Shown here in pieces: positions 1 through 64,000 of a stretch of DNA of 64,000 nt. The position numbers and the translations under genes were made by a program. Origin of the DNA: Kitasatospora fiedleri (GTDB lineage Bacteria > Actinomycetota > Actinomycetes > Streptomycetales > Streptomycetaceae). The notes below the pieces were generated by a model, which was not told the DNA's origin, made no database searches, and saw nothing but the letters and a program-made list of their open reading frames with translations. Numbering within the stretch: the stretch's first letter is position 1; each line of letters starts with the position of its first letter. Where the stretch lies: NCBI RefSeq assembly GCF_948472415.1, contig NZ_OX419519.1, positions 186,001 to 250,000 of the forward strand, in the 5' to 3' direction.

Positions 1-38
1 TCGTCGCCCGGCACGCGGACGGCGGCGGGGCGGAGTAG
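1..38 (+). other. possible 3' end of an upstream gene
   Basis: From the left edge the + strand stays open for eleven codons (reading VARHADGGGAE from base 3) and stops with TAG at 36-38. A strong hairpin follows and then a gene on the opposite strand, which is the layout expected for the tail of a convergent gene. The stretch is too short for any family call, so this is only a suggestion. Confidence 0.2.
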
Positions 39-68
39 CCCGGTGGACACGCGGACGTGCGGACGCGC

Positions 69-102
69 GGACGCCCGGGCGGGTGGGCCCGCCCGGGCGT
101 CC
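69..102. terminator. G+C-rich hairpin, likely bidirectional terminator
   Basis: Bases 69-83 and 88-102 are perfect reverse complements (15-bp stem) around a 4-base loop. The hairpin lies 29 bases beyond the stop of the GH6 gene on the minus strand. It has no T-run, as is usual in this G+C-rich group. A triple GGGTGCC direct repeat follows at about 114-131. Confidence 0.6.
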
Positions 103-131
103 GTCGGCCGGGTGCCGGGTGCCGGGTGCCG

Positions 132-1370
132 TCAGCGCGACGGGAACAGGTGGGTGTTGAAGGTCAGCTTCGGGGTCGCGTTGTCCGCCAGGGAGTGCGC
201 CTGCGCGGGCCACCAGCCGCCCGCGACCGGGTCGACCGAGCCGTACTCGGGGTCGGCCGGGCCGGCCGTGCCGCGGGTGCAGCTGCCGTCGGACTCGCCC
301 GGGACCTTGACCCAGAGGAAGGCGTCCAGCAGGGCCCGGCCGGTGTCGGCGGTGGGGCGGGTGCCCAGGCCGCGGCCGGGCGGGTTGCACCAGGTCTGCG
401 GGTCGCCGGTGTACTTGCCGGGCTCCGGCGTCCACGGGCCCCGGCCGTTGCGGCTGCTGTCGATCACGAAGTGGGTCAGCTCGGCCGTGGCGGGGACGTG
501 CTCGGCGTACCAGGCGTCGGCATCGGCGTCCGGCCAGTACTGGTTGGCGCAGGAGTCGGCGGTGGCGCCCGGGGTGTTGCGCAGGTACCAGACGCACTGC
601 GAGACCTGGGTGCCGTAGCGGATCAGCGAGGCGTCGGTCTGGTAGTTCGACACGTTCAGGAAGAAGCCCTGCGCGCGGGCCACGCCGCCGTCGATCAGCA
701 GCTGTGCCTGGGTGCCGACGTTCTGCCAGGTGCTGTGCCCGGCGTCCAGGTAGACGATCGCGCCGCGCTGGCGCTCCAGCCGGTCCACGGCGCCGAAGAT
801 CTCGGCGAGGCGGTCCTGCTGCTGGGCGGCGGTGCCGCCGCAGAACGCGGGCGACAGGGCGAGGCCGTCCGGCTCCAGGACGACCACCGTCCTGCGGTCG
901 CCGATGCCGCGGGCCAGGGCGTCGATCCAGGCCGCGTACTCGGTGCTGTTGGACGCGCCGCCCGCCGAGTACTGCGAGCAGTCCCGGCCCGGCACGTTGT
1001 ACGCCACGGTGACCGGCACCTGCCGGGCCAGGGCGGCCTTCGCCTGGAGCGCGGCCATCGCGTCGGTGGTCTCCTGCGGGGTCGCCGTCCCGTTGAACCA
1101 CTGCGCGATCGGCCAGGACGCCAGCTGCGCCATCGCGGCGGCCCCCGCCAGGTCGTGCGCCTTGAGGTCGGTCAGCGCCTGCTGCGCGGCCTTGCCCGCC
1201 GGGTCGACGTAGAACCGGGTGTCCGGTGCGAGGGTCCGCGCCCCGGACGCAGCGGGCGCAGCGGGCGCGGCGGGCGCGGCGGCTTGGGCGGGCGCGGTGG
1301 CGAGTCCGAGGCCGGACGCGAGCAGCACGGCCAGCGAGAGCGCGGCTCGGACGGGGTGGATCGGGCGCAT
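132..1370 (-). CDS. secreted glycoside hydrolase family 6 (cellulase-type)
   Basis: The 412-residue product starts with a typical Sec signal peptide (basic MRPIHPVR, hydrophobic core, cleavage near APAQAA). The mature part is a single GH6 catalytic domain. The two GH6 signature regions are present as YNVPGRDCS, with the conserved Arg-Asp-Cys, and VVVLEPDGLAL, whose Asp is the catalytic acid in this family. GH6 enzymes hydrolyse beta-1,4-glucan with inversion, from chain ends or internally, outside the cell. No carbohydrate-binding module is attached. The ATG at 1370 is preferred over an upstream in-frame start because the signal peptide begins there. Endo or exo action cannot be told from sequence alone. 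It runs towards the left edge and ends before a strong hairpin. Confidence 0.9.
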   Translation of the reverse strand: MRPIHPVRAALSLAVLLASGLGLATAPAQAAAPAAPAAPAASGARTLAPDTRFYVDPAGKAAQQALTDLKAHDLAGAAAMAQLASWPIAQWFNGTATPQETTDAMAALQAKAALARQVPVTVAYNVPGRDCSQYSAGGASNSTEYAAWIDALARGIGDRRTVVVLEPDGLALSPAFCGGTAAQQQDRLAEIFGAVDRLERQRGAIVYLDAGHSTWQNVGTQAQLLIDGGVARAQGFFLNVSNYQTDASLIRYGTQVSQCVWYLRNTPGATADSCANQYWPDADADAWYAEHVPATAELTHFVIDSSRNGRGPWTPEPGKYTGDPQTWCNPPGRGLGTRPTADTGRALLDAFLWVKVPGESDGSCTRGTAGPADPEYGSVDPVAGGWWPAQAHSLADNATPKLTFNTHLFPSR

Positions 1371-1558
1371 GGCAGGTCTCCCCGGCAGGGATCGGTGTGG
1401 TGGCGGAGCGGCCCATGCAGCCACCCCGCCACCGCCCCGTCAAGACCGCCCCGGCCCCGGCCCGCGAACCCGCAGCGGAACCCCCGCCGACGGCCCTTCC
1501 GCGCTGAAACTTTCACCCGCCCGCGCCACCGGCACCGCCCGTGCCGCTCGCCCCGCGG

Positions 1559-2359
1559 CTACCGGCGCCGGCCCGCGAAGCGGCCCGGGGTGGTGCCGAC
1601 GATGCGGCGGAAGTGGCGGGCGAGGTGGGACTGGTCGTGGAAGCCGAGGGCGGTGGCGACGGCGGCCGGGGGGTGGCCGTCCAGCAGGAGGCGGCGGGCG
1701 CGGTCGACCCGGCGGGTGGTGAGGTACTGGTGCGGGGGGAGGCCGAACGCGGCGGTGAAGGTGCGGACCAGGTGGGCGGGGTGGGCGTGCAGCCGGGCGG
1801 CGGCGTCGGCGAGGGTGGTGCGCTCGGTGAGGCGGGCGTCGAGCAGGTCGCGCAGGCCGTGGGCGAGCCCGGGGGCGGGGGCCGTCGCGGCGGTGGCACG
1901 CGGGCGCAGGTGGTGGCGGAGCCGTTCGCCGATCAGGGCCAGTCGGCTCTCGGCCTCCAGCTCTTCGCCGGGCCGGCCGAGCAGGGTGTGCAGCTGCCCG
2001 ACGCGGCGGCGCAGCAGCGGGTCGGCGAGGTCCGGCCCGTCGACCGCCGGGCCGATCAACTCCCGTCCCAGTTGGTCGCGTTCGAGGTAGAGCACGCGCT
2101 TGCGGAAGCCGTCCTCGGTCGCCGGTGAGCCGTTGTGCGGGACGTCCGGGGGCAGCAGGCTGACGGTGTCGTGCGGGGTGCCCCGGCGGTGGCGGTCGAG
2201 GTCGTAGCGGACGGCACCGTCGTCGACGATCAGCAGCGTCCAGGAGTCGTGGACGTGCATGGGGTAGCGGTGCGCGGTGAAGTGCGCGTGGAACACCTCG
2301 ACCACGCCGGGGACGGGCGGGCGCCAGGCGGCGGTCTCCTCCGGCGGCGCTGCGGGCAT
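1559..2359 (-). CDS. AraC-family transcriptional regulator
   Basis: The 266-residue protein has an N-terminal cupin-like sensor region (residues about 20-110, with YPMHVHDSW and LPPDVPHNG, typical His-rich sensor strands). It ends in two helix-turn-helix units of the AraC type (TLADAAARLHAHPAHLVRTF and AVATALGFHDQSHLARHFRR). The domain order is that of Streptomyces AraC regulators that sense small ligands. The chosen ATG leaves a 49-base divergent gap to the DUF2000 gene, so this regulator probably controls that gene and itself. An upstream TTG in the same frame is the alternative start. The inducer is unknown. Confidence 0.88.
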   Translation of the reverse strand: MPAAPPEETAAWRPPVPGVVEVFHAHFTAHRYPMHVHDSWTLLIVDDGAVRYDLDRHRRGTPHDTVSLLPPDVPHNGSPATEDGFRKRVLYLERDQLGRELIGPAVDGPDLADPLLRRRVGQLHTLLGRPGEELEAESRLALIGERLRHHLRPRATAATAPAPGLAHGLRDLLDARLTERTTLADAAARLHAHPAHLVRTFTAAFGLPPHQYLTTRRVDRARRLLLDGHPPAAVATALGFHDQSHLARHFRRIVGTTPGRFAGRRR

Positions 2360-2408
2360 GCGAAGAACGTACAAGACCGGGCGGCGCGGCGGGCGGCACG
2401 CTCACTCC

Positions 2409-2878
2409 ATGGACAACACCCTGACCACCCCCGCCCCCGCCACCGACCTCTCCCCTCACCCGCGCCCGTCCGCTTCGACAGCAAGATCGCCGTGCTGCTC
2501 CGCGCGGACCTCGCGCCGTGGCAGCGGCTGAACGTGACGGCCTTCCTGGTGAGCGGGCTGGGCACCGCCGTCCCGGAGCTGATCGGCGAGCCGTACCTGG
2601 ACGCGGACGGTGCGGGCTACCTGCCGATGTTCCGCCAGCCGGTACTGGTCCTGGAGGGCGGGTCCGAGCTGCTGGCCGCCGCGCACGGGCGGGCGCTGGC
2701 GCGCGGGCTGCCGACGGCGGTGTTCACCGCGGAACTGTTCGCCACCGGCAACGACCGCGACAACCGGGCGGCGGTCCGGGCCGTGCCGACCACGGCGCTG
2801 GACCTGGTCGGCCTGGCCCTGCACGGCCCGCGCAACGCGGTGGACAAGGTGCTCAAGGGAGCCCGGATGCACCCCTGA
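2409..2878 (+). CDS. DUF2000 family protein (one frameshift)
   Basis: The gene starts at ATG 2409 (MDNTLTTPAPATD) and changes frame near 2452-2460. Adding one C to the run at 2452-2455 joins it to a full DUF2000 domain that begins FDSKIAVLLRADL and ends KVLKGARMHP. DUF2000 proteins are small (about 140-160 residues) and of unknown function. They often lie next to AraC regulators, as here, where the regulator is divergent and only 49 bases away. The conserved domain is intact from about 2475 on, so a base-calling error is likelier than a real mutation. No enzymatic role is assigned. Confidence 0.75.
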
Positions 2879-2927
2879 CGACCCTGGCCCCGCCTCCGCC
2901 GTGCCTCCGGCCGCCCGTCCCGGGACG

Positions 2928-4199
2928 TCAGGCGTGCAGCGAGGCGAGGGTGACGACCGTGATGTCGGAGGGCGCGCCGACCCGGACCGGCGGGCCCCAG
3001 GCGCCCGCGCCGCGGGTGACGTAGAGCTGGGTGTCGCCGTAGCGCTCCAGGCCCGCGACGGTGGGGTTGGCCAGTTCGGCCAGGTAGTTGCCGGGCCAGA
3101 GCTGGCCGCCGTGGGTGTGGCCGGAGAGCTGGAGGTCGACGCCGTGGCGCACGCTGTCGTGGATGGTGACCGGCTGGTGCGCCATCAGGACGGCGGCGCG
3201 GGTGCGGTCGCGGTCGCCGAGCGCCCGGTCGTAGTCGGGGCCCTGGCCGTGCGCGGTGCCGGCGAGGTCGTTGACGCCCGCCAGGTCGAACCGGGGCAGC
3301 TCGACCCGGTCGTTCTCCAGCGGGTGCACGCCCAGCTCGCGGACGAACTCCACCCAGGGCGCGGCGCCGGAGAAGTACTCGTGGTTGCCGGTGACGAAGT
3401 ACGCCCCGTCCCTGGCCCGCAGGTCGGCCAGCGGGCGGGCGGCCGGGCCGAGTTCGGGGACGGTGCCGTCGACCAGGTCGCCGACCACGGTGATCAGGTC
3501 GGGCTGGACGGCGTTGATGGTGTCGACGATCCGCCGGGTGTGCGCCCGGCCGAGGATCGGCCCGAGGTGGATGTCGCTGACCACCGCGATCCGGTAGCCG
3601 TGCGCCGCGCGCGGGAGTTTCGCCAGCGGCACCGTGACCTGCTTGATCCGCGGCCCGCGCAGCACCCCGTACGCGCCGGTGCCGACCACCCCGACGGCCA
3701 CCGCCGCGGCACCGCCGGCCACCACCCGGGAGACGAACAGCCGCCGTGAGGCGACGCTCTCGACCGCGCTCTCCGCAGTGCTCTCGGCCGTGCTTTGCAT
3801 GACCGGCTCGGCGGACTCCGGCTCGGCAGGCTCCGGTTCGGCAGACTCCGGGCGGACGGTCTCCGGCCGGGCGGCGGCAGCGCGCGGACGGGGGCGGCGG
3901 AGGCGGAACAGCAGCGGGCGCAGTGCCTCGCCGGCCAGCAGGGCGAGCAGCAGGTAGAGGCCGAGGGCCATCCAGAGGTAGCCGGGCCAGGCGAACCAGC
4001 GTTCCACCGCGAGCGGGAAGGCCCGGCCGCCGATCAGCGCGAGCAGCATCAGCGCGGGGAGCAGGAGGGCCAGCGCGGTGCCGGTGCGCCGGTAGGGGCC
4101 GCCGGGGCGGGAGACGTCCCGGACCAGGCGTCGCCACAGGTACCAGTGCATCAGCCCGAGCAGCCCGAGGGCCGCCACCGCCACGACCGCGATCATCAT
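2928..4199 (-). CDS. membrane-anchored metallophosphoesterase (YkuE/YaeI-like)
   Basis: The 423-residue protein has three predicted membrane segments at the N-terminus (about residues 2-16, 41-58, 70-92), then a Glu/Pro/Ser-rich linker with repeated SAEPE units (about 115-150). A further hydrophobic segment preceded by SRRLFVSR (about 152-180) follows. The calcineurin-like phosphoesterase domain starts near residue 203. All metal-ligand motifs are present: SDIHLG (209-214), GDLVDG (240-245), GNHEY (271-275) and SGHTHGG (359-365). The family includes lipid-diphosphate and other phosphoesterases acting at the outer face of the membrane. The substrate is unknown. The gene converges on the DUF2000 gene with a 49-base gap. 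Confidence 0.85.
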   Translation of the reverse strand: MMIAVVAVAALGLLGLMHWYLWRRLVRDVSRPGGPYRRTGTALALLLPALMLLALIGGRAFPLAVERWFAWPGYLWMALGLYLLLALLAGEALRPLLFRLRRPRPRAAAARPETVRPESAEPEPAEPESAEPVMQSTAESTAESAVESVASRRLFVSRVVAGGAAAVAVGVVGTGAYGVLRGPRIKQVTVPLAKLPRAAHGYRIAVVSDIHLGPILGRAHTRRIVDTINAVQPDLITVVGDLVDGTVPELGPAARPLADLRARDGAYFVTGNHEYFSGAAPWVEFVRELGVHPLENDRVELPRFDLAGVNDLAGTAHGQGPDYDRALGDRDRTRAAVLMAHQPVTIHDSVRHGVDLQLSGHTHGGQLWPGNYLAELANPTVAGLERYGDTQLYVTRGAGAWGPPVRVGAPSDITVVTLASLHA

Positions 4200-4738
4200 C
4201 GGGCCAGTATCGGCGGTGGGCCCGGCGTGGTGGACGGCGGGTGGTGGTCCGGGTGCGCTGCGTGCCGGTCCGGGTTCGGTTCCCGGTCACCCCCTGTGAG
4301 CCCGCGCACATCGGGGCGGCCGTCCACGATCCCGGATAGTTGGTGTGCGGCGGATCACGGGGGCGGGCCCTTGGGGCGGTCGGCGAGCGGGCGGCCGGAA
4401 GGTGAACAGGCAGGTCGGAGGTGGTTTTCGGGGTGTCCGGAGGCGGCGGTCGCCACCGGCCGCGCGGGGCGGCCGGGCCCGGGCGGTGCCGCTCGGAGTG
4501 CCGGGTCCGCTACTACGGGGCGTAGTTTCGAGGGCCATTGTTCGGCTGTTCGACGTCTGTCAAGAATGTCCCGTCCCCAGGCAGTCCGGCCGGTTCGGCC
4601 GCCGGACCCCTGCCACCGCGTGCACCGGGTGCGCCCCGGCCGGTCCTCCGGCCGCCGGGCCCGTGGCGCGCTCCGCGTCCCGGTCGGCGGCCGGCGTGTC
4701 CGTCCCGGCCGTCCGGCCCCGTGCGAGGAGAGGTCGCC
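4200..4738. other. 539-base divergent intergenic region, no gene seen
   Basis: The region separates the metallophosphoesterase (leftward) from the transglycosylase (rightward) and must hold both promoters. A less G+C-rich patch at about 4530-4570 (with TTGTTCGGCTG and TCAAGAATG) is the likeliest promoter or leader region for the rightward gene. I looked for the c-di-AMP (ydaO) riboswitch often found before cell-wall hydrolases in this group and did not find its conserved segments. Confidence 0.4.
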
Positions 4739-5600
4739 ATGCGCCACCGCAGGACCCTGACCCTTTCGGAGAAGCTCCACCGCCACCGGCACAGCCTGGT
4801 GACCGGCATTGCCACGCTCGCGGTCGCGGGCACCGCCACCCTGGCGCTCGCGCTGCCGCAGAACGGCGGCGCGGCCGACGCCACCGCCGACCCGGTGCTG
4901 GCCGGCAGCCCGCACCTGTCCGCGGACGCCTTCGGATCGCCGTCGCCCGCTCCGGCCTCCGCGTCCGCCGCCGCCTCCACCGAGGCCCAGGCCCAGGCGC
5001 AGGCCCAGGCCCAGGCCCAGGAGGAAGCTCAGGCGTCCGCGTCGGCTTCCGCCTCCGCCGCGGCGGAGGCGTCCGCGTCGGCGTCCGCCCAGGCGGAGGC
5101 CGACGCCAGCGCCAGCGCGAGCGCGAGCGCGGAGGCGTCCGCCTCGGCCGAGGCCGCCGCGAAGGCGAAGGCCGCCGCGGAGGCGAAGGCCCGGGCGTCC
5201 GCCTCGGCTTCGGCGGCCGCCCGCGCGCAGCAGCGCCCGTCGCTGTCCGCCACCGCCTCGCCGTCGGCCCGGGCCACGTCCCCGTCCTCGTCACTGCCCT
5301 CGGCCTCCCCGTACGGCGGGACGCCGCAGCAGATCGCGGCGCAGATCGTCCCGGCGGGCCAGTTGCAGTGCTTCTCGAACATCGTGGAGCGCGAGAGCAG
5401 TTGGGACGTGCACGCGACCAACGCGTCCTCGGCGCGTACGGGCTGATGCAGGCGCTGCCGGGTTCGAAGATGGCGTCGGCGGGTGCCGACTGGCGGGACA
5501 ACCCGGCCACCCAGATCACCTGGGGCTGGCGTACATGAACGAGACGTACGGGAGCCCGTGCGCGGCGTGGTCGTTCTGGCAGGCGCACAACTGGTACTGA
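4739..5600 (+). CDS. secreted lytic transglycosylase-like protein with low-complexity linker (two frameshifts)
   Basis: The gene starts at ATG 4739 behind GAGGAGAGG. The product has a basic N-terminus and a hydrophobic segment (about residues 20-38). An extremely repetitive Ala/Ser/Gln/Glu linker follows, with runs of AQ, AS and AE from about residue 80 to 175. The C-terminal domain reads QLQCFSNIVERESSWDVHATN, then GAYGLMQALPGSKM, then YMNETYGSPCAAWSFWQAHN. This is the pattern of lysozyme-like transglycosylases, with the catalytic Glu in ERESSW. Two single missing G bases (near 5432 and 5520) explain the frame changes. It should cleave peptidoglycan outside the membrane, the linker spanning the wall. 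The stop is taken as TGA 5598-5600. Confidence 0.75.
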
Positions 5601-5661
5601 TCGGGCGGCTCCGGGGGCGCGCTCGCACGGCGCCTCCGCAGCTCGGCCACCGCGCGTACAT

Positions 5662-5730
5662 CTGACGATACGTCAGCAAGTCACGGCGTTCCGTCCCCTA
5701 TCCGGACATTTCATCGCACAGTCATGTCCG
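5662..5730 (+). promoter_or_regulatory. two inverted repeats in front of the glycosyltransferase gene
   Basis: CTGACG and CGTCAG (5662-5667, 5671-5676) form a perfect dyad with a 3-base centre. CGGACAT and ATGTCCG (5703-5709, 5724-5730) form a second dyad with a 14-base spacer. Both lie in a relatively A+T-rich stretch 107-175 bases before the next start. They look like regulator-binding sites, but the cognate protein cannot be named. Confidence 0.4.
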
Positions 5731-5836
5731 TTCGGTGAAGATTCCGCGAACTTCCCGTGGCCGGTGTCCGGTATCGCCGCTTTGGTGCGGCTTCCGACCT
5801 TTGCCTGAGGCTGTCCCCGCCCCTAGCCTCCCGGCC

Positions 5837-6829
5837 ATGGCCCCACCACTGATCACCGTCGTGCTGCCCGCTTACGACGAGCAAGGACAACTGAAGGAAT
5901 GCCTCGACTCCCTGCTCGGGCAGTCCTTCCGCGAATTCGAGATCATCGTGGTGCAGACCCCGTCCGAGCACTGTCCCGAGCGGCTGGTCGAGGCGTACGA
6001 ACTGCGTGACGCCCGGGTGCGGGTGCTGCGGCTGGACGCCGAGACCGGCATCGGGCGGGCCCGGATGGCCGGGGCCGCGCACGCCCGCGGGCAGTACCTG
6101 CTGTTCCTGGACGCCGACCACCTGCTGCCCGAGGACGCGTTCGAGGCGATGGACGCGCGGCTCACCGAGACCGGCGAGGTCGACGTGCTGCTGTTCGGCC
6201 ACAACCGGGAGTACCGGGGCAAGGTCTGGCCGGGCAACGCGGCCGAACTGCTGGCCGCCGCCGGGCCCGCGGTGTTCTCCCCCGCCGAGCGCCCGGAGCT
6301 GTTCGGCGCCCCGCCGCTCGTCTGGGACCGGCTGATGCGCAGCGGGACCATCCCGGCCTTCCCGGACGGCTTCTACGAGGAGATCTCGGCGGTGCACCGC
6401 TCGTTGCTGGCCGCCACCCGGGTCGCGGTGCTGGACCGCGAGTGCGTCACCATCCGCCCCGGCACACCCTGCACCCGGCGGGCAGCGAGGGCGCCAGCCA
6501 CTTCGACGTGTTCGACCGCTACGAGAGCACCTTCGAGCTGCTGGACGCCCAGCCCGTCGAGACCGAGCCGGTCGCCGCCGCGGTGCGCCCGCACCTGTTC
6601 ACCAGGATGGTCCGGCACTACCTGTTCGTCTTCGACCTGCCCGGGTGCCTGACCCGCGCCGAGCGCCCGCAGTTCTTCCAGCGCGCCGCCGAGCACTACA
6701 AGCGCTTCCTGCCGACCGGGTACCGGCGCCCCGAGGGCGCGAGGGCATCAAGTTCTCACTGCTGGCCTCGAATTCGTACGCCACCTTCGAGGTCGCCAAG
6801 TTCTCCCGGCTCGCGGGCGGCGCCGCTGA
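5837..6829 (+). CDS. family 2 glycosyltransferase (two or three frameshifts)
   Basis: ATG 5837 opens a GT2 domain: ITVVLPAYDEQGQLKECLDS is the nucleotide-binding start, and the metal-binding DxD-like motif appears in LLFLDADHLLP. The frame changes in the C-run at 6457-6460 and in the G-run at 6735-6737; each is mended by adding one base. The continuation reads EGASHFDVFDRYESTFELLD, then KFSLLASNSYATFEVAK. A third missing G near 6814-6816 would give an orderly stop at TGA 6827-6829. The C-terminal half (FTRMVRHYLFVFD, FFQRAAEHYKRFLP) resembles the linker of Streptomyces proteins in which a GT2 domain precedes CDP-glycerol glycerophosphotransferase, so a role in teichoic-acid or surface-glycan synthesis is possible. 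The acceptor is unknown. Confidence 0.7.
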
Positions 6830-7126
6830 ACCGCCGCGCGCGGAGCGGACAGGCCGGAGCGGACCGAATCGGGCGCACGGGGGCGCGGAGGCCCGACGCC
6901 CTGACGCCCCGTCCGCTCCACCGCGCACCCCGTCGCGCCCCGTCGCCCGCCGTTTCCCGACGGGGCCCGGCACGTCCCGGCGCGTCCCACGCCGCGTCCT
7001 GACGCACCGTCGGACGGGTGCGGAGGGTAGAGTCCGTCCCCGCGGACAGTTGGCGTCCGCCCCTGCGCCCAGCTCACCGCGCCCAGTTCCGTGCAGGCAC
7101 CACCGGACCGGAAGGCGAACTCCCCG

Positions 7127-7930
7127 ATGTCCTCCTCCGTTTCCCCGTCAGCGGCCCCGACCCCGGACCCGTCGACCACCGACGCGTCCAGGACCGCCGG
7201 CGGGCCGACCCCGGAACCGTCCGGCCAACTGCCGCCCCAGCGGCAGCTGTCCGGCTGGACGCTGCTGCCGCTGGGAGCGCTGCTGCTGGTCGAGGCGTTC
7301 GCCTGCATGGCGGTGCTGATCAGCGTCTGGACGCCGCTCACCACGCTGACCGCCGAACACGCCCCGACCGGCGACCCGATGTCGTGGACGGTGCTCGGCC
7401 TCGGCCCCTGGCACCTGACCTCCAACACCGCGATGCTGCTGGCCGTGCTCGCCGCCAGCGGCCTGGGCAGCTTCGTGCACGCCGCCACCTCCTTCGCCAC
7501 CTACGCCGGCAACCGGCAGCTGCTGCCCAGTTGGCTGCCCTGGTACCTGCTGCGCACCGCGATCGGCGGCGCGCTCGCCCTGCTGGTGTACTTCCTGCTG
7601 CGCGGCGGCCTGTTCGCCAACGGCACCGACGGCACCGCCACCAACCCCTACGGCTTCGCCGGGATCGCCGGGCTGTGCGGGCTGTTCTCCAAGCAGGCCA
7701 CCGACAAGCTCCGCGAGGTGTTCGACACCGTCCTGACCACCAAGGACGGCGCGGGCGACGACGAACGCGACGACAAGATCCAGCCGGTGCCCCCGGCCGC
7801 CCCCGTCACGACCGCCACCGCTCCCGCCGCCACCGCCGCCGCGCCGGTGGCGGCCCCGCTGCCCCCACTGGCCGACCCGGCGCTGCCGGTGATCCCGCAG
7901 CAGCACACCACCTCACCGGAAAGCTCCTGA
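7127..7930 (+). CDS. hypothetical membrane protein with three to four hydrophobic segments
   Basis: The 267-residue protein starts at ATG 7127, eleven bases after GGAAGG. An in-frame GTG at 7091 is the alternative. A Pro/Thr/Ser-rich N-terminus (1-40) precedes hydrophobic segments at about residues 45-65, 90-115 and 140-160. The C-terminus is a disordered Ala/Pro/Thr tail after a charged stretch (DDERDDKIQ). The central part, with a short gap after ATSFATYAGNRQLLPSW, resembles small uncharacterised actinobacterial membrane proteins, but I cannot place it in a named family. It converges on the acyl-CoA dehydrogenase gene with a 111-base gap. Confidence 0.75.
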   Translation: MSSSVSPSAAPTPDPSTTDASRTAGGPTPEPSGQLPPQRQLSGWTLLPLGALLLVEAFACMAVLISVWTPLTTLTAEHAPTGDPMSWTVLGLGPWHLTSNTAMLLAVLAASGLGSFVHAATSFATYAGNRQLLPSWLPWYLLRTAIGGALALLVYFLLRGGLFANGTDGTATNPYGFAGIAGLCGLFSKQATDKLREVFDTVLTTKDGAGDDERDDKIQPVPPAAPVTTATAPAATAAAPVAAPLPPLADPALPVIPQQHTTSPESS

Positions 7931-8041
7931 CGGCAGGTCGAGTCGACGGCCCGTCCGGCCCGTCAGGGAGTGGTGACCGCCCGTCAACCCCGGTCCGCCG
8001 TCCGGGGCTTCGGGTCTCCGGTTCCTTCGGGGCCGCCGGGA

Positions 8042-9211
8042 TCAGACGAAGGCGCCGATGCCGGTGGCGGCCCGGCCGACGATCAGGGTGTTGATCTCCC
8101 GGGTGCCCTCGTAGGAGTAGAGCGCCTCGGCGTCGGCGACGAAGCGGGCGATGCTGTAGTCCAGCACGATGCCGTTGCCCGCCAGGAGTTCGCGGCCCCA
8201 GCCGACGGTCTCCCGCATCCGGGTGGTGCAGTACGCCTTGGCCAGGGCGGAGTGCTCGTCCCGGAAGGTGCCGGCGTCCTCCAGCTGGGCCAGCCGCACC
8301 ACCATCCCCAGGCAGGAGGTGGCGTTGCCGAGCATCCGCACCAGCAGGTCCTGGACCAGCTGGAAGCGGGCGATCGGGCCGCCGAACTGCTCGCGCCGAC
8401 GGGTGTAGTCCAGCGCGATCCGGTAGGCGCCGAGCATCACCCCGACCGCCTCCCAGGCCACCCCGCTCCGGGTGCGCCGCAGCACGTCGGCGGTGTCGCG
8501 GAAGCCCTCCGCCCGCTGCAGGCGGTCGGCCTCGGGGACCCGGCAGTCGGTGAGCACCACGTCCGCGTTCTCCACGGTGCGCAGCGCCATCTTGTTCTCG
8601 ATCCGGGTGGCGCTGAACCCCGGGTTGTCGCCCTGCACCACGAAGCCCAGGACGTGGTCGGTCTCCTCGTCCCTGGCCCAGACCACCACCAGGTCGGCGA
8701 AGGTGGCGTTGCCGATCCAGCGCTTGGCCCCGTTCAGCACCCAGGTGTCGCCCTCGCGCCGGGCGGTGGTGCGGAGCCCGGCGGCGACGTCGGAGCCGCC
8801 CTGCGGCTCGGTCAGCGCGAAGGCGCCGATCTGCTCCATCCGGGCCATCGCCGGGAGCCAGCGCTCGCGCTGCTCCGGGGAGCCGCAGCGGGCGATGCTG
8901 CCCATGGCCAGTCCGGAGTGGACGCCGTAGAAGGTGGCCATCGAGGCGTCCACCCGGGCCATCTCCAGCGCGATGAAGCCGTTCAGCAGGCTGCTGGCGG
9001 GCTTCTCCCGGTACGCGAGGCCGCAGATGTCGAGTTCGGCGTAGCGGGGGATCAGCTGGTGCGGGAACTCGGCCCGGCCCCACCACTCGTCGGCGTGCGG
9101 GGCGACCTCCCGTTCCAGGAAGTCGCGGACCCGCCGCACCACCTCGGCCTCCTCGGGGGCCAGCAGGTCCTCGAACCGGTACAGGTCCTCCGCCAGCACG
9201 GTGTCGGTCAT
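8042..9211 (-). CDS. acyl-CoA dehydrogenase, glutaryl-CoA dehydrogenase-like
   Basis: The 389-residue flavoenzyme shows the full acyl-CoA dehydrogenase layout: an alpha-helical N-domain, a beta-domain with the flavin signature FALTEPQGGSDV and WIGNATFADL, and a C-terminal helical domain. Near the end YEGTREINTLIVGR carries a Glu (about residue 368) in the place of the catalytic base of glutaryl- and short-chain acyl-CoA dehydrogenases. The enzyme oxidises an acyl-CoA at the alpha-beta bond and passes electrons to ETF. Overall sequence style (RCGSPEQRERWLP, QLVQDLLVRML) is closest to glutaryl-CoA dehydrogenases of lysine or tryptophan breakdown, but the substrate is inferred. No other pathway gene lies beside it. 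Confidence 0.85.
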   Translation of the reverse strand: MTDTVLAEDLYRFEDLLAPEEAEVVRRVRDFLEREVAPHADEWWGRAEFPHQLIPRYAELDICGLAYREKPASSLLNGFIALEMARVDASMATFYGVHSGLAMGSIARCGSPEQRERWLPAMARMEQIGAFALTEPQGGSDVAAGLRTTARREGDTWVLNGAKRWIGNATFADLVVVWARDEETDHVLGFVVQGDNPGFSATRIENKMALRTVENADVVLTDCRVPEADRLQRAEGFRDTADVLRRTRSGVAWEAVGVMLGAYRIALDYTRRREQFGGPIARFQLVQDLLVRMLGNATSCLGMVVRLAQLEDAGTFRDEHSALAKAYCTTRMRETVGWGRELLAGNGIVLDYSIARFVADAEALYSYEGTREINTLIVGRAATGIGAFV

Positions 9212-9367
9212 GGTGTGCTCCTCGGTTCGGCGACGGGGCGGCGACGGTGCCGCCCCCGGGTGCGCCTACCCCTTGATCGCCCTTCGACGCCGCCCGTCCC
9301 CCGGTGCCCGTCCGGTTCCGGCCTTCCGGCCGGCGGCGGTCGGCGCGCCGGTCACCGACCGGGCCGG

Positions 9368-10535
9368 TCAGCGGTGGTCGAGGTGCGGGAAGACGAACTC
9401 GTCCAGCAGCAGGCCGAGGGCGACCGCGGCCGGACGGCGACCAGTGCGCCGACGATGCCCAGCAGCGCGCCGCCGACCAGGACGGCCACGATGGTGACGA
9501 AGGGGTGGACGTCGACGGCGAACTTCATCGTCCGCGGCATGATCAGGTAGTCCTCCAGCAGCCGGAAGCCGATGTAGAAACCGGCCGTGGCGAGGGCGAC
9601 CGGCCAGGAGACCGCGAGCGCGACCAGGCTGACGACGATGCCGCCGATGGTGGAGCCGACGATCGGCACCAGGTCCATCAGGGCCACGAACACGCCGAGG
9701 GCGGCGGCGTACGGCACGCCGACCGCGGCGCACCACACGGCGGTGGCGAGGCCCGCGATCACCGAGGTGACCAGGTTGCCGAGCATGTAGCGCCCGGTGC
9801 GGGTGAGGATCTCCTCGGTGAGTTCGCGGGCCCGGGCGCGGCGGCTGCCCTGCACGAAGCGGTAGCAGAACTCCTTGATGTCGGGCATGCCCGCCATCAG
9901 GTACAGGGTCACGGTGGCGACCACGGTCACCGAGGTGACGGTGTCGAGCAGCAGCCGTCCGGCGCCCAGGACGCCACCCATCAGGCCGGGTCCGCCGCTG
10001 CCGCCGAGGGCGTTCTTGGCCTGCTCGGCGAGGTGGAAGCGGTCCTCGATCCGGCCGAGGACCGAGTGGTGGTCGTGCACCTGGTCCAGCCAGAGCGGGA
10101 TGCGGCGGGCCAGCACGCCCGCCTCCTGGCCCACCGGAGGGACCACCAGCAGCAGGAAGCCCGTGGTCAGGAGCAGGAAGACGCCGAGCACGGCGGCCAC
10201 CGCCCAGCCGCGCCGCAGCCGGCGCCGGCACAGCGCGGCGACGATCGGCTCCAGGCTGACCGCGAGGAAGGCGGACAGCAGCAGCAGCGTCAGGAACTCC
10301 TCCAGGCGCAGCAGTTGGCGGAAGAGGAACCAGCCGGTCAGTGCGCCGAGCGCCAGGCGCAGTCCGGTGGAGAACCCGGGCAGGCGGGCGAGCGAGGAGC
10401 GTCGTGCGGGCGCCTCGGAGGGCGGGGGTCGGCCACGGGGGCGGCCGGGGCCGCGTCGGGGGGCACGAGCAGTCGGCGGCGGATTCCGTCCGCCGCGCCG
10501 GTGGTGACGACGCGCAGTCCCGGTGGCATCTTCAT
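9368..10535 (-). CDS. AI-2E family transporter (PerM/YhhT-like, two frameshifts)
   Basis: The likely start is ATG 10535 (MKMPPGLRVVTTGAADGI). Adding one C-equivalent to the run at 10424-10428 joins this to the main frame. A second missing base near 9432-9433 restores the C-terminus LLLDEFVFPHLDHR, which stops at 9368. The core has the eight-helix UPF0118/AI-2E layout, including the long periplasmic-type loop (VHDHHSVLGRIEDRF) and the conserved DLVPIVGSTIGGI and RLLEDYLIMPR motifs. Family members export signalling molecules or act as Na+/H+ antiporters; the substrate here is unknown. The intact family motifs on both sides of each break argue for sequencing error. Confidence 0.78.
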
Positions 10536-10958
10536 CGTCGTGGGTCCGTTCCGCTCGCGGGCCTGTGCTGTGGGCACCGTCCGGTTGCCCCGTCGCAGCG
10601 AGTCGAAGCCCCCCGGAGGCGGCCGGTGCGCGGGCGGGACCGGCCGGAGCGGTGCCGAGGATGGGGTGGGGTGGGGACGCGGCGCGGCCCCGGGCACGCA
10701 CCGGTGAGGGTGCCCGGTGCCCGGGGCCGTTCGGCCGGGTCGTGCTTCACCGGCCGCACCGCCGCGGCGGAGATGTGGGATCACGCCGGGGCGGAGTCGG
10801 TGTCCGTTGCGCGTGCGGCGCAGCGGTGGCTGGCGGGTCGTGCCCGACTGGTGGGCCGTGCCCGACTGGTCTGCCGCGCGCGACCGGTGGGTCGTGCGGC
10901 GGGGTGGTCCGGGTCCGACCGTTTCGGGCCGGACCGGGACCGGATCGCCGGGAGCCGC
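10536..10958. other. 423-base region without a gene
   Basis: The stretch between the AI-2E permease start and the CsbD gene end has no ORF with a recognisable family or clear ribosome site. It contains one strong nested hairpin (10686-10728) and a short direct repeat of GTGCCCGACTGGT near 10845-10875. It probably holds the permease promoter and the 3' end of the csbD transcript. Confidence 0.4.
10686..10728. terminator. nested hairpin, probable terminator
   Basis: Bases 10686-10697 (GGCCCCGGGCAC) pair perfectly with 10717-10728. Inside the loop, GCACC and GGTGC can pair again, giving a two-tier hairpin. It lies about 230 bases past the csbD stop on the minus strand and before the permease gene, so it may end the csbD transcript. 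Confidence 0.45.
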
Positions 10959-11132
10959 TCAGTCGCGGAAGGCGTCCTTGACGTTCTCCTTGGCCTGCTT
11001 GAGGTCGCCCTTGGCCTGGTCGGCCCGGCCCTCCGCCTCCAGGCGCTCGTTGCCGACGGCCTTGCCGACGTTCTTCTTGACGGCGCCCTTGAGCTTGTCG
11101 CCGGTGTTCTCGACCTTGTCGCCCATGCTCAT
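10959..11132 (-). CDS. CsbD-family stress protein
   Basis: The 57-residue protein (MSMGDKVENTGDKLKGAVKK at its start) is a near-complete CsbD domain: charged, Ala/Lys/Glu-rich and helical, with the family repeat DKLKGAVKKNVGKAVGNE and QAKGDLKQAKENVKDAF. An excellent AGGAGG lies 6 bases before the ATG at 11132. CsbD proteins are general-stress proteins in many bacteria (sigma-B regulated in Bacillus) of unknown biochemical role. It is divergent from a tiny hydrophobic protein gene, a frequent companion of stress-regulated genes. Confidence 0.88.
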   Translation of the reverse strand: MSMGDKVENTGDKLKGAVKKNVGKAVGNERLEAEGRADQAKGDLKQAKENVKDAFRD

Positions 11133-11150
11133 CTCTGCCTCCTGGCTGCC

Positions 11151-11178
11151 GGTTTCACGCTGACGAACAACCGGGTGC
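11151..11178 (+). promoter_or_regulatory. possible stress-sigma (SigB-like) promoter
   Basis: GGTTT at 11151-11155 and GGGTGC at 11173-11178 resemble the GNNT / GGGTAY boxes of Streptomyces general-stress sigma factors, facing the hydrophobic-protein gene. The 17-base gap is one longer than usual and the last base pair differs from consensus, so this is tentative. It fits the CsbD neighbour. Confidence 0.3.
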
Positions 11179-11262
11179 CCCGTGCCGACCGGAAGATTCC
11201 CACGAATATTCGCGGTGGCCGGGGGCAGCAGAGGCCGCGACATCGAGATCCTGGAGGCTGTC

Positions 11263-11433
11263 GTGGTTCCCCTTCTGCTGGTCCTGCTCCTCGCTCTGCT
11301 GCTGTTCGGCGCCGGTTTCGCAGTGAAGATCCTGTGGCTGGTGGCCGTGATCGTCCTGGTGGTCTGGCTGGTCGGTTTCGTGGCCCGCGGCGCCCACCCC
11401 TCCGGCGGTCGCCACCGCTGGTACCGCTGGTAG
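11263..11433 (+). CDS. small hydrophobic membrane protein
   Basis: GTG 11263 lies seven bases behind GGAGG and gives a 56-residue protein (MVPLLLVLLLALLLFGAGFA at its start) with two adjoining hydrophobic segments and a short charged tail ending HRWYRW. An upstream ATG at 11182 in frame lacks a ribosome site. This matches a widespread family of tiny actinobacterial 'hydrophobic proteins' of unknown function. It is divergent from csbD and ends just before the 64-bp palindrome. Confidence 0.7.
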   Translation: MVPLLLVLLLALLLFGAGFAVKILWLVAVIVLVVWLVGFVARGAHPSGGRHRWYRW

Positions 11434-11443
11434 GACGCACCCG

Positions 11444-11507
11444 TCATGCCACTGGCCGCTTGGGCCGCCCCGGACGTCCGGGGCGGCCCAAGCGGCCAGT
11501 GGCATGA
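11444..11507. terminator. 64-bp perfect palindrome between convergent genes
   Basis: Bases 11444-11475 are the exact reverse complement of 11476-11507, with no loop bases. The arm runs from TCATGCCACTGGCCGC through GGGCCGCC to GGAC at the centre. It sits between the stops of two convergent genes (11433 on + and 11553 on -), so it should act as a bidirectional terminator. The length and perfection are unusual for that role. Confidence 0.75.
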
Positions 11508-11552
11508 ACCGGCGCCGCCGGTCCGTCCTGCTGCCCCGACCTACTCCCCGGC

Positions 11553-12350
11553 CTACTCCTCCGGCTCCCAGGCCCGGAGCAGGTCGAGCAGCCCGGCGTC
11601 CCCGTCGACCCGCAGGGACCCGGCCGGGATGCGGTCGTACAGGTAGAGGACCAGCTCGCCGGCCGTGCCGTGGACGGAGACGCCGGCCGGGTCCGAGCCC
11701 GCACCGGCCGCGGCGGCGGGCGCGGGGAGGCGGGCGGAGCGGGCGCCGTCGCCGTCGACCGTGAGGCGCCAGGAGCGGCCCTCGGTGGCGTGGAAGTCGA
11801 AGGTGGCGGGCTCGTGCGGCCAGGCGCTGGGCGACGCGACGCAGGTGAACAGGAACTCCTCGACGCCGTCGAGGGCGAGCTCGGCCGGCAGCGGCTGCGG
11901 GGCGCCCCCGGCGAGTTGGGCGTCGTAGGCGTGCACCGCGCTCTCCTGGACCCGGTGCCGGGCGACTCCGCCGGAGGTCCGCGGCGTCTGCAGCGCGCTC
12001 CACCACGCCCAGCAGCCCGCGTCCGGGCCCGCCTCGCGCAGGACGCCCAGCAGGAGCTGCGTCGACGCGGCCAGCCAGGCCAGCAGGGCCTCGCGCTCCC
12101 GCGGCACTTCCAGCGCAGCGCGCGCGGCGACGGCTTCGGCCGGGGGGCCGTCGGCGGGCCCCGCGCCGACGATGGCGGCCCAGAAGCGGTCTCCCCCGCC
12201 CAGGTGCTTCGCCAGGTCGAACAGCGTCCACTCCGGGCAGGTCGGCACCTGCGCGTCGAGGCTGGGCGCGGCGGCGACCGCGGCGCGGAAGGCGGTCGAC
12301 CGTTCGTCGATCAGTCCCAGCAGGTCCGGGAATTCAAGATTCTTTTCCAC
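11553..12350 (-). CDS. maleylpyruvate isomerase family mycothiol-dependent enzyme
   Basis: The 265-residue protein has the DinB-like mycothiol-dependent isomerase N-domain (CPEWTLFDLAKHLGGGDRFW). The metal ligands expected from the Corynebacterium enzyme are visible: His in AKHLGG and the Glu-x3-His pair in QESAVHAYD. A C-terminal domain (from about residue 170) follows as in the family. Such proteins bind zinc and use mycothiol as cofactor or in detoxification. The true substrate is unknown, and isomerase activity is only a family label. It is convergent with the hydrophobic-protein gene across the palindrome. Confidence 0.85.
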   Translation of the reverse strand: MEKNLEFPDLLGLIDERSTAFRAAVAAAPSLDAQVPTCPEWTLFDLAKHLGGGDRFWAAIVGAGPADGPPAEAVAARAALEVPREREALLAWLAASTQLLLGVLREAGPDAGCWAWWSALQTPRTSGGVARHRVQESAVHAYDAQLAGGAPQPLPAELALDGVEEFLFTCVASPSAWPHEPATFDFHATEGRSWRLTVDGDGARSARLPAPAAAAGAGSDPAGVSVHGTAGELVLYLYDRIPAGSLRVDGDAGLLDLLRAWEPEE

Positions 12351-12507
12351 GCCGGATGTCTACCACCGTGCTGCGCCGACCGGACAGCGATTTTCCCGCC
12401 CACCGCCGGCGGGTGCTCCGGCCTCGCCGCGTGGCCGAGGGGCACCGGAACGGCCGGTCGGTCCGCCGGGGTGCCGGGGCGGCCGGTCGGTCCGCCGAGG
12501 TGCCGGG

Positions 12508-13599
12508 TCAGTCCGTCGGGGCGAACGCCGGGCGTCGGGCGAGGGCGACCCGGACCAGGGCGATCAGGACCGGGACTTCGATCAGCGGGCCGACCACACC
12601 GGCCAGGGCCTGGCCGGAGGTGACGCCGAAGGTCCCGATGGCGACGGCGATGGCGAGTTCGAAGTTGTTGCCGGCGGCGGTGAACGCGAGGGTGGCGGTG
12701 CGGTCGTAGTTCAGGCCGAGTCCCTTGCCGAGGGCGAAGGTGCCGAACCACATGAGCGCGAAGTAGGCCAGCAGCGGCAGCGCGATCCGGGCGACGTCCA
12801 GCGGCTGCGAGGTGACGGCCCGCCCCTGGAGGGCGAACAGGACCACGATCGTGAACAGCAGGCCGTACAGGGCCCAGGGGCCGATCTTCGGGAGCAGGTT
12901 GCTCTCGTAGCGTTCGCGGCCGAGCTTCCTCTCGCCGATGCGGCGGGTGAGGAACCCGGCGATCAGCGGGACGCCGAGGAAGACGACGACGTTGAGCGCG
13001 ATCCTCCCCATCGAGACGTCGAGGTGCTCGCCCTCGCCCAGGCCGAGCCAACCGGGCAGCAGGTCGAGGTAGAACCAGCCCAGTACGCCGAACATGACGA
13101 CCTGGAAGACGCTGTTGAGCGCGACCAGGACGGCGGCGGCCTCGCGGTCGCCGCGGGCGAGGTCGTTCCAGATGATCACCATCGCGATGCAGCGGGCCAG
13201 CCCGACCACGATCAGCCCGGTGCGGTACTCGGGCAGGTCGGGCAGCAGGGCCCAGGCGAGGGCGAACATCACGGCGGGCCCGACGACCCAGTTGACGACC
13301 AGCGAGGATGCCATCAGGCGGCGGTCGCCGGTGACGGTGTCGAGCCGGTCGTAGCGGACCTTCGCCAGCACCGGGTACATCATCACCAGCAGCCCCAGCC
13401 CGATGGGCAGCGAGATCCCGCCGACCGCCACCTGCGCCAGGGGGTCGTTCAGCCCGGGGACCAGCCGCCCCAGCCCGAGGCCGACGGCCATCGCGCCGAG
13501 AATCCACACCGCGAGCCAGCGGTCGACGAACGACAGCCTCCCGGCGACGGACGCCGCCCCGGCGGTTGCGGTGTCCGGGGCGGGCGCGGTGCGGACCAT
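12508..13599 (-). CDS. acr3: ACR3-family arsenite efflux transporter
   Basis: The 363-residue integral membrane protein has about ten hydrophobic segments. It carries the hallmark Cys of the fourth helix in VVGLARCIAMVIIWN, which is essential in characterised Acr3 proteins. The C-terminal TLAFTAAGNNFELAIAVAIG motif is also typical of the family. It exports As(III) using the proton gradient. The ATG at 13599 overlaps the arsR stop by one base (TGATG), so translation is coupled. The preceding DNA ends in a pair of about 30-base direct repeats (12450-12510) just past the gene. Confidence 0.93.
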   Translation of the reverse strand: MVRTAPAPDTATAGAASVAGRLSFVDRWLAVWILGAMAVGLGLGRLVPGLNDPLAQVAVGGISLPIGLGLLVMMYPVLAKVRYDRLDTVTGDRRLMASSLVVNWVVGPAVMFALAWALLPDLPEYRTGLIVVGLARCIAMVIIWNDLARGDREAAAVLVALNSVFQVVMFGVLGWFYLDLLPGWLGLGEGEHLDVSMGRIALNVVVFLGVPLIAGFLTRRIGERKLGRERYESNLLPKIGPWALYGLLFTIVVLFALQGRAVTSQPLDVARIALPLLAYFALMWFGTFALGKGLGLNYDRTATLAFTAAGNNFELAIAVAIGTFGVTSGQALAGVVGPLIEVPVLIALVRVALARRPAFAPTD

Positions 13600-13904
13600 C
13601 AGCAGGACCTCTTCACGTCGCCGTGGGCGCGCGCGGTGGCGGCCAGGTCGGCGAACCGCGCGGACAGCGACTCCAGCACCTCCGGCCGCAGCCGGTAGTA
13701 CGTGAACCGCCCGCACGGCTCGGTGTCCACCACGCCCGCGTCCCGCAGCACCTTGAGGTGGTTGGAGAGGTTGGTCTGGCGGGCACCGGTCTCCGCCACC
13801 AGGTGCGTGGTGCACAGGGTCTCGCGGGCCAGCAGGGTCACGATCTGCAGCCTGAGCGGGTCGGACAGCACCCGCAACAGGTCAGTGTCGACTGACATCA
13901 CCAT
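13599..13904 (-). CDS. arsR: ArsR/SmtB-family arsenic repressor
   Basis: The 101-residue protein is a single winged helix: HTH from about residue 30 to 60 (LVAETGARQTNLSNHLKVLR) and a wing at CGRFTYYRLR. Cys residues at 31, 64 and 101 are candidates for the As(III) site; the classical CxC pair of E. coli ArsR is absent, which suggests the alternative arrangement found in actinobacteria. It leads the acr3 operon, and a dyad lies just upstream of its start. ATG 13904 and ATG 13898 are both possible starts. Confidence 0.9.
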   Translation of the reverse strand: MVMSVDTDLLRVLSDPLRLQIVTLLARETLCTTHLVAETGARQTNLSNHLKVLRDAGVVDTEPCGRFTYYRLRPEVLESLSARFADLAATARAHGDVKRSC

Positions 13905-13919
13905 GCGCTGATACTTTCA

Positions 13920-13937
13920 CATCAGCGGCTGCTGATG
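13920..13937. promoter_or_regulatory. probable ArsR operator between arsR and arsC
   Basis: CATCAGC and GCTGATG flank a 4-base centre, an 18-bp dyad only 16 bases upstream of the arsR start. It also lies ahead of the divergent arsC. The half-site resembles the ATCA/TGAT halves of known ArsR sites. One site could control both transcripts. Confidence 0.6.
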
Positions 13938-14031
13938 CGACCGCCCCGCCCCTTTCCGCCCCGCCCACCCCTTTCCGCTCCGCCCGCCCCTTTCCGTCCC
14001 GCCCTCCCCCGTCCGCGAAGGAACGCCCCCG

Positions 14032-14487
14032 ATGTCCGAAGCCGCCGCCCGGCCCGCCGCCGCCCCGCCCGTCTCCGTGCTGTTCGTCTGCGTCCACAAC
14101 GCCGGCCGCTCCCAGATGGCCGCCGGCTTCCTCACCCACCTCGCCGGGGACCGCGTCGAGGTCCGCTCCGCGGGCTCCGCGCCCGGCCACCAGGTCAACC
14201 CGGCCGCCGTCGCCGCGATGGCCGAGGTCGGCATCGACCTCTCCGACCGACGGCCGAAGCTCCTCACCACCGCGGCCGTCCGGTCCTCCGACTACGTCAT
14301 CACCATGGGCTGCGGCGACGCCTGCCCGTTCTTCCCCGGCAAGCACTACCGCGACTGGCCCCTCGCCGACCCGGCCGGGCGGGGCATCGAGGCCGTCCGC
14401 CCGATCCGCGACGCGATCCGCGCCCGCGTCGAGGAGCTGATCGCCGAGATCGATTCCTCCCGGCGCCCCGGCCGAGGCACCGGGTGA
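14032..14487 (+). CDS. arsC: arsenate reductase, low-molecular-weight phosphatase fold
   Basis: The 151-residue protein carries the phosphatase-type P-loop CVHNAGRS (Cys20, CX5R) and a second Cys pair in MGCGDACP (Cys94, Cys98). The region HYRDWPLADPAG follows as in the actinobacterial ArsC class. Mycothiol- or thioredoxin-coupled enzymes of this class reduce As(V) to As(III), which Acr3 then exports. It is divergent from arsR-acr3 and probably shares the operator between them. Confidence 0.9.
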   Translation: MSEAAARPAAAPPVSVLFVCVHNAGRSQMAAGFLTHLAGDRVEVRSAGSAPGHQVNPAAVAAMAEVGIDLSDRRPKLLTTAAVRSSDYVITMGCGDACPFFPGKHYRDWPLADPAGRGIEAVRPIRDAIRARVEELIAEIDSSRRPGRGTG

Positions 14488-14707
14488 TCGAGCGCACCGC
14501 GGCCCGGCCCGGTGCCTTCCGCCGACTGCCGCGCCGCCACGAACGCGAGGCCGACCACTTCGCCGCTCTCACCCCGCATCGCCGCAGCCCTGATCCGCAC
14601 CCGACGACTCCCCGGACAGGATGCCTTCACGGGCGATGTCCCGTAGGCCGGTGGCGCTTCGCACCACTCGTGCCGTCCTGTCCGGGGCGGTCGCCGGACG
14701 GGGTGCT

Positions 14708-16006
14708 TCAGGCCGTCGGTTGCGACGCGGTGTCGGCGGAGGCGGGTGGCGCCGCCGCGGGCTGGCGGGTGAGCCAGCCGGTGGTGCGCAGGTGGGTGAG
14801 GGCCCAGTAGTGGGCGGGGTAGATGACCAGCAGCATCAGGGCGGTGAGGACGGGCAGCAGGAGTGGTGTCAGGAGCCGCTGGTGGGGGCGCAGTCCGGGG
14901 CGCAGCAGGGCGTAGACGAGGAGTTCTGCGGCGGCGCAGATGCCGAACGCGGCGAGTGCGGTGCCCGGGTCGGTGCCGTGGACGGCGCGGGTGGCGGCGG
15001 CGACGAGGGTGGCGCAGACCAGGGGGAGCAGGGTCAGGCGGCACAGCTGTACGACGCGCATGGCTGCTGCGGGGGCGGGGAGGTGGACGAGTTCCCAGGA
15101 CATCGAGCGCCAGGAGGAGGCGCCCCAGCGGCGGCGTTGGCGGAAGGTGCCGCGGACGGTGGCGGGCATGGCGGTGTCGACGTAGGCGTCGGGGACGCTG
15201 ACGGTGCGGCCGCGCAGCAGGGCGTACTCGCACAGGCGGCGGTCGTCGCCGACGGTGCCGGAGGTCAGGTAGTCCTCCAGGTTGTCGGTGATCACCGGTG
15301 TCCGGTAGAGGGACATGGCGCCGGAGGTGGGGTTGACGATGCCCAGGCGGGAGGGCAGGGCGCGGACGACGAGGGAGGTGAGGAAGAGGTTGACGTCGAC
15401 GGCGCGGGTGAGCAGGTTCTCGTCCCGGTTGGCGGCCAGGATGGTGCCGGTGGCGGCCTGGACGCGGGGATCGCGCATCGCGTCGAGCAGGCGGGCGAGC
15501 GCGCCGGGGGCGAGGACGGAGTCGGAGTCGACGGTGAGGACGAAGTCGTGGCCGGCGGCCAGGTCGGTGGCGCGCAGCGCTGCGGCCTGGGCGTGGCGCT
15601 TGCCGCGGTTGGGGGTGCGCAGCCAGGTCACGTCGGGGTGGTCGAAGCCGGTGAGGGGGACGGTGGAGCCGTCGTCGACCACCACGACGCGGACGGTGCC
15701 GGGGTGCTCCTGGGCCAGGATCGAGCGGACGGCGGCGTGCACGGCGGCGTCCTGCTCCTGGTAGGAGGGGATGACCGCGAGCACGGCGGCGGCGGGCGCC
15801 GGTTCGTCCGGGCGGCGGCGCGCCGGGGGCAGCGCCAGGGCCATGCACACGCAGGCCAGGGCCGTCATGGCGAGGGTGTAGAGGTTGAAGAAGCCGGCGT
15901 GCCCTAGGTGGGGGAGCCGACGGTGGGACAGGCCCGTCCACAGGACGGTCGCCGCCAGGACGCAGCCGACCGCGGCCGCCCGCAGGCGCGGGCGCTCAGC
16001 TGCCAT
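14708..16006 (-). CDS. hyaluronan-synthase-like membrane glycosyltransferase (GT2)
   Basis: The 432-residue protein has two N-terminal membrane helices (about 8-25, 40-60), a GT2 catalytic domain (from AVIPSYQEQD at about 77) and three or four C-terminal helices. Processive GT2 motifs are present: VVVVDDGS, the metal-binding DSDS (VLTVDSDSVLAPG), GDDRRLC and QRRRW. This is the layout of hyaluronan, chitin-oligomer and poly-GlcNAc synthases, which polymerise a sugar from a nucleotide donor and extrude it. The polymer is unknown. Its start overlaps the end of a tiny membrane-protein gene by eleven bases, so the two are translated together. Confidence 0.85.
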   Translation of the reverse strand: MAAERPRLRAAAVGCVLAATVLWTGLSHRRLPHLGHAGFFNLYTLAMTALACVCMALALPPARRRPDEPAPAAAVLAVIPSYQEQDAAVHAAVRSILAQEHPGTVRVVVVDDGSTVPLTGFDHPDVTWLRTPNRGKRHAQAAALRATDLAAGHDFVLTVDSDSVLAPGALARLLDAMRDPRVQAATGTILAANRDENLLTRAVDVNLFLTSLVVRALPSRLGIVNPTSGAMSLYRTPVITDNLEDYLTSGTVGDDRRLCEYALLRGRTVSVPDAYVDTAMPATVRGTFRQRRRWGASSWRSMSWELVHLPAPAAAMRVVQLCRLTLLPLVCATLVAAATRAVHGTDPGTALAAFGICAAAELLVYALLRPGLRPHQRLLTPLLLPVLTALMLLVIYPAHYWALTHLRTTGWLTRQPAAAPPASADTASQPTA

Positions 16007-16157
16007 CGCGGCGAGCCGACCGGCCGGCCAGGCGCACCAGCAGACAACCGGCCACCACCAGGGAGACCACGACGGCGGCGAGCGTCCCCAGCGCCCAGTT
16101 CACACCGAACAGCATGATCCCGGCACCGGTGGCCGCGAGTGACTGGTTGCCGTACAT
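15996..16157 (-). CDS. small membrane protein coupled to the glycosyltransferase
   Basis: ATG 16157 (MYGNQSLAATGAGIMLFGVN) lies seven bases after GAGGAG; a longer start at 16163 is less likely because it falls inside the ribosome site spacing. The 53-residue product has one long or two short hydrophobic segments (residues 10-42) and a basic tail. Its stop overlaps the next start by eleven bases. No named family was recognised; the position suggests an accessory subunit for polymer synthesis or export, like small partners of other processive synthases. Confidence 0.7.
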   Translation of the reverse strand: MYGNQSLAATGAGIMLFGVNWALGTLAAVVVSLVVAGCLLVRLAGRSARRDGS

Positions 16158-16452
16158 GCGCATCTCCTCGAACGCTCGGGAACCGGCGGACCGGCAGGGC
16201 CCGGCCCGCAGCGGCACCGCGGCACCTGCGAAGACGGCGCCGCCCGGCAGAACCTAACCGCCGACCACGGCGGTGCGCCCCCGCAACGCGGGGCGGCTAC
16301 GCCGTTCGGCCGCGCCCGTCCCCCGATCGTCACGTGAGCGGCTTGCGCGTCCACATGACGCGTCCACATGAGAGGTCTTCCGAGCCCCCGCCAACCGCCG
16401 CCGGGCCTGCCGCCGCCGCCCGGGCGCGGCCCCGCCTGGGATGATCGGGGGC

Positions 16453-19344
16453 ATGGCCTCCGATCTCGCCCGCGCCCTCGCCGCCGCCGTCCGCGGCGAG
16501 GTCCGTTTCGACACCGCCGAGCGCGCCGTGTACGGGCAGGACGCGTCGAACTACCGGCAGGTGCCGCGCGGGGTGGTGAAGCCCGTCGACCGGGCGGACG
16601 TGCGGGCGGCGCTGCGGGTGTGCCGGGAGCACGGGGTGCCGGTGGTGGCGCGCGGGTCGGGGACGAGCATCGGCGGGCAGGCGATCGGGCCGGGCGCGGT
16701 GGTGCTGGACTTCCGGCGGCACTTCGGGCGGGTGCTGGAGGTCGATCCGGAGCGGCGCACGGCCCGGGTCGAGCCGGGCACGGTGCTGGACGAACTCCAG
16801 CGCGCCGCCCGGCCGTTCGGGCTGCGCTTCGGACCGGACCCGTCCACCCACAGCCGGTGCACGCTCGGCGGGATGATCGGCAACGACGCCTGCGGCTCGC
16901 ACTCCCTCGCCTGGGGCCGCACCTCCGACAACCTGCACGGCCTGGACCTGCTGCTGGCCGACGGCACCGAACTGTCCGTCACCGGCCCGCTGCCGCCGGC
17001 CGAACGGGCCGCGCTCGCCGCCGCCCCGGGCCGGGTCGGCCGGCTGCACCGGGAGTTGCAGGCGCTGGCGGCGGACAACCTGGGGCTGCTGCGCCGGGCG
17101 ATGCCGGTGCTGCCCCGGCGCGGTTCGGGCTACCCGCTGGACGCGCTGCTGCCCGAGCGCGGCTACGACCTGGTCCGGGCGGTCGCCGGCACCGAGGGGA
17201 CGTGCGCGCTGTTGCTGGGCGCGACGGTGCGGCTGGTGCCCGAGCCGGCCGCCCGGGCGCTGGTGGTGGCGGGCTACCCGGACGAGACGGCGGCGGCCGA
17301 CGCGGTCCCCGGGCTGCTCCCGCTGGCGCCGCTGACCTGCGAGGGGATGGCGGCGGACCTGGTGGCCGCGCTGCTGGCGTCCGGTCCGCGCCCGCCGGTG
17401 CTGGACCGGCTGCCGGACGGCGCGTGCTGGCTGTTCCTGGAGACCGGGGGCGCGACGCCCGCCGAAGCCGCCGACCGGGCCCGGCAGTTGGCGGACGCGG
17501 TGCGGCGGGAGCGGTCCGCGGCGGCCGTGCTGGTGACCGACCCGGGCGAGCAGCGGGCGCTGTGGGCGATCCGCGAGGCCGGGGCGGGCATCGTCACCCG
17601 GCTGCCGCCGGGACCGGACGGGTGGCCGGGCGGCGCGGCCTGGCCGGGCTGGGAGGACTCCGCCGTCCCGGTCGAGCAACTGGGCTCGTACCTGCGGCAG
17701 TTGCGCACCCTGCTGAAGCGGCACGGGCTGCGCGGGGTGCCGTACGGGCACTTCGGGGAGGGTTGCGTGCACCTGCGGTTGGACTTCCCGCTGCGCGAAC
17801 GGCCGGAGGAGTTCCGGGAGTTCATGGCGGAGGCGGCGGATCTGGTGGTGGCGCACGGGGGTTCGCTGTCCGGCGAGCACGGCGACGGGCAGGCCCGGGC
17901 CGAGCTGCTGCCGCGGATGTTCCCGCCGCAGGTGATCGAGCTGTTCGCCCGGTTCAAGCGGATCTGGGACCCGGAGGGCCTGCTGAACCCGGGGCTGCTG
18001 GTCGATCCGCGCCCGCTCGACTCCGATCTGCGCTTCCCCGGGCGGGAGTTGCCGCTCACCCTGGCCTACCCGGAGGACGGCGGCAGCCTGCTGGCGGCGG
18101 TGCACCGCTGCGTGGGCGTCGGCACGTGCGTGGACACCTCGTCCGGGGTGATGTGCCCGAGCTACATGGCGACCGGGGAGGAGCGACACTCGACCCGGGG
18201 CCGGGCCCGGCTGCTCGGCGAGATGCTGCGCGGCGAGCTGGTCACCGACGGCTGGCGCTCGCCCGAGGTGCGCGAGGCGCTGGACCTGTGCCTGGGCTGC
18301 AAGGGCTGTGCGAGCGACTGCCCGGTGCACGTGGACATGGCCGCCTACCGGTCCGAATTCCTGTACCACCACTACCGGTTCCGGCCGCGTCCGGCCGCGC
18401 ACCTGTCGTTCGGCTGGCTGCCGCTCTGGCTGCGGCTGGCCCACCTCGCGCCGCGCGCCGCCAACGCCGTGCTGCGCGGCCGGTTCGGCGCGCCGGTGCT
18501 CAAGCGGCTCGGCGGCGTCGATCCGCGCCGCGCGCTGCCCGCGCTGCCGGAGCGCCGGTTCAGCGCCTGGTTCCGCGCCCACCGGGCCGCGCACCCGGCG
18601 GACCCGGACGCCCCGGCGGTGCTGCTGTGGCCCGACTCGATGTCCGAACTCCTGGACCCGGCCCCGGCCCGGGCGGCCGTGCTGGTGCTGGAGCGGCTCG
18701 GTTTCCGGGTGGTGCTGCCGTCCGGGCCGGTGTGCTGCGGGCTGACGCTGGTCGCCAGCGGGCAACTCGGCCTGGCCCGGCGGGTGGTGGCCCGCTCGGT
18801 GCGCAACCTGGGCGAACTGCCGCCCGGGCTCCCGGTGGTGGGCCTGGAGCCGTCCTGCACGGCCACCGTGCGGGCGGACTGGGCGCGGCTGCTGCCCGGC
18901 GGGGCGTCCGAACTCCCGTCCCGGATGCGCACCCTGGCCGAGTTCCTGGACGAGTTCCTGGACCAGCGGGCGGTGGAGCTGCCGGAGCTGTCCGGAGCGG
19001 CGATGACCCAGGTGCACTGCCACCAGCACGCCGTCCTCGGCACCGGCGCCGACCGGCGCATCACCGCCCGGCTGGGCCTGGACAACCGCGAACTCGACTC
19101 CGGTTGCTGCGGGTTGGCGGGCGCGTTCGGCTTCGAGCGGGGCCACTGGGAGGTGTCGGTGGCCGCCGCCGAACGGGCCCTGCTGCCCGCCGTCCGGGCC
19201 GCCGACCCGGGGACGCTGCTGCTCGCCGACGGCCTGAGCTGCCGCACCCAGATCGCCCAACTGGAGCCGGGCGCACGGCCGTTGCACCTGGCGGAGGTGC
19301 TGCTGCGGGCCTTCGAGCAGGCCGACGGGAGCGACGGGAGCTGA
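16453..19344 (+). CDS. FAD-linked oxidoreductase fused to Fe-S/CCG domains (D-lactate dehydrogenase type)
   Basis: The 963-residue protein joins four parts. An FAD-binding PCMH domain (about 35-210) contains GSGTSIGGQAIG and GGMIGNDACGSHS. The FAD-oxidase C-terminal domain carries SGEHGDGQ. A ferredoxin-like region has CLGCKGCASDCPVH and an earlier CVGVGTC. Last come Cys-rich CCG domains (VCCGLTLV and GCCGLAG). This is the large D-lactate or D-2-hydroxyacid dehydrogenase architecture, which oxidises the acid and feeds electrons to the membrane chain. Substrate choice between D-lactate and similar acids cannot be read. ATG 16453 follows GGGGG. The gene ends at a strong terminator. A duplicated GCGTCCACATGA lies upstream (about 16345-16372). 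Confidence 0.88.
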   Translation: MASDLARALAAAVRGEVRFDTAERAVYGQDASNYRQVPRGVVKPVDRADVRAALRVCREHGVPVVARGSGTSIGGQAIGPGAVVLDFRRHFGRVLEVDPERRTARVEPGTVLDELQRAARPFGLRFGPDPSTHSRCTLGGMIGNDACGSHSLAWGRTSDNLHGLDLLLADGTELSVTGPLPPAERAALAAAPGRVGRLHRELQALAADNLGLLRRAMPVLPRRGSGYPLDALLPERGYDLVRAVAGTEGTCALLLGATVRLVPEPAARALVVAGYPDETAAADAVPGLLPLAPLTCEGMAADLVAALLASGPRPPVLDRLPDGACWLFLETGGATPAEAADRARQLADAVRRERSAAAVLVTDPGEQRALWAIREAGAGIVTRLPPGPDGWPGGAAWPGWEDSAVPVEQLGSYLRQLRTLLKRHGLRGVPYGHFGEGCVHLRLDFPLRERPEEFREFMAEAADLVVAHGGSLSGEHGDGQARAELLPRMFPPQVIELFARFKRIWDPEGLLNPGLLVDPRPLDSDLRFPGRELPLTLAYPEDGGSLLAAVHRCVGVGTCVDTSSGVMCPSYMATGEERHSTRGRARLLGEMLRGELVTDGWRSPEVREALDLCLGCKGCASDCPVHVDMAAYRSEFLYHHYRFRPRPAAHLSFGWLPLWLRLAHLAPRAANAVLRGRFGAPVLKRLGGVDPRRALPALPERRFSAWFRAHRAAHPADPDAPAVLLWPDSMSELLDPAPARAAVLVLERLGFRVVLPSGPVCCGLTLVASGQLGLARRVVARSVRNLGELPPGLPVVGLEPSCTATVRADWARLLPGGASELPSRMRTLAEFLDEFLDQRAVELPELSGAAMTQVHCHQHAVLGTGADRRITARLGLDNRELDSGCCGLAGAFGFERGHWEVSVAAAERALLPAVRAADPGTLLLADGLSCRTQIAQLEPGARPLHLAEVLLRAFEQADGSDGS

Positions 19345-19362
19345 GGGCCCAGCGGGCCCGGA

Positions 19363-19418
19363 CCGGTGAGGCCGCGGCCCGCTCCGCCACCACGCGGGGC
19401 GGGCCGCGGCCTCACCGG
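19363..19418. terminator. 20-bp-stem hairpin between convergent genes
   Basis: Bases 19363-19382 (CCGGTGAGGCCGCGGCCCGC) pair perfectly with 19399-19418 across a 16-base loop. It lies 18 bases after the dehydrogenase stop and 10 bases before the NlpC/P60 gene end, so it should terminate both. Confidence 0.75.
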
Positions 19419-19428
19419 CGGCGCGCCG

Positions 19429-20652
19429 TCAGCAGTCGGGGATCACCGTGCCGTTGTTGTCCTTGGCCACGTCGTTGCCCCACCGCGACAGGTAGAACGC
19501 CGACACCCACTGACCACCCGGCCCCACGTCCGGGTCCGTCTTCAACCACCAGTGGTTGTACGACGACCCGCTCGCCACCTCACGCCCCCACGCCTTGCAG
19601 AACACGTAGTTGGTGCCCTGGTACAGCGTGCCCGTCTGCGCCGTACCGGTGGGCGACGCGTACACCGCGGCGTTCGCGAAGGTGTCCACCCAGTACTTGC
19701 CGGTGCTGGGCGGGGCGCCACCGCCCGCGCAGTCGGGGATCACCGTGCCGCTGTTGTCCTTGGCCACGTCATTGCCCCACCGCGACAGGTAGAACGCCGA
19801 CACCCACTGACCACCCGGCCCCACGTCCGGGTCCGTCTTCAACCACCAGTGGTTGTACGACGACCCGCTCGCCACCTCGCGCCCCCACGCCTTGCAGAAC
19901 ACGTAGTTGGTGCCCTGGTACAGCGTGCCGGTCTGGGTCGTACTGGTGGGCGAGCCGTACACCGCGGCGTTCGCGAAGGTGTCCACCCAGTACTGGCCGC
20001 CGTTCGACGGCGGCGGGGTCGGGCTGCCCCCGCCCGGGCCGTAGAGGCGGATCGCGCCGTAGTAGTCGCTGTGCGAGGACAGGGCGGCGACCCGGACGTA
20101 GCCGCCGGAGTACGGGGCCTCGACGATGTAGCCGTTGCCGAGGTACATGGCGACGTGGTGGATGGTGGAGGCGGTGCCGCCGAAGAAGGCCAGGTCGCCG
20201 GGGAGCAGCGGGGCCGTCCCGTCCGACCGGTAGTAGCGGGCGACGGCGCGGGAGCTCGGCCACTGGGTGTACGTGGTGCCGTTGATCACGTCGGCGCCGA
20301 CCGCGAGGTAGTAGGCGTAGCGGACCAGTCCGGAACAGTCGAGGCCGCGCACGTGGCAGTCGTTGGGGGCGCCGTTGGAGGCGTCGCAGCTGCCGTAGCT
20401 GGGGCCGGGCGCCGAGCCGTGGCCGCCGCCCCAGGAGTAGGGGGTGCCGATCTGGTCGCAGGCCGCGCCGACCGCGGCGACGGCCTGCGGGGCGGCACCG
20501 GAGGAGAGGACCCCGCAGGCGGGAGCGGCTTGGGCGGGTCGGGCGGCGGCGCCGACGAAGAGGACCGCGAAGGAAGCCACCAGGGAGAGGATCACCGCGC
20601 AGCGCAGTGGTGCGGATATCCACCGCGGCACGGGGTTGACGCGCGTAGTCAC
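19429..20652 (-). CDS. secreted NlpC/P60 peptidoglycan hydrolase with duplicated C-terminal domain
   Basis: GTG 20652 starts a signal peptide (RCAVILSLVASFAVLFV, cleavage near AQAAPAC). The NlpC/P60 domain (about residues 45-200) shows the catalytic Cys in LDCSGLVRYAYY, the His in IHHVAMYLGNG and a polar third residue in IVEAPYSGG. After a GGGSPTPPPSNGG linker come two nearly identical copies of an 87-residue module starting YWVDTFANAAVY and ending GTVIPDC. The module is probably a wall-binding or SH3-like domain, but I could not name it. The enzyme likely cuts cell-wall stem peptides outside the cell. The two modules differ at only a handful of residues. Confidence 0.85.
   Translation of the reverse strand: MTTRVNPVPRWISAPLRCAVILSLVASFAVLFVGAAARPAQAAPACGVLSSGAAPQAVAAVGAACDQIGTPYSWGGGHGSAPGPSYGSCDASNGAPNDCHVRGLDCSGLVRYAYYLAVGADVINGTTYTQWPSSRAVARYYRSDGTAPLLPGDLAFFGGTASTIHHVAMYLGNGYIVEAPYSGGYVRVAALSSHSDYYGAIRLYGPGGGSPTPPPSNGGQYWVDTFANAAVYGSPTSTTQTGTLYQGTNYVFCKAWGREVASGSSYNHWWLKTDPDVGPGGQWVSAFYLSRWGNDVAKDNSGTVIPDCAGGGAPPSTGKYWVDTFANAAVYASPTGTAQTGTLYQGTNYVFCKAWGREVASGSSYNHWWLKTDPDVGPGGQWVSAFYLSRWGNDVAKDNNGTVIPDC
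19432..19999 (-). repeat. 268-bp tandem duplication inside the NlpC/P60 gene
   Basis: Bases 19432-19702 and 19729-19999 are almost identical at the DNA level, offset by 297 bases and joined by a short Gly/Pro linker. Silent and coding differences are few (for example GTTGTTGTCC versus GCTGTTGTCC near the start), which means recent duplication or gene conversion. Confidence 0.9.
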
Positions 20653-20846
20653 AGGGGTGTCCCGAACTGTCGTGGGGGCGGGGATTGTTGGCGGACATTC
20701 AAGCACCGCACCCCCGCCGCCCGGTAGACCCCGGACGCACTCCCCCGGACCCGCCGCGCGGCGTTCACCGCCGCTTCGCCCCCGCGCCCCCTCGCCCCGC
20801 GTCCTCTCGCCCGCTCGCTCCCTAGCCCCCTCGTCGGTGTGGCGGG

Positions 20847-21845
20847 TCACTCCCCGGGGTAGCGGACCCCGATCCGCTCCCGGACCGCGTCCAGGGTGCG
20901 CATCACGGCCAGCGTGGAGTCCAGCGGCACCAGCGGCGACTCGGTCTCGCCGGCCCGCAGGCAGCGCATCACCTCGGCGGCCTCCAGCCCGTAGCCGTGC
21001 CCGGTCCTCGCCGGTCCGGTGAAGGTCTCGGGCTCGGCGCCGTCGCGGTACAGGGTGAACCCGGCCGGGTGGAAGAAGTCCCGCTCGATCTCGATCCGGC
21101 CCGCGCTGCCCTGCACGGCGGCCCGCTGGCCGCACTGCACGTCGAGCGAGCAGGACAGCAGGGCGGTCGCGCCGTTCGGGTGGCCGAGCAGGATGCCGGT
21201 GTTGGCGTCCACCCCGAGGTCGGTCAGCCGGGCCCACGCCTGCACCGACTCCGGTGCGCCGAGCAGCAGGTGGGCGAACGCGACGGGGTACACCCCGAGG
21301 TCGAGCAGGGCGCCGCCGCCCGCCGCCGGGTCCCACAGCCGGTGCGCCGGGTCCTCCTCCGCGGTGAACCCGAACTCGGCCTGCACGGAACGCACGTCAC
21401 CGATCGCGCCGTCCGCGACCAGCTCGGTGATCCGCCGCACGGTCGGGTCGAGGTAGGTCCACATCGCCTCCATCAGGAAGACCTCGCGCTTGCGGGCCAG
21501 CGCGACCAGCTCGGCGGCCTGGGCGGAGTTGAGGGTGAACGGCTTCTCGCAGAGCACCGCCTTGCCCGCCTCCAGCAGCAGCGCGGTCGCGCCGTGGTGC
21601 GCGGAGTGCGGGGTGGCCACGTAGACCACGTCGACCTCGGGGTCGGCCGCCAGCTCCTGCCAACTGCCGTACGCGTGCGGGATGCCGTGCCGCCCGGCGA
21701 AGGCCCGGGCGGACTCCTCCCGCCGGGAGGCGACGGCGAACGCCTCCGCGCCGGGGACGGCGGCCAGGTCCTCGACGAAGGAGGTGGCGATGCCGCCGGT
21801 GGCGAGCACGCCCCAACGGATCGGTCGGTCGGCGATCGGTCGCAC
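20847..21845 (-). CDS. Gfo/Idh/MocA-family oxidoreductase
   Basis: The 332-residue protein has a Rossmann N-domain (RWGVLATGGIATSFVEDL) and the family motif CEKPFTLN, whose Lys is the usual catalytic residue. The C-domain follows with FGFTAEEDPAHRLWDP and GGGALLDLGVYP. Such NAD(P)-dependent enzymes oxidise or reduce sugars, inositols or dihydrodiols; the sequence style is that of trans-1,2-dihydrobenzene-diol-dehydrogenase-like members. GTG 21845, seven bases after GAGGAG, is preferred to the more upstream open frame. No substrate is implied by neighbours. Confidence 0.85.
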   Translation of the reverse strand: MRPIADRPIRWGVLATGGIATSFVEDLAAVPGAEAFAVASRREESARAFAGRHGIPHAYGSWQELAADPEVDVVYVATPHSAHHGATALLLEAGKAVLCEKPFTLNSAQAAELVALARKREVFLMEAMWTYLDPTVRRITELVADGAIGDVRSVQAEFGFTAEEDPAHRLWDPAAGGGALLDLGVYPVAFAHLLLGAPESVQAWARLTDLGVDANTGILLGHPNGATALLSCSLDVQCGQRAAVQGSAGRIEIERDFFHPAGFTLYRDGAEPETFTGPARTGHGYGLEAAEVMRCLRAGETESPLVPLDSTLAVMRTLDAVRERIGVRYPGE

Positions 21846-21952
21846 TGCACGCTCCTCGGGTCCGGCAACGCCACGGCCGCCCCAGCCTATCCACCGCCCC
21901 ACCTGCGCCGACAGCCCCCTCCGGGCGGCGGGGCCCGGTGCCGGGCGCACGC

Positions 21953-22084
21953 GGGGGCCGGGCGGTGGGAGGCGCGGGGGCCGGGCGGTGAGAGGCCCGA
22001 GGACCAGGCGGTGAGAGGCACGAGGACCAGGCGGTGAGAGGCACGAGAACGGGGCGGTGGGAGGCGCGGGGGCCGGGCGGTGGG
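21953..22084. repeat. 23-bp tandem repeat (minisatellite), five and a part copies
   Basis: Five full 23-base units run from 21953 to 22067 with a partial sixth to about 22084. Each contains GGCGGTG followed by GGAGGC or GAGAGGC; units 3 and 4 are identical. There are no spacers between units, so it is not a CRISPR. It lies in the gap between divergent genes. Confidence 0.85.
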
Positions 22085-22206
22085 CGGGCGGGCCGCCGGT
22101 TCTCGTCCGCTCTTCGTCCGCGGTGGGTTCCGCCGCCCGTTACCGGGCGGTAGCCTGCCGGTCCGGCGCGTGGCGCCGCACTCGTAGCCGTCTGGGGGCC
22201 GCCGCC

Positions 22207-23066
22207 ATGACCGACCACCGCACCGATCCCGCCGCCGTCGCCCACCGGGCGACCCGGGCCGCGCTCGCCGGGACGGTCGACCGCCTGTGCGTGCTGCTGG
22301 AGCGGACCCACGGGCTGCGGCACCGCTCGGCGCTGCCGCAGTGGTCGGCGGGGCAGGTCGGCGCGCACCTGGCGGCGGTGTTCTGGGCGTACTGCTCGGC
22401 GGTGTCGGACGAGGAGCCGGTCGACTGGGCGGAGGTGCTGCCGGTCGGGGCGCCGGCGTTCGGGCCGCGGATGGCGGCGGTGAACGCCCGGGCCGTGGCG
22501 CTGGTGGGCGAGCGGACCGGCGAGCGGCGGGCGGGGTTCGTCGCGGAGCGGGCCGAGCTCTTCCTGCGCGCCACCGCGCCGCTCGCCCCGGAGACCCGGT
22601 CGCCACCCCGTGGTACGGCCCGGAGCCGGCGCTCACGGTGGCCGCGTCGACCGGTCTGCTGCTCAGCGAGTGCCTGGTGCACGGGCTGGACATCGCCCGC
22701 GCCACCGGCCTGCCGTGGCGGATCGAGCCGGAGCACGCCCGGCTGGTGCTCGGCCAGGCGATGCCGGTGATGATGCCGCTGGCCCTGGACCGGGAGCGGG
22801 CGCGCGGCGTCGACGTGGTGTTCGACCTGGCGGTGCGGGGCGGCCCGCGGCTGTTCCTGGCGGTGCGGGACGGCGCGATGACGGTGACCACCGGCGCCGC
22901 GCCCCGCACGCCGGACTGCCGGATCTCCGCGGACCCGGTCGCCTTCCTGCTGGTGGCGTTCCGGCGCAGCCCGCAGTGGAAGGCGGTCGCGCGCGGTCTG
23001 CTGCGGGCGGGCGGCCGCAAGCCGTGGCTGGCGCCGCGGCTGACCTGGCTGGTGCCGTCCCCGTGA
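22207..23066 (+). CDS. mycothiol-dependent maleylpyruvate isomerase-like protein (one frameshift)
   Basis: ATG 22207 opens a TIGR03083-type protein. The metal-binding His of AGQVGAHLAAVFW and the Glu-x3-His of SECLVHGLD match the family zinc site. A frame change at 22598-22599 is mended by adding one G (APETRVATPWYGPEP). The C-terminal part (MTVTTGAAPRTPDCRISADP) reads like an SCP2-type sterol-carrier fold, a fusion common in actinobacteria. It is the second member of this enzyme group in the window (see 11553-12350). Function is unknown beyond probable mycothiol use. Confidence 0.75.
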
Positions 23067-23126
23067 ACCCGCCGGCGGGCCTTCCCGTGCGCCCGCTCCC
23101 GCCATCGGGCCGTGCGCGGGCCGCGC

Positions 23127-24281
23127 TCAGTGCGGCCGGGTGACGGCGATCAGCGCGGCGTCGTCCCTCAGGCGTCCGCCGACGTGGTCGAGCAGGTCGC
23201 GGCGCAGCGCGTCGAGCAGGGCGCGGGGAGTGCCGGCGGGTGGGAGCGGGCCGGTCCGGTCCGGGAGGGGGTAGAAGGCGCCGGCGGCGTCGCGGGCCTC
23301 GGTGACGCCGTCGGTGTAGAGCAGCAGGGTGCTGCCGGGCGGGAAGTCGAACTCCTCGGTGCGGCGCTCGACCGGGCCCAGGGCGCTCATGCCGAGCGGG
23401 GGCGCGGTGCGGCGCAGCGGCAGCGGGTGGGCGCCGCGGGGGGTGAGCAGCAGGGGCGGGGGGTGTCCGCAGTCGGCGATCCGGGCGGTGGGGCGGTCGT
23501 CGGGCAGGTCGAGGACGAGGGCGGTGGTGAAGTTCTCCTGCACGTCCTGGCCGCTGTCGGTGAGTTCGGCCAGGTGGCGGCGGTAGGAGGCTTCGAGTGC
23601 GTCGGCCAGCCGCGCGGGGTCCTCGTGGTGGTGGGCGAGTTCGCGGAACGCGCCGAGCAGGGCGGCGGCGTCGCCGACGGCGGCCAGGCCCTTGCCGCGG
23701 ACGTCGCCGATCAGCAGCCGGGTGGCGTGCGGGGTGCGGACGGCCGCGTACAGGTCGCCGCCGACGTTGGCCTCGTCGTCGGCGGCGAGGTAGCGGGTGG
23801 CGATCAGCAGCGGGCCGGCGTGGTCGGGCAGCGGGCGCATCAGGACCCGCTGGACGGCGTCGGAGACGGTGCGGACCCGGTCGAGTTCGCGGCCGTGGCG
23901 CTCGTGGATGCGGGTGTAGGCGACCACGACGCCGGTGACCGCGGCGAGCGCGACCAGCTGGGCCTGGTGGTTGGGAGTGAACAGGCCGCCGTGCAGGACG
24001 GCGATGACGGCCTGCGCGACCAGGGCGAGCAGGCCGATCAGGACGGTCAGCCGGGTGCCCGCGAAGGACGGGGTGATGGCGGGGGCGACCACCAGCAGCG
24101 GGCCGAGGTGGATGTTCGGGGAGATCGAGATGTCGATGGCCGAGATCAGCACGATCAGGCCGATCGGCAGCAGCACCATCAGTCGTCCGGTGCGCCGCTC
24201 GCTCAGCAGGTCGGCCAGTCTCCGCCGCTCTCCCACTCCACCACCATGCACCGCGGACGCCACCCCCACGACCCGGTGCAC
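23127..24281 (-). CDS. membrane PP2C-type (SpoIIE) serine phosphatase
   Basis: The protein has four to five hydrophobic segments in its first 130 residues, a short helical linker (YTRIHERHGRELDRVRTVSD) and a SpoIIE/PP2C domain. Metal-binding motifs are present: NVGGDLYAAV, LLIGDVRGKGLAAV, YTDGVTEARD and RDDAALIAV. Such phosphatases act on anti-anti-sigma factors or other phospho-Ser targets in partner-switching cascades common in Streptomyces. No anti-sigma gene is adjacent, so the target is unknown. An internal GTG at 24236 is an alternative start. Confidence 0.85.
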   Translation of the reverse strand: MHRVVGVASAVHGGGVGERRRLADLLSERRTGRLMVLLPIGLIVLISAIDISISPNIHLGPLLVVAPAITPSFAGTRLTVLIGLLALVAQAVIAVLHGGLFTPNHQAQLVALAAVTGVVVAYTRIHERHGRELDRVRTVSDAVQRVLMRPLPDHAGPLLIATRYLAADDEANVGGDLYAAVRTPHATRLLIGDVRGKGLAAVGDAAALLGAFRELAHHHEDPARLADALEASYRRHLAELTDSGQDVQENFTTALVLDLPDDRPTARIADCGHPPPLLLTPRGAHPLPLRRTAPPLGMSALGPVERRTEEFDFPPGSTLLLYTDGVTEARDAAGAFYPLPDRTGPLPPAGTPRALLDALRRDLLDHVGGRLRDDAALIAVTRPH

Positions 24282-24421
24282 CGCGCGTGCCCGGGGTGCG
24301 GCGCCGCGTCACCGCCGGCCCCTGCCCCGGCTCCACGGCCACCGCCCGTACGCCCGCACCCACACCCATGCCCGCGCCCGCGCCCGCCACGGCAGGGGCG
24401 GGGACGGAGCGGGGGCGGGGT

Positions 24422-24844
24422 TCAGCGCGCGGTGATGGCGGTGACGAACTCGGCGAGGCGGTCCTGCGAGAGGTGCCGGGCGATGTCGGCCTCGGTGATC
24501 ATGCCGACCAGGTGGTGGTCGGGGTGGTTGATCACCGGCAGGCGGCGCACCAGGTGCTCCTCCATGACCTCCAGGACGAGGTCCGCCTCCTCGTCCTCCT
24601 CGATCACCAGCGGGCGTCCGGCGGCGAGTTCGGCGCAGCGGACGGCGGCGGGGTCGCGGCCCTCAGCGACGCACTTGAGCACGATGTCGCGGTCGGTGAG
24701 GATGCCCAGCAGCTTCTGCTCCGCGTCGCAGATCGGCAGCGCGCCGACCCCGCGGTCGCGCATGATCCGGGCGGCTTCGGCGAGGGTCTGCTCGCCGGTG
24801 ACGCACTCCGCGCCGGAGTGCATGATCTCTTTCGCGGTGGTCAT
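24422..24844 (-). CDS. paired-CBS-domain protein
   Basis: The 140-residue protein consists of two CBS domains: AKEIMHSGAECVTGEQTLAE to about residue 65, and PLVIEEDEEADLVLEVMEEH to the end. ILTDRDIVLK and MITEADIAR are the typical closing strands of each. CBS pairs sense adenine nucleotides. ATG 24844 follows GGGAGG. Stand-alone CBS proteins of this size are usual stress-associated genes in Streptomyces. The partner is unknown. Confidence 0.88.
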   Translation of the reverse strand: MTTAKEIMHSGAECVTGEQTLAEAARIMRDRGVGALPICDAEQKLLGILTDRDIVLKCVAEGRDPAAVRCAELAAGRPLVIEEDEEADLVLEVMEEHLVRRLPVINHPDHHLVGMITEADIARHLSQDRLAEFVTAITAR

Positions 24845-24950
24845 GGCCGGACCTCCCGAGCTGGCTGGTGCGCGGCGTCCCGCGCACGGTACGTCCGTTC
24901 CCCATGCTCGTCCCGGGCCGGGGCGGGCCGCCACCGCTGGCGGCGGCCGG

Positions 24951-25897
24951 TCAGGCCGCGTGCGGCGGCGCCACCCGCAACGGGCCGGAGCCGGCGGCGA
25001 GTTCGGCGGCGGCGGCGACCTGCGGGAGTTCCAGCTGCTCGACGCCCGGGTCCGTCGCCCCGACCTCTCCCGCCGGGGCGCCGGACCCGGCCGGTCCGTC
25101 GGCCTGCGCGGCCCGGGCGGCCTGCGCGGTCTGTGCGGAGGCCCGGTCGGTGGAGCTCTCCAGGAAGCGCAGCAGCTCCACCGGGAAGGGCAGCACCAGG
25201 GTGGAGTTCTTCTCCGCCGCGACCTCCACCACCGTCTGTAGCAGCCGCAGTTGGAGCGCGGCGGGCGTCGCGGACATCACCTTCGCGGCCTCCGAGAGCC
25301 GCGCGGACGCCTGGAACTCGCCGTCGGCGGTGATGATCCGGGCCCGCCGCTCCCGGTCGGCCTCGGCCTGCCGGGCCATCGAGCGCTTCATCGACTCGGG
25401 CAGCGCCACGTCCTTGATCTCCACCCGGTCGATCTGGATGCCCCAGCCCAGCGCCGGGCTGTCCAGCATCAGTTCGAGGCCCTGGTTGATCGGCTCGCGG
25501 TTGGCCAGCAGCTCGTCCAGCTCGCTCTTGCCGATGATCGACCGGAGCGAGGTCTGCGCGACCTGCGACATCGCGAAGTTGTAGTCCTGGACGTTGACGA
25601 CCGCCTTCACCGGGTCGACCACCTTGAAGTACACCACCGCGTCGACCGGACGGTCACGTTGTCGCGGGTGATGCCCTCCTGCGCGGGGACGGGCATGGTG
25701 ATGATCTGTACGTTCACCCGCCGCATCCGGTCCGCCACCGGCACCATCCGGGCCAGCCCGGGCCCGCGCACCCCGTCCAGCACCCGGCCGAACCGGAACA
25801 CCACCCCGAGCTGGGTCTGCTGCACCATCCGCACGCTCAGTCCGGCGTACAGGCCCAGCACCACCAGCAGCGCAATCACCGCGCCGACCACGATCAT
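24951..25897 (-). CDS. SPFH/Band 7 (stomatin/HflK-like) membrane protein (one frameshift)
   Basis: ATG 25897 (RBS GAGGTGA) gives an N-terminal membrane helix ([20 protein letters not shown]) and the start of the SPFH domain ([19 protein letters not shown]). One missing base at 25646-25647 breaks the frame after DNVTVR. The rest ([20 protein letters not shown]) completes the domain and a helical, Ala/Glu-rich tail with [18 protein letters not shown]. Slipins scaffold membrane microdomains and regulate proteases. The downstream half alone is long, but it lacks the membrane helix and a plausible start. Confidence 0.8.
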
Positions 25898-26006
25898 CGC
25901 CGTCACCTCGACCCGACGTTCCGGCCCGACCGGTGCCCGGACCCGTACCTCCACGCTACTCCGCGCCCTGCTCTGCCGGGACGGACGCCGCCCGTAGGAT
26001 CGGTCC

Positions 26007-26762
26007 ATGGAACCGCCCTCCGACTCCTCCCCCGCCGTCCTGGCCCGCGCGTCCGCGACCTGGCCGAGCTGGACGACCTGGTGGTCGACTGCCGGGCCTG
26101 CCCGCGGCTGGTGGCCTGGCGGGAGGAGGCCGGGCTGGTCAAGCGGCGGGCGTTCCGGGAGCAGGAGTACTGGGCGCGGCCGATCCCCGGCTTCGGGCCC
26201 CGCGACGCCCGGCTGGTGCTGGTCGGCCTCGCCCCCGCGCGCGCACGGCGGCAACCGCACCGGCCGGATCTTCACCGGCGACCCGTCCGGCGACGTGCTG
26301 TACGCCTCGCTGCACCGGCTCGGCCTGGCCAACCGCCCGGAGTCCACCTGGCGCGGCGACGGCCTGCGGCTGCACGGCGTGCGGATCACCGACCCGGTGC
26401 GCTGCGCCCCGCCGGAGAACAAGCCGACCAACGCCGAACGCGACACCTGCCGGCCGTGGATCGTCCGCGAGTTCGACGAGCTGCGCCCGACGGTGCGGGC
26501 CGTGGTCGCCCTCGGCGGCTTCGCCTGGCAGGCCGTGCTGCCGGTGCTGGCCGCCGCGGGCTGGCGGGTCCCGCGGCCCAAGCCGGTCTTCGGCCACGGT
26601 GCGCACGCGGTCCTGCCCGCCACCGGCGACGGTCCCGAGCTGCACCTCTTCGGCTGCTTCCACGTCAGCCCGCGCAACACCTACACCGGGCGCCTGACCC
26701 TCCCGATGGTCGACGATCTGCTGCGCACCGCGGCCGTCGCCGCCGGCCTGGACCCGGTCTGA
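26007..26762 (+). CDS. family 5 uracil-DNA glycosylase (two frame changes)
   Basis: The gene starts at ATG 26007 ([14 protein letters not shown]). The frame changes near 26050, where a missing base restores [20 protein letters not shown], and again near 26245 in an alternating GCGCGCG run before the catalytic region [16 protein letters not shown]. Four Cys of an Fe-S cluster are expected in this family; CRAC and CAPPENK with the later Cys fit. The C-terminal active-site motif [11 protein letters not shown] is intact. These enzymes remove uracil and hypoxanthine from DNA, useful in a G+C-rich genome with much cytosine deamination. Confidence 0.78.
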
Positions 26763-26799
26763 CACCGGCCGGGCGTCCCGCCGGGGCGGCGGGCTCCGG

Positions 26800-27655
26800 T
26801 CAGCGCAGCTTCCGGGGCCGCCGGGCGGCCTGTTCCCAGACCTGCGGCAGCAGTTCGCGGGCGAAGCCGAGTTCGGCGCTCTGCCGGCCGTAGAGGACGC
26901 CGTAGCCGAAGCCGCCGTCGGAGAGGGCGCGGAGCGTGTCGCGGGCGACGACGGCGTCCTGGTGGCGGCCGAGGACGTCCTGGAGCGCCTTCATCCGGCG
27001 GGTGAACGCGCGGGCCGGGCGCCCGGCGCTCTCCCCGGCGTAGCGGGCGCGCTTGGCGGCCTTGCGGGCGTCGTGCAGGGCGCGTTCGAGGGCGGGCCCT
27101 CGGGGTGCGGCGGGCGGCGGCGAGGCGTTCGGCGGTGCGGCAGTGCTCGCGGCGCAGGGCCCGGGTGAATTCGGGCCCGGCGCGCTTGGCGGCCCGGGAG
27201 GTGAGCGGCGGGTCGGCGGCGAGGGCGGTGAGGGTGGCGAGCAGGCGGCGGAAGCGTTCGCCGTCGAGGGCGGTGCGGACCCGGACGCGGGCCTCGCGGG
27301 CCTCGCGGGCGCTCCAGGCGGTGAGTTCGGCCAGGACGCGCTCGCGGTCGCCGCCGGGCGGCAGTTCACGGCCTGGGCGAGCAGGCGGGCGCCGAGCACC
27401 TCGGTGTCGCGGGCCGGTCCGAGGGCCCGGCCGAGCCAGCGCAGTTCGTCCTCGGTGGCGGTGTGGTCGCCGCGCAGGTGGCGCGGTGGTGTGCGCAGGG
27501 CGCTGCGCAGGCGGCGGGCGGCGGTCCGCATCCGGTGGACGGCGTCGGGGCGGTCGGCGCGCGGACGTCGGGCGCGAGTGCGGCGAGCTGGCGGTCAGGG
27601 TCGCAGCGCGCGCGGCGATGACGTCCCCCGCGCTGCCGTCGATCCGGTGGGCCAC
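26800..27655 (-). CDS. CHAD-domain protein, several frame changes
   Basis: A probable GTG start at 27655 ([13 protein letters not shown]) is followed by CHAD pieces in different frames. They are [11 protein letters not shown], then [20 protein letters not shown], then [20 protein letters not shown], then [18 protein letters not shown] to the end RRPRKLR at 26800. At least four frame changes are needed. CHAD domains are all-helical, His-rich and bind polyphosphate granules. Sequencing error explains similar breaks elsewhere in the window, but the number here also allows a true pseudogene. No adjacent CYTH or polyphosphate kinase gene was seen. Confidence 0.6.
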
Positions 27656-27704
27656 GTCGTCACGTCCTTCCGTTCCGTGCTGTCCCAGGTAGGCGGTCCG
27701 CGAC

Positions 27705-27752
27705 CGCCCGTCCGGTGCGCCGCGCCGCCGCCCGTCCGGTGCGCCGCGCCGC
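27705..27752. repeat. 24-bp exact tandem duplication
   Basis: Bases 27705-27728 and 27729-27752 are identical (each begins CGCCCGTCCGGTGCGCC). The start of a third degenerate copy follows. The repeat lies in the short gap between the divergent CHAD and metallo-beta-lactamase genes, where both promoters should be. Confidence 0.8.
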
Positions 27753-27826
27753 CGCCGGTCCGGGCCGCCCGTCTGCCACGGGCAGATCCGGGGGGCGGGA
27801 GCAGGGCGGGCGGGCAGACTGCCGAC

Positions 27827-28514
27827 ATGGATGTCATCGAGGTGCTGCCGGGGTTGCGGATGCTGGTCCTGCCGGTCGGCGCGGCCTACCTGTGGTCGGA
27901 CGGACGGGAGTTGACGCTGGTGGACAGCGGGGCGGTGGGGACGGGAGGAGCAGGTCGCGGCGCTGGTGGAGTCGGTGCCGGGCGGGGAGTTGGCACGGAT
28001 CGTGCTGACGCACTGGCACGAGGACCACACGGGTGGTGCCGCCCGGCTGGCGGCGCGCTACGGGGGCGTGCCGGTGGTGGCGCACCGGGTGGAGGCGCCG
28101 GTGATCCGGGGCGAGGCGGTGGGCGCGCCGCCGGTGCTGGAGGAGTTCGAGCGTCCGATCCGGGCGTCGGTGCCGGCGCTGCCGCCCGCGCCGCCGTGCC
28201 CGGTGGACGTCGAGGTGGTGGACGGCGACGTGCTGCCGTTCGGGGGCGGGCCCGGGGTGGTCGGCGTGCCGGGGCACACCGACGGCTCGCTGGCCCTGCA
28301 CCTGCCGGGCCCGGACCTGCTGTTCACGGGCGACGCGGTGGCCAACGTGGGCCGCACGACGCTGGGCGTGTTCAACACCGACCGGGCCCGGGCCGTCGCC
28401 TCCCTGCACCGTCTGGCCGGGCTCGGCGCCGCCCACGCGGTGTTCGGCCACGGTGCGCCGCTGGTGGGGGACGCGGCGGCGGCGCTGCGCGCGGCGGCGG
28501 CGGAGGCCGGGTGA
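27827..28514 (+). CDS. metallo-beta-lactamase-fold hydrolase (one frameshift)
   Basis: ATG 27827 begins MDVIEVLPGLRMLVLPVGAA and LTLVDSGAVGTG, the first strands of the fold. One missing G at about 27943-27946 joins it to EQVAALVESVPGGEL and the metal-binding motif LTHWHEDHTGG. Further ligands follow in VGVPGHTDGSLAL, LLFTGDAVANVG and FGHGAPLVG. It is about 229 residues long, like small glyoxalase II-type or quinone-type members. The reaction is unknown. An intact downstream frame without the first 45 residues would lack the N-terminal strands. Confidence 0.78.
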
Positions 28515-29175
28515 GCCGGGGCGCCGGCGAGAGCGGCGGACGGACCGGAGGCCACGGAGGCGGCCGGGCGGCGGCGCCGACGGACGGGGGCGGGGCGGCC
28601 GGGACGGACCCGCTGGCGCGGCGCGGGCACGGCCGGTCAGGACGGCGTCCCGGAGCCCTTCCGCCTGCCCGGCGACGTCGGGCGCGAGGGCCCGCTCGCC
28701 GCCGTTGGGGCGCAGCGGCAGGCGGTGGTTGACGGCGACGAGTTCCTCACGGGTGCGACCGTGGACCATCGCGCCGTGGTGCCGTCGCCGGTGGGCGGCG
28801 CGTCCTCCCGGCGGACGGCCGGGGCCGGCTCCCGACTGCCGGGCCGGCGAGGCGGGTTCACGGGGCGATCGGAAGCAGGACGGCGGCGCCCTGGCGCTCC
28901 GGGGTGAGGGCGGCGGGGCGGCCCGGCCGGTCGGCAGGTCGTCCCGGAGACCTCCGCCACCGGCGCGGTGGTCTTCGCCGTCCGCCGCGCGGGCGGCCGG
29001 CTGCTGGTGGCCACCGACGGCCCGAGCCCTGGAACCTCCGGCCCGCTGGCCGCCGCCACCCCTTCCCGGCGGGCACCCGGGAGGCCCCCGGGGAGGCGGG
29101 GCCGTGCCCCCGGGGACCTCCCGCGCCGGGCAGCGCGTCGCCGGGCTCGTCGGGCTCGTCGGGTTCGCCGGACGC
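28515..29175. other. 661-base stretch without a supportable gene
   Basis: No open frame here carries a recognisable family or a good ribosome site. Short coding-like islands exist: on the minus strand a piece beginning MVHGRTREELVAVNHRLPLR at 28769, and on the plus strand VVFAVRRAGGRLLVATDGPS near 28970. They lie in different frames and directions. It may be a decayed gene or a gene hidden by the frame errors seen elsewhere. The plus-strand piece faintly recalls HATPase_c_2 kinase folds, but not enough to name it. Confidence 0.4.
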
Positions 29176-29400
29176 TCAGTGGAAGGCGGGCACGATCAGG
29201 TAGAGGCCGTAGGCGGTGGCGGTCAGGCAGGCCAGGAAGCACAGGCCGGCGGCCAGCCGCAGTGGCGGCCGCCGGGGCGCGGGGGCCACCGCCGCGCGGT
29301 CTGCGGCCCGCAGGCCGGTCGCGAACAGGCCGACCAGGGCGGTGGTGGCGCCGATGCCGACCAGGGCGACCTGGCCGAGCGCGGTCCAGTCGATGTGCAC
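29176..29400 (-). CDS. small two-helix membrane protein next to the phosphate transporter
   Basis: The 74-residue protein (MHIDWTALGQVALVGIGATT at its start) has hydrophobic segments at residues 8-30 and 50-70 with a basic loop between. It starts 28 bases after the PiT gene stop on the same strand and is probably cotranscribed. Similar tiny proteins follow low-affinity phosphate transporters in Streptomyces genomes, but their role is not known. Confidence 0.7.
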   Translation of the reverse strand: MHIDWTALGQVALVGIGATTALVGLFATGLRAADRAAVAPAPRRPPLRLAAGLCFLACLTATAYGLYLIVPAFH

Positions 29401-29428
29401 GGGCCCTCCCGGGGCGCGGTGGGACGGG

Positions 29429-30625
29429 TCAGGCGGACGCGGGGGCCGGACGCACGGCCACCGTGTGGCCGTCGTTGACGTTCGAGGCGTCGACCGGCGC
29501 CCGCCGGGCCGCGAGGACGATCACGGTGCTGAGCGCGAGCGCCGCCAGCGCGGTGACGGCGATCCCGGCGGTGCCGCCGTGCACCACCAGCAGCGCGGCC
29601 AGCGCGCCGACCGCCGCGGCGGCGGGCAGGGTCAGCGCCCAGCCGACGGCGACCCGCCCGGCGGTGCCCCAGCGCACCTCGGCGAGCCGGCGGCCCAGCC
29701 CGGCGCCGAGGATGCCGCCCGAGCACACCTGCGTGGTGGACAGCGGGAAGCCGAAGTGCGCGGAGGAGAGGATGACGGCGGTGGCGGCGGTCTCGGCGGC
29801 GAAGCCCTGCGGCGGGTGGATGTCCGTGATGCCCCGGCCCATCGTCCGGATGATCCGCCAGCCCCCCAGGTAGGTGCCCAGCGAGATGGCCAGGCCCGCC
29901 GTCGCCACGACCCACAGCGGCGGCCCGGCCGAACTGTCCAGCGCTCCGGCCGAGATGAGGGTCAGTGTGATGATGCCCATGGTCTTCTGGGCGTCGTTGG
30001 TGCCGTGGGCGAGCGAGACCAGGGAGGCCGAGAAGACCTGCCCGACCCGGAAGCCGCGCTCGGGGACGGCCGCGTCGGCGGGCCCGGGCCGCGCGGTCCC
30101 TGCGGACCCTGCGGCCTGCGGGCGGTCGCGCCGCCCGCCGGAGGTCAGCCGGTAGGCGAGGTAGGTGGCGGGCAGGGCCGCCGCGCCGGCGATCAGCGGG
30201 GAGAGCAGCGCGGGCAGCAGGACCTTCTGCACCACCGTGACGAAGTGGACGCCGCCGGTCCCGACGCCCACGCAGACCGCCCCGATGAGGCCGCCGAACA
30301 GGGCGTGCGAGGAGCTGGAGGGCAGGCCCAGCAGCCAGGTCGTCAGGTTCCACAGGATCGCGCCGACCAGCCCCGCGAAGATCACCCCCGGGGTGACCAG
30401 CGCGTCGTCCACGATGCCGCCCGAGACCGTCCGGGCCACCTCGGTCGACAGGAACGCACCCACCAGGTTGAGGACGCCGCTGATCAGCACGGCGGTCCGC
30501 GGGCTGAGCGCACCGGTGGCGATCGAGGTGGCCATGGCGTTGGCGGTGTCGTGGAAACCGTTGGTGAAGTCGAAGGCGAGGGCCGTCACGACGACCAGGA
30601 CGACGAGGAACGACACATGGGCCAT
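29429..30625 (-). CDS. pit: PiT-family low-affinity inorganic phosphate transporter
   Basis: The 398-residue membrane protein has the duplicated PiT signature: FDFTNGFHDTANAMATSI near the N-terminus and LAHGTNDAQKTMGI in the second half. Each contains the conserved Asp/Asn pair of the transport path. About ten hydrophobic segments surround a cytoplasmic loop with charged residues (GGRRDRPQ). It moves metal-phosphate with a proton. ATG 30625 (MAHVSFLVV) lies behind GGAGA; a longer frame lacks membrane character. It forms an operon with the small membrane protein. Confidence 0.92.
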   Translation of the reverse strand: MAHVSFLVVLVVVTALAFDFTNGFHDTANAMATSIATGALSPRTAVLISGVLNLVGAFLSTEVARTVSGGIVDDALVTPGVIFAGLVGAILWNLTTWLLGLPSSSSHALFGGLIGAVCVGVGTGGVHFVTVVQKVLLPALLSPLIAGAAALPATYLAYRLTSGGRRDRPQAAGSAGTARPGPADAAVPERGFRVGQVFSASLVSLAHGTNDAQKTMGIITLTLISAGALDSSAGPPLWVVATAGLAISLGTYLGGWRIIRTMGRGITDIHPPQGFAAETAATAVILSSAHFGFPLSTTQVCSGGILGAGLGRRLAEVRWGTAGRVAVGWALTLPAAAAVGALAALLVVHGGTAGIAVTALAALALSTVIVLAARRAPVDASNVNDGHTVAVRPAPASA

Positions 30626-30754
30626 GTCTCCATGGCAGCACGGCGGCCCGGTCCTCCCGGCGACCGCGGTGTGAACCCCGTGCGCAGATTCCGCGCGCAC
30701 CGGGCCGGGACCGCCGGGCGGGGCGGCGCCCCTGCCCCGGCACGAGGCGTGCTG

Positions 30755-31003
30755 TCAGTCCTCGTAGGACGCGGCGAAGCGGCAGTGCCCGGCACCCGCC
30801 GCACGGTGGGCCCGGCCGGGTGCCCGCCGGTCCTCGTCGGCGCCGTCGGGCAGTGCCCCGGGCGCCGGGCCGCGCGGTGGCCGGCGGAGGTCCGCTCCGC
30901 CGGACCCGTTCCGGTCCGCCGTCGGCATGGGTGCGGGTGCGGGCGACGCGGGTGCGGGCAGCACGGGTGCAGGCAGCGCGGGGACGAGCCGCAGGTCGGT
31001 CAT
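30755..31003 (-). CDS. possible small hypothetical protein
   Basis: An 82-codon frame (MTDLRLVPALPAPVLPAP at its start) is open on the minus strand between the kup and pit genes. It is Pro/Ala-rich and has no recognised domain or clear Shine-Dalgarno. It starts close to a kup-proximal region and could be a short secreted or disordered protein, or chance. No other candidate fills the 30626-31202 gap (577 bases). Confidence 0.3.
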   Translation of the reverse strand: MTDLRLVPALPAPVLPAPASPAPAPMPTADRNGSGGADLRRPPRGPAPGALPDGADEDRRAPGRAHRAAGAGHCRFAASYED

Positions 31004-31202
31004 GGCGTGGTCGCTTTCGTCCGGGGGCGGCGGGAGCCTCCGGCAGGCCCCGTCCGTGCCTCCAGTGGACACCCGCCGTCCCCGGACCGACCGGTTCTTG
31101 ACGCGGTGCCTGCACCGATCCGGTCCGCCCTGACGGAACGTTGACGGGGGTGCGCCCGCAGCAGTGGACGGGCCGCTCCCCCGCGCCGCTCCCCCGGGCC
31201 CG

Positions 31203-33134
31203 CTACACCTCGATCTGTGCGCCCATGATCACCGTCCGGTCCCGGGGCAGGCCGAAGTACTCGGCGGCGTCCGAGGTGATGTAGGAGGTGGCGATGAACA
31301 GCCGCTTGCGCCAGGGCGCCATCGTCGGTTGCTCCCCCCGGCGGAGCTCGATCTTCGAGAGGAAGTACGACGCCTGGTCGAGGTCGAGCGGCCCCTCGGT
31401 GTCGGCCGGGTCGAGCAGGGCGAGCGTGGCCGGCACGTCCGGCGTCTCCATGTAGCCGTACCTGGCGGTGACGTGGACGATCCCGTCCTCGCCGTAGCCG
31501 AGGTTGTCGACCACGCACCGCTCCTCCACCGGGACGCGCGGCACCGGTTCGGTGCTGATCGACAGGATGACCAGCTGGCCGTGCCGGACGTGGTTGTGCT
31601 CGACGTTGGCGCGCAACGCCAGCGGGGTGGTCTCCTTGCCCCGGTTGAGGAAGACCGCGGTGCCGGGGACCAGCGCGGCCGGCACCCGCCCGTCGTGCAG
31701 CCGGTCGACGAACTCCCGCAGCGGGCCCTCGCGCCGCTCCCGCTCGGCGGTGACGGTCCGCCGGCCGTGCTGCCAGGTCGTCATCACGGTGAACACGGCC
31801 AGGCCGATCAGCAGCGGCAGCCACGCGCCGTGGAAGAACTTGGTGGCGTTCGCCGCGACGAACAGCAGGTCGACGGTGAGCAGCGCGGTCGCGCCGGCGG
31901 CGAGCAGCCAGACCGGCGTGTGCCAGCGGGTGCGGGCCAGGTAGAAGAACAGCAGGGTGGTGATGGTGATCGTGCCGGTGACGGCCATGCCGAAGGCGAA
32001 GGCCAGGGCGGCGGAGCTGCGGAAGGCGAAGACCAGGGTGAGCACGGAGACCATCAGCAGCCAGTTGACCCACGGGACGTAGATCTGACCGATCGTCGAC
32101 TCCGAGGTGTGGGCGATCCGAAGGCGCGGCAGGTAGCCGAGCTGCGCGGCCTGGGAGGTGACCGAGTACGCGCCGGTGATCACGGCCTGCGAGGCGATCA
32201 CGGTGGCGGCGGTGGCCAGGAGCACGATCGGCCAGCGGGCCCAGCCCGGTGCCAGCAGGAAGAAGGGGCTGCTGATGTTCGCCGGGTCGTCCAGGATCAG
32301 CGCGCCCTGTCCGAGGTAGCTGAGGATGCACGCGGGGAACACCAGGAACAGCCAGCCCCGGGTGATCGCGGGACGGCCGAAGTGTCCCATGTCGGCGTAG
32401 AGCGCCTCCGCCCCGGTGACCGCGAGGACGACCGCGGCGAGCGCGAAGAACGCCGTTCCGAAGTGACCGACGAAGAAGCCCAGCGCGTACGTCGGCGACA
32501 GCGCGCGCAGGATCTGCGGGTGCTCGGTGATCCCGTGCACGCCGCACGCCCCGACCACGGTGAACCAGAGGATCATCACCGGTCCGAACACCCGCCCCAC
32601 CGCCGCCGTGCCCCGGCGCTGCGCCAGGAACAGCAGGACCAGGATGCCCGCCGTCAGCGGCACCACCGCGTCCTTCAGGGAGGGCTGGACGACCTCCAGG
32701 CCCTCCACGGCGGACAGCACCGAGATCGCCGGGGTGATCATGCTGTCGCCGAAGAACAGCGCCGCGCCGAAGATCCCCAGCACGGTCAGCACGGCCGCCG
32801 CCTTCCGCCCGGCCTTCGCGCCCGAGCGGCGGATCAGGGTGATCAGCGCCATGATGCCGCCCTCGCCGTCGTTGTCGGCGCGCATCGCCAGCAGCACGTA
32901 GGTGACCAGCACGACGACCACCACCGACCAGAACACCAGCGACACCACGCCGTACACGTTGTCCGTGCTGACCGGCACCGGGTGCGGGTCGTCCGGGTCG
33001 AACACCGTCTGCAGGGTGTAGATCGGGCTGGTCCCGATGTCACCGAACACCACCCCCAGTGCCCCGACGATCAGGGCCAGGCGGGCGGGGCCCTTCACCG
33101 CGGGATGCAGCGCGGAGGAACCGCGGTCGGTCAT
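31203..33134 (-). CDS. kup: Kup-family potassium uptake transporter
   Basis: The 643-residue protein begins MTDRGSSALHPAVKGPARLA after AAGAAGG at about 33144; an in-frame GTG at 33167 is a longer alternative. Twelve hydrophobic segments carry the Kup signatures ALGVVFGDIGTSPIYTLQTV, LFFGDSMITPAISVLSAVEG and GAEALYADMGHFG. A C-terminal soluble domain of about 150 residues ends RDRTVIMGAQIEV. Kup proteins take up K+ with protons. The gene is divergent from the Trypco1/VMAP operon with 323 bases between. Confidence 0.93.
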   Translation of the reverse strand: MTDRGSSALHPAVKGPARLALIVGALGVVFGDIGTSPIYTLQTVFDPDDPHPVPVSTDNVYGVVSLVFWSVVVVVLVTYVLLAMRADNDGEGGIMALITLIRRSGAKAGRKAAAVLTVLGIFGAALFFGDSMITPAISVLSAVEGLEVVQPSLKDAVVPLTAGILVLLFLAQRRGTAAVGRVFGPVMILWFTVVGACGVHGITEHPQILRALSPTYALGFFVGHFGTAFFALAAVVLAVTGAEALYADMGHFGRPAITRGWLFLVFPACILSYLGQGALILDDPANISSPFFLLAPGWARWPIVLLATAATVIASQAVITGAYSVTSQAAQLGYLPRLRIAHTSESTIGQIYVPWVNWLLMVSVLTLVFAFRSSAALAFAFGMAVTGTITITTLLFFYLARTRWHTPVWLLAAGATALLTVDLLFVAANATKFFHGAWLPLLIGLAVFTVMTTWQHGRRTVTAERERREGPLREFVDRLHDGRVPAALVPGTAVFLNRGKETTPLALRANVEHNHVRHGQLVILSISTEPVPRVPVEERCVVDNLGYGEDGIVHVTARYGYMETPDVPATLALLDPADTEGPLDLDQASYFLSKIELRRGEQPTMAPWRKRLFIATSYITSDAAEYFGLPRDRTVIMGAQIEV

Positions 33135-33457
33135 AGCGACAGCCTTCTTTCGGTCATGCTTCGCCACACTTGATCAAGTCCTGAATGGATTCGAAGCTAC
33201 GGCAGTGCGGTGCCGCCGCGCCGCCTACCCCGCCGACAGGACCGATCACCTCCGGACGTCGGACTGCCCCGGAGGGCGCCCCGCCGCGCGTCGGCCGCGC
33301 GCCACCGGGCCTCCGCCGGCGCGGCGCGTTCCGCCCGCACCCCGTTCCTCCCGGCCGGCCGGGGTGCCCGGTTCCGGGGCTCCGGCCCGGCCTGCGGCGC
33401 GGACGTTCTAGCATGGGGGCCGCCGTGGGGAGCGGCGCTGTGGCGAGGGGCGGGGAG
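33135..33457. other. 323-base divergent intergenic region
   Basis: The region lies between kup and the Trypco1 gene and should carry both promoters. A less G+C-rich patch (33160-33195, with TTGATCAAGTCCTGAATGG) next to kup is the likeliest kup promoter or leader. TAGCAT at 33409-33414 resembles a -10 element for the rightward operon. No riboswitch was recognised. Confidence 0.35.
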
Positions 33458-33907
33458 ATGCAGCAGCTGGTCGAGTTGGCGATGCCGGACGGGCAGACGG
33501 TCTGGGCGCTGGTGGACGGCCCGTCGGGTCCGCGCGACACCGGGCTGGGCGACCGACTGGCCACCCGGCTGGAGGGGTTACAGGAGTCGCTGCACGCCGT
33601 GGCCGCCAATGTGCGGGACGCGGTGGCGGCGGTCCGGCCCGACGAGGTGTCGGTCGAGTTCGGGCTGGAGCTGGCTGCCGGGCGCGGCGGTGTGGTGGCC
33701 GCGCTGACCGGTGTCGGCGGGAAGGCCACCTTCAAGGTCGCCCTCAAGTGGACCTCCGGCGGCCCGTCCGCCGAACAGCCCCCGGCCGAGGAACCCCCGG
33801 TCGAGGAGCCCGCCGAGCCGGACGCATCCGCCGAGCCCGGTGCGTCCGACGGGCCCGGCACGTCCGACGGGCCCGGTGCCCCCGGCGACCCCGCCGCCGG
33901 GGCCTGA
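33458..33907 (+). CDS. Trypco1 (trypsin-co-occurring) domain protein
   Basis: ATG 33458 follows GGGGAG and starts MQQLVELAMPDGQTVWALVD, the beta-strand start of Trypco1 (CU044_2847-type) domains; an ATG at 33413 in the same frame is the alternative. The domain covers about residues 1-105 (FGLELAAGRGGVVAALTGVG then KATFKVALKW). A Pro/Glu/Ala/Asp/Gly-rich tail of 45 residues follows. Trypco1 domains are small beta-barrel-like modules named for occurring with trypsin-like proteases in predicted conflict systems. The protease is the next gene, 22 bases downstream. It is probably a regulator or recogniser of that protease. Confidence 0.85.
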   Translation: MQQLVELAMPDGQTVWALVDGPSGPRDTGLGDRLATRLEGLQESLHAVAANVRDAVAAVRPDEVSVEFGLELAAGRGGVVAALTGVGGKATFKVALKWTSGGPSAEQPPAEEPPVEEPAEPDASAEPGASDGPGTSDGPGAPGDPAAGA

Positions 33908-33929
33908 GCGCGGCGGGGGCCCGCGCCCG

Positions 33930-36053
33930 ATGCGGAACTTCGATCCGCTGACCGCCCTGCAGGCGCTGCTGGAACGCTGCCGGGTCCGGGTGGACGGCCG
34001 GACGGAGGGCAGCGGGTTCTTCGTCGCGCCCGGCTTCGTGCTGTCCTGCGCCCACGTGGCCGGCGGCGCGGCGGGCGAGCGGGCCTGGGTGGAGTACGAG
34101 GGCGCGGCGCTCCCGGCCACGGTGCTCGCCGCCGCGCCGGACGCCGCCGCGGCCGCCGGTCGACCGCTGTACCCGTTCCCGGACCTAGCGCTGCTGGAGC
34201 TGACCGACCCACCGCCCGGCCACCCGTGCGTCTGGCTGGACCCGGAGGCGCCGCCGTCCGGGACGAGGCTGACGGCGACCGGTTTCACCCGCGACCTCGG
34301 CCCGCGGACGGCCGTCCTGGCGGCGGGCGGCCGGACCGGGCAGCCGGGGCGGGCGATGCTGGAGCTGGTGGCGGGCGAGGTCAATCCGGGGCTGTCGGGC
34401 GGGCCGGTGCTCAGCCACCGTTCGGGCGGGGTGACGGCGGTGGTGAAGGCCACCCGGCAGGAGGACAGCACGATGGGCGGCTACGGGGTGCCGGTGTCGG
34501 CGCTGCGGCTGCTCGACCCGGCGGCGTACCGGCGGGTGCTGTCCGCGCACGACCGCTTCCACGCCGTGGACGCCCGTTGGCGCTCGCTCGCCGACGTCCC
34601 GCCGCCCACCGGGTACGACAACGGACCCGCTGCCGGACGGTTCGCCGGCCGGACGGCCGAACGCGCCGCGGACCGGGCGTTCCTGGCGCTGCTCGCCGGA
34701 CTGCCCCCGGACTCCGCCGCCGACCTGCGCGCCGCGTTCCTGCGCGCCGCCCCGCCGGGCACCTTCGAGCCGGACCTGCCGCTGCTCGACCGCCGCGACG
34801 TCTACCAGGAGCTGGCCGCCCGGGTCACCCTCGGCGGCGACCACCTGACGCCCGAACTCGCCTACTGCGCCGACCTGGTGCGCACCCTGCCCGGGGACGC
34901 GCCGCTCACCCGGGCGCTGCGCGACCGGGTGCTGATCCGGGCCGGGGAGACCGGCCGGGGCGAGGCCGCCCGGCAGCGGATCGACAGCAGCCCGCCGTAC
35001 GCCCCGCCCTCCGCACCGCCGCACCACCCGTCCCGTCCGGCCGCGCCGGTGCGCCCCTCGGTGATCGGCCGGGTCCGGCATTCGCTGCGCGACCGCAGCC
35101 GCTACCACGTGCGGGTGTGGCAGTTCCGCGGCGCGGAGGAGATCGTCCCGGCCGGCCCCGAGTCCGCCGAGCTGACGCTCCCCCAGGCGCTGCGCCTGCT
35201 GGCCGAGTCGCTGCCGCCGCAGATCGAGACGGTGGAGGCGCTGGAGGCCCTGGACGGGGCGGCCGGGCGGCCGGCGCTGGTGGAGCTGATCCTGCCGCAC
35301 GAGGCCCTGGACGAGGACTACGCGGGCTGGCGGCTCTGGCCGGAGCTGGAGTGGTGGACGCTGGGCCGCAAGCACCGGTTGGTGGTCCGCCCGCTGGAGC
35401 GCCACCAGGAGCCGAGGCTGCACCACCCCTGGCTGATGCGCTGGGAGCACCTGGCGGAGCAGTCGCTCGACCGGGCGCTGGTCTGCGTGTGCGGGCGCGG
35501 CCGGCAGCAGCGTCCGCAGGCGCTGGACGCCGCGTTCAACACCGCTCCGGAGCTGGCCGCGCTGGTCCTGGCCGGGGCCCCGCGCGGCGGTGCGCTGGCG
35601 CAGGCGTTCCGGGTGGCGGTGGCCTCCGGCGTGCCGGTGATGCTGTGGGAGCGCGGCACCGACCCGCGCCCGCTCGACCAGGGCGCCTGCGCCACCGGCT
35701 GCACCGCCCCGGGCCGGGGCGACTGTCCGGACGGCCGTTTCCTGCGCGCGGCCCGCACGGCGCTGGCCGACACCCACCGGGACGCCGCCCCCGACCGCAT
35801 CCGCGACCTGCGCAACGAGGCCGAGCTGCACGAGGCGGAACGGCACCCGGGCCCGGACGCCCCCGACGTCCCCGACGCCCCGCTCGGCGACCGGGTGGTG
35901 CTGCTCTGGGACGACCCGGCCCGCCAACTGCCCCGCACCCGGCTCGCCCCGGCCGCCACCTCCCCGGTGACCGCCCCCACCGCCCCCACCGCACCCATCA
36001 CCCCCGCCCCCGCCCCCGCCCCCGCCCCCGCCACGGAAGGACTCCCGCGATGA
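33930..36053 (+). CDS. trypsin-like serine protease fused to a VMAP-type C-terminal domain
   Basis: The 707-residue protein starts at ATG 33930 (MRNFDPLTALQALLERCRVR). A trypsin-fold protease covers about residues 10-190 with a full triad: His42 in SCAHVAGG, Asp85 in FPDLALLEL and Ser156 in NPGLSGGPV. A helical effector-associated-like region follows (about 235-350), then a Pro-rich linker. The C-terminal domain (about 385-650) carries the VMAP pattern EEIVPAGPESAELTLPQALR, ELILPHEALDEDYAGW, RPLERHQEPRLHHPW and VPVMLWERG. The end is an Ala/Pro/Thr tail with AP repeats. In vWA-MoxR-VMAP ternary systems the VMAP protein is the effector carrier. No signal peptide: it acts in the cytoplasm. The stop overlaps moxR (ATGA). 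Confidence 0.9.
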   Translation: MRNFDPLTALQALLERCRVRVDGRTEGSGFFVAPGFVLSCAHVAGGAAGERAWVEYEGAALPATVLAAAPDAAAAAGRPLYPFPDLALLELTDPPPGHPCVWLDPEAPPSGTRLTATGFTRDLGPRTAVLAAGGRTGQPGRAMLELVAGEVNPGLSGGPVLSHRSGGVTAVVKATRQEDSTMGGYGVPVSALRLLDPAAYRRVLSAHDRFHAVDARWRSLADVPPPTGYDNGPAAGRFAGRTAERAADRAFLALLAGLPPDSAADLRAAFLRAAPPGTFEPDLPLLDRRDVYQELAARVTLGGDHLTPELAYCADLVRTLPGDAPLTRALRDRVLIRAGETGRGEAARQRIDSSPPYAPPSAPPHHPSRPAAPVRPSVIGRVRHSLRDRSRYHVRVWQFRGAEEIVPAGPESAELTLPQALRLLAESLPPQIETVEALEALDGAAGRPALVELILPHEALDEDYAGWRLWPELEWWTLGRKHRLVVRPLERHQEPRLHHPWLMRWEHLAEQSLDRALVCVCGRGRQQRPQALDAAFNTAPELAALVLAGAPRGGALAQAFRVAVASGVPVMLWERGTDPRPLDQGACATGCTAPGRGDCPDGRFLRAARTALADTHRDAAPDRIRDLRNEAELHEAERHPGPDAPDVPDAPLGDRVVLLWDDPARQLPRTRLAPAATSPVTAPTAPTAPITPAPAPAPAPATEGLPR

Positions 36054-37084
36054 CCCTCTGGCGCATCTACCAGGGCGTGGACCAACCCCACGACCGGATC
36101 GCCGACCTGCCGCCCCCGCCGCCCTGGCGGGAGTTCGACGGCGGCCGGGACGGCACGCTGGCCGCCGTGGACCGCGACGCGGTCGGCGGCGGCCGCCGCC
36201 GCCTGCCGCGCCGGGCCGCGTACCGGGCCGACGAGCGCACCGTCGACGCCGTCAACACCGCGCTCTACCTGCGCCGTCCGCTGCTGGTCAGCGGCGACCC
36301 GGGGGTCGGCAAGTCGACCCTGGCCGACGCGGTGGCCCGCGAACTGCGGCTGGGCCCGGTGCTGCGCTGGTCCGTCAACAGCCGCACCACGCTCCGCGAC
36401 GGCCTGTACCGGTACGACTCGCTGGGCCGCCTGGAGGACGCCGGCCTGGCCCGCCACCAGTCCGACGCCCCGGCCGGGGCGCCCGCCGCCACCGACCTCG
36501 GGCGGTACGTCAGCCTCGGCCCGCTCGGCACCGCGCTCGCCCCGTACGCGCTGCCCCGGGTGCTGCTGGTCGACGAGATCGACAAGGGCGACCTGGACCT
36601 GCCCAACGACCTGCTGGACGTGTTCGAGGAGGGCGGCTTCGAGATCCCGGAGCTGACCCGGGCCGCCGACCAGCAGCCGACCGTCGCGGTGCGCCCGCAC
36701 GACGGCGGGCCGGCGGTGCGGGTGACCCGCGGGGCGGTGCAGTGCCGGGCGTTCCCGTTCGTGATCCTGACCAGCAACGGCGAACGGGAGTTCCCGCCCG
36801 CGTTCCTGCGCCGCTGCATCCGGCTGCACCTGCCGTCGGCGCACCAGGACGGCGCGCGGCTGCGCGCGATCGTCGAGGCCCACCTGCCGGGCGCGGGCGC
36901 GGCGGCCGAGGCCGCCGTCGGGGCGTTCCTGGCCCGGGCCGCGACCGGGGAGCTGGCCACCGACCAACTCCTGAACGCCGTCTACCTGTTGGCGCCCTCC
37001 GCCGGTGCCACCGGGCCGGACCGGGACCACCTGCTCGACCTGGTCATGCAGCACCTCAACGACGCCCCGCCCGGCCGGCCGTGA
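36050..37084 (+). CDS. MoxR-type AAA+ ATPase of the VMAP system
   Basis: The 344-residue ATPase has Walker A GDPGVGKST (82-90), Walker B VLLVDEID (171-178), a sensor-1 region ILTSNGERE (239-247) and an Arg-finger candidate in FLRRCIRLH. It is the MoxR subclass, which remodels partner proteins carrying vWA domains. GGAAGGA precedes ATG 36050; the start overlaps the protease stop (ATGA) and its own stop overlaps the next GTG (GTGA). Strict coupling points to a fixed-ratio complex with the VMAP protease and the SAV_2336 protein. The N-terminal 60 residues are Pro/Arg-rich and not conserved. Confidence 0.92.
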   Translation: MTLWRIYQGVDQPHDRIADLPPPPPWREFDGGRDGTLAAVDRDAVGGGRRRLPRRAAYRADERTVDAVNTALYLRRPLLVSGDPGVGKSTLADAVARELRLGPVLRWSVNSRTTLRDGLYRYDSLGRLEDAGLARHQSDAPAGAPAATDLGRYVSLGPLGTALAPYALPRVLLVDEIDKGDLDLPNDLLDVFEEGGFEIPELTRAADQQPTVAVRPHDGGPAVRVTRGAVQCRAFPFVILTSNGEREFPPAFLRRCIRLHLPSAHQDGARLRAIVEAHLPGAGAAAEAAVGAFLARAATGELATDQLLNAVYLLAPSAGATGPDRDHLLDLVMQHLNDAPPGRP

Positions 37085-40000
37085 GCGGCGCCCCCGGCCC
37101 GGAGCGGGACGCCGTCCGCCGCCTGGCCGCCCTGCTCGCCGACCTCACCGGCCCGGACGGTCCCGCCCCGACCGGGCGCGAACTCGCCGACCTGCTGTGG
37201 CTGCACGCCCGCCTCGGCGGCGGTCCGCCCCCCGAGCCCGAGCGACCGGATTCCGAGTTCGCCCCGGTCAAGCTCGGCCGACCGCGCCGGCCCGGGGACC
37301 CCTCCGCCGCCCGGACCGGACCCGCTGCGCCGCAGCGGAGTTCCACCCCCGCCCCGCGCCGCCCGCTCCACCTGCCCGGCCCGGTGCCCGCCGCGGGCGC
37401 CCCGCCGCTGCCCGCCTCGCCGGTCCGGGTCGGCACCGGTCGCGCCCTCCCCCGACGCCGCGAACTCGCCCGCGCGCTGCGCCCGTTGAAGCGCGGCGTG
37501 CCGTCCGCCGACCGCACCGCGCTGGACGAGGACGCCACCGCCGAACGCCTCGCCCGCGACCCGCGCTGGTGGCCGGTGCTGGTGCCCGGCGTCGAGCGCT
37601 GGCTCGACGTCCGGCTGATCGTCGACGCGCACGGCGACAGCGCGGTGCTGTGGGAGCCGCCGGCCCGCGAACTCGCCGCCCTGCTGGCCGGTTCCGGCGT
37701 CTTCCGGGACGTCCGGCTGCACCGCCTGACCGGCCCCGACGCCCCCGAGGACGACACCGCCGCCCGGCCGCCCGGCCGCACCGCCACCTTCGTCCTCACC
37801 GACGGCGTCCACCCCGACTGGGCCGGGCCGCGCCTGCGCGCCGCCCTGCGCCGCTGGGCCCAGGCCGGGCCGACCGCCGTCCTGCACACCCTGCCCGAAC
37901 ACCTGTGGGCGCAGACCGCGTTGGCCCCCGAGCCCGGCCGCTTCCGCACCGCCGCCCCCGCCGACCCGCACCCCCGGTTCACCCCGTACGCCCTCGTCCC
38001 GCCCTCGCAGCCGCCCGGCACCCTCGCCGTGCCGGTGCTCGGCCTCTCCCCCGAGTGGCTCGCCCCGTGGGCCCGTGCCACCGCCGGGCCGCACGCCTAC
38101 GACGCGCCCGCCGTCCTGCTCGCCCCCGGCCGTCCGTCCCGGCCGCCGGCCGGACCCCCGGCCGACGACCGCTCCGCCCTGCCCACCGGCGACTTCGACT
38201 CCTTCCTGGCCCAGGCCCAGCCCCGGGTGTTCCGGCTCGCCGCCCTGCTGTCCGCCGTACCGCTCAACTTCGGCGTGATGCGGCTGGTGCAGTCCGCGCT
38301 GCTGCCCGACAGCCCGCCCGCCGACCTCGCCGAGATCGTCTTCAGCGGCCTGCTGCGCGCCGTCCCCGACGACCCGTCCACCGAATCCCTGGGCCGCGCC
38401 TACGAGTTCGCCCCCGGCGTCCGGGAGCGGCTGCTCGCCACCCTGCGCCGCGACGAGGCCCAGCAGGTGGTGGACACCGTCTCCGCGCACCTGGCCGCCC
38501 ACGCGGCCGTGCTGGGCGCCCGCTTCACCGCGCTCTTCCCGGACCCGGACGGCCCGCTCGCCCTCCCCGCCGGCGCCCGCCCCTGGGCCCACACCGGCGC
38601 CCCCGTGCCCGTCCCCGCCCCGGGCCGCCGCTTCTTCCTCCCCGTCATCGGGGTCGCCGTCCCCGGCGAGGGCGAACCCGACGCGGCCGGCCTGTTCCGG
38701 GCGACCGCCCGGGTCGCCACCGGATTCGGCCGGCTCGGCTACCAGCAGGCCGGGCCGACCGGCGACGGGAGCGCCGTGGACCTGCTGCGCGCCTGGGCGC
38801 GGCAGGTCCGCCTCGGCCCCGGGGACCTGGTGGCGGTCTACCTGGCCGGCCACTCGATGGCCGCCTTCGGCCAGCAGGCCGAACTCCTGCTCCCGGACGG
38901 CCTGTCCGCCACCCGCCGCCGCCGGATTCGCCGCGTCGGGCTGGAGGAGTTCCGCCGCGCCTTCGGCCGCCTGGGCCGCCTGCTCCTGATCGTCGACCAG
39001 CACCCGCTGCGCGCCGGGCCCGCCACCCCGCCGCCGGGGAGCCCTGCCCTCACCCTGCTGGTCCGCAACTCCCCCGCCCCGGTCTTCTCCGAGCACATGT
39101 CCGGCCTGCTCACCGCCTTCGCCGTCGGCGTCTTCGAGTCGCCCGAGGTCGGGGTGCACCTGCGGGAGCGCCTGCACATCGGCGCCCTCGCCACGGCGGA
39201 CACCACGGACGACCTGCTGCCGTTCTTCACCCCCGGGGCCGGGCCCGCCGGAGCGCGGGAGCCCGGACCCGCGCACCTGCTGGACGCGTTGGTGTCCTGG
39301 CTCACCGGTGGCCGCCACGACACCGCCCCGCGGGAGTTCTACAACACCACGCGGCTGCCGCTGGCCACGGTCCTGCGCTGCCTCGGCCCGCTGACCGACC
39401 GCGTCCGGCAGGTCCGCGTGCCCGGCGAGAGCCTGGACCCCGCCCGGTGGTGGGAGGAGCTCGGCGGGCGGCTGGGGCTCGAACGACCCGACCGGGAGAC
39501 CGTCCTGGAGCACCTGGCCCTGCACCGCGCGGACCTGCTGCTGATCCTCACCGCCCGCCGACCGGGCGGCGAACCCCCGCTCCGGTCCGACGCGTTCCTG
39601 TCCGCCCTGACCACCGCCGGGGCCCGCGTCCTGCTGGTCGACCCCTTCGCCACGCCGACACCGGGCGCGGTGCAACTCCGCCCCGGCCGGGACGAGTCGC
39701 TGATCTGCGACGCCGTCGACGGCGGCCGTCGCCTCGAGTCCGTCGACCGGACCCGGGCCGCCGACGCCTACCGGCTCGCCCTGGACCTCGCCCTGACCGC
39801 CGGGAGCCACTGGTGGGCGGCCGTGGCCACCGCCGCGCTGGACCGGCTCGGCGCCCCGCACTCCACCCCGCGCCCGACCCGACTCGACCGCATCCAGGGC
39901 GCGTTCACCACCGTCCCGGGCGCCGCCGACGCGCTGCTCGACCTCACGGACCTGGTCCGCTCGGCGCCGGCCGACCTGGTGGAGCAGGTCTACGCGCTCC

Positions 40001-40812
40001 TGCGGGCCCTGATCGGCCACCGCCGGGACCCGGCCACCGGCATCCACCCGATCGTCGACCCGGCCGTCCTGGACGGGCTCGACCGCCGGGACCGCGCGGT
40101 CGTCCGCGACTGGATCGACAACGAGCTGGTCGAGGCCGCCGCCCCGCACCGGACCCGGCTGCTCGAACTCGCCACGATCCTCGACACCCCGGTGATCTCC
40201 TCCGACCCGGCCCTCCCGGACGGCCCGCTGGGCCTGTGGGTGACCCGTCTCGTCCCGCACGCCGAACCCGACGGAACACTCCGGCTGCTGCCGCGCCCCG
40301 CCGCCGCCCCCCGGCCGCCCTCCGCCGACTTCGGCCACCTCGTGCACCGCAACTGGCGCTGCCCGACCGAGGGGTGCGCCCGCTACGCCCCCGGCCCGAC
40401 CCCGCCGCCGCTGCCCAGCGTCGAAGGGCCGGACGTCGTCTGCACCGACCACCGCACCCCCCTGCTCCCGGCCGCCCCCCGGCCGGCCGTCGCCCACCTC
40501 AAAGCCGTCACCGACCAGTTCTGCTCCGGCCAGTTCACCGTCGAGGAGCGGTCCTCGTTCCCGCTCTCCCTCTCCGTCGACAGCACCCCCCTGCTGGTCT
40601 CCTTCCAGGACGGCACCGTCACCGTCCGGGCCACCGACATCGGTGCCCGCTACCGTCTCCCCGGCCCTGACGCCCCGGACTGGCAGGACCTGATCCCGGA
40701 CGAGCCGCTCCCCTTCCCGCCCGGCACCCGCATCGCCCCGGCCCCGGACGTCACCCTGGTCCGCACCGGCGCTCCCCTCCCCGGCGAACCGGCCCCGCCC
40801 ACCGGGCCCTGA
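37081..40812 (+). CDS. SAV_2336-domain protein with a caspase-like domain lacking its Cys
   Basis: GTG 37081 (overlapping TGA) opens a 1,243-residue protein. Residues 1-100 end in a Pro-rich linker. A SAV_2336-type, degenerate vWA-like domain covers about 161-330 (ERWLDVRLIVDAHGDSAVLW); the canonical DxSxS metal site is not intact. A helical part runs to about 510. From FFLPVIGVAVPGEGEPDAAG to about 715 lies a caspase-like fold: GDLVAVYLAGHSM keeps the expected His591, but in LLLIVDQHPLRAG the position of the catalytic Cys is His641. Later segments include a second alpha/beta domain (about 805-880), a helical region and a possible zinc ribbon (Cys1094, Cys1099, Cys1121, His1124). It is the third component of the ternary system with MoxR and the trypsin-VMAP protein. 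Confidence 0.85.
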   Translation: MSGAPGPERDAVRRLAALLADLTGPDGPAPTGRELADLLWLHARLGGGPPPEPERPDSEFAPVKLGRPRRPGDPSAARTGPAAPQRSSTPAPRRPLHLPGPVPAAGAPPLPASPVRVGTGRALPRRRELARALRPLKRGVPSADRTALDEDATAERLARDPRWWPVLVPGVERWLDVRLIVDAHGDSAVLWEPPARELAALLAGSGVFRDVRLHRLTGPDAPEDDTAARPPGRTATFVLTDGVHPDWAGPRLRAALRRWAQAGPTAVLHTLPEHLWAQTALAPEPGRFRTAAPADPHPRFTPYALVPPSQPPGTLAVPVLGLSPEWLAPWARATAGPHAYDAPAVLLAPGRPSRPPAGPPADDRSALPTGDFDSFLAQAQPRVFRLAALLSAVPLNFGVMRLVQSALLPDSPPADLAEIVFSGLLRAVPDDPSTESLGRAYEFAPGVRERLLATLRRDEAQQVVDTVSAHLAAHAAVLGARFTALFPDPDGPLALPAGARPWAHTGAPVPVPAPGRRFFLPVIGVAVPGEGEPDAAGLFRATARVATGFGRLGYQQAGPTGDGSAVDLLRAWARQVRLGPGDLVAVYLAGHSMAAFGQQAELLLPDGLSATRRRRIRRVGLEEFRRAFGRLGRLLLIVDQHPLRAGPATPPPGSPALTLLVRNSPAPVFSEHMSGLLTAFAVGVFESPEVGVHLRERLHIGALATADTTDDLLPFFTPGAGPAGAREPGPAHLLDALVSWLTGGRHDTAPREFYNTTRLPLATVLRCLGPLTDRVRQVRVPGESLDPARWWEELGGRLGLERPDRETVLEHLALHRADLLLILTARRPGGEPPLRSDAFLSALTTAGARVLLVDPFATPTPGAVQLRPGRDESLICDAVDGGRRLESVDRTRAADAYRLALDLALTAGSHWWAAVATAALDRLGAPHSTPRPTRLDRIQGAFTTVPGAADALLDLTDLVRSAPADLVEQVYALLRALIGHRRDPATGIHPIVDPAVLDGLDRRDRAVVRDWIDNELVEAAAPHRTRLLELATILDTPVISSDPALPDGPLGLWVTRLVPHAEPDGTLRLLPRPAAAPRPPSADFGHLVHRNWRCPTEGCARYAPGPTPPPLPSVEGPDVVCTDHRTPLLPAAPRPAVAHLKAVTDQFCSGQFTVEERSSFPLSLSVDSTPLLVSFQDGTVTVRATDIGARYRLPGPDAPDWQDLIPDEPLPFPPGTRIAPAPDVTLVRTGAPLPGEPAPPTGP

Positions 40813-40820
40813 CCGGATAC

Positions 40821-40844
40821 AACAGTGCTTGTACAAGCGCTGTT
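40821..40844. promoter_or_regulatory. 24-bp near-perfect palindrome in front of marR
   Basis: The dyad has AACAG and CTGTT as outer arms and TTGTACAA at its centre (40829-40836), with one mismatched pair between inner arms TGC and GCG. It ends 11 bases before the GTG start of the MarR gene and overlaps where its promoter must be. This fits autorepression by the MarR protein. TACAGT at 40844-40849 is a possible -10, which would make the transcript nearly leaderless. Confidence 0.7.
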
Positions 40845-40855
40845 ACAGTGGCCGC

Positions 40856-41413
40856 GTGACCGAGACCCCCGACCCCACCGACCCGGCCGACCCCACCGAC
40901 CCGGCCGACCCCACCGACCCGGCCGTTCCCGCCGACCCCACCGAGCTGAGCCTCTGGCGCCCGCTCCGCCTGCTCCAGGCGTCGATGGACGAGGAGATCG
41001 GCCGGGTCTACGCCGAGACGCCCGTCGAGGGGCTGCGGCCGAGTTTCGTGCTGGAGCTGCTCCGGCTGCACGCGCGCGGGCCGATGACCATCACCGAGCT
41101 GGCCGAGTCGGTGCGGCACACGCACTCGGCGCTCAGCCAGAAGGTGGCCGCGATGCGACGGGCGGGCTGGGTGGAGACCGTGCCCGGAGCGGACGCCCGG
41201 AGCAAGAAGGTCACGCTGACCGCGAAGGCGCGGGAGGTGGTCGGCCGACTGGCCGCCGAGTGGGAGGCCACCGAGGCCGCGCTCGTCGAGCTGGAGGCCG
41301 AACTCCCGTACCCGCTCAGCCGGGTGGTCGAGGACATCGAGCAGGCGCTGGCCCGCCGTAGCTTCCACGAACGCATCCTCGGACGGCTGGCCGGTGACCC
41401 GCGGTGGCGGTGA
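40856..41413 (+). CDS. MarR-family regulator with a repetitive acidic N-terminus
   Basis: GTG 40856 starts a 185-residue protein. The first 28 residues are a TDPADP repeat, encoded by 18-bp DNA repeats at about 40871-40930. A MarR winged helix follows: PMTITELAESVRHTHSALSQ is the recognition region and ADARSKKVTLTAKAREVVG the wing. MarR repressors sense phenolic or cationic drugs. The next gene, an efflux pump, overlaps its end, so this is probably a self-regulated repressor-pump operon controlled through the palindrome just upstream. Confidence 0.87.
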   Translation: MTETPDPTDPADPTDPADPTDPAVPADPTELSLWRPLRLLQASMDEEIGRVYAETPVEGLRPSFVLELLRLHARGPMTITELAESVRHTHSALSQKVAAMRRAGWVETVPGADARSKKVTLTAKAREVVGRLAAEWEATEAALVELEAELPYPLSRVVEDIEQALARRSFHERILGRLAGDPRWR

Positions 41414-42723
41414 CCGGCCGCCGACTGCTGCTCGACGTCGCCCCGCTGCGCGAGTCGCCCGCGTTCCGCCGGCTGTGGCTCGGCGGGACGGTCTCCGGCC
41501 TCGGTGGCCAGATGGCGCTGGTGGCCGTCGTGTTCCAGGTCTGGGAGCACACCCGCAGCACGGTGTGGACCGGCGCGGTGGGCCTGGCCCAGGCGGTGCC
41601 GCTGCTGGCGCTCGGGCTGTTCGCCGGCGCACTGGTCGACCGTTCGGACCGGCGGACGCTGTACCTGCTGGCCACCGCCGGGCAGGCCGGGTGCGCGCTG
41701 CTGCTCGCGGCCCAGGCCCCGCTGGGGTACCTCCCGCCCGCCGGGGTGGTCGCCCTGGTGGCGGGACAGTCCGTCTTCGTCGCGGTCGCGGGCCCGGCCG
41801 CCCGGACCTTCCCGCCCCGGCTGCTCCCGCCCGGGCAACTGGCCGCGGGCCTGGCCCTGAACCGGGTCGCGTTCCAGGGCGCGATGCTGCTCGGCCCGGC
41901 ACTGGGCGGGCTGCTGGTGGCGCGGGCGGGCGTCGGCGGCTGCTACCTGGCCGACGCGCTCAGCTTCGCGGCCGCCCTGTACGCGGCCCTCCGCCTGCCC
42001 CGGATGCGCCCGGACGCCGCTCCCGGCACCGACCCCGCCGACCCCGCCGACCCCGCCGCTCCCGGCACCGACTCCGCTACCCGGAGGACCGCCCGCGCGG
42101 GGCTGCGCGACGTGCGGGACGGACTGGCGTTCCTGGCCCGGACGCCGGTCGTCCGCGCCGCGCTGCTCACCGACCTGGCCGCCACCGTGCTGTCCATGCC
42201 GATCAGCCTGTTCCCGCTGGTCAACGCCGAGCGGTTCGACGGCGGTCCGCGCACCCTGGGGCTGTTCCTGACCGCGATCGCGGCGGGCGGCGTCGCCGCC
42301 TCCGTCCTGTCGGGGGCGTTCACCCGGCGGCCGCACCAGGCGCCGGTGATGCTGACCGCCGCCGCGGCCTGGGGCGTCGCACTGGCCCTGTTCGGCCTGG
42401 TGTCGAGCCCGTGGCCGGGGCTGGGGCTGCTCGTGCTGGCCGGCGCGGCGGACACCGTGTCCGTGGTCGCCCGCGGCACCGTCGTCCAACTGCACACCCC
42501 GGACGCGCTGCTGGGACGGGTCGGCGCGGCCGAGCAGATCGTCGGACAGGCCGGACCGGACCTGGGCAACCTGCGCGGCGGCCTGGTCGCCTCCGCCACC
42601 TCGGGCACCACCGCCCTGATCAGCGGCGGCCTGCTCTGCCTCGCCGCCGTCGCCCTGATCGGAACCGCCACCCCCGGACTGCGCCGCCCGCCCGCCCCGG
42701 GGGAAATCCGTTGTACACCGTAG
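41404..42723 (+). CDS. MFS efflux transporter (EntS/MFS_3-like)
   Basis: The 439-residue protein (VAVTGRRLLLDVAPLRESPA from GTG 41404, or from GTG 41410, which overlaps the marR stop as GTGA) has about twelve hydrophobic segments. Between segments 2 and 3 it carries the MFS motif GALVDRSDRRTLY. The central loop (TDPADPADPAAPGTDSATRR) echoes the repeat of the MarR N-terminus. It is similar in layout to enterobactin-type and macrolide MFS exporters. Its stop codon (TAG 42721-42723) lies in the left arm of the next inverted repeat. Probable function: export of a toxic compound sensed by the MarR protein. Confidence 0.88.
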   Translation: MAVTGRRLLLDVAPLRESPAFRRLWLGGTVSGLGGQMALVAVVFQVWEHTRSTVWTGAVGLAQAVPLLALGLFAGALVDRSDRRTLYLLATAGQAGCALLLAAQAPLGYLPPAGVVALVAGQSVFVAVAGPAARTFPPRLLPPGQLAAGLALNRVAFQGAMLLGPALGGLLVARAGVGGCYLADALSFAAALYAALRLPRMRPDAAPGTDPADPADPAAPGTDSATRRTARAGLRDVRDGLAFLARTPVVRAALLTDLAATVLSMPISLFPLVNAERFDGGPRTLGLFLTAIAAGGVAASVLSGAFTRRPHQAPVMLTAAAAWGVALALFGLVSSPWPGLGLLVLAGAADTVSVVARGTVVQLHTPDALLGRVGAAEQIVGQAGPDLGNLRGGLVASATSGTTALISGGLLCLAAVALIGTATPGLRRPPAPGEIRCTP

Positions 42724-42746
42724 AAGGACTCCTCTACGGTGTACAA
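42711..42746. promoter_or_regulatory. 14-bp perfect inverted repeat with TTGTAC/GTACAA ends
   Basis: TTGTACACCGTAGA (42711-42724) and TCTACGGTGTACAA (42733-42746) are perfect reverse complements around an 8-base loop. The repeat spans the stop of the first pump gene and lies 43 bases before the start of the second. It could be an operator for the next pump, since it repeats the TTGTAC core of the marR palindrome, or a hairpin terminator, or both. Confidence 0.65.
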
Positions 42747-42788
42747 CGCACGGTCGACCGGCCGTGCCCGCTGTCCCCGGGAGCCCCC

Positions 42789-44333
42789 TTGTCACAGCCG
42801 TCCGTCCCCCCGCCCGCCGCTCCGCACCCGCGGCGGTGGGTCATCCTGGCGGTGGTCTGCCTGGCCACGCTGGTGGTGCTGCTCGACAACACCGTGCTCA
42901 ACGTGGCCATCCCCTCCCTGACGGAGGACCTGGGCGCGGGCACGGCCGACATCCAGTGGATGGTCAACGCCTACGCGCTGGTCCAGTCCGGCCTGCTGCT
43001 GACGGCCGGCAGCCTGTCCGACCGGTACGGGCGCAAGCGGGCGCTGCTGGTGGGTCTCGCGCTGTTCGGCCTGGGGTCGACGGCGGCGGCCCTGGCCCAG
43101 TCCTCCGGGCAGCTGATCGCCGCCCGGGCCGGCATGGGCATCGGCGGCGCGCTGCTGATGACCACCACGCTGGCGGTGGTGATGCAGGTGTTCCACGGCC
43201 CCGAGGTGCCGAAGGCGATCGGCATCTGGGGGGCGGTCAGCTCACTGGGCTTCGCGGGCGGCCCGCTGCTCGGCGGCGTGCTGCTGGCGCACTTCTGGTG
43301 GGGCTCGATCTTCCTGGTCAACATCCCGGTGGCGCTGATCGGCCTGGTCGCGGTCGCCCGCCTGCTCCCGGAGAGCAGGGACCCGTCGGGCCGCCGGCCG
43401 GACGTGCCGGGCGCGGTGCTCTCCACCGTCGGCATGATCGGGCTGGTGTACGCGATCATCTCCGGGCCGGTGCACGGCTGGGGCTCCGGCCCGGTGCTGC
43501 TCGCGGCGGTGGTCGGCCTGGCCGCGCTGGCGGGCTTCGTGGCCTGGGAGGTCCGCACCCCCACCCCGATGCTGGACATGGGCTTCTTCCGGGACAGGCG
43601 CTTCAACGGCGCGGTGGCGGGCGGCATCCTGGTCGCCTTCGGGATGGCCGGCTCGCTGTTCCTGCTCACCCAGTACCTGCAACTGGTGCTCGGCTACCGG
43701 CCGTGGGAGGCGGGCCTGCGGATGTCGCCGCTGGCCCTGGTGATCGTGCTGCTCAACCTGTCGGGCGTCGGCGCCCGGCTGCTGCCGAAGGTCGGTTTCG
43801 CGGGGGCCGTCGCCCTCGGCATGGGCCTGCTGGCCGGCGGCCTGGCCCTGCTCGCCGCGATGGGCTCGGGCCACGGGTACCCGGGGCTGCTGGCCGGGCT
43901 GCTGATGATGGGCTGCGGCATCGCGGTCGCCGGCCCGGCGATGGCGGCGGCCGTGATGGGCGCCATCCCGCCGGAGCGGGCCGGGGCCGGTGCGGGCGTG
44001 CAGGGCACGGTCACCGAGTTCGGCGGCGGTCTGGGCGTGGCGGTCCTCGGCGCGGTGCTCGGCTCGCGCTTCGCGGCGGGCCTGCCGGAGGGCGTCCCGG
44101 CCGCGGCGGCGAAGTCGCTGCCGGAGGCGCTGGCCGCCGCCCCGGGCGAGGCCGCGCGCGGCGCGGTGCGGAGCGCCTTCGCCCACGGTCTGACGTCCAG
44201 TCAGCTGATCGGCGCGGCGGCCGTGCTGCTCGGCGGCCTGCTCTCCGCCGCCCTGCTCCACCGCGCCGACCGCCCGGCCCCGGCCGCCCCCGCGGCCCGG
44301 CCGGAGCCGGGGCCCGTCCCCGCCCCGCACTGA
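42789..44333 (+). CDS. DHA2-family (14-helix) multidrug efflux transporter
   Basis: The 514-residue protein starts at TTG 42789 behind GGGAG (a rare start codon here; no in-frame ATG or GTG fits). DHA2 motifs are clear: LDNTVLNVAIPSL in helix 1, GSLSDRYGRKRALLVG between helices 2 and 3, and VGARLLPK later. A 14-helix layout without long loops is typical of EmrB/QacA pumps exporting lipophilic drugs. The palindrome with TTGTAC ends lies just upstream, and a TetR gene follows downstream, so MarR, TetR or both may regulate it. Confidence 0.88.
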   Translation: MSQPSVPPPAAPHPRRWVILAVVCLATLVVLLDNTVLNVAIPSLTEDLGAGTADIQWMVNAYALVQSGLLLTAGSLSDRYGRKRALLVGLALFGLGSTAAALAQSSGQLIAARAGMGIGGALLMTTTLAVVMQVFHGPEVPKAIGIWGAVSSLGFAGGPLLGGVLLAHFWWGSIFLVNIPVALIGLVAVARLLPESRDPSGRRPDVPGAVLSTVGMIGLVYAIISGPVHGWGSGPVLLAAVVGLAALAGFVAWEVRTPTPMLDMGFFRDRRFNGAVAGGILVAFGMAGSLFLLTQYLQLVLGYRPWEAGLRMSPLALVIVLLNLSGVGARLLPKVGFAGAVALGMGLLAGGLALLAAMGSGHGYPGLLAGLLMMGCGIAVAGPAMAAAVMGAIPPERAGAGAGVQGTVTEFGGGLGVAVLGAVLGSRFAAGLPEGVPAAAAKSLPEALAAAPGEAARGAVRSAFAHGLTSSQLIGAAAVLLGGLLSAALLHRADRPAPAAPAARPEPGPVPAPH

Positions 44334-44439
44334 CGTCCTCCCCTTCGGCCCTCCGCAGACCGGCCCCCGCCGGGCCCGTGCTCGCCGCACGGGCCCGGAG
44401 CCGTACCGTGGTGGCACCCCGTCGAAGCGAAGGAGCAGC

Positions 44440-45187
44440 GTGGCCACCAAGCGAGCCTCGCAGGTCAAGAAGAGCGTGTGGCTCACCCCGGGGCCGGTGC
44501 GCGGCCGCCGTTCCCGCGCGCGGGCGAGGGCGGTCCGGGCAGCCTGGACCGCGAGGTGATCGTCGCCGCGGCGGTCCGGCTGCTGGACGCGCAGGGCGAG
44601 GCGAGGTTCTCGATGCGCGCCCTGGCCGCCCGGCTCGACGTCACGCCGATGTCCCTGTACTGGTACGTCGCCGACAAGGACGACCTGCTGGAGCTCGCCC
44701 TGGACGTGGTGGCCGGCGAGATGGTGCTGCCCGGGGCGGGGGACGGCACCGACTGGCAGTCCGGCCTGCGCGCCCTCGCCGTGACGTGGCGCGCCGCGAT
44801 GCTGGCGCACCCCTGGGCGGTCCGGATCTACGCCGACTACCTGAACATCGGGCCGAACTCGGTCCGTTTCTCCGCCCGCGCCCTGGAGATCGCCCGCGCC
44901 TCCCCGCTCTCCGAGACCGACGCGATGGCCGCCCTCTCCGCGATCTTCCAGTACACCTACGGCTTCACCTCCACCGAGGTGAACTGGGCCGAGAAGGCCG
45001 CCGAGGCCGGCACCAGCACCCAGGAGCTGGTCGAGGAGATCACCGAGGCCGTCCGCGACCTCCCGGGCATCGCCGACTCCGGCGTCCTCCCGACCGCCCC
45101 CGCGAGCCCGAACACCTGCTCCGCGAGCGCGAGTTCCACCGCGCCCTGGACTGGCTGCTCGCCGGCATGCAGTCCGACCTCGGCTGA
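44440..45187 (+). CDS. TetR-family regulator (two frameshifts)
   Basis: GTG 44440 follows AAGGAG. The N-terminus VATKRASQVKKSVWLTPGPV is typical of a TetR subgroup found beside efflux pumps. One missing base between about 44480 and 44525 leads to the HTH domain (REVIVAAAVRLLDAQGEARF, VTPMSLYWYVADKDDLLELA). The ligand domain runs to GIADSGVLPTAP, and a second break near 45100 precedes REREFHRALDWLLAGMQSDL and the stop at 45187. It is a probable regulator of the DHA2 pump just upstream. The family part is intact, so the breaks are probably errors. Confidence 0.75.
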
Positions 45188-45240
45188 CCGGCCCGACCAG
45201 GCCGCCCGGTCCGACCAGGCCGCCCGGGCGCTGCGCGGTC

Positions 45241-46287
45241 CTACTGCGGGGTGTCCGGTCCGGGGGGCACCGGGCCGGTGCTCTCCCGCTGGACCAGGCG
45301 GGTCGAGAGTTCGACCCGCGGCAGGTCGACCTCCTCTCCGTCGACCAGGCGCAGCAGGGTGCGGGCGGCCATCGCGGCCATGTCCTGGAGCGGTTGGCGG
45401 ACGGTGGTGAGCATCGGGTCGCTCCAGCGCGTGACGGGGACGTCGTCGAAGCCGACGATGCTGATGTCCTGCGGGATGCGCAGGCCCCGTTCGCGCAGGG
45501 CGGTGTACGCGCCGAACGCCTGGAGGTCGCTGGCGGCGAAGACCGCGGTCGGCGGGAGCCCGCCGGCGGCGGCGGTCTCGTCGAGCAGGTCGGTCAGTTG
45601 GCGTCGGCCGGAGGCGTCGTTGAACTCCCCGAAGCGCAGCCAACCGTCGGGGACGGGGAGTTCGGCGCGCTCCATGGCGGCCCGGTAGCCGTCCGCGCGG
45701 GCCCGGCTGCACAGCAGTTGGCGGGGGCCGGCGAGGTGGGCGATCCGGCGGTGGCCGAGGCCGATGAGGTGGTCGACGGCGGAGATCGCGCCCGCCCAGT
45801 TGGTGGCGCCGATGGTGGGCACTCCGGCGTCCGCGCTGCCGACCGGGTCGACGAGCACGAACGGCACCTTCAGCGCGGCGAGCCGGGCGCGCTGACGCGG
45901 GGTCAGGTCGGAGACCACCAGGATGGCGCCGTCCGAGCGGCGGCCCGCGATCTGCTCCAGCCACTCGCCGGTGCCGGTGCTGCTGCCGTGGACGGCGGAG
46001 AGCACCATGCTCACGCCCGCTTCGGCCAGGGCCTCCTGCGCGCCCCGGATGATCTCGATCGACCAGAGGCTGTCCAGCTCGTTCATGACCAGGTCGACGA
46101 TGCCGCCGCGGCGGCGCGGACGGCGGCGCTGGTAGTGGTGCCGGTCCATGATCTCCTGGACGCGTTCACGGGTCGCGGCGGAGACGTCGCTGCGCCCGTT
46201 GAGCACCTTGGAGACGGTGGCGTTGGAGACACCGGCCTCGGCGGCGATCTCGCCGATCGTCACCTTGTGTCGCGCCTGGCCCGCCAT
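45241..46287 (-). CDS. LacI-family regulator of the polysaccharide locus
   Basis: The 348-residue protein has a LacI HTH (VTIGEIAAEAGVSNATVSKV) and hinge (LNGRSDVSAATRERVQEIM). The periplasmic-binding-protein-like ligand domain includes GATNWAGAISAVDHLIGLGH and IVGFDDVPVTRWSDP. ATG 46287 is chosen by its match to the HTH; the longer open frame has no domain. It is the last gene of the five-gene importer operon, so it presumably represses that operon until a sugar from the target polymer binds. The CGAAAC/GTTTCG boxes at 51953-52046 are its likely targets. Confidence 0.88.
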   Translation of the reverse strand: MAGQARHKVTIGEIAAEAGVSNATVSKVLNGRSDVSAATRERVQEIMDRHHYQRRRPRRRGGIVDLVMNELDSLWSIEIIRGAQEALAEAGVSMVLSAVHGSSTGTGEWLEQIAGRRSDGAILVVSDLTPRQRARLAALKVPFVLVDPVGSADAGVPTIGATNWAGAISAVDHLIGLGHRRIAHLAGPRQLLCSRARADGYRAAMERAELPVPDGWLRFGEFNDASGRRQLTDLLDETAAAGGLPPTAVFAASDLQAFGAYTALRERGLRIPQDISIVGFDDVPVTRWSDPMLTTVRQPLQDMAAMAARTLLRLVDGEEVDLPRVELSTRLVQRESTGPVPPGPDTPQ

Positions 46288-46384
46288 CTGCCGTCCGTTC
46301 CTCGTGGTCCGCGGTCCGGGGGCGGCCGGTCCGCCGGCCCCGCCCCGGGTCACAGCAGGATAGTGCGCGCGGCCGCGGGGCGGG

Positions 46385-48295
46385 TCAGTGCTCACCGGTG
46401 CGGTCCGCTCCGTGCTGCCGTCCCGCCCGCGCCGGAGCCGAAGTCGGGGCCGGAGCCGGGGCCGGAGCCGGGGCCGGGGCGCGGTAGACGGGGTCGGAGA
46501 ACACGGCGGCCATCCGGGCACCGGTCAGGTCCTGGGCGCACACGCCGGTGAAGGCGCCGGTGAACCCCCAACCGGTGTAGTGGCCGGTGCTCTCGTCGCC
46601 GACGGTGGCGTAGTCGTCGGAGAGCCGGGCGGCGTCCAGCCGGGGCCCGACGTCCTGCCAACGCGGCCCGGGCCTGGTGCCCTCCCGGCCCGGTCCGCGA
46701 CCGTCGGCGTCGGCGTCGGCATCGGCATCGGCATCGGCATCGGCATCGGCCGCAGCGTCGCTGGTGCCGACGGCGGTCCAGGCGAACCGGGCGTCCGCGC
46801 CGCGCACGTCGAGCCGCAGCCGCAGCGGCCCGGCGCCGACCGGGACGGGGGCCGTCGGCTCCCGGTACCTGCCGCGGTCGCAGACGCCGAGGCGCAGCAC
46901 GCGGCCGAGCGCCTCGTCCCAGCTGAGGTGCAGGTAGTGCCAGAGCTCGGTGTTGTAGAGGTGCACGAGTCCGGCGGCCTGGCGGGGCGAGCGGGGATCG
47001 GCGTCCACCGTGGCCTCGAAGCGGAACTCGGTGTGCGCGCAGCGGCGGGCCAGCAGGCTCTGCCGGTGCCGGGAGGACAGCGACTCCTCGCCGCGCAGCA
47101 GCAGCCGCCCGCGGTCGAGCGAGATCCAGTCGGGGTCGGGGTGGCGGCGCAGGGTCATCCACGCGGGGCCGGGCCGGTCGGCACCGAACCCGGCGGCCTC
47201 CACCGCACCGCCGCTCTCCACCGCACCGGCGGCACCGGAGGCCCCGGCGGCCTCGGCACCGGTGGGGGTCGTGGAGCGGGTCACGGCGGGGGCGGGCACC
47301 TCGACGGCGGGGGCGTTGCCGCCACCGGCCAGCCGGGGCCAGCCGTCGGCCGTCCACTCGATCCGCTGGATCGCGCTCTCCCGGCCCAGGACGCAGGCAC
47401 CGAGCGGGGTGAGCGGGCGGGCGGCGAGGTGGGCGAGGTACCACTCGCCGTCCGGGGTCTCGACCAGGCTGCCGTGGCCGGCCTTCTGGAGTTCCAGCTC
47501 GGGTCGGCCGGCGGAGGTGAGCAGCGGCCCGGCGGGGTCGGGCTCGTAGGGCCCGGTGAGGGCGCGGGAGCGGGCGACGGTGACGGCGTGCGCCCAGGAG
47601 GTGCCGCCCTCGGCGGTCATCAGGTAGTACCAGCCGCCGCGCCGGTACAGGTGCGGCCCCTCGGTGCAGCCGAGCGCGGTGCCGTCGAAGACGCGGTGCA
47701 CCGGTCCGGTGACGCGCCGGGCGGCCCGGTCGTACTCCTGCAGCAGGATGCCGGAGAACGGGTTGGTGCCGGGCCGGTGGTCCCACTCCAGCCAGAGCAG
47801 CCAGCTGCGCCCGTCGCCGTCGGGGCCGTCGTCGTGGAACAGCGAGGGGTCGAAGCCGTGCCCGGGCAGCGGCGCGGGGTCGGACCACGGGCCGTGCGGC
47901 GTCGGTGCGGTGACCACCTGGTTGCGGACGTCCTTGTAGGCACCGGTCAGGCTCTTGACGTCGGAGTAGACGAGGTGGAACCGCCCGTCGGCGTACGACA
48001 GGCAGGGGGCCCAGACGCCGCCGGAGTCGGGGACGCCGGTGAGGTCGAGCAGTCTGCTCTCGCCGAGGGCGCCGCCGAGCGGGCGCCAGCTGACCAGGTC
48101 GGTGGAGTGGTGCAGGGTGACGCCGGGCAGCCACTCGAAGGTGGAGGTGGCGAGGTAGTAGTCGCCGCCGACGCGCAGGATCGACGGGTCGGGGTGGAAG
48201 CCCGGCAGGACGGGGTTGCGGATCGTCGCGGGCGGGCTGGCCTGCGGTGCGGCGTCGACCCCGCCGGCGGCTGCGGTCGGTGCGGCGGCGGTCAT
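46385..48295 (-). CDS. glycoside hydrolase family 43 (beta-xylosidase-like, two-domain)
   Basis: The 636-residue protein lacks a signal peptide. The five-bladed propeller (about 25-330) has the catalytic base in GFHPDPSILRV, the pKa-modulating Asp in GFDPSLFHD and the acid in GCTEGPHLYR. A C-terminal beta-sandwich (about 385-600, WISLDRGRLLLRGEESLS, TGAFTGVCAQDLTG) is that of two-domain GH43 xylosidases and 1,3-xylosidases or galactosidases. An Ala-Asp repeat of eight units sits in a surface loop, and the C-terminus is a short AP-repeat tail. It would act in the cytoplasm on imported oligosaccharides. Start ATG 48295. Confidence 0.88.
   Translation of the reverse strand: MTAAAPTAAAGGVDAAPQASPPATIRNPVLPGFHPDPSILRVGGDYYLATSTFEWLPGVTLHHSTDLVSWRPLGGALGESRLLDLTGVPDSGGVWAPCLSYADGRFHLVYSDVKSLTGAYKDVRNQVVTAPTPHGPWSDPAPLPGHGFDPSLFHDDGPDGDGRSWLLWLEWDHRPGTNPFSGILLQEYDRAARRVTGPVHRVFDGTALGCTEGPHLYRRGGWYYLMTAEGGTSWAHAVTVARSRALTGPYEPDPAGPLLTSAGRPELELQKAGHGSLVETPDGEWYLAHLAARPLTPLGACVLGRESAIQRIEWTADGWPRLAGGGNAPAVEVPAPAVTRSTTPTGAEAAGASGAAGAVESGGAVEAAGFGADRPGPAWMTLRRHPDPDWISLDRGRLLLRGEESLSSRHRQSLLARRCAHTEFRFEATVDADPRSPRQAAGLVHLYNTELWHYLHLSWDEALGRVLRLGVCDRGRYREPTAPVPVGAGPLRLRLDVRGADARFAWTAVGTSDAAADADADADADADADADGRGPGREGTRPGPRWQDVGPRLDAARLSDDYATVGDESTGHYTGWGFTGAFTGVCAQDLTGARMAAVFSDPVYRAPAPAPAPAPAPTSAPARAGRQHGADRTGEH
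46703..46750 (-). repeat. hexanucleotide microsatellite (8 units) inside the GH43 gene
   Basis: Eight tandem 6-bp units lie here (three GTCGGC then five ATCGGC on the plus strand). Each encodes Ala-Asp, giving the run of alternating Ala and Asp in the GH43 protein. Because units are six bases long, changes in copy number would keep the frame. Confidence 0.9.
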
Positions 48296-48388
48296 GGGGC
48301 TCCTCGGATCGGACGGGCGGACGGGCGGGGTGGGAGTGGACGGGCGGGCGTGGGAGCGGGCAGGCGGGCGTGGGAGCGGGCGGGCGGG

Positions 48389-49291
48389 TCAGCCCTTGAC
48401 CGCGCCGGCCATCACGCCGGCGACGATCCGGCGCGCGAGGACGGCGAACAGCAGCAGCACCGGGACGACCGAGACGACCACCCCGGCGAGCATCAGGGTG
48501 AAGTCGGTGTAGTAGCCGGCGGCGAGCTGGTTGAGCGCGATCTGCACGGTGCCGTTCTCCGGCGGCAGCGCGATCAGCGGCCAGAAGTAGTCGTTCCAGG
48601 CGAACATGAAGGTGAACATGCCGAGCACGGCGGCCGTGGAGCGGACGCCCGGCCAGGCGACGTGCCGGAAGGTGCGCAGCGGGCCGGCGCCGTCCATCCG
48701 GGCGGCTTCGATCAGCTCGTCGGGGATGTTCTCGGTCATGGCCTGCCGCATCCAGAACACGCCGACGGCGGAGACCAGGGCGGGCACGATCAGCGCGGAC
48801 AGCTTGCCGTACATGCCCATGTCGGTGACGAGCAGGTAGAGCGGGATGATGCCCAGCTGGGTGGGCACCATGACGGTGCCGATGACGGCGACGAGCAGCG
48901 GGTTGCGGCCGGGGAAGCGGAGTTTGGCGAAGGCGAAGCCGGCCAGCGAGGAGAGCAGCACGTTGCTGACGGCGGTGCAGGCCGCGACGGTGACGGAGTT
49001 GCCCATCGCCTTCCAGAAGTCGACGGTGTCGAAGACCCGCCGGACGTTCTCCAGCAGGTGGCCGCCGGGGACCAGGGAGGGGGTGGCGCCGGAGAGGACC
49101 GAGTTGTCGCCGTGCGAGGCGACGACGAACGTCCAGTACAGCGGGAAGACCGAGGCGAGGACGACGGCCGCGAGCAGCAGGTAGGCGAGCGGTCCGGCGC
49201 TGTCGTGGCGGCGCGGCCCGGTCCCCCGGACGGGCGGGCGGGCGGCGGCGGGCGCGGCGGGGCGGACGGGCGTGTCGGTGGTGGTGGCCAT
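48389..49291 (-). CDS. carbohydrate ABC transporter permease (MalG type)
   Basis: The 300-residue protein has six hydrophobic segments after a Pro/Ala/Arg-rich start. It shows the conserved EAA loop IEAARMDGAGPLRTFRHVA, which contacts the ATPase. The segment MGNSVTVAACTAVSNVLLS and the C-terminal FAVLARRIVAGVMAGAVKG are family-typical. It pairs with the MalF-type permease 25 bases upstream. No ATPase is encoded nearby; Streptomyces importers commonly share the MsiK ATPase, which is inferred here. Confidence 0.92.
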   Translation of the reverse strand: MATTTDTPVRPAAPAAARPPVRGTGPRRHDSAGPLAYLLLAAVVLASVFPLYWTFVVASHGDNSVLSGATPSLVPGGHLLENVRRVFDTVDFWKAMGNSVTVAACTAVSNVLLSSLAGFAFAKLRFPGRNPLLVAVIGTVMVPTQLGIIPLYLLVTDMGMYGKLSALIVPALVSAVGVFWMRQAMTENIPDELIEAARMDGAGPLRTFRHVAWPGVRSTAAVLGMFTFMFAWNDYFWPLIALPPENGTVQIALNQLAAGYYTDFTLMLAGVVVSVVPVLLLFAVLARRIVAGVMAGAVKG

Positions 49292-49316
49292 GGTGGCTGG
49301 TCTCCCTGGCGGTGGG

Positions 49317-50279
49317 TCAGCGGCCGGAGCGGCGGACGAGGAGGGCGTTGACCGCGGCGATGACGGCGATGATCAGGAAGAGCACCCAGGAGACGGCGGA
49401 GGCGTAGCCGGCGTCGTTGTTGACGAAGCCGTACTTGTACAGCATCAGCGTCAGGGTCTGGAACTGGTGCTCGGTGCCGCCCTCGGCGTTGCCCTGCTGG
49501 TCGAAGAGCATCGGCTCGGCGAACAGTTGCAGGCCGCCGATGGTGGAGATGACCACGGTGAACAGCACGGTCGGCCGGATCGCCGGCAGGGTGATCTTCC
49601 GGAAGGCCAGGAACCGCCCGGCGCCGTCGACCATCGCCGATTCGTGGAGTTCGCGTGGTACGGCCTGCATCGCGGCGAGGTAGATGAGGGCGTTGTAGCC
49701 CGTCCAGCGCCACATCACCATGAAGCTGATCGCCAGGTGCGAGCTCCAGGTGTCGGCCGTCCAGTCGATCGGGTCGCTGATCAGGCCGGCCTGTTCCAGC
49801 ACCCAGTTGACGACGCCGAAGTCGCGGCCGAAGAGCTGGGAGAAGACCAGGGCCACGGCGACGACGGACACGTACTGCGGGACCAGGACCAGGGCGCGCC
49901 AGGTGGTGCGGGCACGCAGGCGGCGGTCGAGCAGCCAGGCGACGGCGAGGGCGAGGAGCAGTTGGGGGGCGGTGGAGAGCAGGAAGATGCTGAGGGTGTT
50001 GAAGGTGGCGGTGTAGAAGTCGGGGTCGGTGAGGAGTTCGCGGAAGTTGTCGAGCCCGGCGAAGCCCGCGTCGCCGGTGAGCCGGTTCCAGTGGTGCAGC
50101 GAGACCCAGCCGGTGTAGACGAGCGGGTAGAGCCCGAAGATCCCGAAGACCAGGAAGAACGGGGCGATGAAGCTGTAGGCGGGCAGGTGCCGCAGCGGGT
50201 TGCCGCGGCGTCGCGGCCCGGCGGGCCGGGCGGGACGACCCGGGCCGGTCGCGGCGCCGGGGCTGGTGGTGGCCGCCAT
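49317..50279 (-). CDS. carbohydrate ABC transporter permease (MalF type)
   Basis: The 320-residue protein has six hydrophobic segments (AYSFIAPFFLVFGIFGLYPL first). Its EAA loop is degenerate (LHESAMVDGAGRFLAFRKIT). TNTLSIF-like and SWVLFLIIAVIAAVNALL regions fit MalF-type permeases. ATG 50279 follows GAGGAG. It lies between the binding-protein gene and the MalG-type permease; the 276-base gap upstream holds a hairpin-forming repeat. Confidence 0.92.
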   Translation of the reverse strand: MAATTSPGAATGPGRPARPAGPRRRGNPLRHLPAYSFIAPFFLVFGIFGLYPLVYTGWVSLHHWNRLTGDAGFAGLDNFRELLTDPDFYTATFNTLSIFLLSTAPQLLLALAVAWLLDRRLRARTTWRALVLVPQYVSVVAVALVFSQLFGRDFGVVNWVLEQAGLISDPIDWTADTWSSHLAISFMVMWRWTGYNALIYLAAMQAVPRELHESAMVDGAGRFLAFRKITLPAIRPTVLFTVVISTIGGLQLFAEPMLFDQQGNAEGGTEHQFQTLTLMLYKYGFVNNDAGYASAVSWVLFLIIAVIAAVNALLVRRSGR

Positions 50280-50383
50280 GGCGTACTCCTCGGGGTGGGG
50301 CGGGCGGACGGGCGGGGCCCGGTCCGCGGCGGGGGCGGACCGGGCGGGGAGTGGTCCGGGGCAGCGCCCGGAGCGGGACGGAC

Positions 50384-50454
50384 GCTGCCCCGGGGTCGGG
50401 GGGTGCCCCGGGGTCGGGGGGTGCCCCGGGGGCGGGCGCTGCCCCGGGGTCGGC
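50384..50454 (-). repeat. 18-bp tandem repeat (four copies) between binding-protein and permease genes
   Basis: Units at 50384-50400, 50401-50418, 50419-50436 and 50437-50454 each contain TGCCCCGGGG. CCCCGGGG is self-complementary, so neighbouring units can fold into stem-loops. Such structures after a binding-protein gene often stabilise its mRNA and reduce permease expression. A unit-4 change (GCTGCC for GGTGCC) is shared with unit 1. Confidence 0.75.
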
Positions 50455-50555
50455 GGCGCGGGCGGTGCGGCGGGCGTGGCCGCGGACCAGGGCGTGCTGG
50501 CAGTAGCCGCCGGACGGCGGCCACCGGGGCGCAGGCGGCGAGCGGCGGGCGCGGG

Positions 50556-51848
50556 TCAGTGGGCGAGGCTCTTCTTCGCCTCGGCGAGCGCCTTGTCCCA
50601 GGCTTCGGCGGTGCTCGCCTTCTGCTGCTCGATCAGGCCGAGGGCGTTGCCGAACGGGACGCGGACCTGCTGGTCCTTGGTGCCGCGGAAGCTCGGCGTG
50701 AGGCCGTTCGCGGAGGCGGCGAAGATCTGGCCGGTGGGCGCGTCGTTGAAGTAGGGCTGCTTGGTGCCCTGGACGGCCGGGTCATTGAGGACGCCGGTGA
50801 GCGAGGGCAGCGAGCCGGTCGGGCCCTGGAAGATCGTCTTCTCGGACTCGGGCGAGGTGAGGAACGCCGCGAGCTCGGCGGCCTCCTTGACGTGCTTGCC
50901 CTGCTTGGGGACGGTCAGGAACGAGCCGCCCCAGTTGCCGCCGCCGCCGGGGACGGCGGTGATGTCCCACTTGCCGGCGTTCTCCGGGCCCGCGGCGGAC
51001 TGGATCAGGCCGGTCATCCAGGCCGGGCAGGTCATCGTCGCCATCCTGCCCTGCTTGATGCCGGCGTTCCACTGCTGGCTGAACGGGGAGAGCGCGGCCG
51101 ACAGCCCCTGCTCGACGGCGCTGCCGGTGGCGTCGAAGAACTGCTTCACCTTCGGGTTGGTGTCGCCGATGTAGGCGTCGGAGCCGTCGAAGAAGCCGAA
51201 CTCGGTCTGGTTCATCATCGCGGTGAAGATGTTGCCCGCGGAGTCGAACCAGGCGTGGTCGGCGACCTTGGCGCGGAAGGTCTCGCCGGTCTTGAAGTAG
51301 GCGTCCCAGGTGGGCCAGAGCTTGGCGACCTCGGCGCGGTCGGTGGGCAGGCCGGCCTGCTGGAAGAGGTCGGTGCGGTAGCAGATGGCCAGGCCGCCGA
51401 CGTCGGTGCCGTAGCCCATGACGAAGCCGTCGCCCGCGGTGGACTGCGCCCACTTGTAGGGCAGGTAGGCGCCCTTGCGCTCCAGCGCGCCGTAGTCGGC
51501 GAGGTTGGCGAACTTGTCCTTCACCTCGCGGAACTTGGGCATGTAGCCCTCCTCGATCGCGACGACGTCGGCCGCGCCGCTGCCCGAGGACAGCTGGGTG
51601 GAGAGGCTGTTGTGGTGCTGGTCGAGCTGGGAGACCCGCTCCTTGACCGTGACGCCGGGGTGCGACTTCTGGTACTCGGCGATCAGCGGCTTGTAGCCGA
51701 AGTCGCTGAAGGTCGCGACGGTCAGCGTGATCTTCCCGCCGGCCGAGTCGCCGGAGCCGCCGGCGGAGGAGCAGGCGGTGGCGAGCAGGGCGGTGGCCGC
51801 CGCGAGGGCGGCGACCGAGAGGGATCTGCGGGGGCGGGGGGAGCCCAT
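50556..51848 (-). CDS. sugar ABC transporter substrate-binding lipoprotein
   Basis: The 430-residue protein has a lipoprotein signal with lipobox LLATACSS. The solute-binding protein fold (ITLTVATFSDFGYKPLIAEY at its start) spans the rest, with typical segments FDSAGNIFTAMMNQ and AAFLTSPESEKTIFQGPTGS. It is the first gene of the importer operon, 314 bases from the divergent GH26 gene. Ligand identity cannot be read; the neighbouring enzymes suggest a xylan- or beta-1,3-linked oligosaccharide. Confidence 0.9.
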   Translation of the reverse strand: MGSPRPRRSLSVAALAAATALLATACSSAGGSGDSAGGKITLTVATFSDFGYKPLIAEYQKSHPGVTVKERVSQLDQHHNSLSTQLSSGSGAADVVAIEEGYMPKFREVKDKFANLADYGALERKGAYLPYKWAQSTAGDGFVMGYGTDVGGLAICYRTDLFQQAGLPTDRAEVAKLWPTWDAYFKTGETFRAKVADHAWFDSAGNIFTAMMNQTEFGFFDGSDAYIGDTNPKVKQFFDATGSAVEQGLSAALSPFSQQWNAGIKQGRMATMTCPAWMTGLIQSAAGPENAGKWDITAVPGGGGNWGGSFLTVPKQGKHVKEAAELAAFLTSPESEKTIFQGPTGSLPSLTGVLNDPAVQGTKQPYFNDAPTGQIFAASANGLTPSFRGTKDQQVRVPFGNALGLIEQQKASTAEAWDKALAEAKKSLAH

Positions 51849-51952
51849 GGGGAGCCTCCGGAAGGGGCGGTAAGGGTGGGAGCGTCACCGGGCCCGGCCG
51901 GTGGGGCGCTCGGCTCCGACCGCGGCGGTGTCGCACATAACCTGCCGCCTAC

Positions 51953-52046
51953 CGAAACTCGGCGTCAACTGTTTCGTTCGAAGTTTCGGAGCGGTTGACA
52001 GGTCAACCTCCCTACGGAGCCAGCGGGAGCCCGGCGCACTGTTTCG
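51953..52046. promoter_or_regulatory. CGAAAC/GTTTCG boxes and a GGTTGAC dyad in the divergent promoter region
   Basis: CGAAAC (51953-51958) and GTTTCG (51971-51976) form an inverted repeat with a 12-base spacer; further GTTTCG boxes lie at 51983-51988 and 52041-52046. A perfect 16-bp dyad GGTTGAC-AG-GTCAACC lies at 51993-52008. They sit between the importer operon and the GH26 genes. CGAAA/TTTCG boxes are reported in promoters of Streptomyces xylanase genes. The LacI protein of this locus is the likely binder of one of the sites. Confidence 0.65.
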
Positions 52047-52162
52047 GATCGACCGGCCCTCAACTGCGGAGACGGGCGAATGTTTACGACACTGTTGACG
52101 CGATGATTCGGAGGTCACCACCATTCGAGTCCCCACCCGACGGAACGCCAAGGAGCACCTCC

Positions 52163-53776
52163 ATGCGCCCCCTCCGCAGAGCAGGACTCGCCGCGGCCGC
52201 GGTCCTCACCGCCGCGGCCGCCGTCCTCGCCTCACCGGCCGGACAGCAGCCCGCCCAGGCCGCCGTCAGCGCCCGCAACCTGCCCGCCGACGGGAAGATC
52301 CTGTCGATCATGGGCCAGGACAGCGACACGCTCGCCGCCTACAAGAGCGACGTCCTGGACAAGGCGTCGCTCAACGCCCCCAAGCCGGGCGGCGTCACGC
52401 TCTACACCAACCTCGTCCTCGGCGGCAGCCCCGAGCCGCTGGCCGGCATCGTCGGCCCCGCCGACTGGGGCGCGGGCCGGGTCGACTTCAACTCGACCCT
52501 CGCCCAGTACCCGGGCTCCGCCCTCGCCGTCGGCCTCTACCTCTCCGACGCCACCAGCGGCTGCAACAACCAGCCGCTGCGCGCCGTCATCGGGCGCAAC
52601 GACAGCGACGTGACCGCCGGCAGCCCCAACCTGATCAGCCAGTACCGGGCCAAGGTCGACCAGTTGGTCGGCTCGCTCAAGGGCTACAACCGGCCGGTCT
52701 ACCTGCGGATCGGCTACGAGTTCGACGGCCCGTGGAACTGCTACAGCGCCGACTTCTACAAGCAGGCGTTCGCGTACATCAAGGGCCGGATCGACGCCCT
52801 GGGCGCCAACAACGTCGCCACCGTCTGGCAGAGCGCCGCCTGGCCGCTCAACGCCAGCCCCGACCACCCCGAGTGGAACTACGTCGTCACCGACCCGCAC
52901 CACTACGACGCCTGGTACCCCGGCGACCAGTACGTCGACTGGGTGGCGCTCTCCTCGTTCTACAACTCCGGTTCACTGACCGCCCAGTGGGGCTGCAGCA
53001 GCTACGACACCGCGCCGGTCGCGCTGCAGGACCGCGTGCTGGACTTCGCCCGCGCGCACGGCAAGCCCGTGATGGTCGCCGAGTCCGCCCCACAGGGGTA
53101 CCAGACCGGCGCCCACACCCGGAGCTGCATCTTCCGGAAGAACAAGACCGCCGCCACCGGCCAGGACATCTGGAACCAGTGGTACGCCCCGTACTTCGCC
53201 TGGATCAACCAGAACCGGGACGTCATCCGGGCCGCCGCCTACATCAACACGAACTGGGACGCCCAGACCCTCTGGCAGTGCGCCGACGGCGCCCAGGCCG
53301 GCGGCACCGGCTGCGGCAACGGCTACTGGGCGACTCCCGGGTGCAGGCCGACCCGACCGTGCTCGCCAACTTCCTGGACCAGCTCCGCGGCGGCCAGTGG
53401 GTGAACGGCACCGGCTCCACCCGCCGCCCGGCTCGCCCTCCCCCACGCCCACGCCCTCCGCCCCGCCCTCCCCCACCGCGTCCCCGTCCCCGTCCCCCAG
53501 CGGCAGCCAGGCCCCCTACGCCCAGGGCCTCGCCACCGGCACCGCCCCGAAGCTCTGGTTCAAGCCGAACGGCTTCACCGCGACCTTCGTCACCGTGCAC
53601 TACACCGTCAACGGCGGCGCCCAGGCCAACTACTTCCTGACCTGGAACGCCGGGCCGGGCGCTGGGAGCAGCCGCTCACCGTCAAGTCCGGTGACCGGGT
53701 GACGTACTGGTTCGACTACCAGCGCTCCGACCAGACCTTCCAGGTCTCCACCCCCACCTGGACCGTCACCGCCTGA
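52163..53776 (+). CDS. secreted GH26-like glycanase with a CBM56-like domain (three frameshifts)
   Basis: ATG 52163 follows AAGGAG and starts a signal peptide (RRAGLAAAAVLTAAAAVLAS, cleavage near AQAA). The catalytic part contains RIGYEFDGPWNCYS, whose Glu fits the acid of GH26 enzymes, and PVMVAESAPQGYQTG, where Glu would be the nucleophile. Missing bases at 53328-53330, 53420-53422 and 53657-53659 interrupt the frame. Mended, the catalytic domain ends DPTVLANFLDQLRGGQWV, a Pro/Ser/Thr linker follows, and the last about 85 residues (KLWFKPNGFTATFVTVHYTV, then VTYWFDYQRSDQTF) look like a CBM56 beta-1,3-glucan-binding domain. It should cut a wall polysaccharide outside the cell. Confidence 0.75.
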
Positions 53777-53846
53777 CGCCCCCGCTCCCCCGCCGCGGCC
53801 CGGCCCACCCACCGGGCCGCGGCCCCACCCCCACCGGGAGACCTCC

Positions 53847-55060
53847 GTGCACCCGATCACGCACCGGCCCGCCCTGCCGCTCGTGCTGCTCGCCCTCCTC
53901 GCGGGCCTGCTGTTCGGCACCGCGCCCCGCGCCGCCGCCGCGACCGCCGCCGCCCCGCCCCAGCGCGTCCTGCTCGCCGGGCAGTCCACCCGGGCCGCCT
54001 GGGACGACCTGAGCAGTGTCACCGACGCCCCCGCCGGCGGCTCCGTCTACTACGAACTCGCCTCCGGCACCTGGGTCTCGCCCGCCCACCGCGACTACGC
54101 CGCCTTCCTGGCCGCCCAGGGCCGCACCGTCCAGATCGGCATCAGCTGGAAGGACAACCCGCCCGGCTACACCGGCGGCGACCGCGCGGCCCGTTCGCGC
54201 GCCGTCACGCAGGAGCTGGCCGACGGCCGGTACGCCGACCGCTTCGTGACGCTGATCGACTTCGTCAACCAGTACCCGCGGGCGACCTTCCTGCTGCGCC
54301 TCGACTACGAGGTGAGCAGCGCCTTCCACTGCACCGACGCCAGTTGCTCCTCGTACAAGGGCGCCTTCGCCCGCATCCGCTCGCTGATCGACGACGCCAG
54401 GCACCAGGGGAACGTCCAGTACGTCTACCACCCCGTCCGCGGCGAGTACGCGCAGCTCTACCCGGGGGACGCGGCCGTCGACCGGATCGGCGTCTCGGTC
54501 TTCGCGCACGAGCTGTGCCTGCCGGTCTACGACCACGGCTACCTGTACAACGGCACTCCGCCGGACAACTACGACACCGGGACGCTCCAGTGCCGCAACC
54601 CGTACATCGGACCGACGGCTGGGGCAACCCGGCGGCGGTCTGGAAGGACTGGGACTACGACGGCAACGTGCTCGGCATGATGAAGTTCGCCCGGGACCAC
54701 GGCAAGACGATGATCGTCTCCGAGGGCGGCATGATGAACTTCACCGCCGACAACGGCGCCACCGACGGCCTGGAGCAGGCCCGCGGCGCGCTGTGGGTGC
54801 AGCGGCTGTTCGGACTGCTCGACTACCGCGGGCCGATCCCCAACCAGCCGGGGACGTACGACCTGTCCCGGGTGATCACCGCCGTCACCTACATCGACCT
54901 GGACTTCCGCTACGGCTGGGACGCGGTGCCGGACGGCACGTTCGACTTCCCGCCGGACAGCACCTGGTTCGTGGACGGGCGGATCTCCCGCTACGGCGCC
55001 GCCCGCACCGCCTTCTGCCAGGGCCTGGCCGGCACCGGCTTCACCACCCGCTGCCGCTGA
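53847..55060 (+). CDS. second secreted GH26-like glycanase (one frameshift)
   Basis: GTG 53847 (behind GGGAG) gives a signal peptide ending near PRAAAATA. The rest resembles the catalytic part of its upstream neighbour but diverged: FLLRLDYEVSSAFHC holds the Glu in the place of RIGYEFDGPWN, and MIVSEGGMMNF holds a second Glu. A missing C at 54612-54613 breaks the frame before DGWGNPAAVWKDWDYDG; the end is GTGFTTRCR at TGA 55058. It lacks a binding module. It probably shares a substrate with the first enzyme. The gap between the two is 70 bases, so they form an operon. Confidence 0.7.
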
Positions 55061-55092
55061 CCCCGGCCCGGGGTGCGCGCCGCCCGCCCGTG

Positions 55093-55134
55093 GGAGTAGC
55101 CCGCCCGTGAGGGCTCCCGCGGGCGGGCTACTCC
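55093..55134. terminator. 15-bp-stem hairpin between convergent genes
   Basis: GGAGTAGCCCGCCCG (55093-55107) pairs perfectly with 55120-55134. The 12-base loop can form a smaller GGG/CCC stem. The right arm contains the stop codon of the GGDEF-EAL gene on the minus strand. It follows the GH26 gene stop by 32 bases. Confidence 0.75.
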
Positions 55135-58100
55135 TCGAAGGTCCGTTGGCTGCGCACCAGTTCCCGGGCCTGGACGGCGGTCATCGGGCGGCCGAACAGG
55201 TAGCCCTGGCCGAGCGGGCAGCCCATCGCGGCGAGCAGGTCGCGCTGGGCGGTGGTCTCGATCCCCTCGGCGATGACCGTCACGCCCAGGGTGTCGGCGA
55301 TCCGGGCGATGCCTTCGACGAGGGCGTGCTGCTGCGGGGAGGCGCCCAGCCCGTCGATGAAGGTCTTGTCGATCTTCAGCATGGAGATCGGGAACTCCCG
55401 CAGGTAGGAGAGCGAGGAGTAGCCGGTGCCGAAGTCGTCGATCGCGATGCCGACGCCGAGGGCGGTGAGCTCCTCCATGTCGGCGAGGACCCGGTTGTCG
55501 CGCCGCATCAGCACGGACTCGGTGAGTTCCAGGACCAGCGCCGTCGGTTCGATCCGCGAGGTGTCGAGCACCTCGCGAACGGTGTCGAGGAAGCCCGCGT
55601 CGCGGAACTGGCGGGCGGAGACGTTGACGTTCACCCGCAGCCGGGGCCGTCCGGGGCCGCCGCCCTCGTCCGCCCACTTGCCGACCTCGTGGGCGGCCTG
55701 TTCGAGGACCCAGGCGCCGAGCTGGACGATCTGGCCGCTCTCCTCGGCGACCGAGATGAAGTCGTCGGGCAGGATCATGCCGTGCCGGTCGTGCGGCCAG
55801 CGGATCAGCGCCTCGAACCCGGTCAGGACGCCCTCCTGGAGGGCGACGATCGGCTGGTAGTGCAGCCGGAACGCGGACTCGGTGAGCGCGTCGTCGAGGT
55901 TCTCGTAGAGCTCGTGCCGCCGCAGCAGCCGGGTCTGGAGCGCGGAGCGGTAGTGCCGGCGCTGCCGCCGTCCGGCGTCCTTGGCGGCGTACAGCGCGAG
56001 GTCGGCGTGGGCGAGCAGTTCGGTGGTGTCGGAGCTGTCCTCGGTGGTGGCCACCCCGATGCTGGCCGAGACCCGGGCGGCGCCGGCGCCGAGCACGAAC
56101 GGTTCGGCGAAGAGCGCGAGCAGGCCGTCGGCGACGGCGTCGACGTCGGCGGGGGTGCGGGCGTCCTCGACCAGGACGGCGAACTCGTCGCCGCCGAGCC
56201 GGGCCGCGGTGTCGGAGCTGCGCAGGGCGCCGGAGACGCGGCGGGCCACCGAGAGCAGCAGTTCGTCGCCGACGGCGTGACCCTGGGTGTCGTTGACGGC
56301 CTTGAAGTCGTCAAGGTCGATGAAGAGCACGCCGGTGACCAGGCCGCTGCGGGCGGTGCGCTCCAGGGCGTGCGCGGCGCGGTCCTGGAACAGGACGCGG
56401 TTGGCCAGGCCGGTCAGCGGGTCGTGGAAGGCCAGGTGGGTGAGTTCGCGCTCCATCTCGCGCTGCTCGGTGACGTCGCGCAGGGTGAGCACCAGTCCTT
56501 CGACGGTCGGGTCGGCGCGCAGGTCGTTGAACCGGACCTCGGCCTCGATCGGGGTGCGGTCGTGCCGCACCAGCCGCCAGTGCTCGCGGGGCTGGTCCTG
56601 GCCGTCGCCGGGGGCGAGCGGGCCGCGGGTGCGAATCCGCTCCAGGGTCCGCACGACGCCCCGGACGTCGCCGGGCGGGACCAGGTCGGTCAGCGGGGTG
56701 CCGTCCAGCCGGGCGTGGCCCAGCACCCGGGCCGCGGAGGTGGAGGCGTAGCGGACGGTGTCGTCGTCGTCGAGGATCAGGATGACGTCGCTGGCGCTCT
56801 GCACCAGGGTGCGGAAGTACAGCTCGCTGTTGCGGTGGTTGATCTCCTGGCTGAGCAGCACGCGTTCGACGGCGAGCGCGGCCTGGGCCGCGAGGATCTC
56901 CAGCGGGCCGCGCAGGTCGGCCAGTTCCTGTTCGGTGCCGGCCGCGACCAGCACGCCGAGCAGCGGGTCGCCGGAGGGCCGTTCGGCGAGGGTGAGCGGG
57001 CAGAGCAGCACGTGGGGCAGGCCGTGCGGGAGGGCCGCCGAGGTGCCGCGCAGGTCGTCGGCGGGCAGCAGCAGCGTGGTGTCCGGCGAGGCGAGGGCGA
57101 GCAGCGCGCCGACCTGTTCGGTGGGCGGGGCGGTCGGGGCGCCGGCCGGCCGGGAGTGCGGGGTCCGGGCGACGGCGAGCCGGACGGGGTGGCCGGGGCG
57201 GGCGGGCATCAGGGCCGAGGCGGCGCTCTCGACGCCGGTGGCGATCTCGTCGACGGTGACGGCGGCGGTCAGCCGCGAGCCGGCCTCGCGCAGGGTGCGT
57301 TCGCGCACCGCGGCCTGCCGGTAGGCGGCGACCACGACGGCGAGCCGGGCCAGCACCAGCAGGTAGAGGACGGCCGAGAAGGCGCCGATCACGCCGGTGT
57401 TGGCGGTGTTCCCGGCCACCCACTCGGCCAGCAGGATGGCGGGGGCGATGAGCGCCGCGGCGGTGAGCAGCAGCAGCCGTCCGGTGCCCAGGCCGGGTTG
57501 CTGGGTGGGCAGCGGGTGGGTGAGTTCGACCATCGACGGGTGGAGGGCGGCCGCGCCCCAGGCGGCGTAGAGGACGGCCCAGCCGAGGTCGACGGGGGTG
57601 CCGATGTGCCAGTTCCCGTGCAGTTGGATCAGTCCGTAGGCGGTGTCGGAGAGCAGGATGCCGACGGTGCCGACGGTGAGCAGTTGCAGCGAGCGGCTGG
57701 CGCCGCCGCTGGGGGTGAGCAGCCGCAGCAGCAGGGCGAGGACGACGATGTCGCCGAGCGGGTAGGCGATCGAGACGGCCTTGGAGAACCAGTCGAGGTC
57801 GGGGTTGCGGGTGTAGGGCAGGATCAGGTAGATCCAGCCGAGCAGCGCCAGGCTCATGGTGAGGATCAGGGCGTCGAGCAGCCCGGCCCAGTCCTGTCTG
57901 GACTTGCGGCGGCGGATGAAGAGCAGGGCGCCGGCCGCGTACAGCACGAACTCGGCGAGGTAGAAGACGTCCGCGACGGACGGGAACGGGTTGTGGAGGT
58001 GCAGGAACTGGGTCTGGACGACCTGGGTGACCTCGCCGGCGGTGAAGCTGACGTTGGCGAGGGCCAGCAGGTACCAGGGCGCGGCGTGCGCGGGCCGGTT

Positions 58101-58253
58101 GAGCCGGACGCCGGTGACGACGGCGGCGGCGCCGCTCATGCCGATCCCGGTCCACCAGATGATCCGCTGGTCGGGATTGACGTAGTAGATGCCGGTCAGC
58201 AGTGCCATCCACGCCAGGAAGCAGACCATCAGGAGCCGGCGACGGGCTGTCAT
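55128..58253 (-). CDS. membrane PAS-GGDEF-EAL cyclic-di-GMP enzyme
   Basis: ATG 58253 lies seven bases after AGGAGG. The 1,041-residue protein has about eight to nine N-terminal hydrophobic segments (to about residue 300), a GAF-like region, a PAS domain (SASDVILILDDDDTVRYAST) and a GGDEF domain with intact GGDEF. The inhibitory RxxD site (RSSD) lies five residues before it. The EAL domain has FEALIRWPHDRHG, IDDFGTGYSSL and VIAEGIET. Both domains therefore look active, so the protein can make and break c-di-GMP. The layout resembles Streptomyces membrane proteins that control development. It is divergent from the biosynthetic gene; the 129-base gap has an A+T-rich patch (CATATAGTCGAATAG). Confidence 0.92.
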   Translation of the reverse strand: MTARRRLLMVCFLAWMALLTGIYYVNPDQRIIWWTGIGMSGAAAVVTGVRLNRPAHAAPWYLLALANVSFTAGEVTQVVQTQFLHLHNPFPSVADVFYLAEFVLYAAGALLFIRRRKSRQDWAGLLDALILTMSLALLGWIYLILPYTRNPDLDWFSKAVSIAYPLGDIVVLALLLRLLTPSGGASRSLQLLTVGTVGILLSDTAYGLIQLHGNWHIGTPVDLGWAVLYAAWGAAALHPSMVELTHPLPTQQPGLGTGRLLLLTAAALIAPAILLAEWVAGNTANTGVIGAFSAVLYLLVLARLAVVVAAYRQAAVRERTLREAGSRLTAAVTVDEIATGVESAASALMPARPGHPVRLAVARTPHSRPAGAPTAPPTEQVGALLALASPDTTLLLPADDLRGTSAALPHGLPHVLLCPLTLAERPSGDPLLGVLVAAGTEQELADLRGPLEILAAQAALAVERVLLSQEINHRNSELYFRTLVQSASDVILILDDDDTVRYASTSAARVLGHARLDGTPLTDLVPPGDVRGVVRTLERIRTRGPLAPGDGQDQPREHWRLVRHDRTPIEAEVRFNDLRADPTVEGLVLTLRDVTEQREMERELTHLAFHDPLTGLANRVLFQDRAAHALERTARSGLVTGVLFIDLDDFKAVNDTQGHAVGDELLLSVARRVSGALRSSDTAARLGGDEFAVLVEDARTPADVDAVADGLLALFAEPFVLGAGAARVSASIGVATTEDSSDTTELLAHADLALYAAKDAGRRQRRHYRSALQTRLLRRHELYENLDDALTESAFRLHYQPIVALQEGVLTGFEALIRWPHDRHGMILPDDFISVAEESGQIVQLGAWVLEQAAHEVGKWADEGGGPGRPRLRVNVNVSARQFRDAGFLDTVREVLDTSRIEPTALVLELTESVLMRRDNRVLADMEELTALGVGIAIDDFGTGYSSLSYLREFPISMLKIDKTFIDGLGASPQQHALVEGIARIADTLGVTVIAEGIETTAQRDLLAAMGCPLGQGYLFGRPMTAVQARELVRSQRTFEE

Positions 58254-58382
58254 GGCGCTACCTCCTGCCGGTAGGGTCCCGGATCGACGGCTTGCGAACG
58301 CCTTCGTCCACCATGGGCGCATATAGTCGAATAGCACAATTTCGTATCTGTTTCTGTTGCCCGCGCGAGCGAGGTCAGTCCT

Positions 58383-61300
58383 GTGGTGGAACGAGCAGGC
58401 GGTACGGCGGACGGTCCTCCCCCGCCGGATGGGACCAGCTGGTCGGTGATCCGCGACGCCTCCGGGCGGCACGCTATCCGACCGGCCGCGGCGGCCCGGA
58501 CGGACGGGTGGGAGCCGGTCTTCGGGCCGGCCGGACGCCAGGAGTGCCGGGCGTTCGTCGACCGGGGCTGGCGGCCGCCCGAGCTGGGCCTGGCGGCCCG
58601 GTCCGGGACCGGCCCGCGGCCCGGGCCGGGCGGGCCGGTCCCGGTGTACGAGGCGTTCCGGGCCCGCGCGGCGCGGGACCCGGAGGCGCTCGCCGTGCTG
58701 GGCGAGGGCGGCACGCTGTCCTACCGGGAGCTGGCGCTGCGCGCCGCCCGGCTGGTCGGGGCGCTGCGGGCGGCCGGGGTCCGGCCGGGCGACGCCGTGC
58801 CGGTCCGGCTGCCCCGCGACGTGGACCTGGTGGTCGCCTGGCTGGCCGTGCTCGGCGCGGGCGGCGGCCTGCTGCCGGTGGAGCCGTCCTGGCCCGCCGA
58901 GCGGCAGGACCGGGTGGTGGCGCGGTGCGGGGCGGCCGTGGCCGTGGCGGCGGGCGCCCCGGGCTGGCCGGGGGTGCGGGTGCTCGGGCCGGACGCGGCG
59001 GGTCCCGTCGAGGAGCCGCCCCCGCTCGGGCCGGGCGACCTGGCGTACCTGATCCACACCTCCGGCTCCAGCGGCGTCCCCAAGTGCGTGGCCGTGGCGC
59101 ACGGGCCGCTGGCGTTCACCCTGGACCGGGTCGGCCGGGCGTACGGGCTGGCGCCGGGCGACCGGGTGCTGCAGTTGGGCGCGCTGGGTTTCGACACCGC
59201 GCTGGAGCAGGTCCTCGCGCCGCTGACCCGGGGCGCCGCGGTGGTGCTCGGCGGGGTCGACGCGTGGGCACCGACCGAGCTGCTGGAGCGGATCGGGGAG
59301 CTGCGCCTGACGGTGGCCGACCTCACCCCCGCGTACTGGCACCACCTGGTGGCGCAGCTGGAGCCGGGCGAGCTGGGCCGGACGGGGCTGCGGCTGGTCC
59401 TGGTCGGCGGGGACGTGGTGCACGTGGACGACTGCCGGGCCTTCCTGGCCCGGCTGCCGGGCGTGCGGCTGCTCAACGCCTACGGGGTGAGCGAGGCGGC
59501 GATCACCTCCACCCTCTGCGAGGTGACGGCCGAGGTGCTCGGGGACGCCGCCGCGACGGCGCCGGCGCCGATCGGCCGGCCACTGCCAGGGGTGCGGGTG
59601 CACCTGCTGGACGGGCGGCTCGAACCCGTGGCGCCGGGCGAGAAGGGCGAGATCCACCTGGCCGGTCCGGGCCTGGCGCTGGGCTACTGGCGGGACGCCG
59701 CCGCGACCGCCGAGGCGTTCGTGCCGGACCCGTCCGCCGGGGAGCCGGGGGCGCTGATGTACCGGACGGGCGACACCGGGCGGCTGCGGCCGGACGGTGT
59801 CCTGGAGATCCTCGGGCGGGTCGACGAGCAGGTGAAGGTCGGTGGCTTCCGGGTCGACCCGGGCGAGGTGGAGGCGGTGCTGGCCGCCCACCCGGAGGTC
59901 CGGCTGGCGAAGGTGCTGGCCGACCGGACCGCCCCGACGGCAGCGCCGCCCTCACCGCGTACTACACGACGGCGGACCCGGAGACGGCCCGCGCGCCGGA
60001 GCGGGTCGCGCCGATCCGCGCCCACCTGGCGCACTACCTGCCCGCGTTCATGGTCCCGGCCGCGTTCGTGCCGCTGGCGGCGATGCCGCTCACCGCGGCC
60101 GGGAAGATCGACCGCCGGGCGCTGCCGGCCCCGCCCGCGTCGGCGGTGCACGCCGCCGCGCCGCCACCGGGGCCGGGCGACGGCGTTCCCGCGGACGCGA
60201 CCGAGCTGACCATCGGCCGGCTCTGGGCCGAACTGCTCGGCGTGGACCACGTCGAGCCGCTGGACGACTTCTTCGCCCTGGGCGGGACGTCGCTGCTGGC
60301 CATGGAGATGCTGGCCCGGGTCCGGCTGCTGGCCGACCTGGACGTCACCCTGGTGCGCGGGCTGACCCGGTCCCTGCTCGGCGAGCCGACGTTGCGGGCG
60401 TTCGCCGCCGCGGTCCGGGCCGCCCGCACGGGTGGTCCGGCCGGCGCCGGGCCGGGGGCGGGCGGCATCGACTGGAACGCGGAGGCCGAGGTGCGCTGCC
60501 CGGTGCGCGGCGGCGGGCCCGCGCCGGACCGGGTCCGGCCCGCCGAGATCCTGCTCACCGGCGCGACCGGCTTCTGCGGCGCCCACCTGCTGGAGACGCT
60601 GCTCGCCACCACCGGGGCGCGAATCCACTGCCTGGTCCGGGCGCCGGACCGGGCGGCGGCGGCCGAGCGCCTGTACGAGGCCCAGCGGCGCTTCCTGGGG
60701 CGGCGGTTGACGGACCCGCGGATCGTCCCGCTGACCGGGGACCTCACCGAGCCCCTACTGGGCCTGCCGCAGCACCGCTTCGACTGGCTGGCCGAGCACC
60801 TCGACGCGATCCACCACCTGGGCGCCCGGGTCAACTTCCTCTACCCGTACCACCAGCTGCGGCGCGCCAACGTGGACGGCACCCGGGAGGTCGTCCGGCT
60901 GGCCGGGCACCGCCGGGGCGTGCCCGTCCACTACGTCTCGACGCTGGCCGTGCTGGCCGGTTTCGGGGCGGCCGGCGTCGACCGGGTGGACGAGCGCACC
61001 CCGCTCGCCCACCCCGAGCACCTGGGGGTGGGCTACGTGGAGTCCAAGTGGGTGGCCGAGCAGCTGCTGCACCGGGCGGCGGCGCAGGGACTGCCGGTCA
61101 CCGTGATCCGCACCAACGACGTCACCGGGGACCTGGCCGGCGGGGCGATGAACCCGGCGACCGAACTGTGGGCGCTGGTGCTGTACTTCGCCGAGAGCGG
61201 GCGCTACCCGCAGGTGCGGCTGCCGCTGGACTTCGTGCCCGCCGACCGGTTCGCCCGGGCCGCCGCCCACATCGCCGCGCACGCCCCGGCCCGCGGCGAC

Positions 61301-61669
61301 GTCTACCACCTCGCCTCGCCGCGGCCGGCCTCGCTGCCCGAGCTGGCGGCCCGGATGGCGGCCGCCGGCCGGCCGCTCACCGCCGTCCCCTACCGGGAGT
61401 GGGTGCGCGAACTGGTGGCCTTCGCGTCCGCGCACCCGTCCCACCCGATCGCGCCGTACGCGCCGCTGTTCGTCGACCGGGCGCCCGGCACCGGGCTGTC
61501 GATCAGCGAGCTGTACTTCCGGCCGGTCTTCCCGCGCTTCGACCGCTCCCGGGCGGAGGCCGCCCTGGCCGGCAGCGGCATCGTGCTGCCGGACGTCGAC
61601 GCCGGGCTGCTGGACCGCTGCCTGGCACAGTTGGACGGCACCGGGCTGCTGCCGGGCCGGGCGGGCTGA
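58383..61669 (+). CDS. MbtH-adenylation-carrier-thioester-reductase NRPS-like protein (one frameshift)
   Basis: GTG 58383 gives an N-terminal MbtH-like domain (about 17-67: SVIRDASGRHAI, WEPVFGPAGRQEC, GWRPPEL). The adenylation domain follows with IHTSGSSGVPKC (A3), NAYGVSEAAI (A5), YRTGDTGRL (A7) and PLTAAGKIDRRAL with the A10 Lys. A missing C at 59932-59935 lies between A8 and A9. The carrier domain has FALGGTSLL with the phosphopantetheine Ser. The thioester reductase has LLTGATGFCGAHLLE and YVESKWVAEQLL. Manual pocket reading gives D-T-E-D-V-V-A-I-T plus Lys, two acidic residues that favour a basic side chain. No condensation domain is present. Predicted product: an amino aldehyde or its cyclised form. 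Confidence 0.85.
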
Positions 61670-61676
61670 GGCCGCC

Positions 61677-62542
61677 GTGAGCACGATCGACGAGCCGGAC
61701 GCCTTCGACGGACCCGGCCCCGCCGCCGAAGCGGACCCTTTCGACGGACCGAGCCACTTCGACGGGCCGGACGCCCTCGACGGGCCGGACCCCTTCGACG
61801 GGCTCGACCTCGCCCGCGCGCCCGGTGACGCCCCGGTGGCGTTCGGCGCGGAGCTGACCGGCCCGGTGCTGCTGGCCGCCTACCGGCGCGGCCTGTTCCC
61901 GATGCCGGCCGACGACATGGCGGCCGCGTTCCACGAGGTCCGCCACGGCTCGGAGGTGGCGGCCGGGCGGATCGCGCTGCTGCCCGGGCCAGCCGGGCAG
62001 GACCCGTACGCGCTGGCCTGGTGGTCCCCCGATCCGCGCCCGGTCCTGGCGCCGGGGGAGGTGCACCTGGCGACCCGGCTGCGCCGGAGCCTGCGGACCG
62101 GGGCGGACGGGTCCAGCACGGCGGACCGTGCCTTCGCCGAGGTGGTGGCGGCCTGCGCGGAGGGGCGGCGCCCGGTCTGGCTGACGCCGGCGCTGCGCGC
62201 GGCGCTGGCCCGGCTGCACCGGGCGGGCGTCGCGCACAGCGCCGAGGTCTGGGACGGGCCGGAGCTGGTGGGCGGCGCGTTCGGGGTCGTGGTCGGCGGG
62301 TGCTGAGCCTGGACTCGATGTTCGGGCGCCGGCCGGGAGCGGACCGCACCGCCGTCGCCGACCTGGCCGCCCGGTTCGCCGCCGCCGGGGGGCGGCTGCT
62401 GGACGTGCAGTGGGACAGCCCGCACGTCCGGGCCCTGGGCGCCCGGCCGACGGCCCGCGGGGACTACCTGCGGGCGCTGGCCGAGCCGGCCGCCCCCGCC
62501 GCGCCGGAGACCGGGCGGCTGCCGCTGTCCCGGCTGGGCTGA
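61677..62542 (+). CDS. leucyl/phenylalanyl-tRNA-protein transferase homologue (one frameshift)
   Basis: GTG 61677, seven bases after the NRPS-like stop, starts a protein with an unusual N-terminal FDGP repeat (AFDGP, PFDGP, HFDGP, ALDGP, PFDGL). The Aat domain follows: LLAAYRRGLFPMPADDM, LAWWSPDPRPVLAPGEVHL, LRRSLRTG, DRAFAEVVAACAEGRRPVWL, HRAGVAHSAEVWDGPELVGG. A missing G at about 62297-62299 interrupts it before VLSLDSMFGRRPGADRTAVA; the end is GRLPLSRLG. Standard Aat adds Leu or Phe from tRNA to protein N-termini. Beside an NRPS-like reductase it probably acylates the carrier-bound or free amino acid from aminoacyl-tRNA. Confidence 0.8.
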
Positions 62543-62570
62543 GACCGGGCGGGGACCGGGCCGGGACCGG

Positions 62571-62600
62571 GCCGGGGGGCGCCCCGGGGCGCCCCCCGGC
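62571..62600. terminator. 30-bp perfect palindrome, terminator between convergent genes
   Basis: GCCGGGGGGCGCCCC followed by its exact reverse complement spans 62571-62600. It lies 28 bases after the Aat-like stop and 8 bases before the TetR gene end. The preceding bases contain three GGGACCGGGC-like repeats. Confidence 0.7.
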
Positions 62601-62607
62601 GGGCGGC

Positions 62608-63330
62608 TCAGCCGGCCTGGAGGCGGAGTCCGGCGAGGGTGAGGTCGAGTTCGGCGAGGAACTGCTCGCGGTCGTCGTGCCCGTCGAACTCGTCCACGAT
62701 GTGGTGCAGGAACGGGTAGCGCTCCGGGTCCAGGGCGCGCCAGTTGTCGGCGAAGCGGCCGAGGAACTCCTCGCGGCCCACGGCGCCCTCGACGACCTCC
62801 TCGGGCGGTTCCTCCTGGCCCAGGTCGGCGGCGTTGCTGACCACGACGCCGATGACCGCCGACAGGGCGTGGAAGCGCTGCTTCGGGGTGAGGTCGAGGC
62901 GCAGCAGCTGCCGGCCGAGCAGTTCGTACAGGCGCAGCGAGTTGCCCTCGCTGCCGATGTTGCGCAGGAAGCGGTCGCCGAGCCAGGGCCGATCGGCCAC
63001 CGCGTCGAACAGCGTGACGGCCATGGCGCGCAGGTCGGCGATCGGGTCGGCCGTGTCGGGCCGCTGCTCGACGGTGGTCAGGACGCCGCCGAGGACGTGG
63101 TCGATGGCGCGGTCGAGCAGGTCGTCCTTGCCGGAGACGTACCAGTAGATGCTGCCGACGCCGGTGCCCAGCCGGCCTGCCAGGGCGCGCAGGGTCAGGG
63201 CCTGTTCGCCGTCCTCGTCCAGCAGGGCGACGGCGGCGGCGAGGACGGCCTCCATGGAGTGCGAGGCACGTCGACGCCCTCGGGTCGGGCGTTCGGCGGG
63301 GTGCGGTCGCGTCGGTGCCATGGTTCCCAT
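62608..63330 (-). CDS. TetR-family regulator of the adjacent MFS exporter
   Basis: The 240-residue protein has a TetR HTH (SMEAVLAAAVALLDEDGEQA, then GTGVGSIYWYVSGKDDLLD) and a typical ligand domain (FDAVADRPWLGDRFLRNIGS). ATG 63330 or ATG 63321 could be the start; the second matches the family better. It is divergent from an MFS gene with a 37-bp operator between. TetR proteins with this C-terminus control drug exporters. It probably controls export of the product of the adjacent NRPS-like pair, but a role in unrelated drug resistance is equally possible. Confidence 0.88.
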   Translation of the reverse strand: MGTMAPTRPHPAERPTRGRRRASHSMEAVLAAAVALLDEDGEQALTLRALAGRLGTGVGSIYWYVSGKDDLLDRAIDHVLGGVLTTVEQRPDTADPIADLRAMAVTLFDAVADRPWLGDRFLRNIGSEGNSLRLYELLGRQLLRLDLTPKQRFHALSAVIGVVVSNAADLGQEEPPEEVVEGAVGREEFLGRFADNWRALDPERYPFLHHIVDEFDGHDDREQFLAELDLTLAGLRLQAG

Positions 63331-63349
63331 CCAATCACATTTGCGGGAT

Positions 63350-63386
63350 TATCGAACTCGGTTCTATAGTAGAACCACGTTCGATA
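63350..63386. promoter_or_regulatory. 37-bp TetR operator overlapping divergent promoters
   Basis: Outer arms TATCGAAC/GTTCGATA and inner arms GGTTCTA/TAGAACC form a perfect composite dyad with a TAG centre. TATAGT (63365-63370) inside it fits a -10, with TTGCGG (63341-63346) as -35 for the rightward MFS gene. A repressor here would block both genes. Confidence 0.85.
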
Positions 63387-63476
63387 GTGCGTCGCGGACC
63401 GGTACGGCCGCACCCCGCGCCCGCCCGGCGCGACGCCCGGACCGCCCCCGCCCGACACCACGAAAGGAGGCCCGTC

Positions 63477-64000
63477 ATGACTGCCACCGCTGCCGCACCC
63501 GCGGCTTCCCGCACCTATCCGTCGCTGCGCGCGGCCTGGATTCCGCTGGCCGCGCTCTGCCTGGCCTTCTTCGTCGAGATGGTCGACAACACCCTGCTCT
63601 CGATCGCACTGCCGACCATCGGCCGGGACCTGGGCGGCGGCACCACCGCCCTCCAGTGGGTCACCGGCGCGTACTCGCTGACCTTCGGCGGCCTGCTGCT
63701 GACCGCCGGATCGATGGCCGACCGGCTCGGGCGGCGGCGGGTGCTGCTGGTCGGCCTCGCCGCGTTCGGCCTGCTCAGCCTGGGCGTCGCCGCCGTGACC
63801 GGCACGGGGCAGCTGATCGCCCTGCGGGCCGGGCTGGGCGTCGCCGCCGCGGCGATGGCGCCGATCACCAACTCGCTGGTGTTCCGGCTCTTCGACGACG
63901 CGGCGCTGCGGATGCGCGCGATGACCGTGATGATCGTCGTCGGCATGTCCGGCTTCGTCCTCGGCCCGCTCCTCGGCGGCACCGCGCTGGCCCACGTCAA
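63477..64000 (+). CDS. MFS (DHA2-like) exporter, truncated by the right edge
   Basis: ATG 63477 follows AAAGGAGG, a strong ribosome site. The visible 174 residues include the DHA2 helix-1 motif VEMVDNTLLSIALPT, the loop motif GSMADRLGRRRVLLVG and further helices to SGFVLGPLLGGTALAHV. The gene runs past 64000 without a stop. It is under the TetR operator directly upstream. Its N-terminal MTATAAAPAASRTY is short and disordered. Confidence 0.88.
   Translation, partial: MTATAAAPAASRTYPSLRAAWIPLAALCLAFFVEMVDNTLLSIALPTIGRDLGGGTTALQWVTGAYSLTFGGLLLTAGSMADRLGRRRVLLVGLAAFGLLSLGVAAVTGTGQLIALRAGLGVAAAAMAPITNSLVFRLFDDAALRMRAMTVMIVVGMSGFVLGPLLGGTALAHV

Follow-up and report, generated by a model that had tools for sequence, protein, structure and literature searches.

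Introduction

The closest described system is livipeptin of Streptomyces lividans 66, the one combination of a nonribosomal peptide synthetase without a condensation domain (C-minus NRPS) and a leucyl/phenylalanyl-tRNA-protein transferase (L/F-transferase, Aat) homologue that we found studied in the literature. The two protein types are encoded within Sli0883-0885; the adenylation (A) domain pocket of this kind was predicted to accept Arg, and the product, structurally unsolved, was proposed to be an N-acyl-Leu/Phe-argininal (PMC10548850). Formation of the protease inhibitor from the S. lividans genes was RNase-sensitive, two-gene mixtures without the N-acyltransferase were inactive, and some members of the published clade, from Kitasatospora and Streptacidiphilus, also have a C-minus NRPS next to them (PMC10548850). 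The pyrazinones arglecin and argvalin from Streptomyces are named in PMC12144821 and PMC11212599, the second of which takes both as derived from protease inhibitor aldehydes. A protein of another kind, CdgF of Streptomyces venezuelae, is described in PMC6205966 as 10TM-PAS-PAC-GGDEF-EAL, with an unknown signal.

Results

Organization of the locus

The window, i.e., the whole stretch of 64,000 nucleotides of Kitasatospora fiedleri DNA that was analysed, carries the following features:

58383-61669, + strand: whole A-PCP-R (adenylation, carrier protein, reductase) gene, without a condensation domain
58383-59957, + strand: A-PCP-R gene, part 1, MbtH-like domain fused to the adenylation domain (Pfam MbtH and AMP-binding)
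59906-61669, + strand: A-PCP-R gene, part 2, in another frame, carrier protein and thioester reductase domains (Pfam PP-binding and NAD_binding_4)
61677-62303, + strand: leucyl/phenylalanyl-tRNA transferase homologue, part 1, including an FDGP-repeat leader at about 61677-61796 (Leu_Phe_trans)
62303-62542, + strand: leucyl/phenylalanyl-tRNA transferase homologue, part 2, past a one-base loss at about 62298 (Leu_Phe_trans)
55128-58253, - strand: divergent gene of a GGDEF-EAL protein of 1041 aa, 130 bases from the NRPS gene (Pfam and predicted model)
58322-58329, + strand: conserved TATAGTCG element of the divergent intergenic region, candidate promoter or operator

Pfam placed two domains in 58383-59957, MbtH (E 7.2e-08) and AMP-binding (2.4e-66), two in 59906-61666, PP-binding (6.5e-08) and NAD_binding_4 (2.9e-57), and Leu_Phe_trans in both 61677-62303 (1.6e-29) and 62303-62539 (4.9e-07), and detected no condensation domain in the window pieces of the A-PCP-R gene at E up to 1. 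The stop codon of A-PCP-R ends at 61669 and the GTG start of aat lies at 61677. Coordinates and domains agree with the earlier note, which had described an A-PCP-R protein devoid of a condensation domain and followed after seven bases by an Aat homologue. The intact A-PCP-R protein of a same-species genome (G011) scored above the TIGR01746 cut-off (NCBIfam). A match to PDB 4gr5 (query 21-514) covered the A domain together with the MbtH part; this entry, titled just non-ribosomal peptide synthetase, we take to be SlgN1, an MbtH-adenylation fusion. The two proteins are alike in their MbtH and A domains, whereas the carrier-reductase part and the Aat partner are not seen in the 4gr5 entry.

Two types of the gene pair

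The comparison set comprised 73 entries with the A-PCP-R and Aat pair, 68 of the window type (64 distinct loci) and five of the livipeptin type. The genus sample consisted of 70 Kitasatospora genomes, and neighbourhoods were analysed in 55 genus stretches with neighbour genes delimited by a codon-usage gene caller. In all 68 window-type entries MbtH was fused to the A domain and a membrane GGDEF-EAL gene lay alongside; in the five livipeptin-type entries accessory genes were present and the GGDEF-EAL gene was absent. The MbtH fusion and the c-di-GMP enzyme hence do set the locus apart from livipeptin, as had been proposed in the earlier note. The FDGP repeats of the Aat leader, listed there as a further distinguishing partner, turned out to be a local oddity present in 2 of the 73 entries, both of the same species as the window, and a functional partnership was ruled out on this ground.

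Within the fetched stretches around the loci, a homologue of the livipeptin-type N-acyltransferase was found near 5/5 livipeptin-type and 0/68 window-type entries, and the O-methyltransferase and butyryl-CoA (acyl-CoA) dehydrogenase near 4/5 and 0/68, respectively; six of the 68 window-type stretches stop within about 1 kb past aat. The N-acyltransferase query was the gene in the Sli0885 position of a livipeptin-type locus (L116), itself without a Pfam or NCBIfam match, and not Sli0885. The pair was found side by side in 49 of the 70 Kitasatospora genomes, which excludes chance pairing, and its members were adjacent in 49 of the 55 genus stretches; the doubt whether the pair is conserved together in other genomes was thereby answered. 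NRPS and Aat were fused in six loci, and such fusions belong to the livipeptin description as well. In the plasmid collection all A-PCP-R relatives had less than 60% identity; an Aat match occurred in 16 records, all from enterobacteria, Aeromonas and Legionella, so that the collection gave no S. lividans SLP3 reference.

Active residues and substrate pockets

The A-domain pocket, with positions mapped by PheA numbering, read DTED[IVL]GA[IV]T in 68/68 window-type and DTEDIGAIT in 5/5 livipeptin-type entries. The pocket is therefore common to the window type and the fetched livipeptin-type loci, among which Sli0883-0885 themselves were not included, and the A domain studied here is predicted to select arginine. 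The carrier Ser and the reductase Tyr and Lys were present in 68/68 window-type entries, and the active residues of Aat, carrier and reductase were kept in all 73. Reductase domains are also able to reduce to alcohols.

The equivalents of E. coli Aat D186 and Q188 were kept in 68/68 window-type proteins of the alignment. The M158 equivalent, a likely aminoacyl pocket residue, was Met in 68/68 window-type and Gln in 4/5 livipeptin-type proteins. Relative to the E. coli pocket, E156 is replaced by D, F153 mostly by L and F173 by L, so that the choice of Leu/Phe is suggested by aligned residues among which several pocket positions differ. The livipeptin-type Aat proteins formed one clade (100/99) inside the window-type diversity, and a single window-type clade was not rejected (AU p 0.497).

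The GGDEF-EAL protein and the intergenic region

The divergent gene encodes a protein with EAL (1.3e-71), GGDEF (4.5e-43) and PAS domains (Pfam). Its predicted model (pLDDT 75.9) has ten long N-terminal helices followed by a GAF-like fold, hence the protein probably spans the membrane with about 10 helices. In the matched pieces of the window-type entries the GGDEF motif was intact in 69 and EAL[VLI]RW in 68. The membrane half had no PDB fold match at E 0.001 or better, the best being the KdpD GAF domain (E 0.025) and the next one a receptor (0.2). CdgF, as described in PMC6205966, has a like architecture with both catalytic motifs; unlike CdgF, the protein studied here is linked to a peptide synthase. 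CGACTATA/TATAGTCG occurred in 39 of 49 intergenic regions, a count inflated by relatedness, whereas the best 8-mer in 10 shuffles reached 9 to 11; the element is possibly a promoter or an operator.

Alternative explanations

As sequenced, both genes change frame in the window, near 59933 (A-PCP-R) and 62298 (Aat), each being one base short, and could be read as pseudogenes of this strain with two real frameshifts. Base-by-base comparison with G011 makes this very unlikely. Each gene of that same-species genome (locus L033) lies in a single frame, and relative to it the window is short of one base at 59933 and of single bases at G/C runs at 53328, 53420, 53652, 54609, 62298, 63417 and 63420, while its single-base additions are intergenic or offset by a compensating loss. 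Such GC-run losses also hit two neighbouring secreted-protein genes, and the key residues on either side of each shift match those of relatives. Two genes outside the locus appeared split according to the codon-usage gene caller. Since G011 has both genes intact and further homopolymer losses occur in the same 11 kb, the frame breaks are likely an assembly error. We give hardly any credence to Aat being an ordinary N-degron transferase of proteins that came by accident to lie next to an unrelated A-PCP-R reductase. It does belong to the protein family of housekeeping Aat (E. coli 2z3k), shares its catalytic Asp and Gln, and matches E. coli Aat structures (E 7e-34), but it grouped apart from the Aat proteins taken as housekeeping (SH-aLRT 97 in one tree, 100/99 in another), the intact same-species protein stayed below the TIGR00667 equivalog cut-off (122.3 versus 143.55 bits), and the gene adjoins or is fused to the NRPS gene. 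Its occurrence is not what would be expected of a housekeeping gene: the two Aat matches in this genome are both pieces of this one gene, and a match was found in 68 of the 394 sampled family genomes (326 had none). A housekeeping Aat was thus ruled out by tree, cut-off and linkage, and the combination named in the earlier note as contrary to its reading, a lack of tRNA-binding residues together with clustering with housekeeping Aat, was not found.

The locus might also make a plain livipeptin-type protease inhibitor, with an acyltransferase encoded elsewhere capping the dipeptide to N-acyl-Leu/Phe-argininal and the c-di-GMP enzyme being merely a local regulator. The pocket and the Aat catalytic residues equal to those of livipeptin-type loci, together with the Kitasatospora and Streptacidiphilus entries of the published clade, speak for it; the inactivity of two-gene mixtures and the distribution of the acyltransferase homologue in the fetched stretches, which are not whole genomes, speak against it, and we regard it as unlikely. 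Livipeptin itself is an unlikely product because the N-acyltransferase needed for activity was not seen near the 68 window-type entries. The likeness to livipeptin claimed in the earlier note accordingly holds for the gene-pair logic and the pocket but probably not for the product. Somewhat less doubtful, although still improbable, is that the GGDEF-EAL protein is a bystander, the three genes forming one horizontal-transfer block with no functional connection between dipeptide and c-di-GMP. Among the 70 Kitasatospora genomes the pair was present in 50 and this GGDEF-EAL gene in 51, the sole mismatch being G046; seven of eight independent contrasts agreed on joint gain/loss (sign test p 0.016; the eighth is a truncated contig), and GGDEF-EAL and PCP-R distances correlated at 0.95, or 0.88 with the rpoBC distance removed (47 loci). 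Physical linkage or block transfer alone would produce such patterns, and more distant GGDEF-EAL relatives, at 42-49% over the N-terminal half, were found in 13/200 genomes not among the Aat-positive ones, so that this wider family does not mark the pair exclusively. Against a bystander, the GGDEF-EAL gene was present in 49 of the 55 stretches versus 15 for the next neighbour family, the linkage was kept between genera in spite of different orientation and surroundings, and all genus copies of at least 59% identity lay next to the pair, apart from those of G046, where the contig breaks off at the gene, and G026, whose Aat sits at the edge of a different contig. In four Kitasatospora genomes a second GGDEF-EAL copy was noticed near a glycosyltransferase operon.

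Discussion

We consider it probable that the locus encodes a tRNA-dependent synthase of dipeptide aldehydes (Leu/Phe-argininal) that combines a C-minus NRPS with an L/F-transferase homologue, this variant being coupled to c-di-GMP signalling. Its A domain, aided by the fused MbtH domain, would load a basic amino acid, predicted to be arginine, on the carrier protein. The Aat homologue would then take leucine or phenylalanine from a charged tRNA and attach it to the free amino group of the carrier thioester, which may resemble the N-terminal Arg of the ancestral protein substrates of Aat, and the reductase domain would free the dipeptide as an aldehyde. The domains, the livipeptin-type pocket and the non-housekeeping Aat fit the extension of a carrier-bound amino acid from tRNA that the earlier note had suggested; RNase sensitivity and the Arg prediction rest on the literature for the livipeptin relative. 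Since no dedicated N-acyltransferase was seen near the pair, cyclisation is expected: the free amine of the uncapped product would close on the aldehyde and subsequent oxidation would give a pyrazinone, for Leu-Arg of the arglecin type, although the dipeptide could instead be capped by an acyltransferase with a distant gene. Arglecin and argvalin are the expected cyclisation products of uncapped Leu- and Val-argininal, and the excerpts of PMC12144821 and PMC11212599 tie no gene cluster to them.

The membrane GGDEF-EAL protein, for whose coupling the linkage and the co-inheritance with the pair speak, would either answer to the product or set the timing of its making; no description of a c-di-GMP link of a C-minus NRPS and Aat pair was found in the searchable literature. 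We raise, tentatively, the hypothesis of a signalling cassette, in which the NRPS and the tRNA-using enzyme make a dipeptide-derived signal (the uncapped argininal or pyrazinone) and the 10-helix GGDEF-EAL protein acts as its receptor, so that the supply of charged tRNA would be passed on to c-di-GMP. If so, livipeptin would represent a less common side branch in which the receptor was lost and an acyl cap acquired. The window type is common in these soil bacteria (50/70 Kitasatospora genomes), smaller than livipeptin, and offers in its linked c-di-GMP enzyme a pointer to function. It provides numerous intact modules in which the product could be sought, among them that of Kitasatospora paracochleata, in which no frame breaks were seen, is a candidate origin of arglecin-type pyrazinones, and may supply a testable input for membrane GGDEF-EAL proteins, a class with unknown signals (PMC6205966).

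The NRPS–Aat Gene Pair of the Window

The earlier note had described an adenylation–carrier–reductase (A-PCP-R) protein without a condensation domain, followed by a homologue of leucyl/phenylalanyl-tRNA-protein transferase (Aat). The Pfam search confirmed this arrangement, listed no condensation domain for the protein encoded at 58383-61669 and directly matched its MbtH domain:

55128-58253, minus strand: GGDEF-EAL membrane protein, divergent from the NRPS gene
58383-61669: MbtH-A-PCP-R protein (Pfam)
61677-62542: Aat homologue (Pfam)

As sequenced, the NRPS and Aat genes of the window carry one frame break each. In G011, a genome of the same species, MbtH-A and PCP-R share one frame and so do both parts of Aat (96–99% identity). 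Alignment with the G011 locus revealed single-base losses in the window at 53328, 53420, 53652, 54609, 59933, 62298, 63417 and 63420, seven of the eight in runs of G or C. In the 8.07 Mb, three-contig genome that includes the window, the gene caller also split ABC-ATPase-like and LacI-like genes (named by look) into two pieces each. On these sequence comparisons, the frame breaks in the NRPS and Aat genes were taken as assembly errors.

The first four losses (53328-54609) lie in two secreted-protein genes at 51995-55062; a fragment of the second gave a GH26 match under the cut-off (13.5 vs. 20.2 bits). At 62608-64000, the genes for a TetR-family regulator and a DHA2-type MFS transporter are divergently oriented, the latter running off the end of the window; the region partially matched a Tet(43) model, under the model cut-off.

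Conservation of the Pair and Its Two Types

PF03588 matches were found in 51/70 genus genomes, 68/394 genomes sampled from the family and 4/14 named control genomes. The 57 genus matches represent 55 places (the window's genome and G005 matched in two pieces each), and the neighbourhoods of all 55 (L033-L087) were examined, together with those of 19 further places (L099-L117) spread over the 17 other family genomes. Scanning of the named genomes gave at least 594 stretches, 580 of them confirmed; among the best 80 of the 580, which were used, L123-L134 held the pair or another NRPS. A-PCP-R and Aat genes stood side by side in 73 rows (L059 entered by hand), so the pair is conserved together in other genomes. 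The remaining Aat loci had other gene settings or were cut by a contig end (L075).

The window type, with a GGDEF-EAL neighbour, made up 68 of the 73 rows. These represent 64 distinct loci (L123, L124, L125 and L127 repeat genus genomes): 49 from Kitasatospora, eight from genome group g3, four from g10 and three from further named Streptomyces. The five livipeptin-type rows were L116, Streptomyces sp. A3M-1-3, Micromonospora sp. C31, Actinophytocola algeriensis and Nocardiopsis endophytica. Neither an MbtH domain nor a GGDEF-EAL neighbour was found in any of these five, in agreement with the earlier claim that the MbtH fusion and the c-di-GMP enzyme differ from livipeptin. Sixty-one rows served to train the MbtH profile, whose matches are independent of that training in the seven remaining window-type rows and at the stand-alone MbtH genes of L110, L111, L115 and L134.

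The gene in the acyltransferase position of L116 had homologues in all five livipeptin-type rows, and the L116 O-methyltransferase and acyl-CoA dehydrogenase in four. In contrast, no homologue of these three genes was found in the 68 window-type rows within the fetched stretches, six of which (L033, L051, L052, L061, L067, L114) end within ~1 kb past Aat. Gene order and Pfam (methyltransferase, acyl-CoA dehydrogenase) suggest Sli0885-0887 as the counterparts of the L116 genes; the one in the acyltransferase position encodes 257 aa and had no Pfam match. Within these stretches, the window type is livipeptin-like in its A-domain pocket and in the catalytic Aat, carrier and reductase residues, but not in the accessory genes.

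The Aat tree comprised 123 proteins; the window's own copy, with its frame break, was excluded, as were 30 of the 80 named loci (L177-L202 and the four repeats). In it, the 80 rows from NRPS settings grouped together (SH-aLRT 97). The 43 proteins outside this group were L108, an NRPS-side copy that is short and has a very long branch, and 42 proteins classed as housekeeping or unknown. In a smaller tree (43 rows), support was 100/99 for the NRPS-setting group and 100/99 for the livipeptin type. In both trees, the relatives' copies in the NRPS-setting group stood apart from the Aat proteins taken as housekeeping. The smaller tree placed the livipeptin type inside window-type diversity; a single window-type clade was not rejected (AU p 0.497), and therefore the trees fit either type arising first.

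Other Aat settings were also seen. In a Frankiales MAG (L135, 69-5580), Aat was weakly placed next to the NRPS-setting group; a GGDEF-EAL gene (36%) lies ~3 kb away, with no A-PCP-R match within the 14.6 kb examined. At L085 (G068), Aat stands next to an A-PCP protein; dehydroquinate synthase-like and aminotransferase-like genes (by look) belong to the same cluster, possibly another tRNA-dependent pathway. At L110, L111, L115 and L134 (Streptomycetaceae, Catellatospora), it adjoins an NRPS with the stand-alone MbtH gene, the first three having carbamoyltransferase-like and thioesterase-like genes too (by look). A distant Aat homologue lies between genes of ~320 aa and ~930-960 aa at L080, L082, L084, L102 and L117, followed at the first three by a small secreted-looking peptide of ~60 aa.

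Linkage with the GGDEF-EAL Gene

At all 49 Kitasatospora loci that carry the pair, and at L112, the GGDEF-EAL and NRPS genes are divergently oriented; at the 14 other distinct loci, GGDEF-EAL is upstream of the NRPS gene and on its strand. Among called neighbour families in 55 stretches, it occurred in 49 and the next-commonest in 15. Of the 49 divergent intergenic regions (window 58253-58383 and 48 others), 39 contain the TATAGTCG element, a possible shared promoter or operator.

The GGDEF-EAL gene was found in 51/70 genus genomes at E 1e-150 or better. The pair is present in 50/70 if G026 is scored positive, where Aat lies at the end of one contig and GGDEF-EAL on a second. G046 accounts for the only difference between the two sets: its GGDEF-EAL contig has 3649 bases and ends at the gene. 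In G054, Aat is of a different kind and GGDEF-EAL of the window kind is absent. On the rpoB-rpoC DNA tree of the 70 genomes, the pair required nine state changes (G046 included; eight forced by well-supported branches) and GGDEF-EAL eight. Independent contrasts went the same way in 7/8, opposite in none and unchanged in one (sign test p 0.016). Pairwise GGDEF-EAL and PCP-R distances correlated at 0.95, or 0.88 with rpoBC distance removed (47 loci); 0/999 permutations were as high. Block transfer could explain the joint gain and loss.

Among 200 family genomes, 13 that lie outside the 68/394 Aat-positive ones had relatives of the GGDEF-EAL N-terminal half (42–49% identity). No PCP-R or Aat match was found in ten stretches surrounding such relatives, of which nine come from these 13 genomes and one surrounds a second copy in G175, whose pair is located elsewhere. 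Four Kitasatospora carry a second copy (56–57%) near an operon for a response regulator, a HEAT-repeat protein, a family-2 glycosyltransferase and a histidine kinase, the glycosyltransferase of which occurs in 4/70 genus genomes. The operon directly follows the window-type module at L109 (2279-7698), L113, L128 and L130, stands beside it at L103 and L107, and was not found at most other g3 loci or at L112. It was seen near GGDEF-EAL proteins of the window subfamily with or without the NRPS–Aat pair, L119-L122 included. By association only, exopolysaccharide is a conceivable output.

A model of the N-terminal 473 residues of the GGDEF-EAL protein, built with eight sequences, shows ten long helices followed by a GAF-like fold (mean pLDDT 75.9); a fold search returned no PDB entry at E 0.001 or better. 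S. venezuelae CdgF is a 10TM-PAS-PAC-GGDEF-EAL protein, predicted to be bifunctional (PMC6205966). No description of the NRPS–Aat/GGDEF-EAL linkage was found among the listed titles and abstract starts on livipeptin, C-minus NRPS and Kitasatospora/Streptomyces c-di-GMP, which covered few subscription papers. The available main text of the livipeptin paper (PMC10548850) mentions neither MbtH, c-di-GMP nor GGDEF; the 33-member clade that the paper describes very likely takes in Kitasatospora and Streptacidiphilus loci of the window type.

Active Sites and the Expected Product

The nine A-domain pocket positions read DTED[IVL]GA[IV]T in 68/68 window-type and DTEDIGAIT in 5/5 livipeptin-type rows, two acidic positions fitting a putative basic substrate; arginine is predicted for the livipeptin clade (PMC10548850). 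The carrier Ser and the reductase Tyr and Lys were kept in 73/73 rows. At the Aat positions of E. coli D186 and Q188, all rows of both types (68/68 and 5/5) have D and Q; the E156 position is D in 73/73, and M158 is M in 68/68 window-type and Q in 4/5 livipeptin-type rows. The natural reaction of Aat is the transfer of Leu/Phe to an N-terminal Arg or Lys, which would make Arg-S-carrier a natural acceptor.

In the livipeptin study, protease inhibition was absent when NRPS and Aat were combined and the acyltransferase left out (PMC10548850), which fits, but does not show, an uncapped, cyclised product. Dipeptide aldehydes that NRPS reductase domains release uncapped are reported to cyclise to pyrazinones (PMC4210894, PMC10979478), which in Streptomyces include arglecin and argvalin (PMC12144821, PMC11212599), and several bacteria use pyrazinones as signals (PMC10979478).
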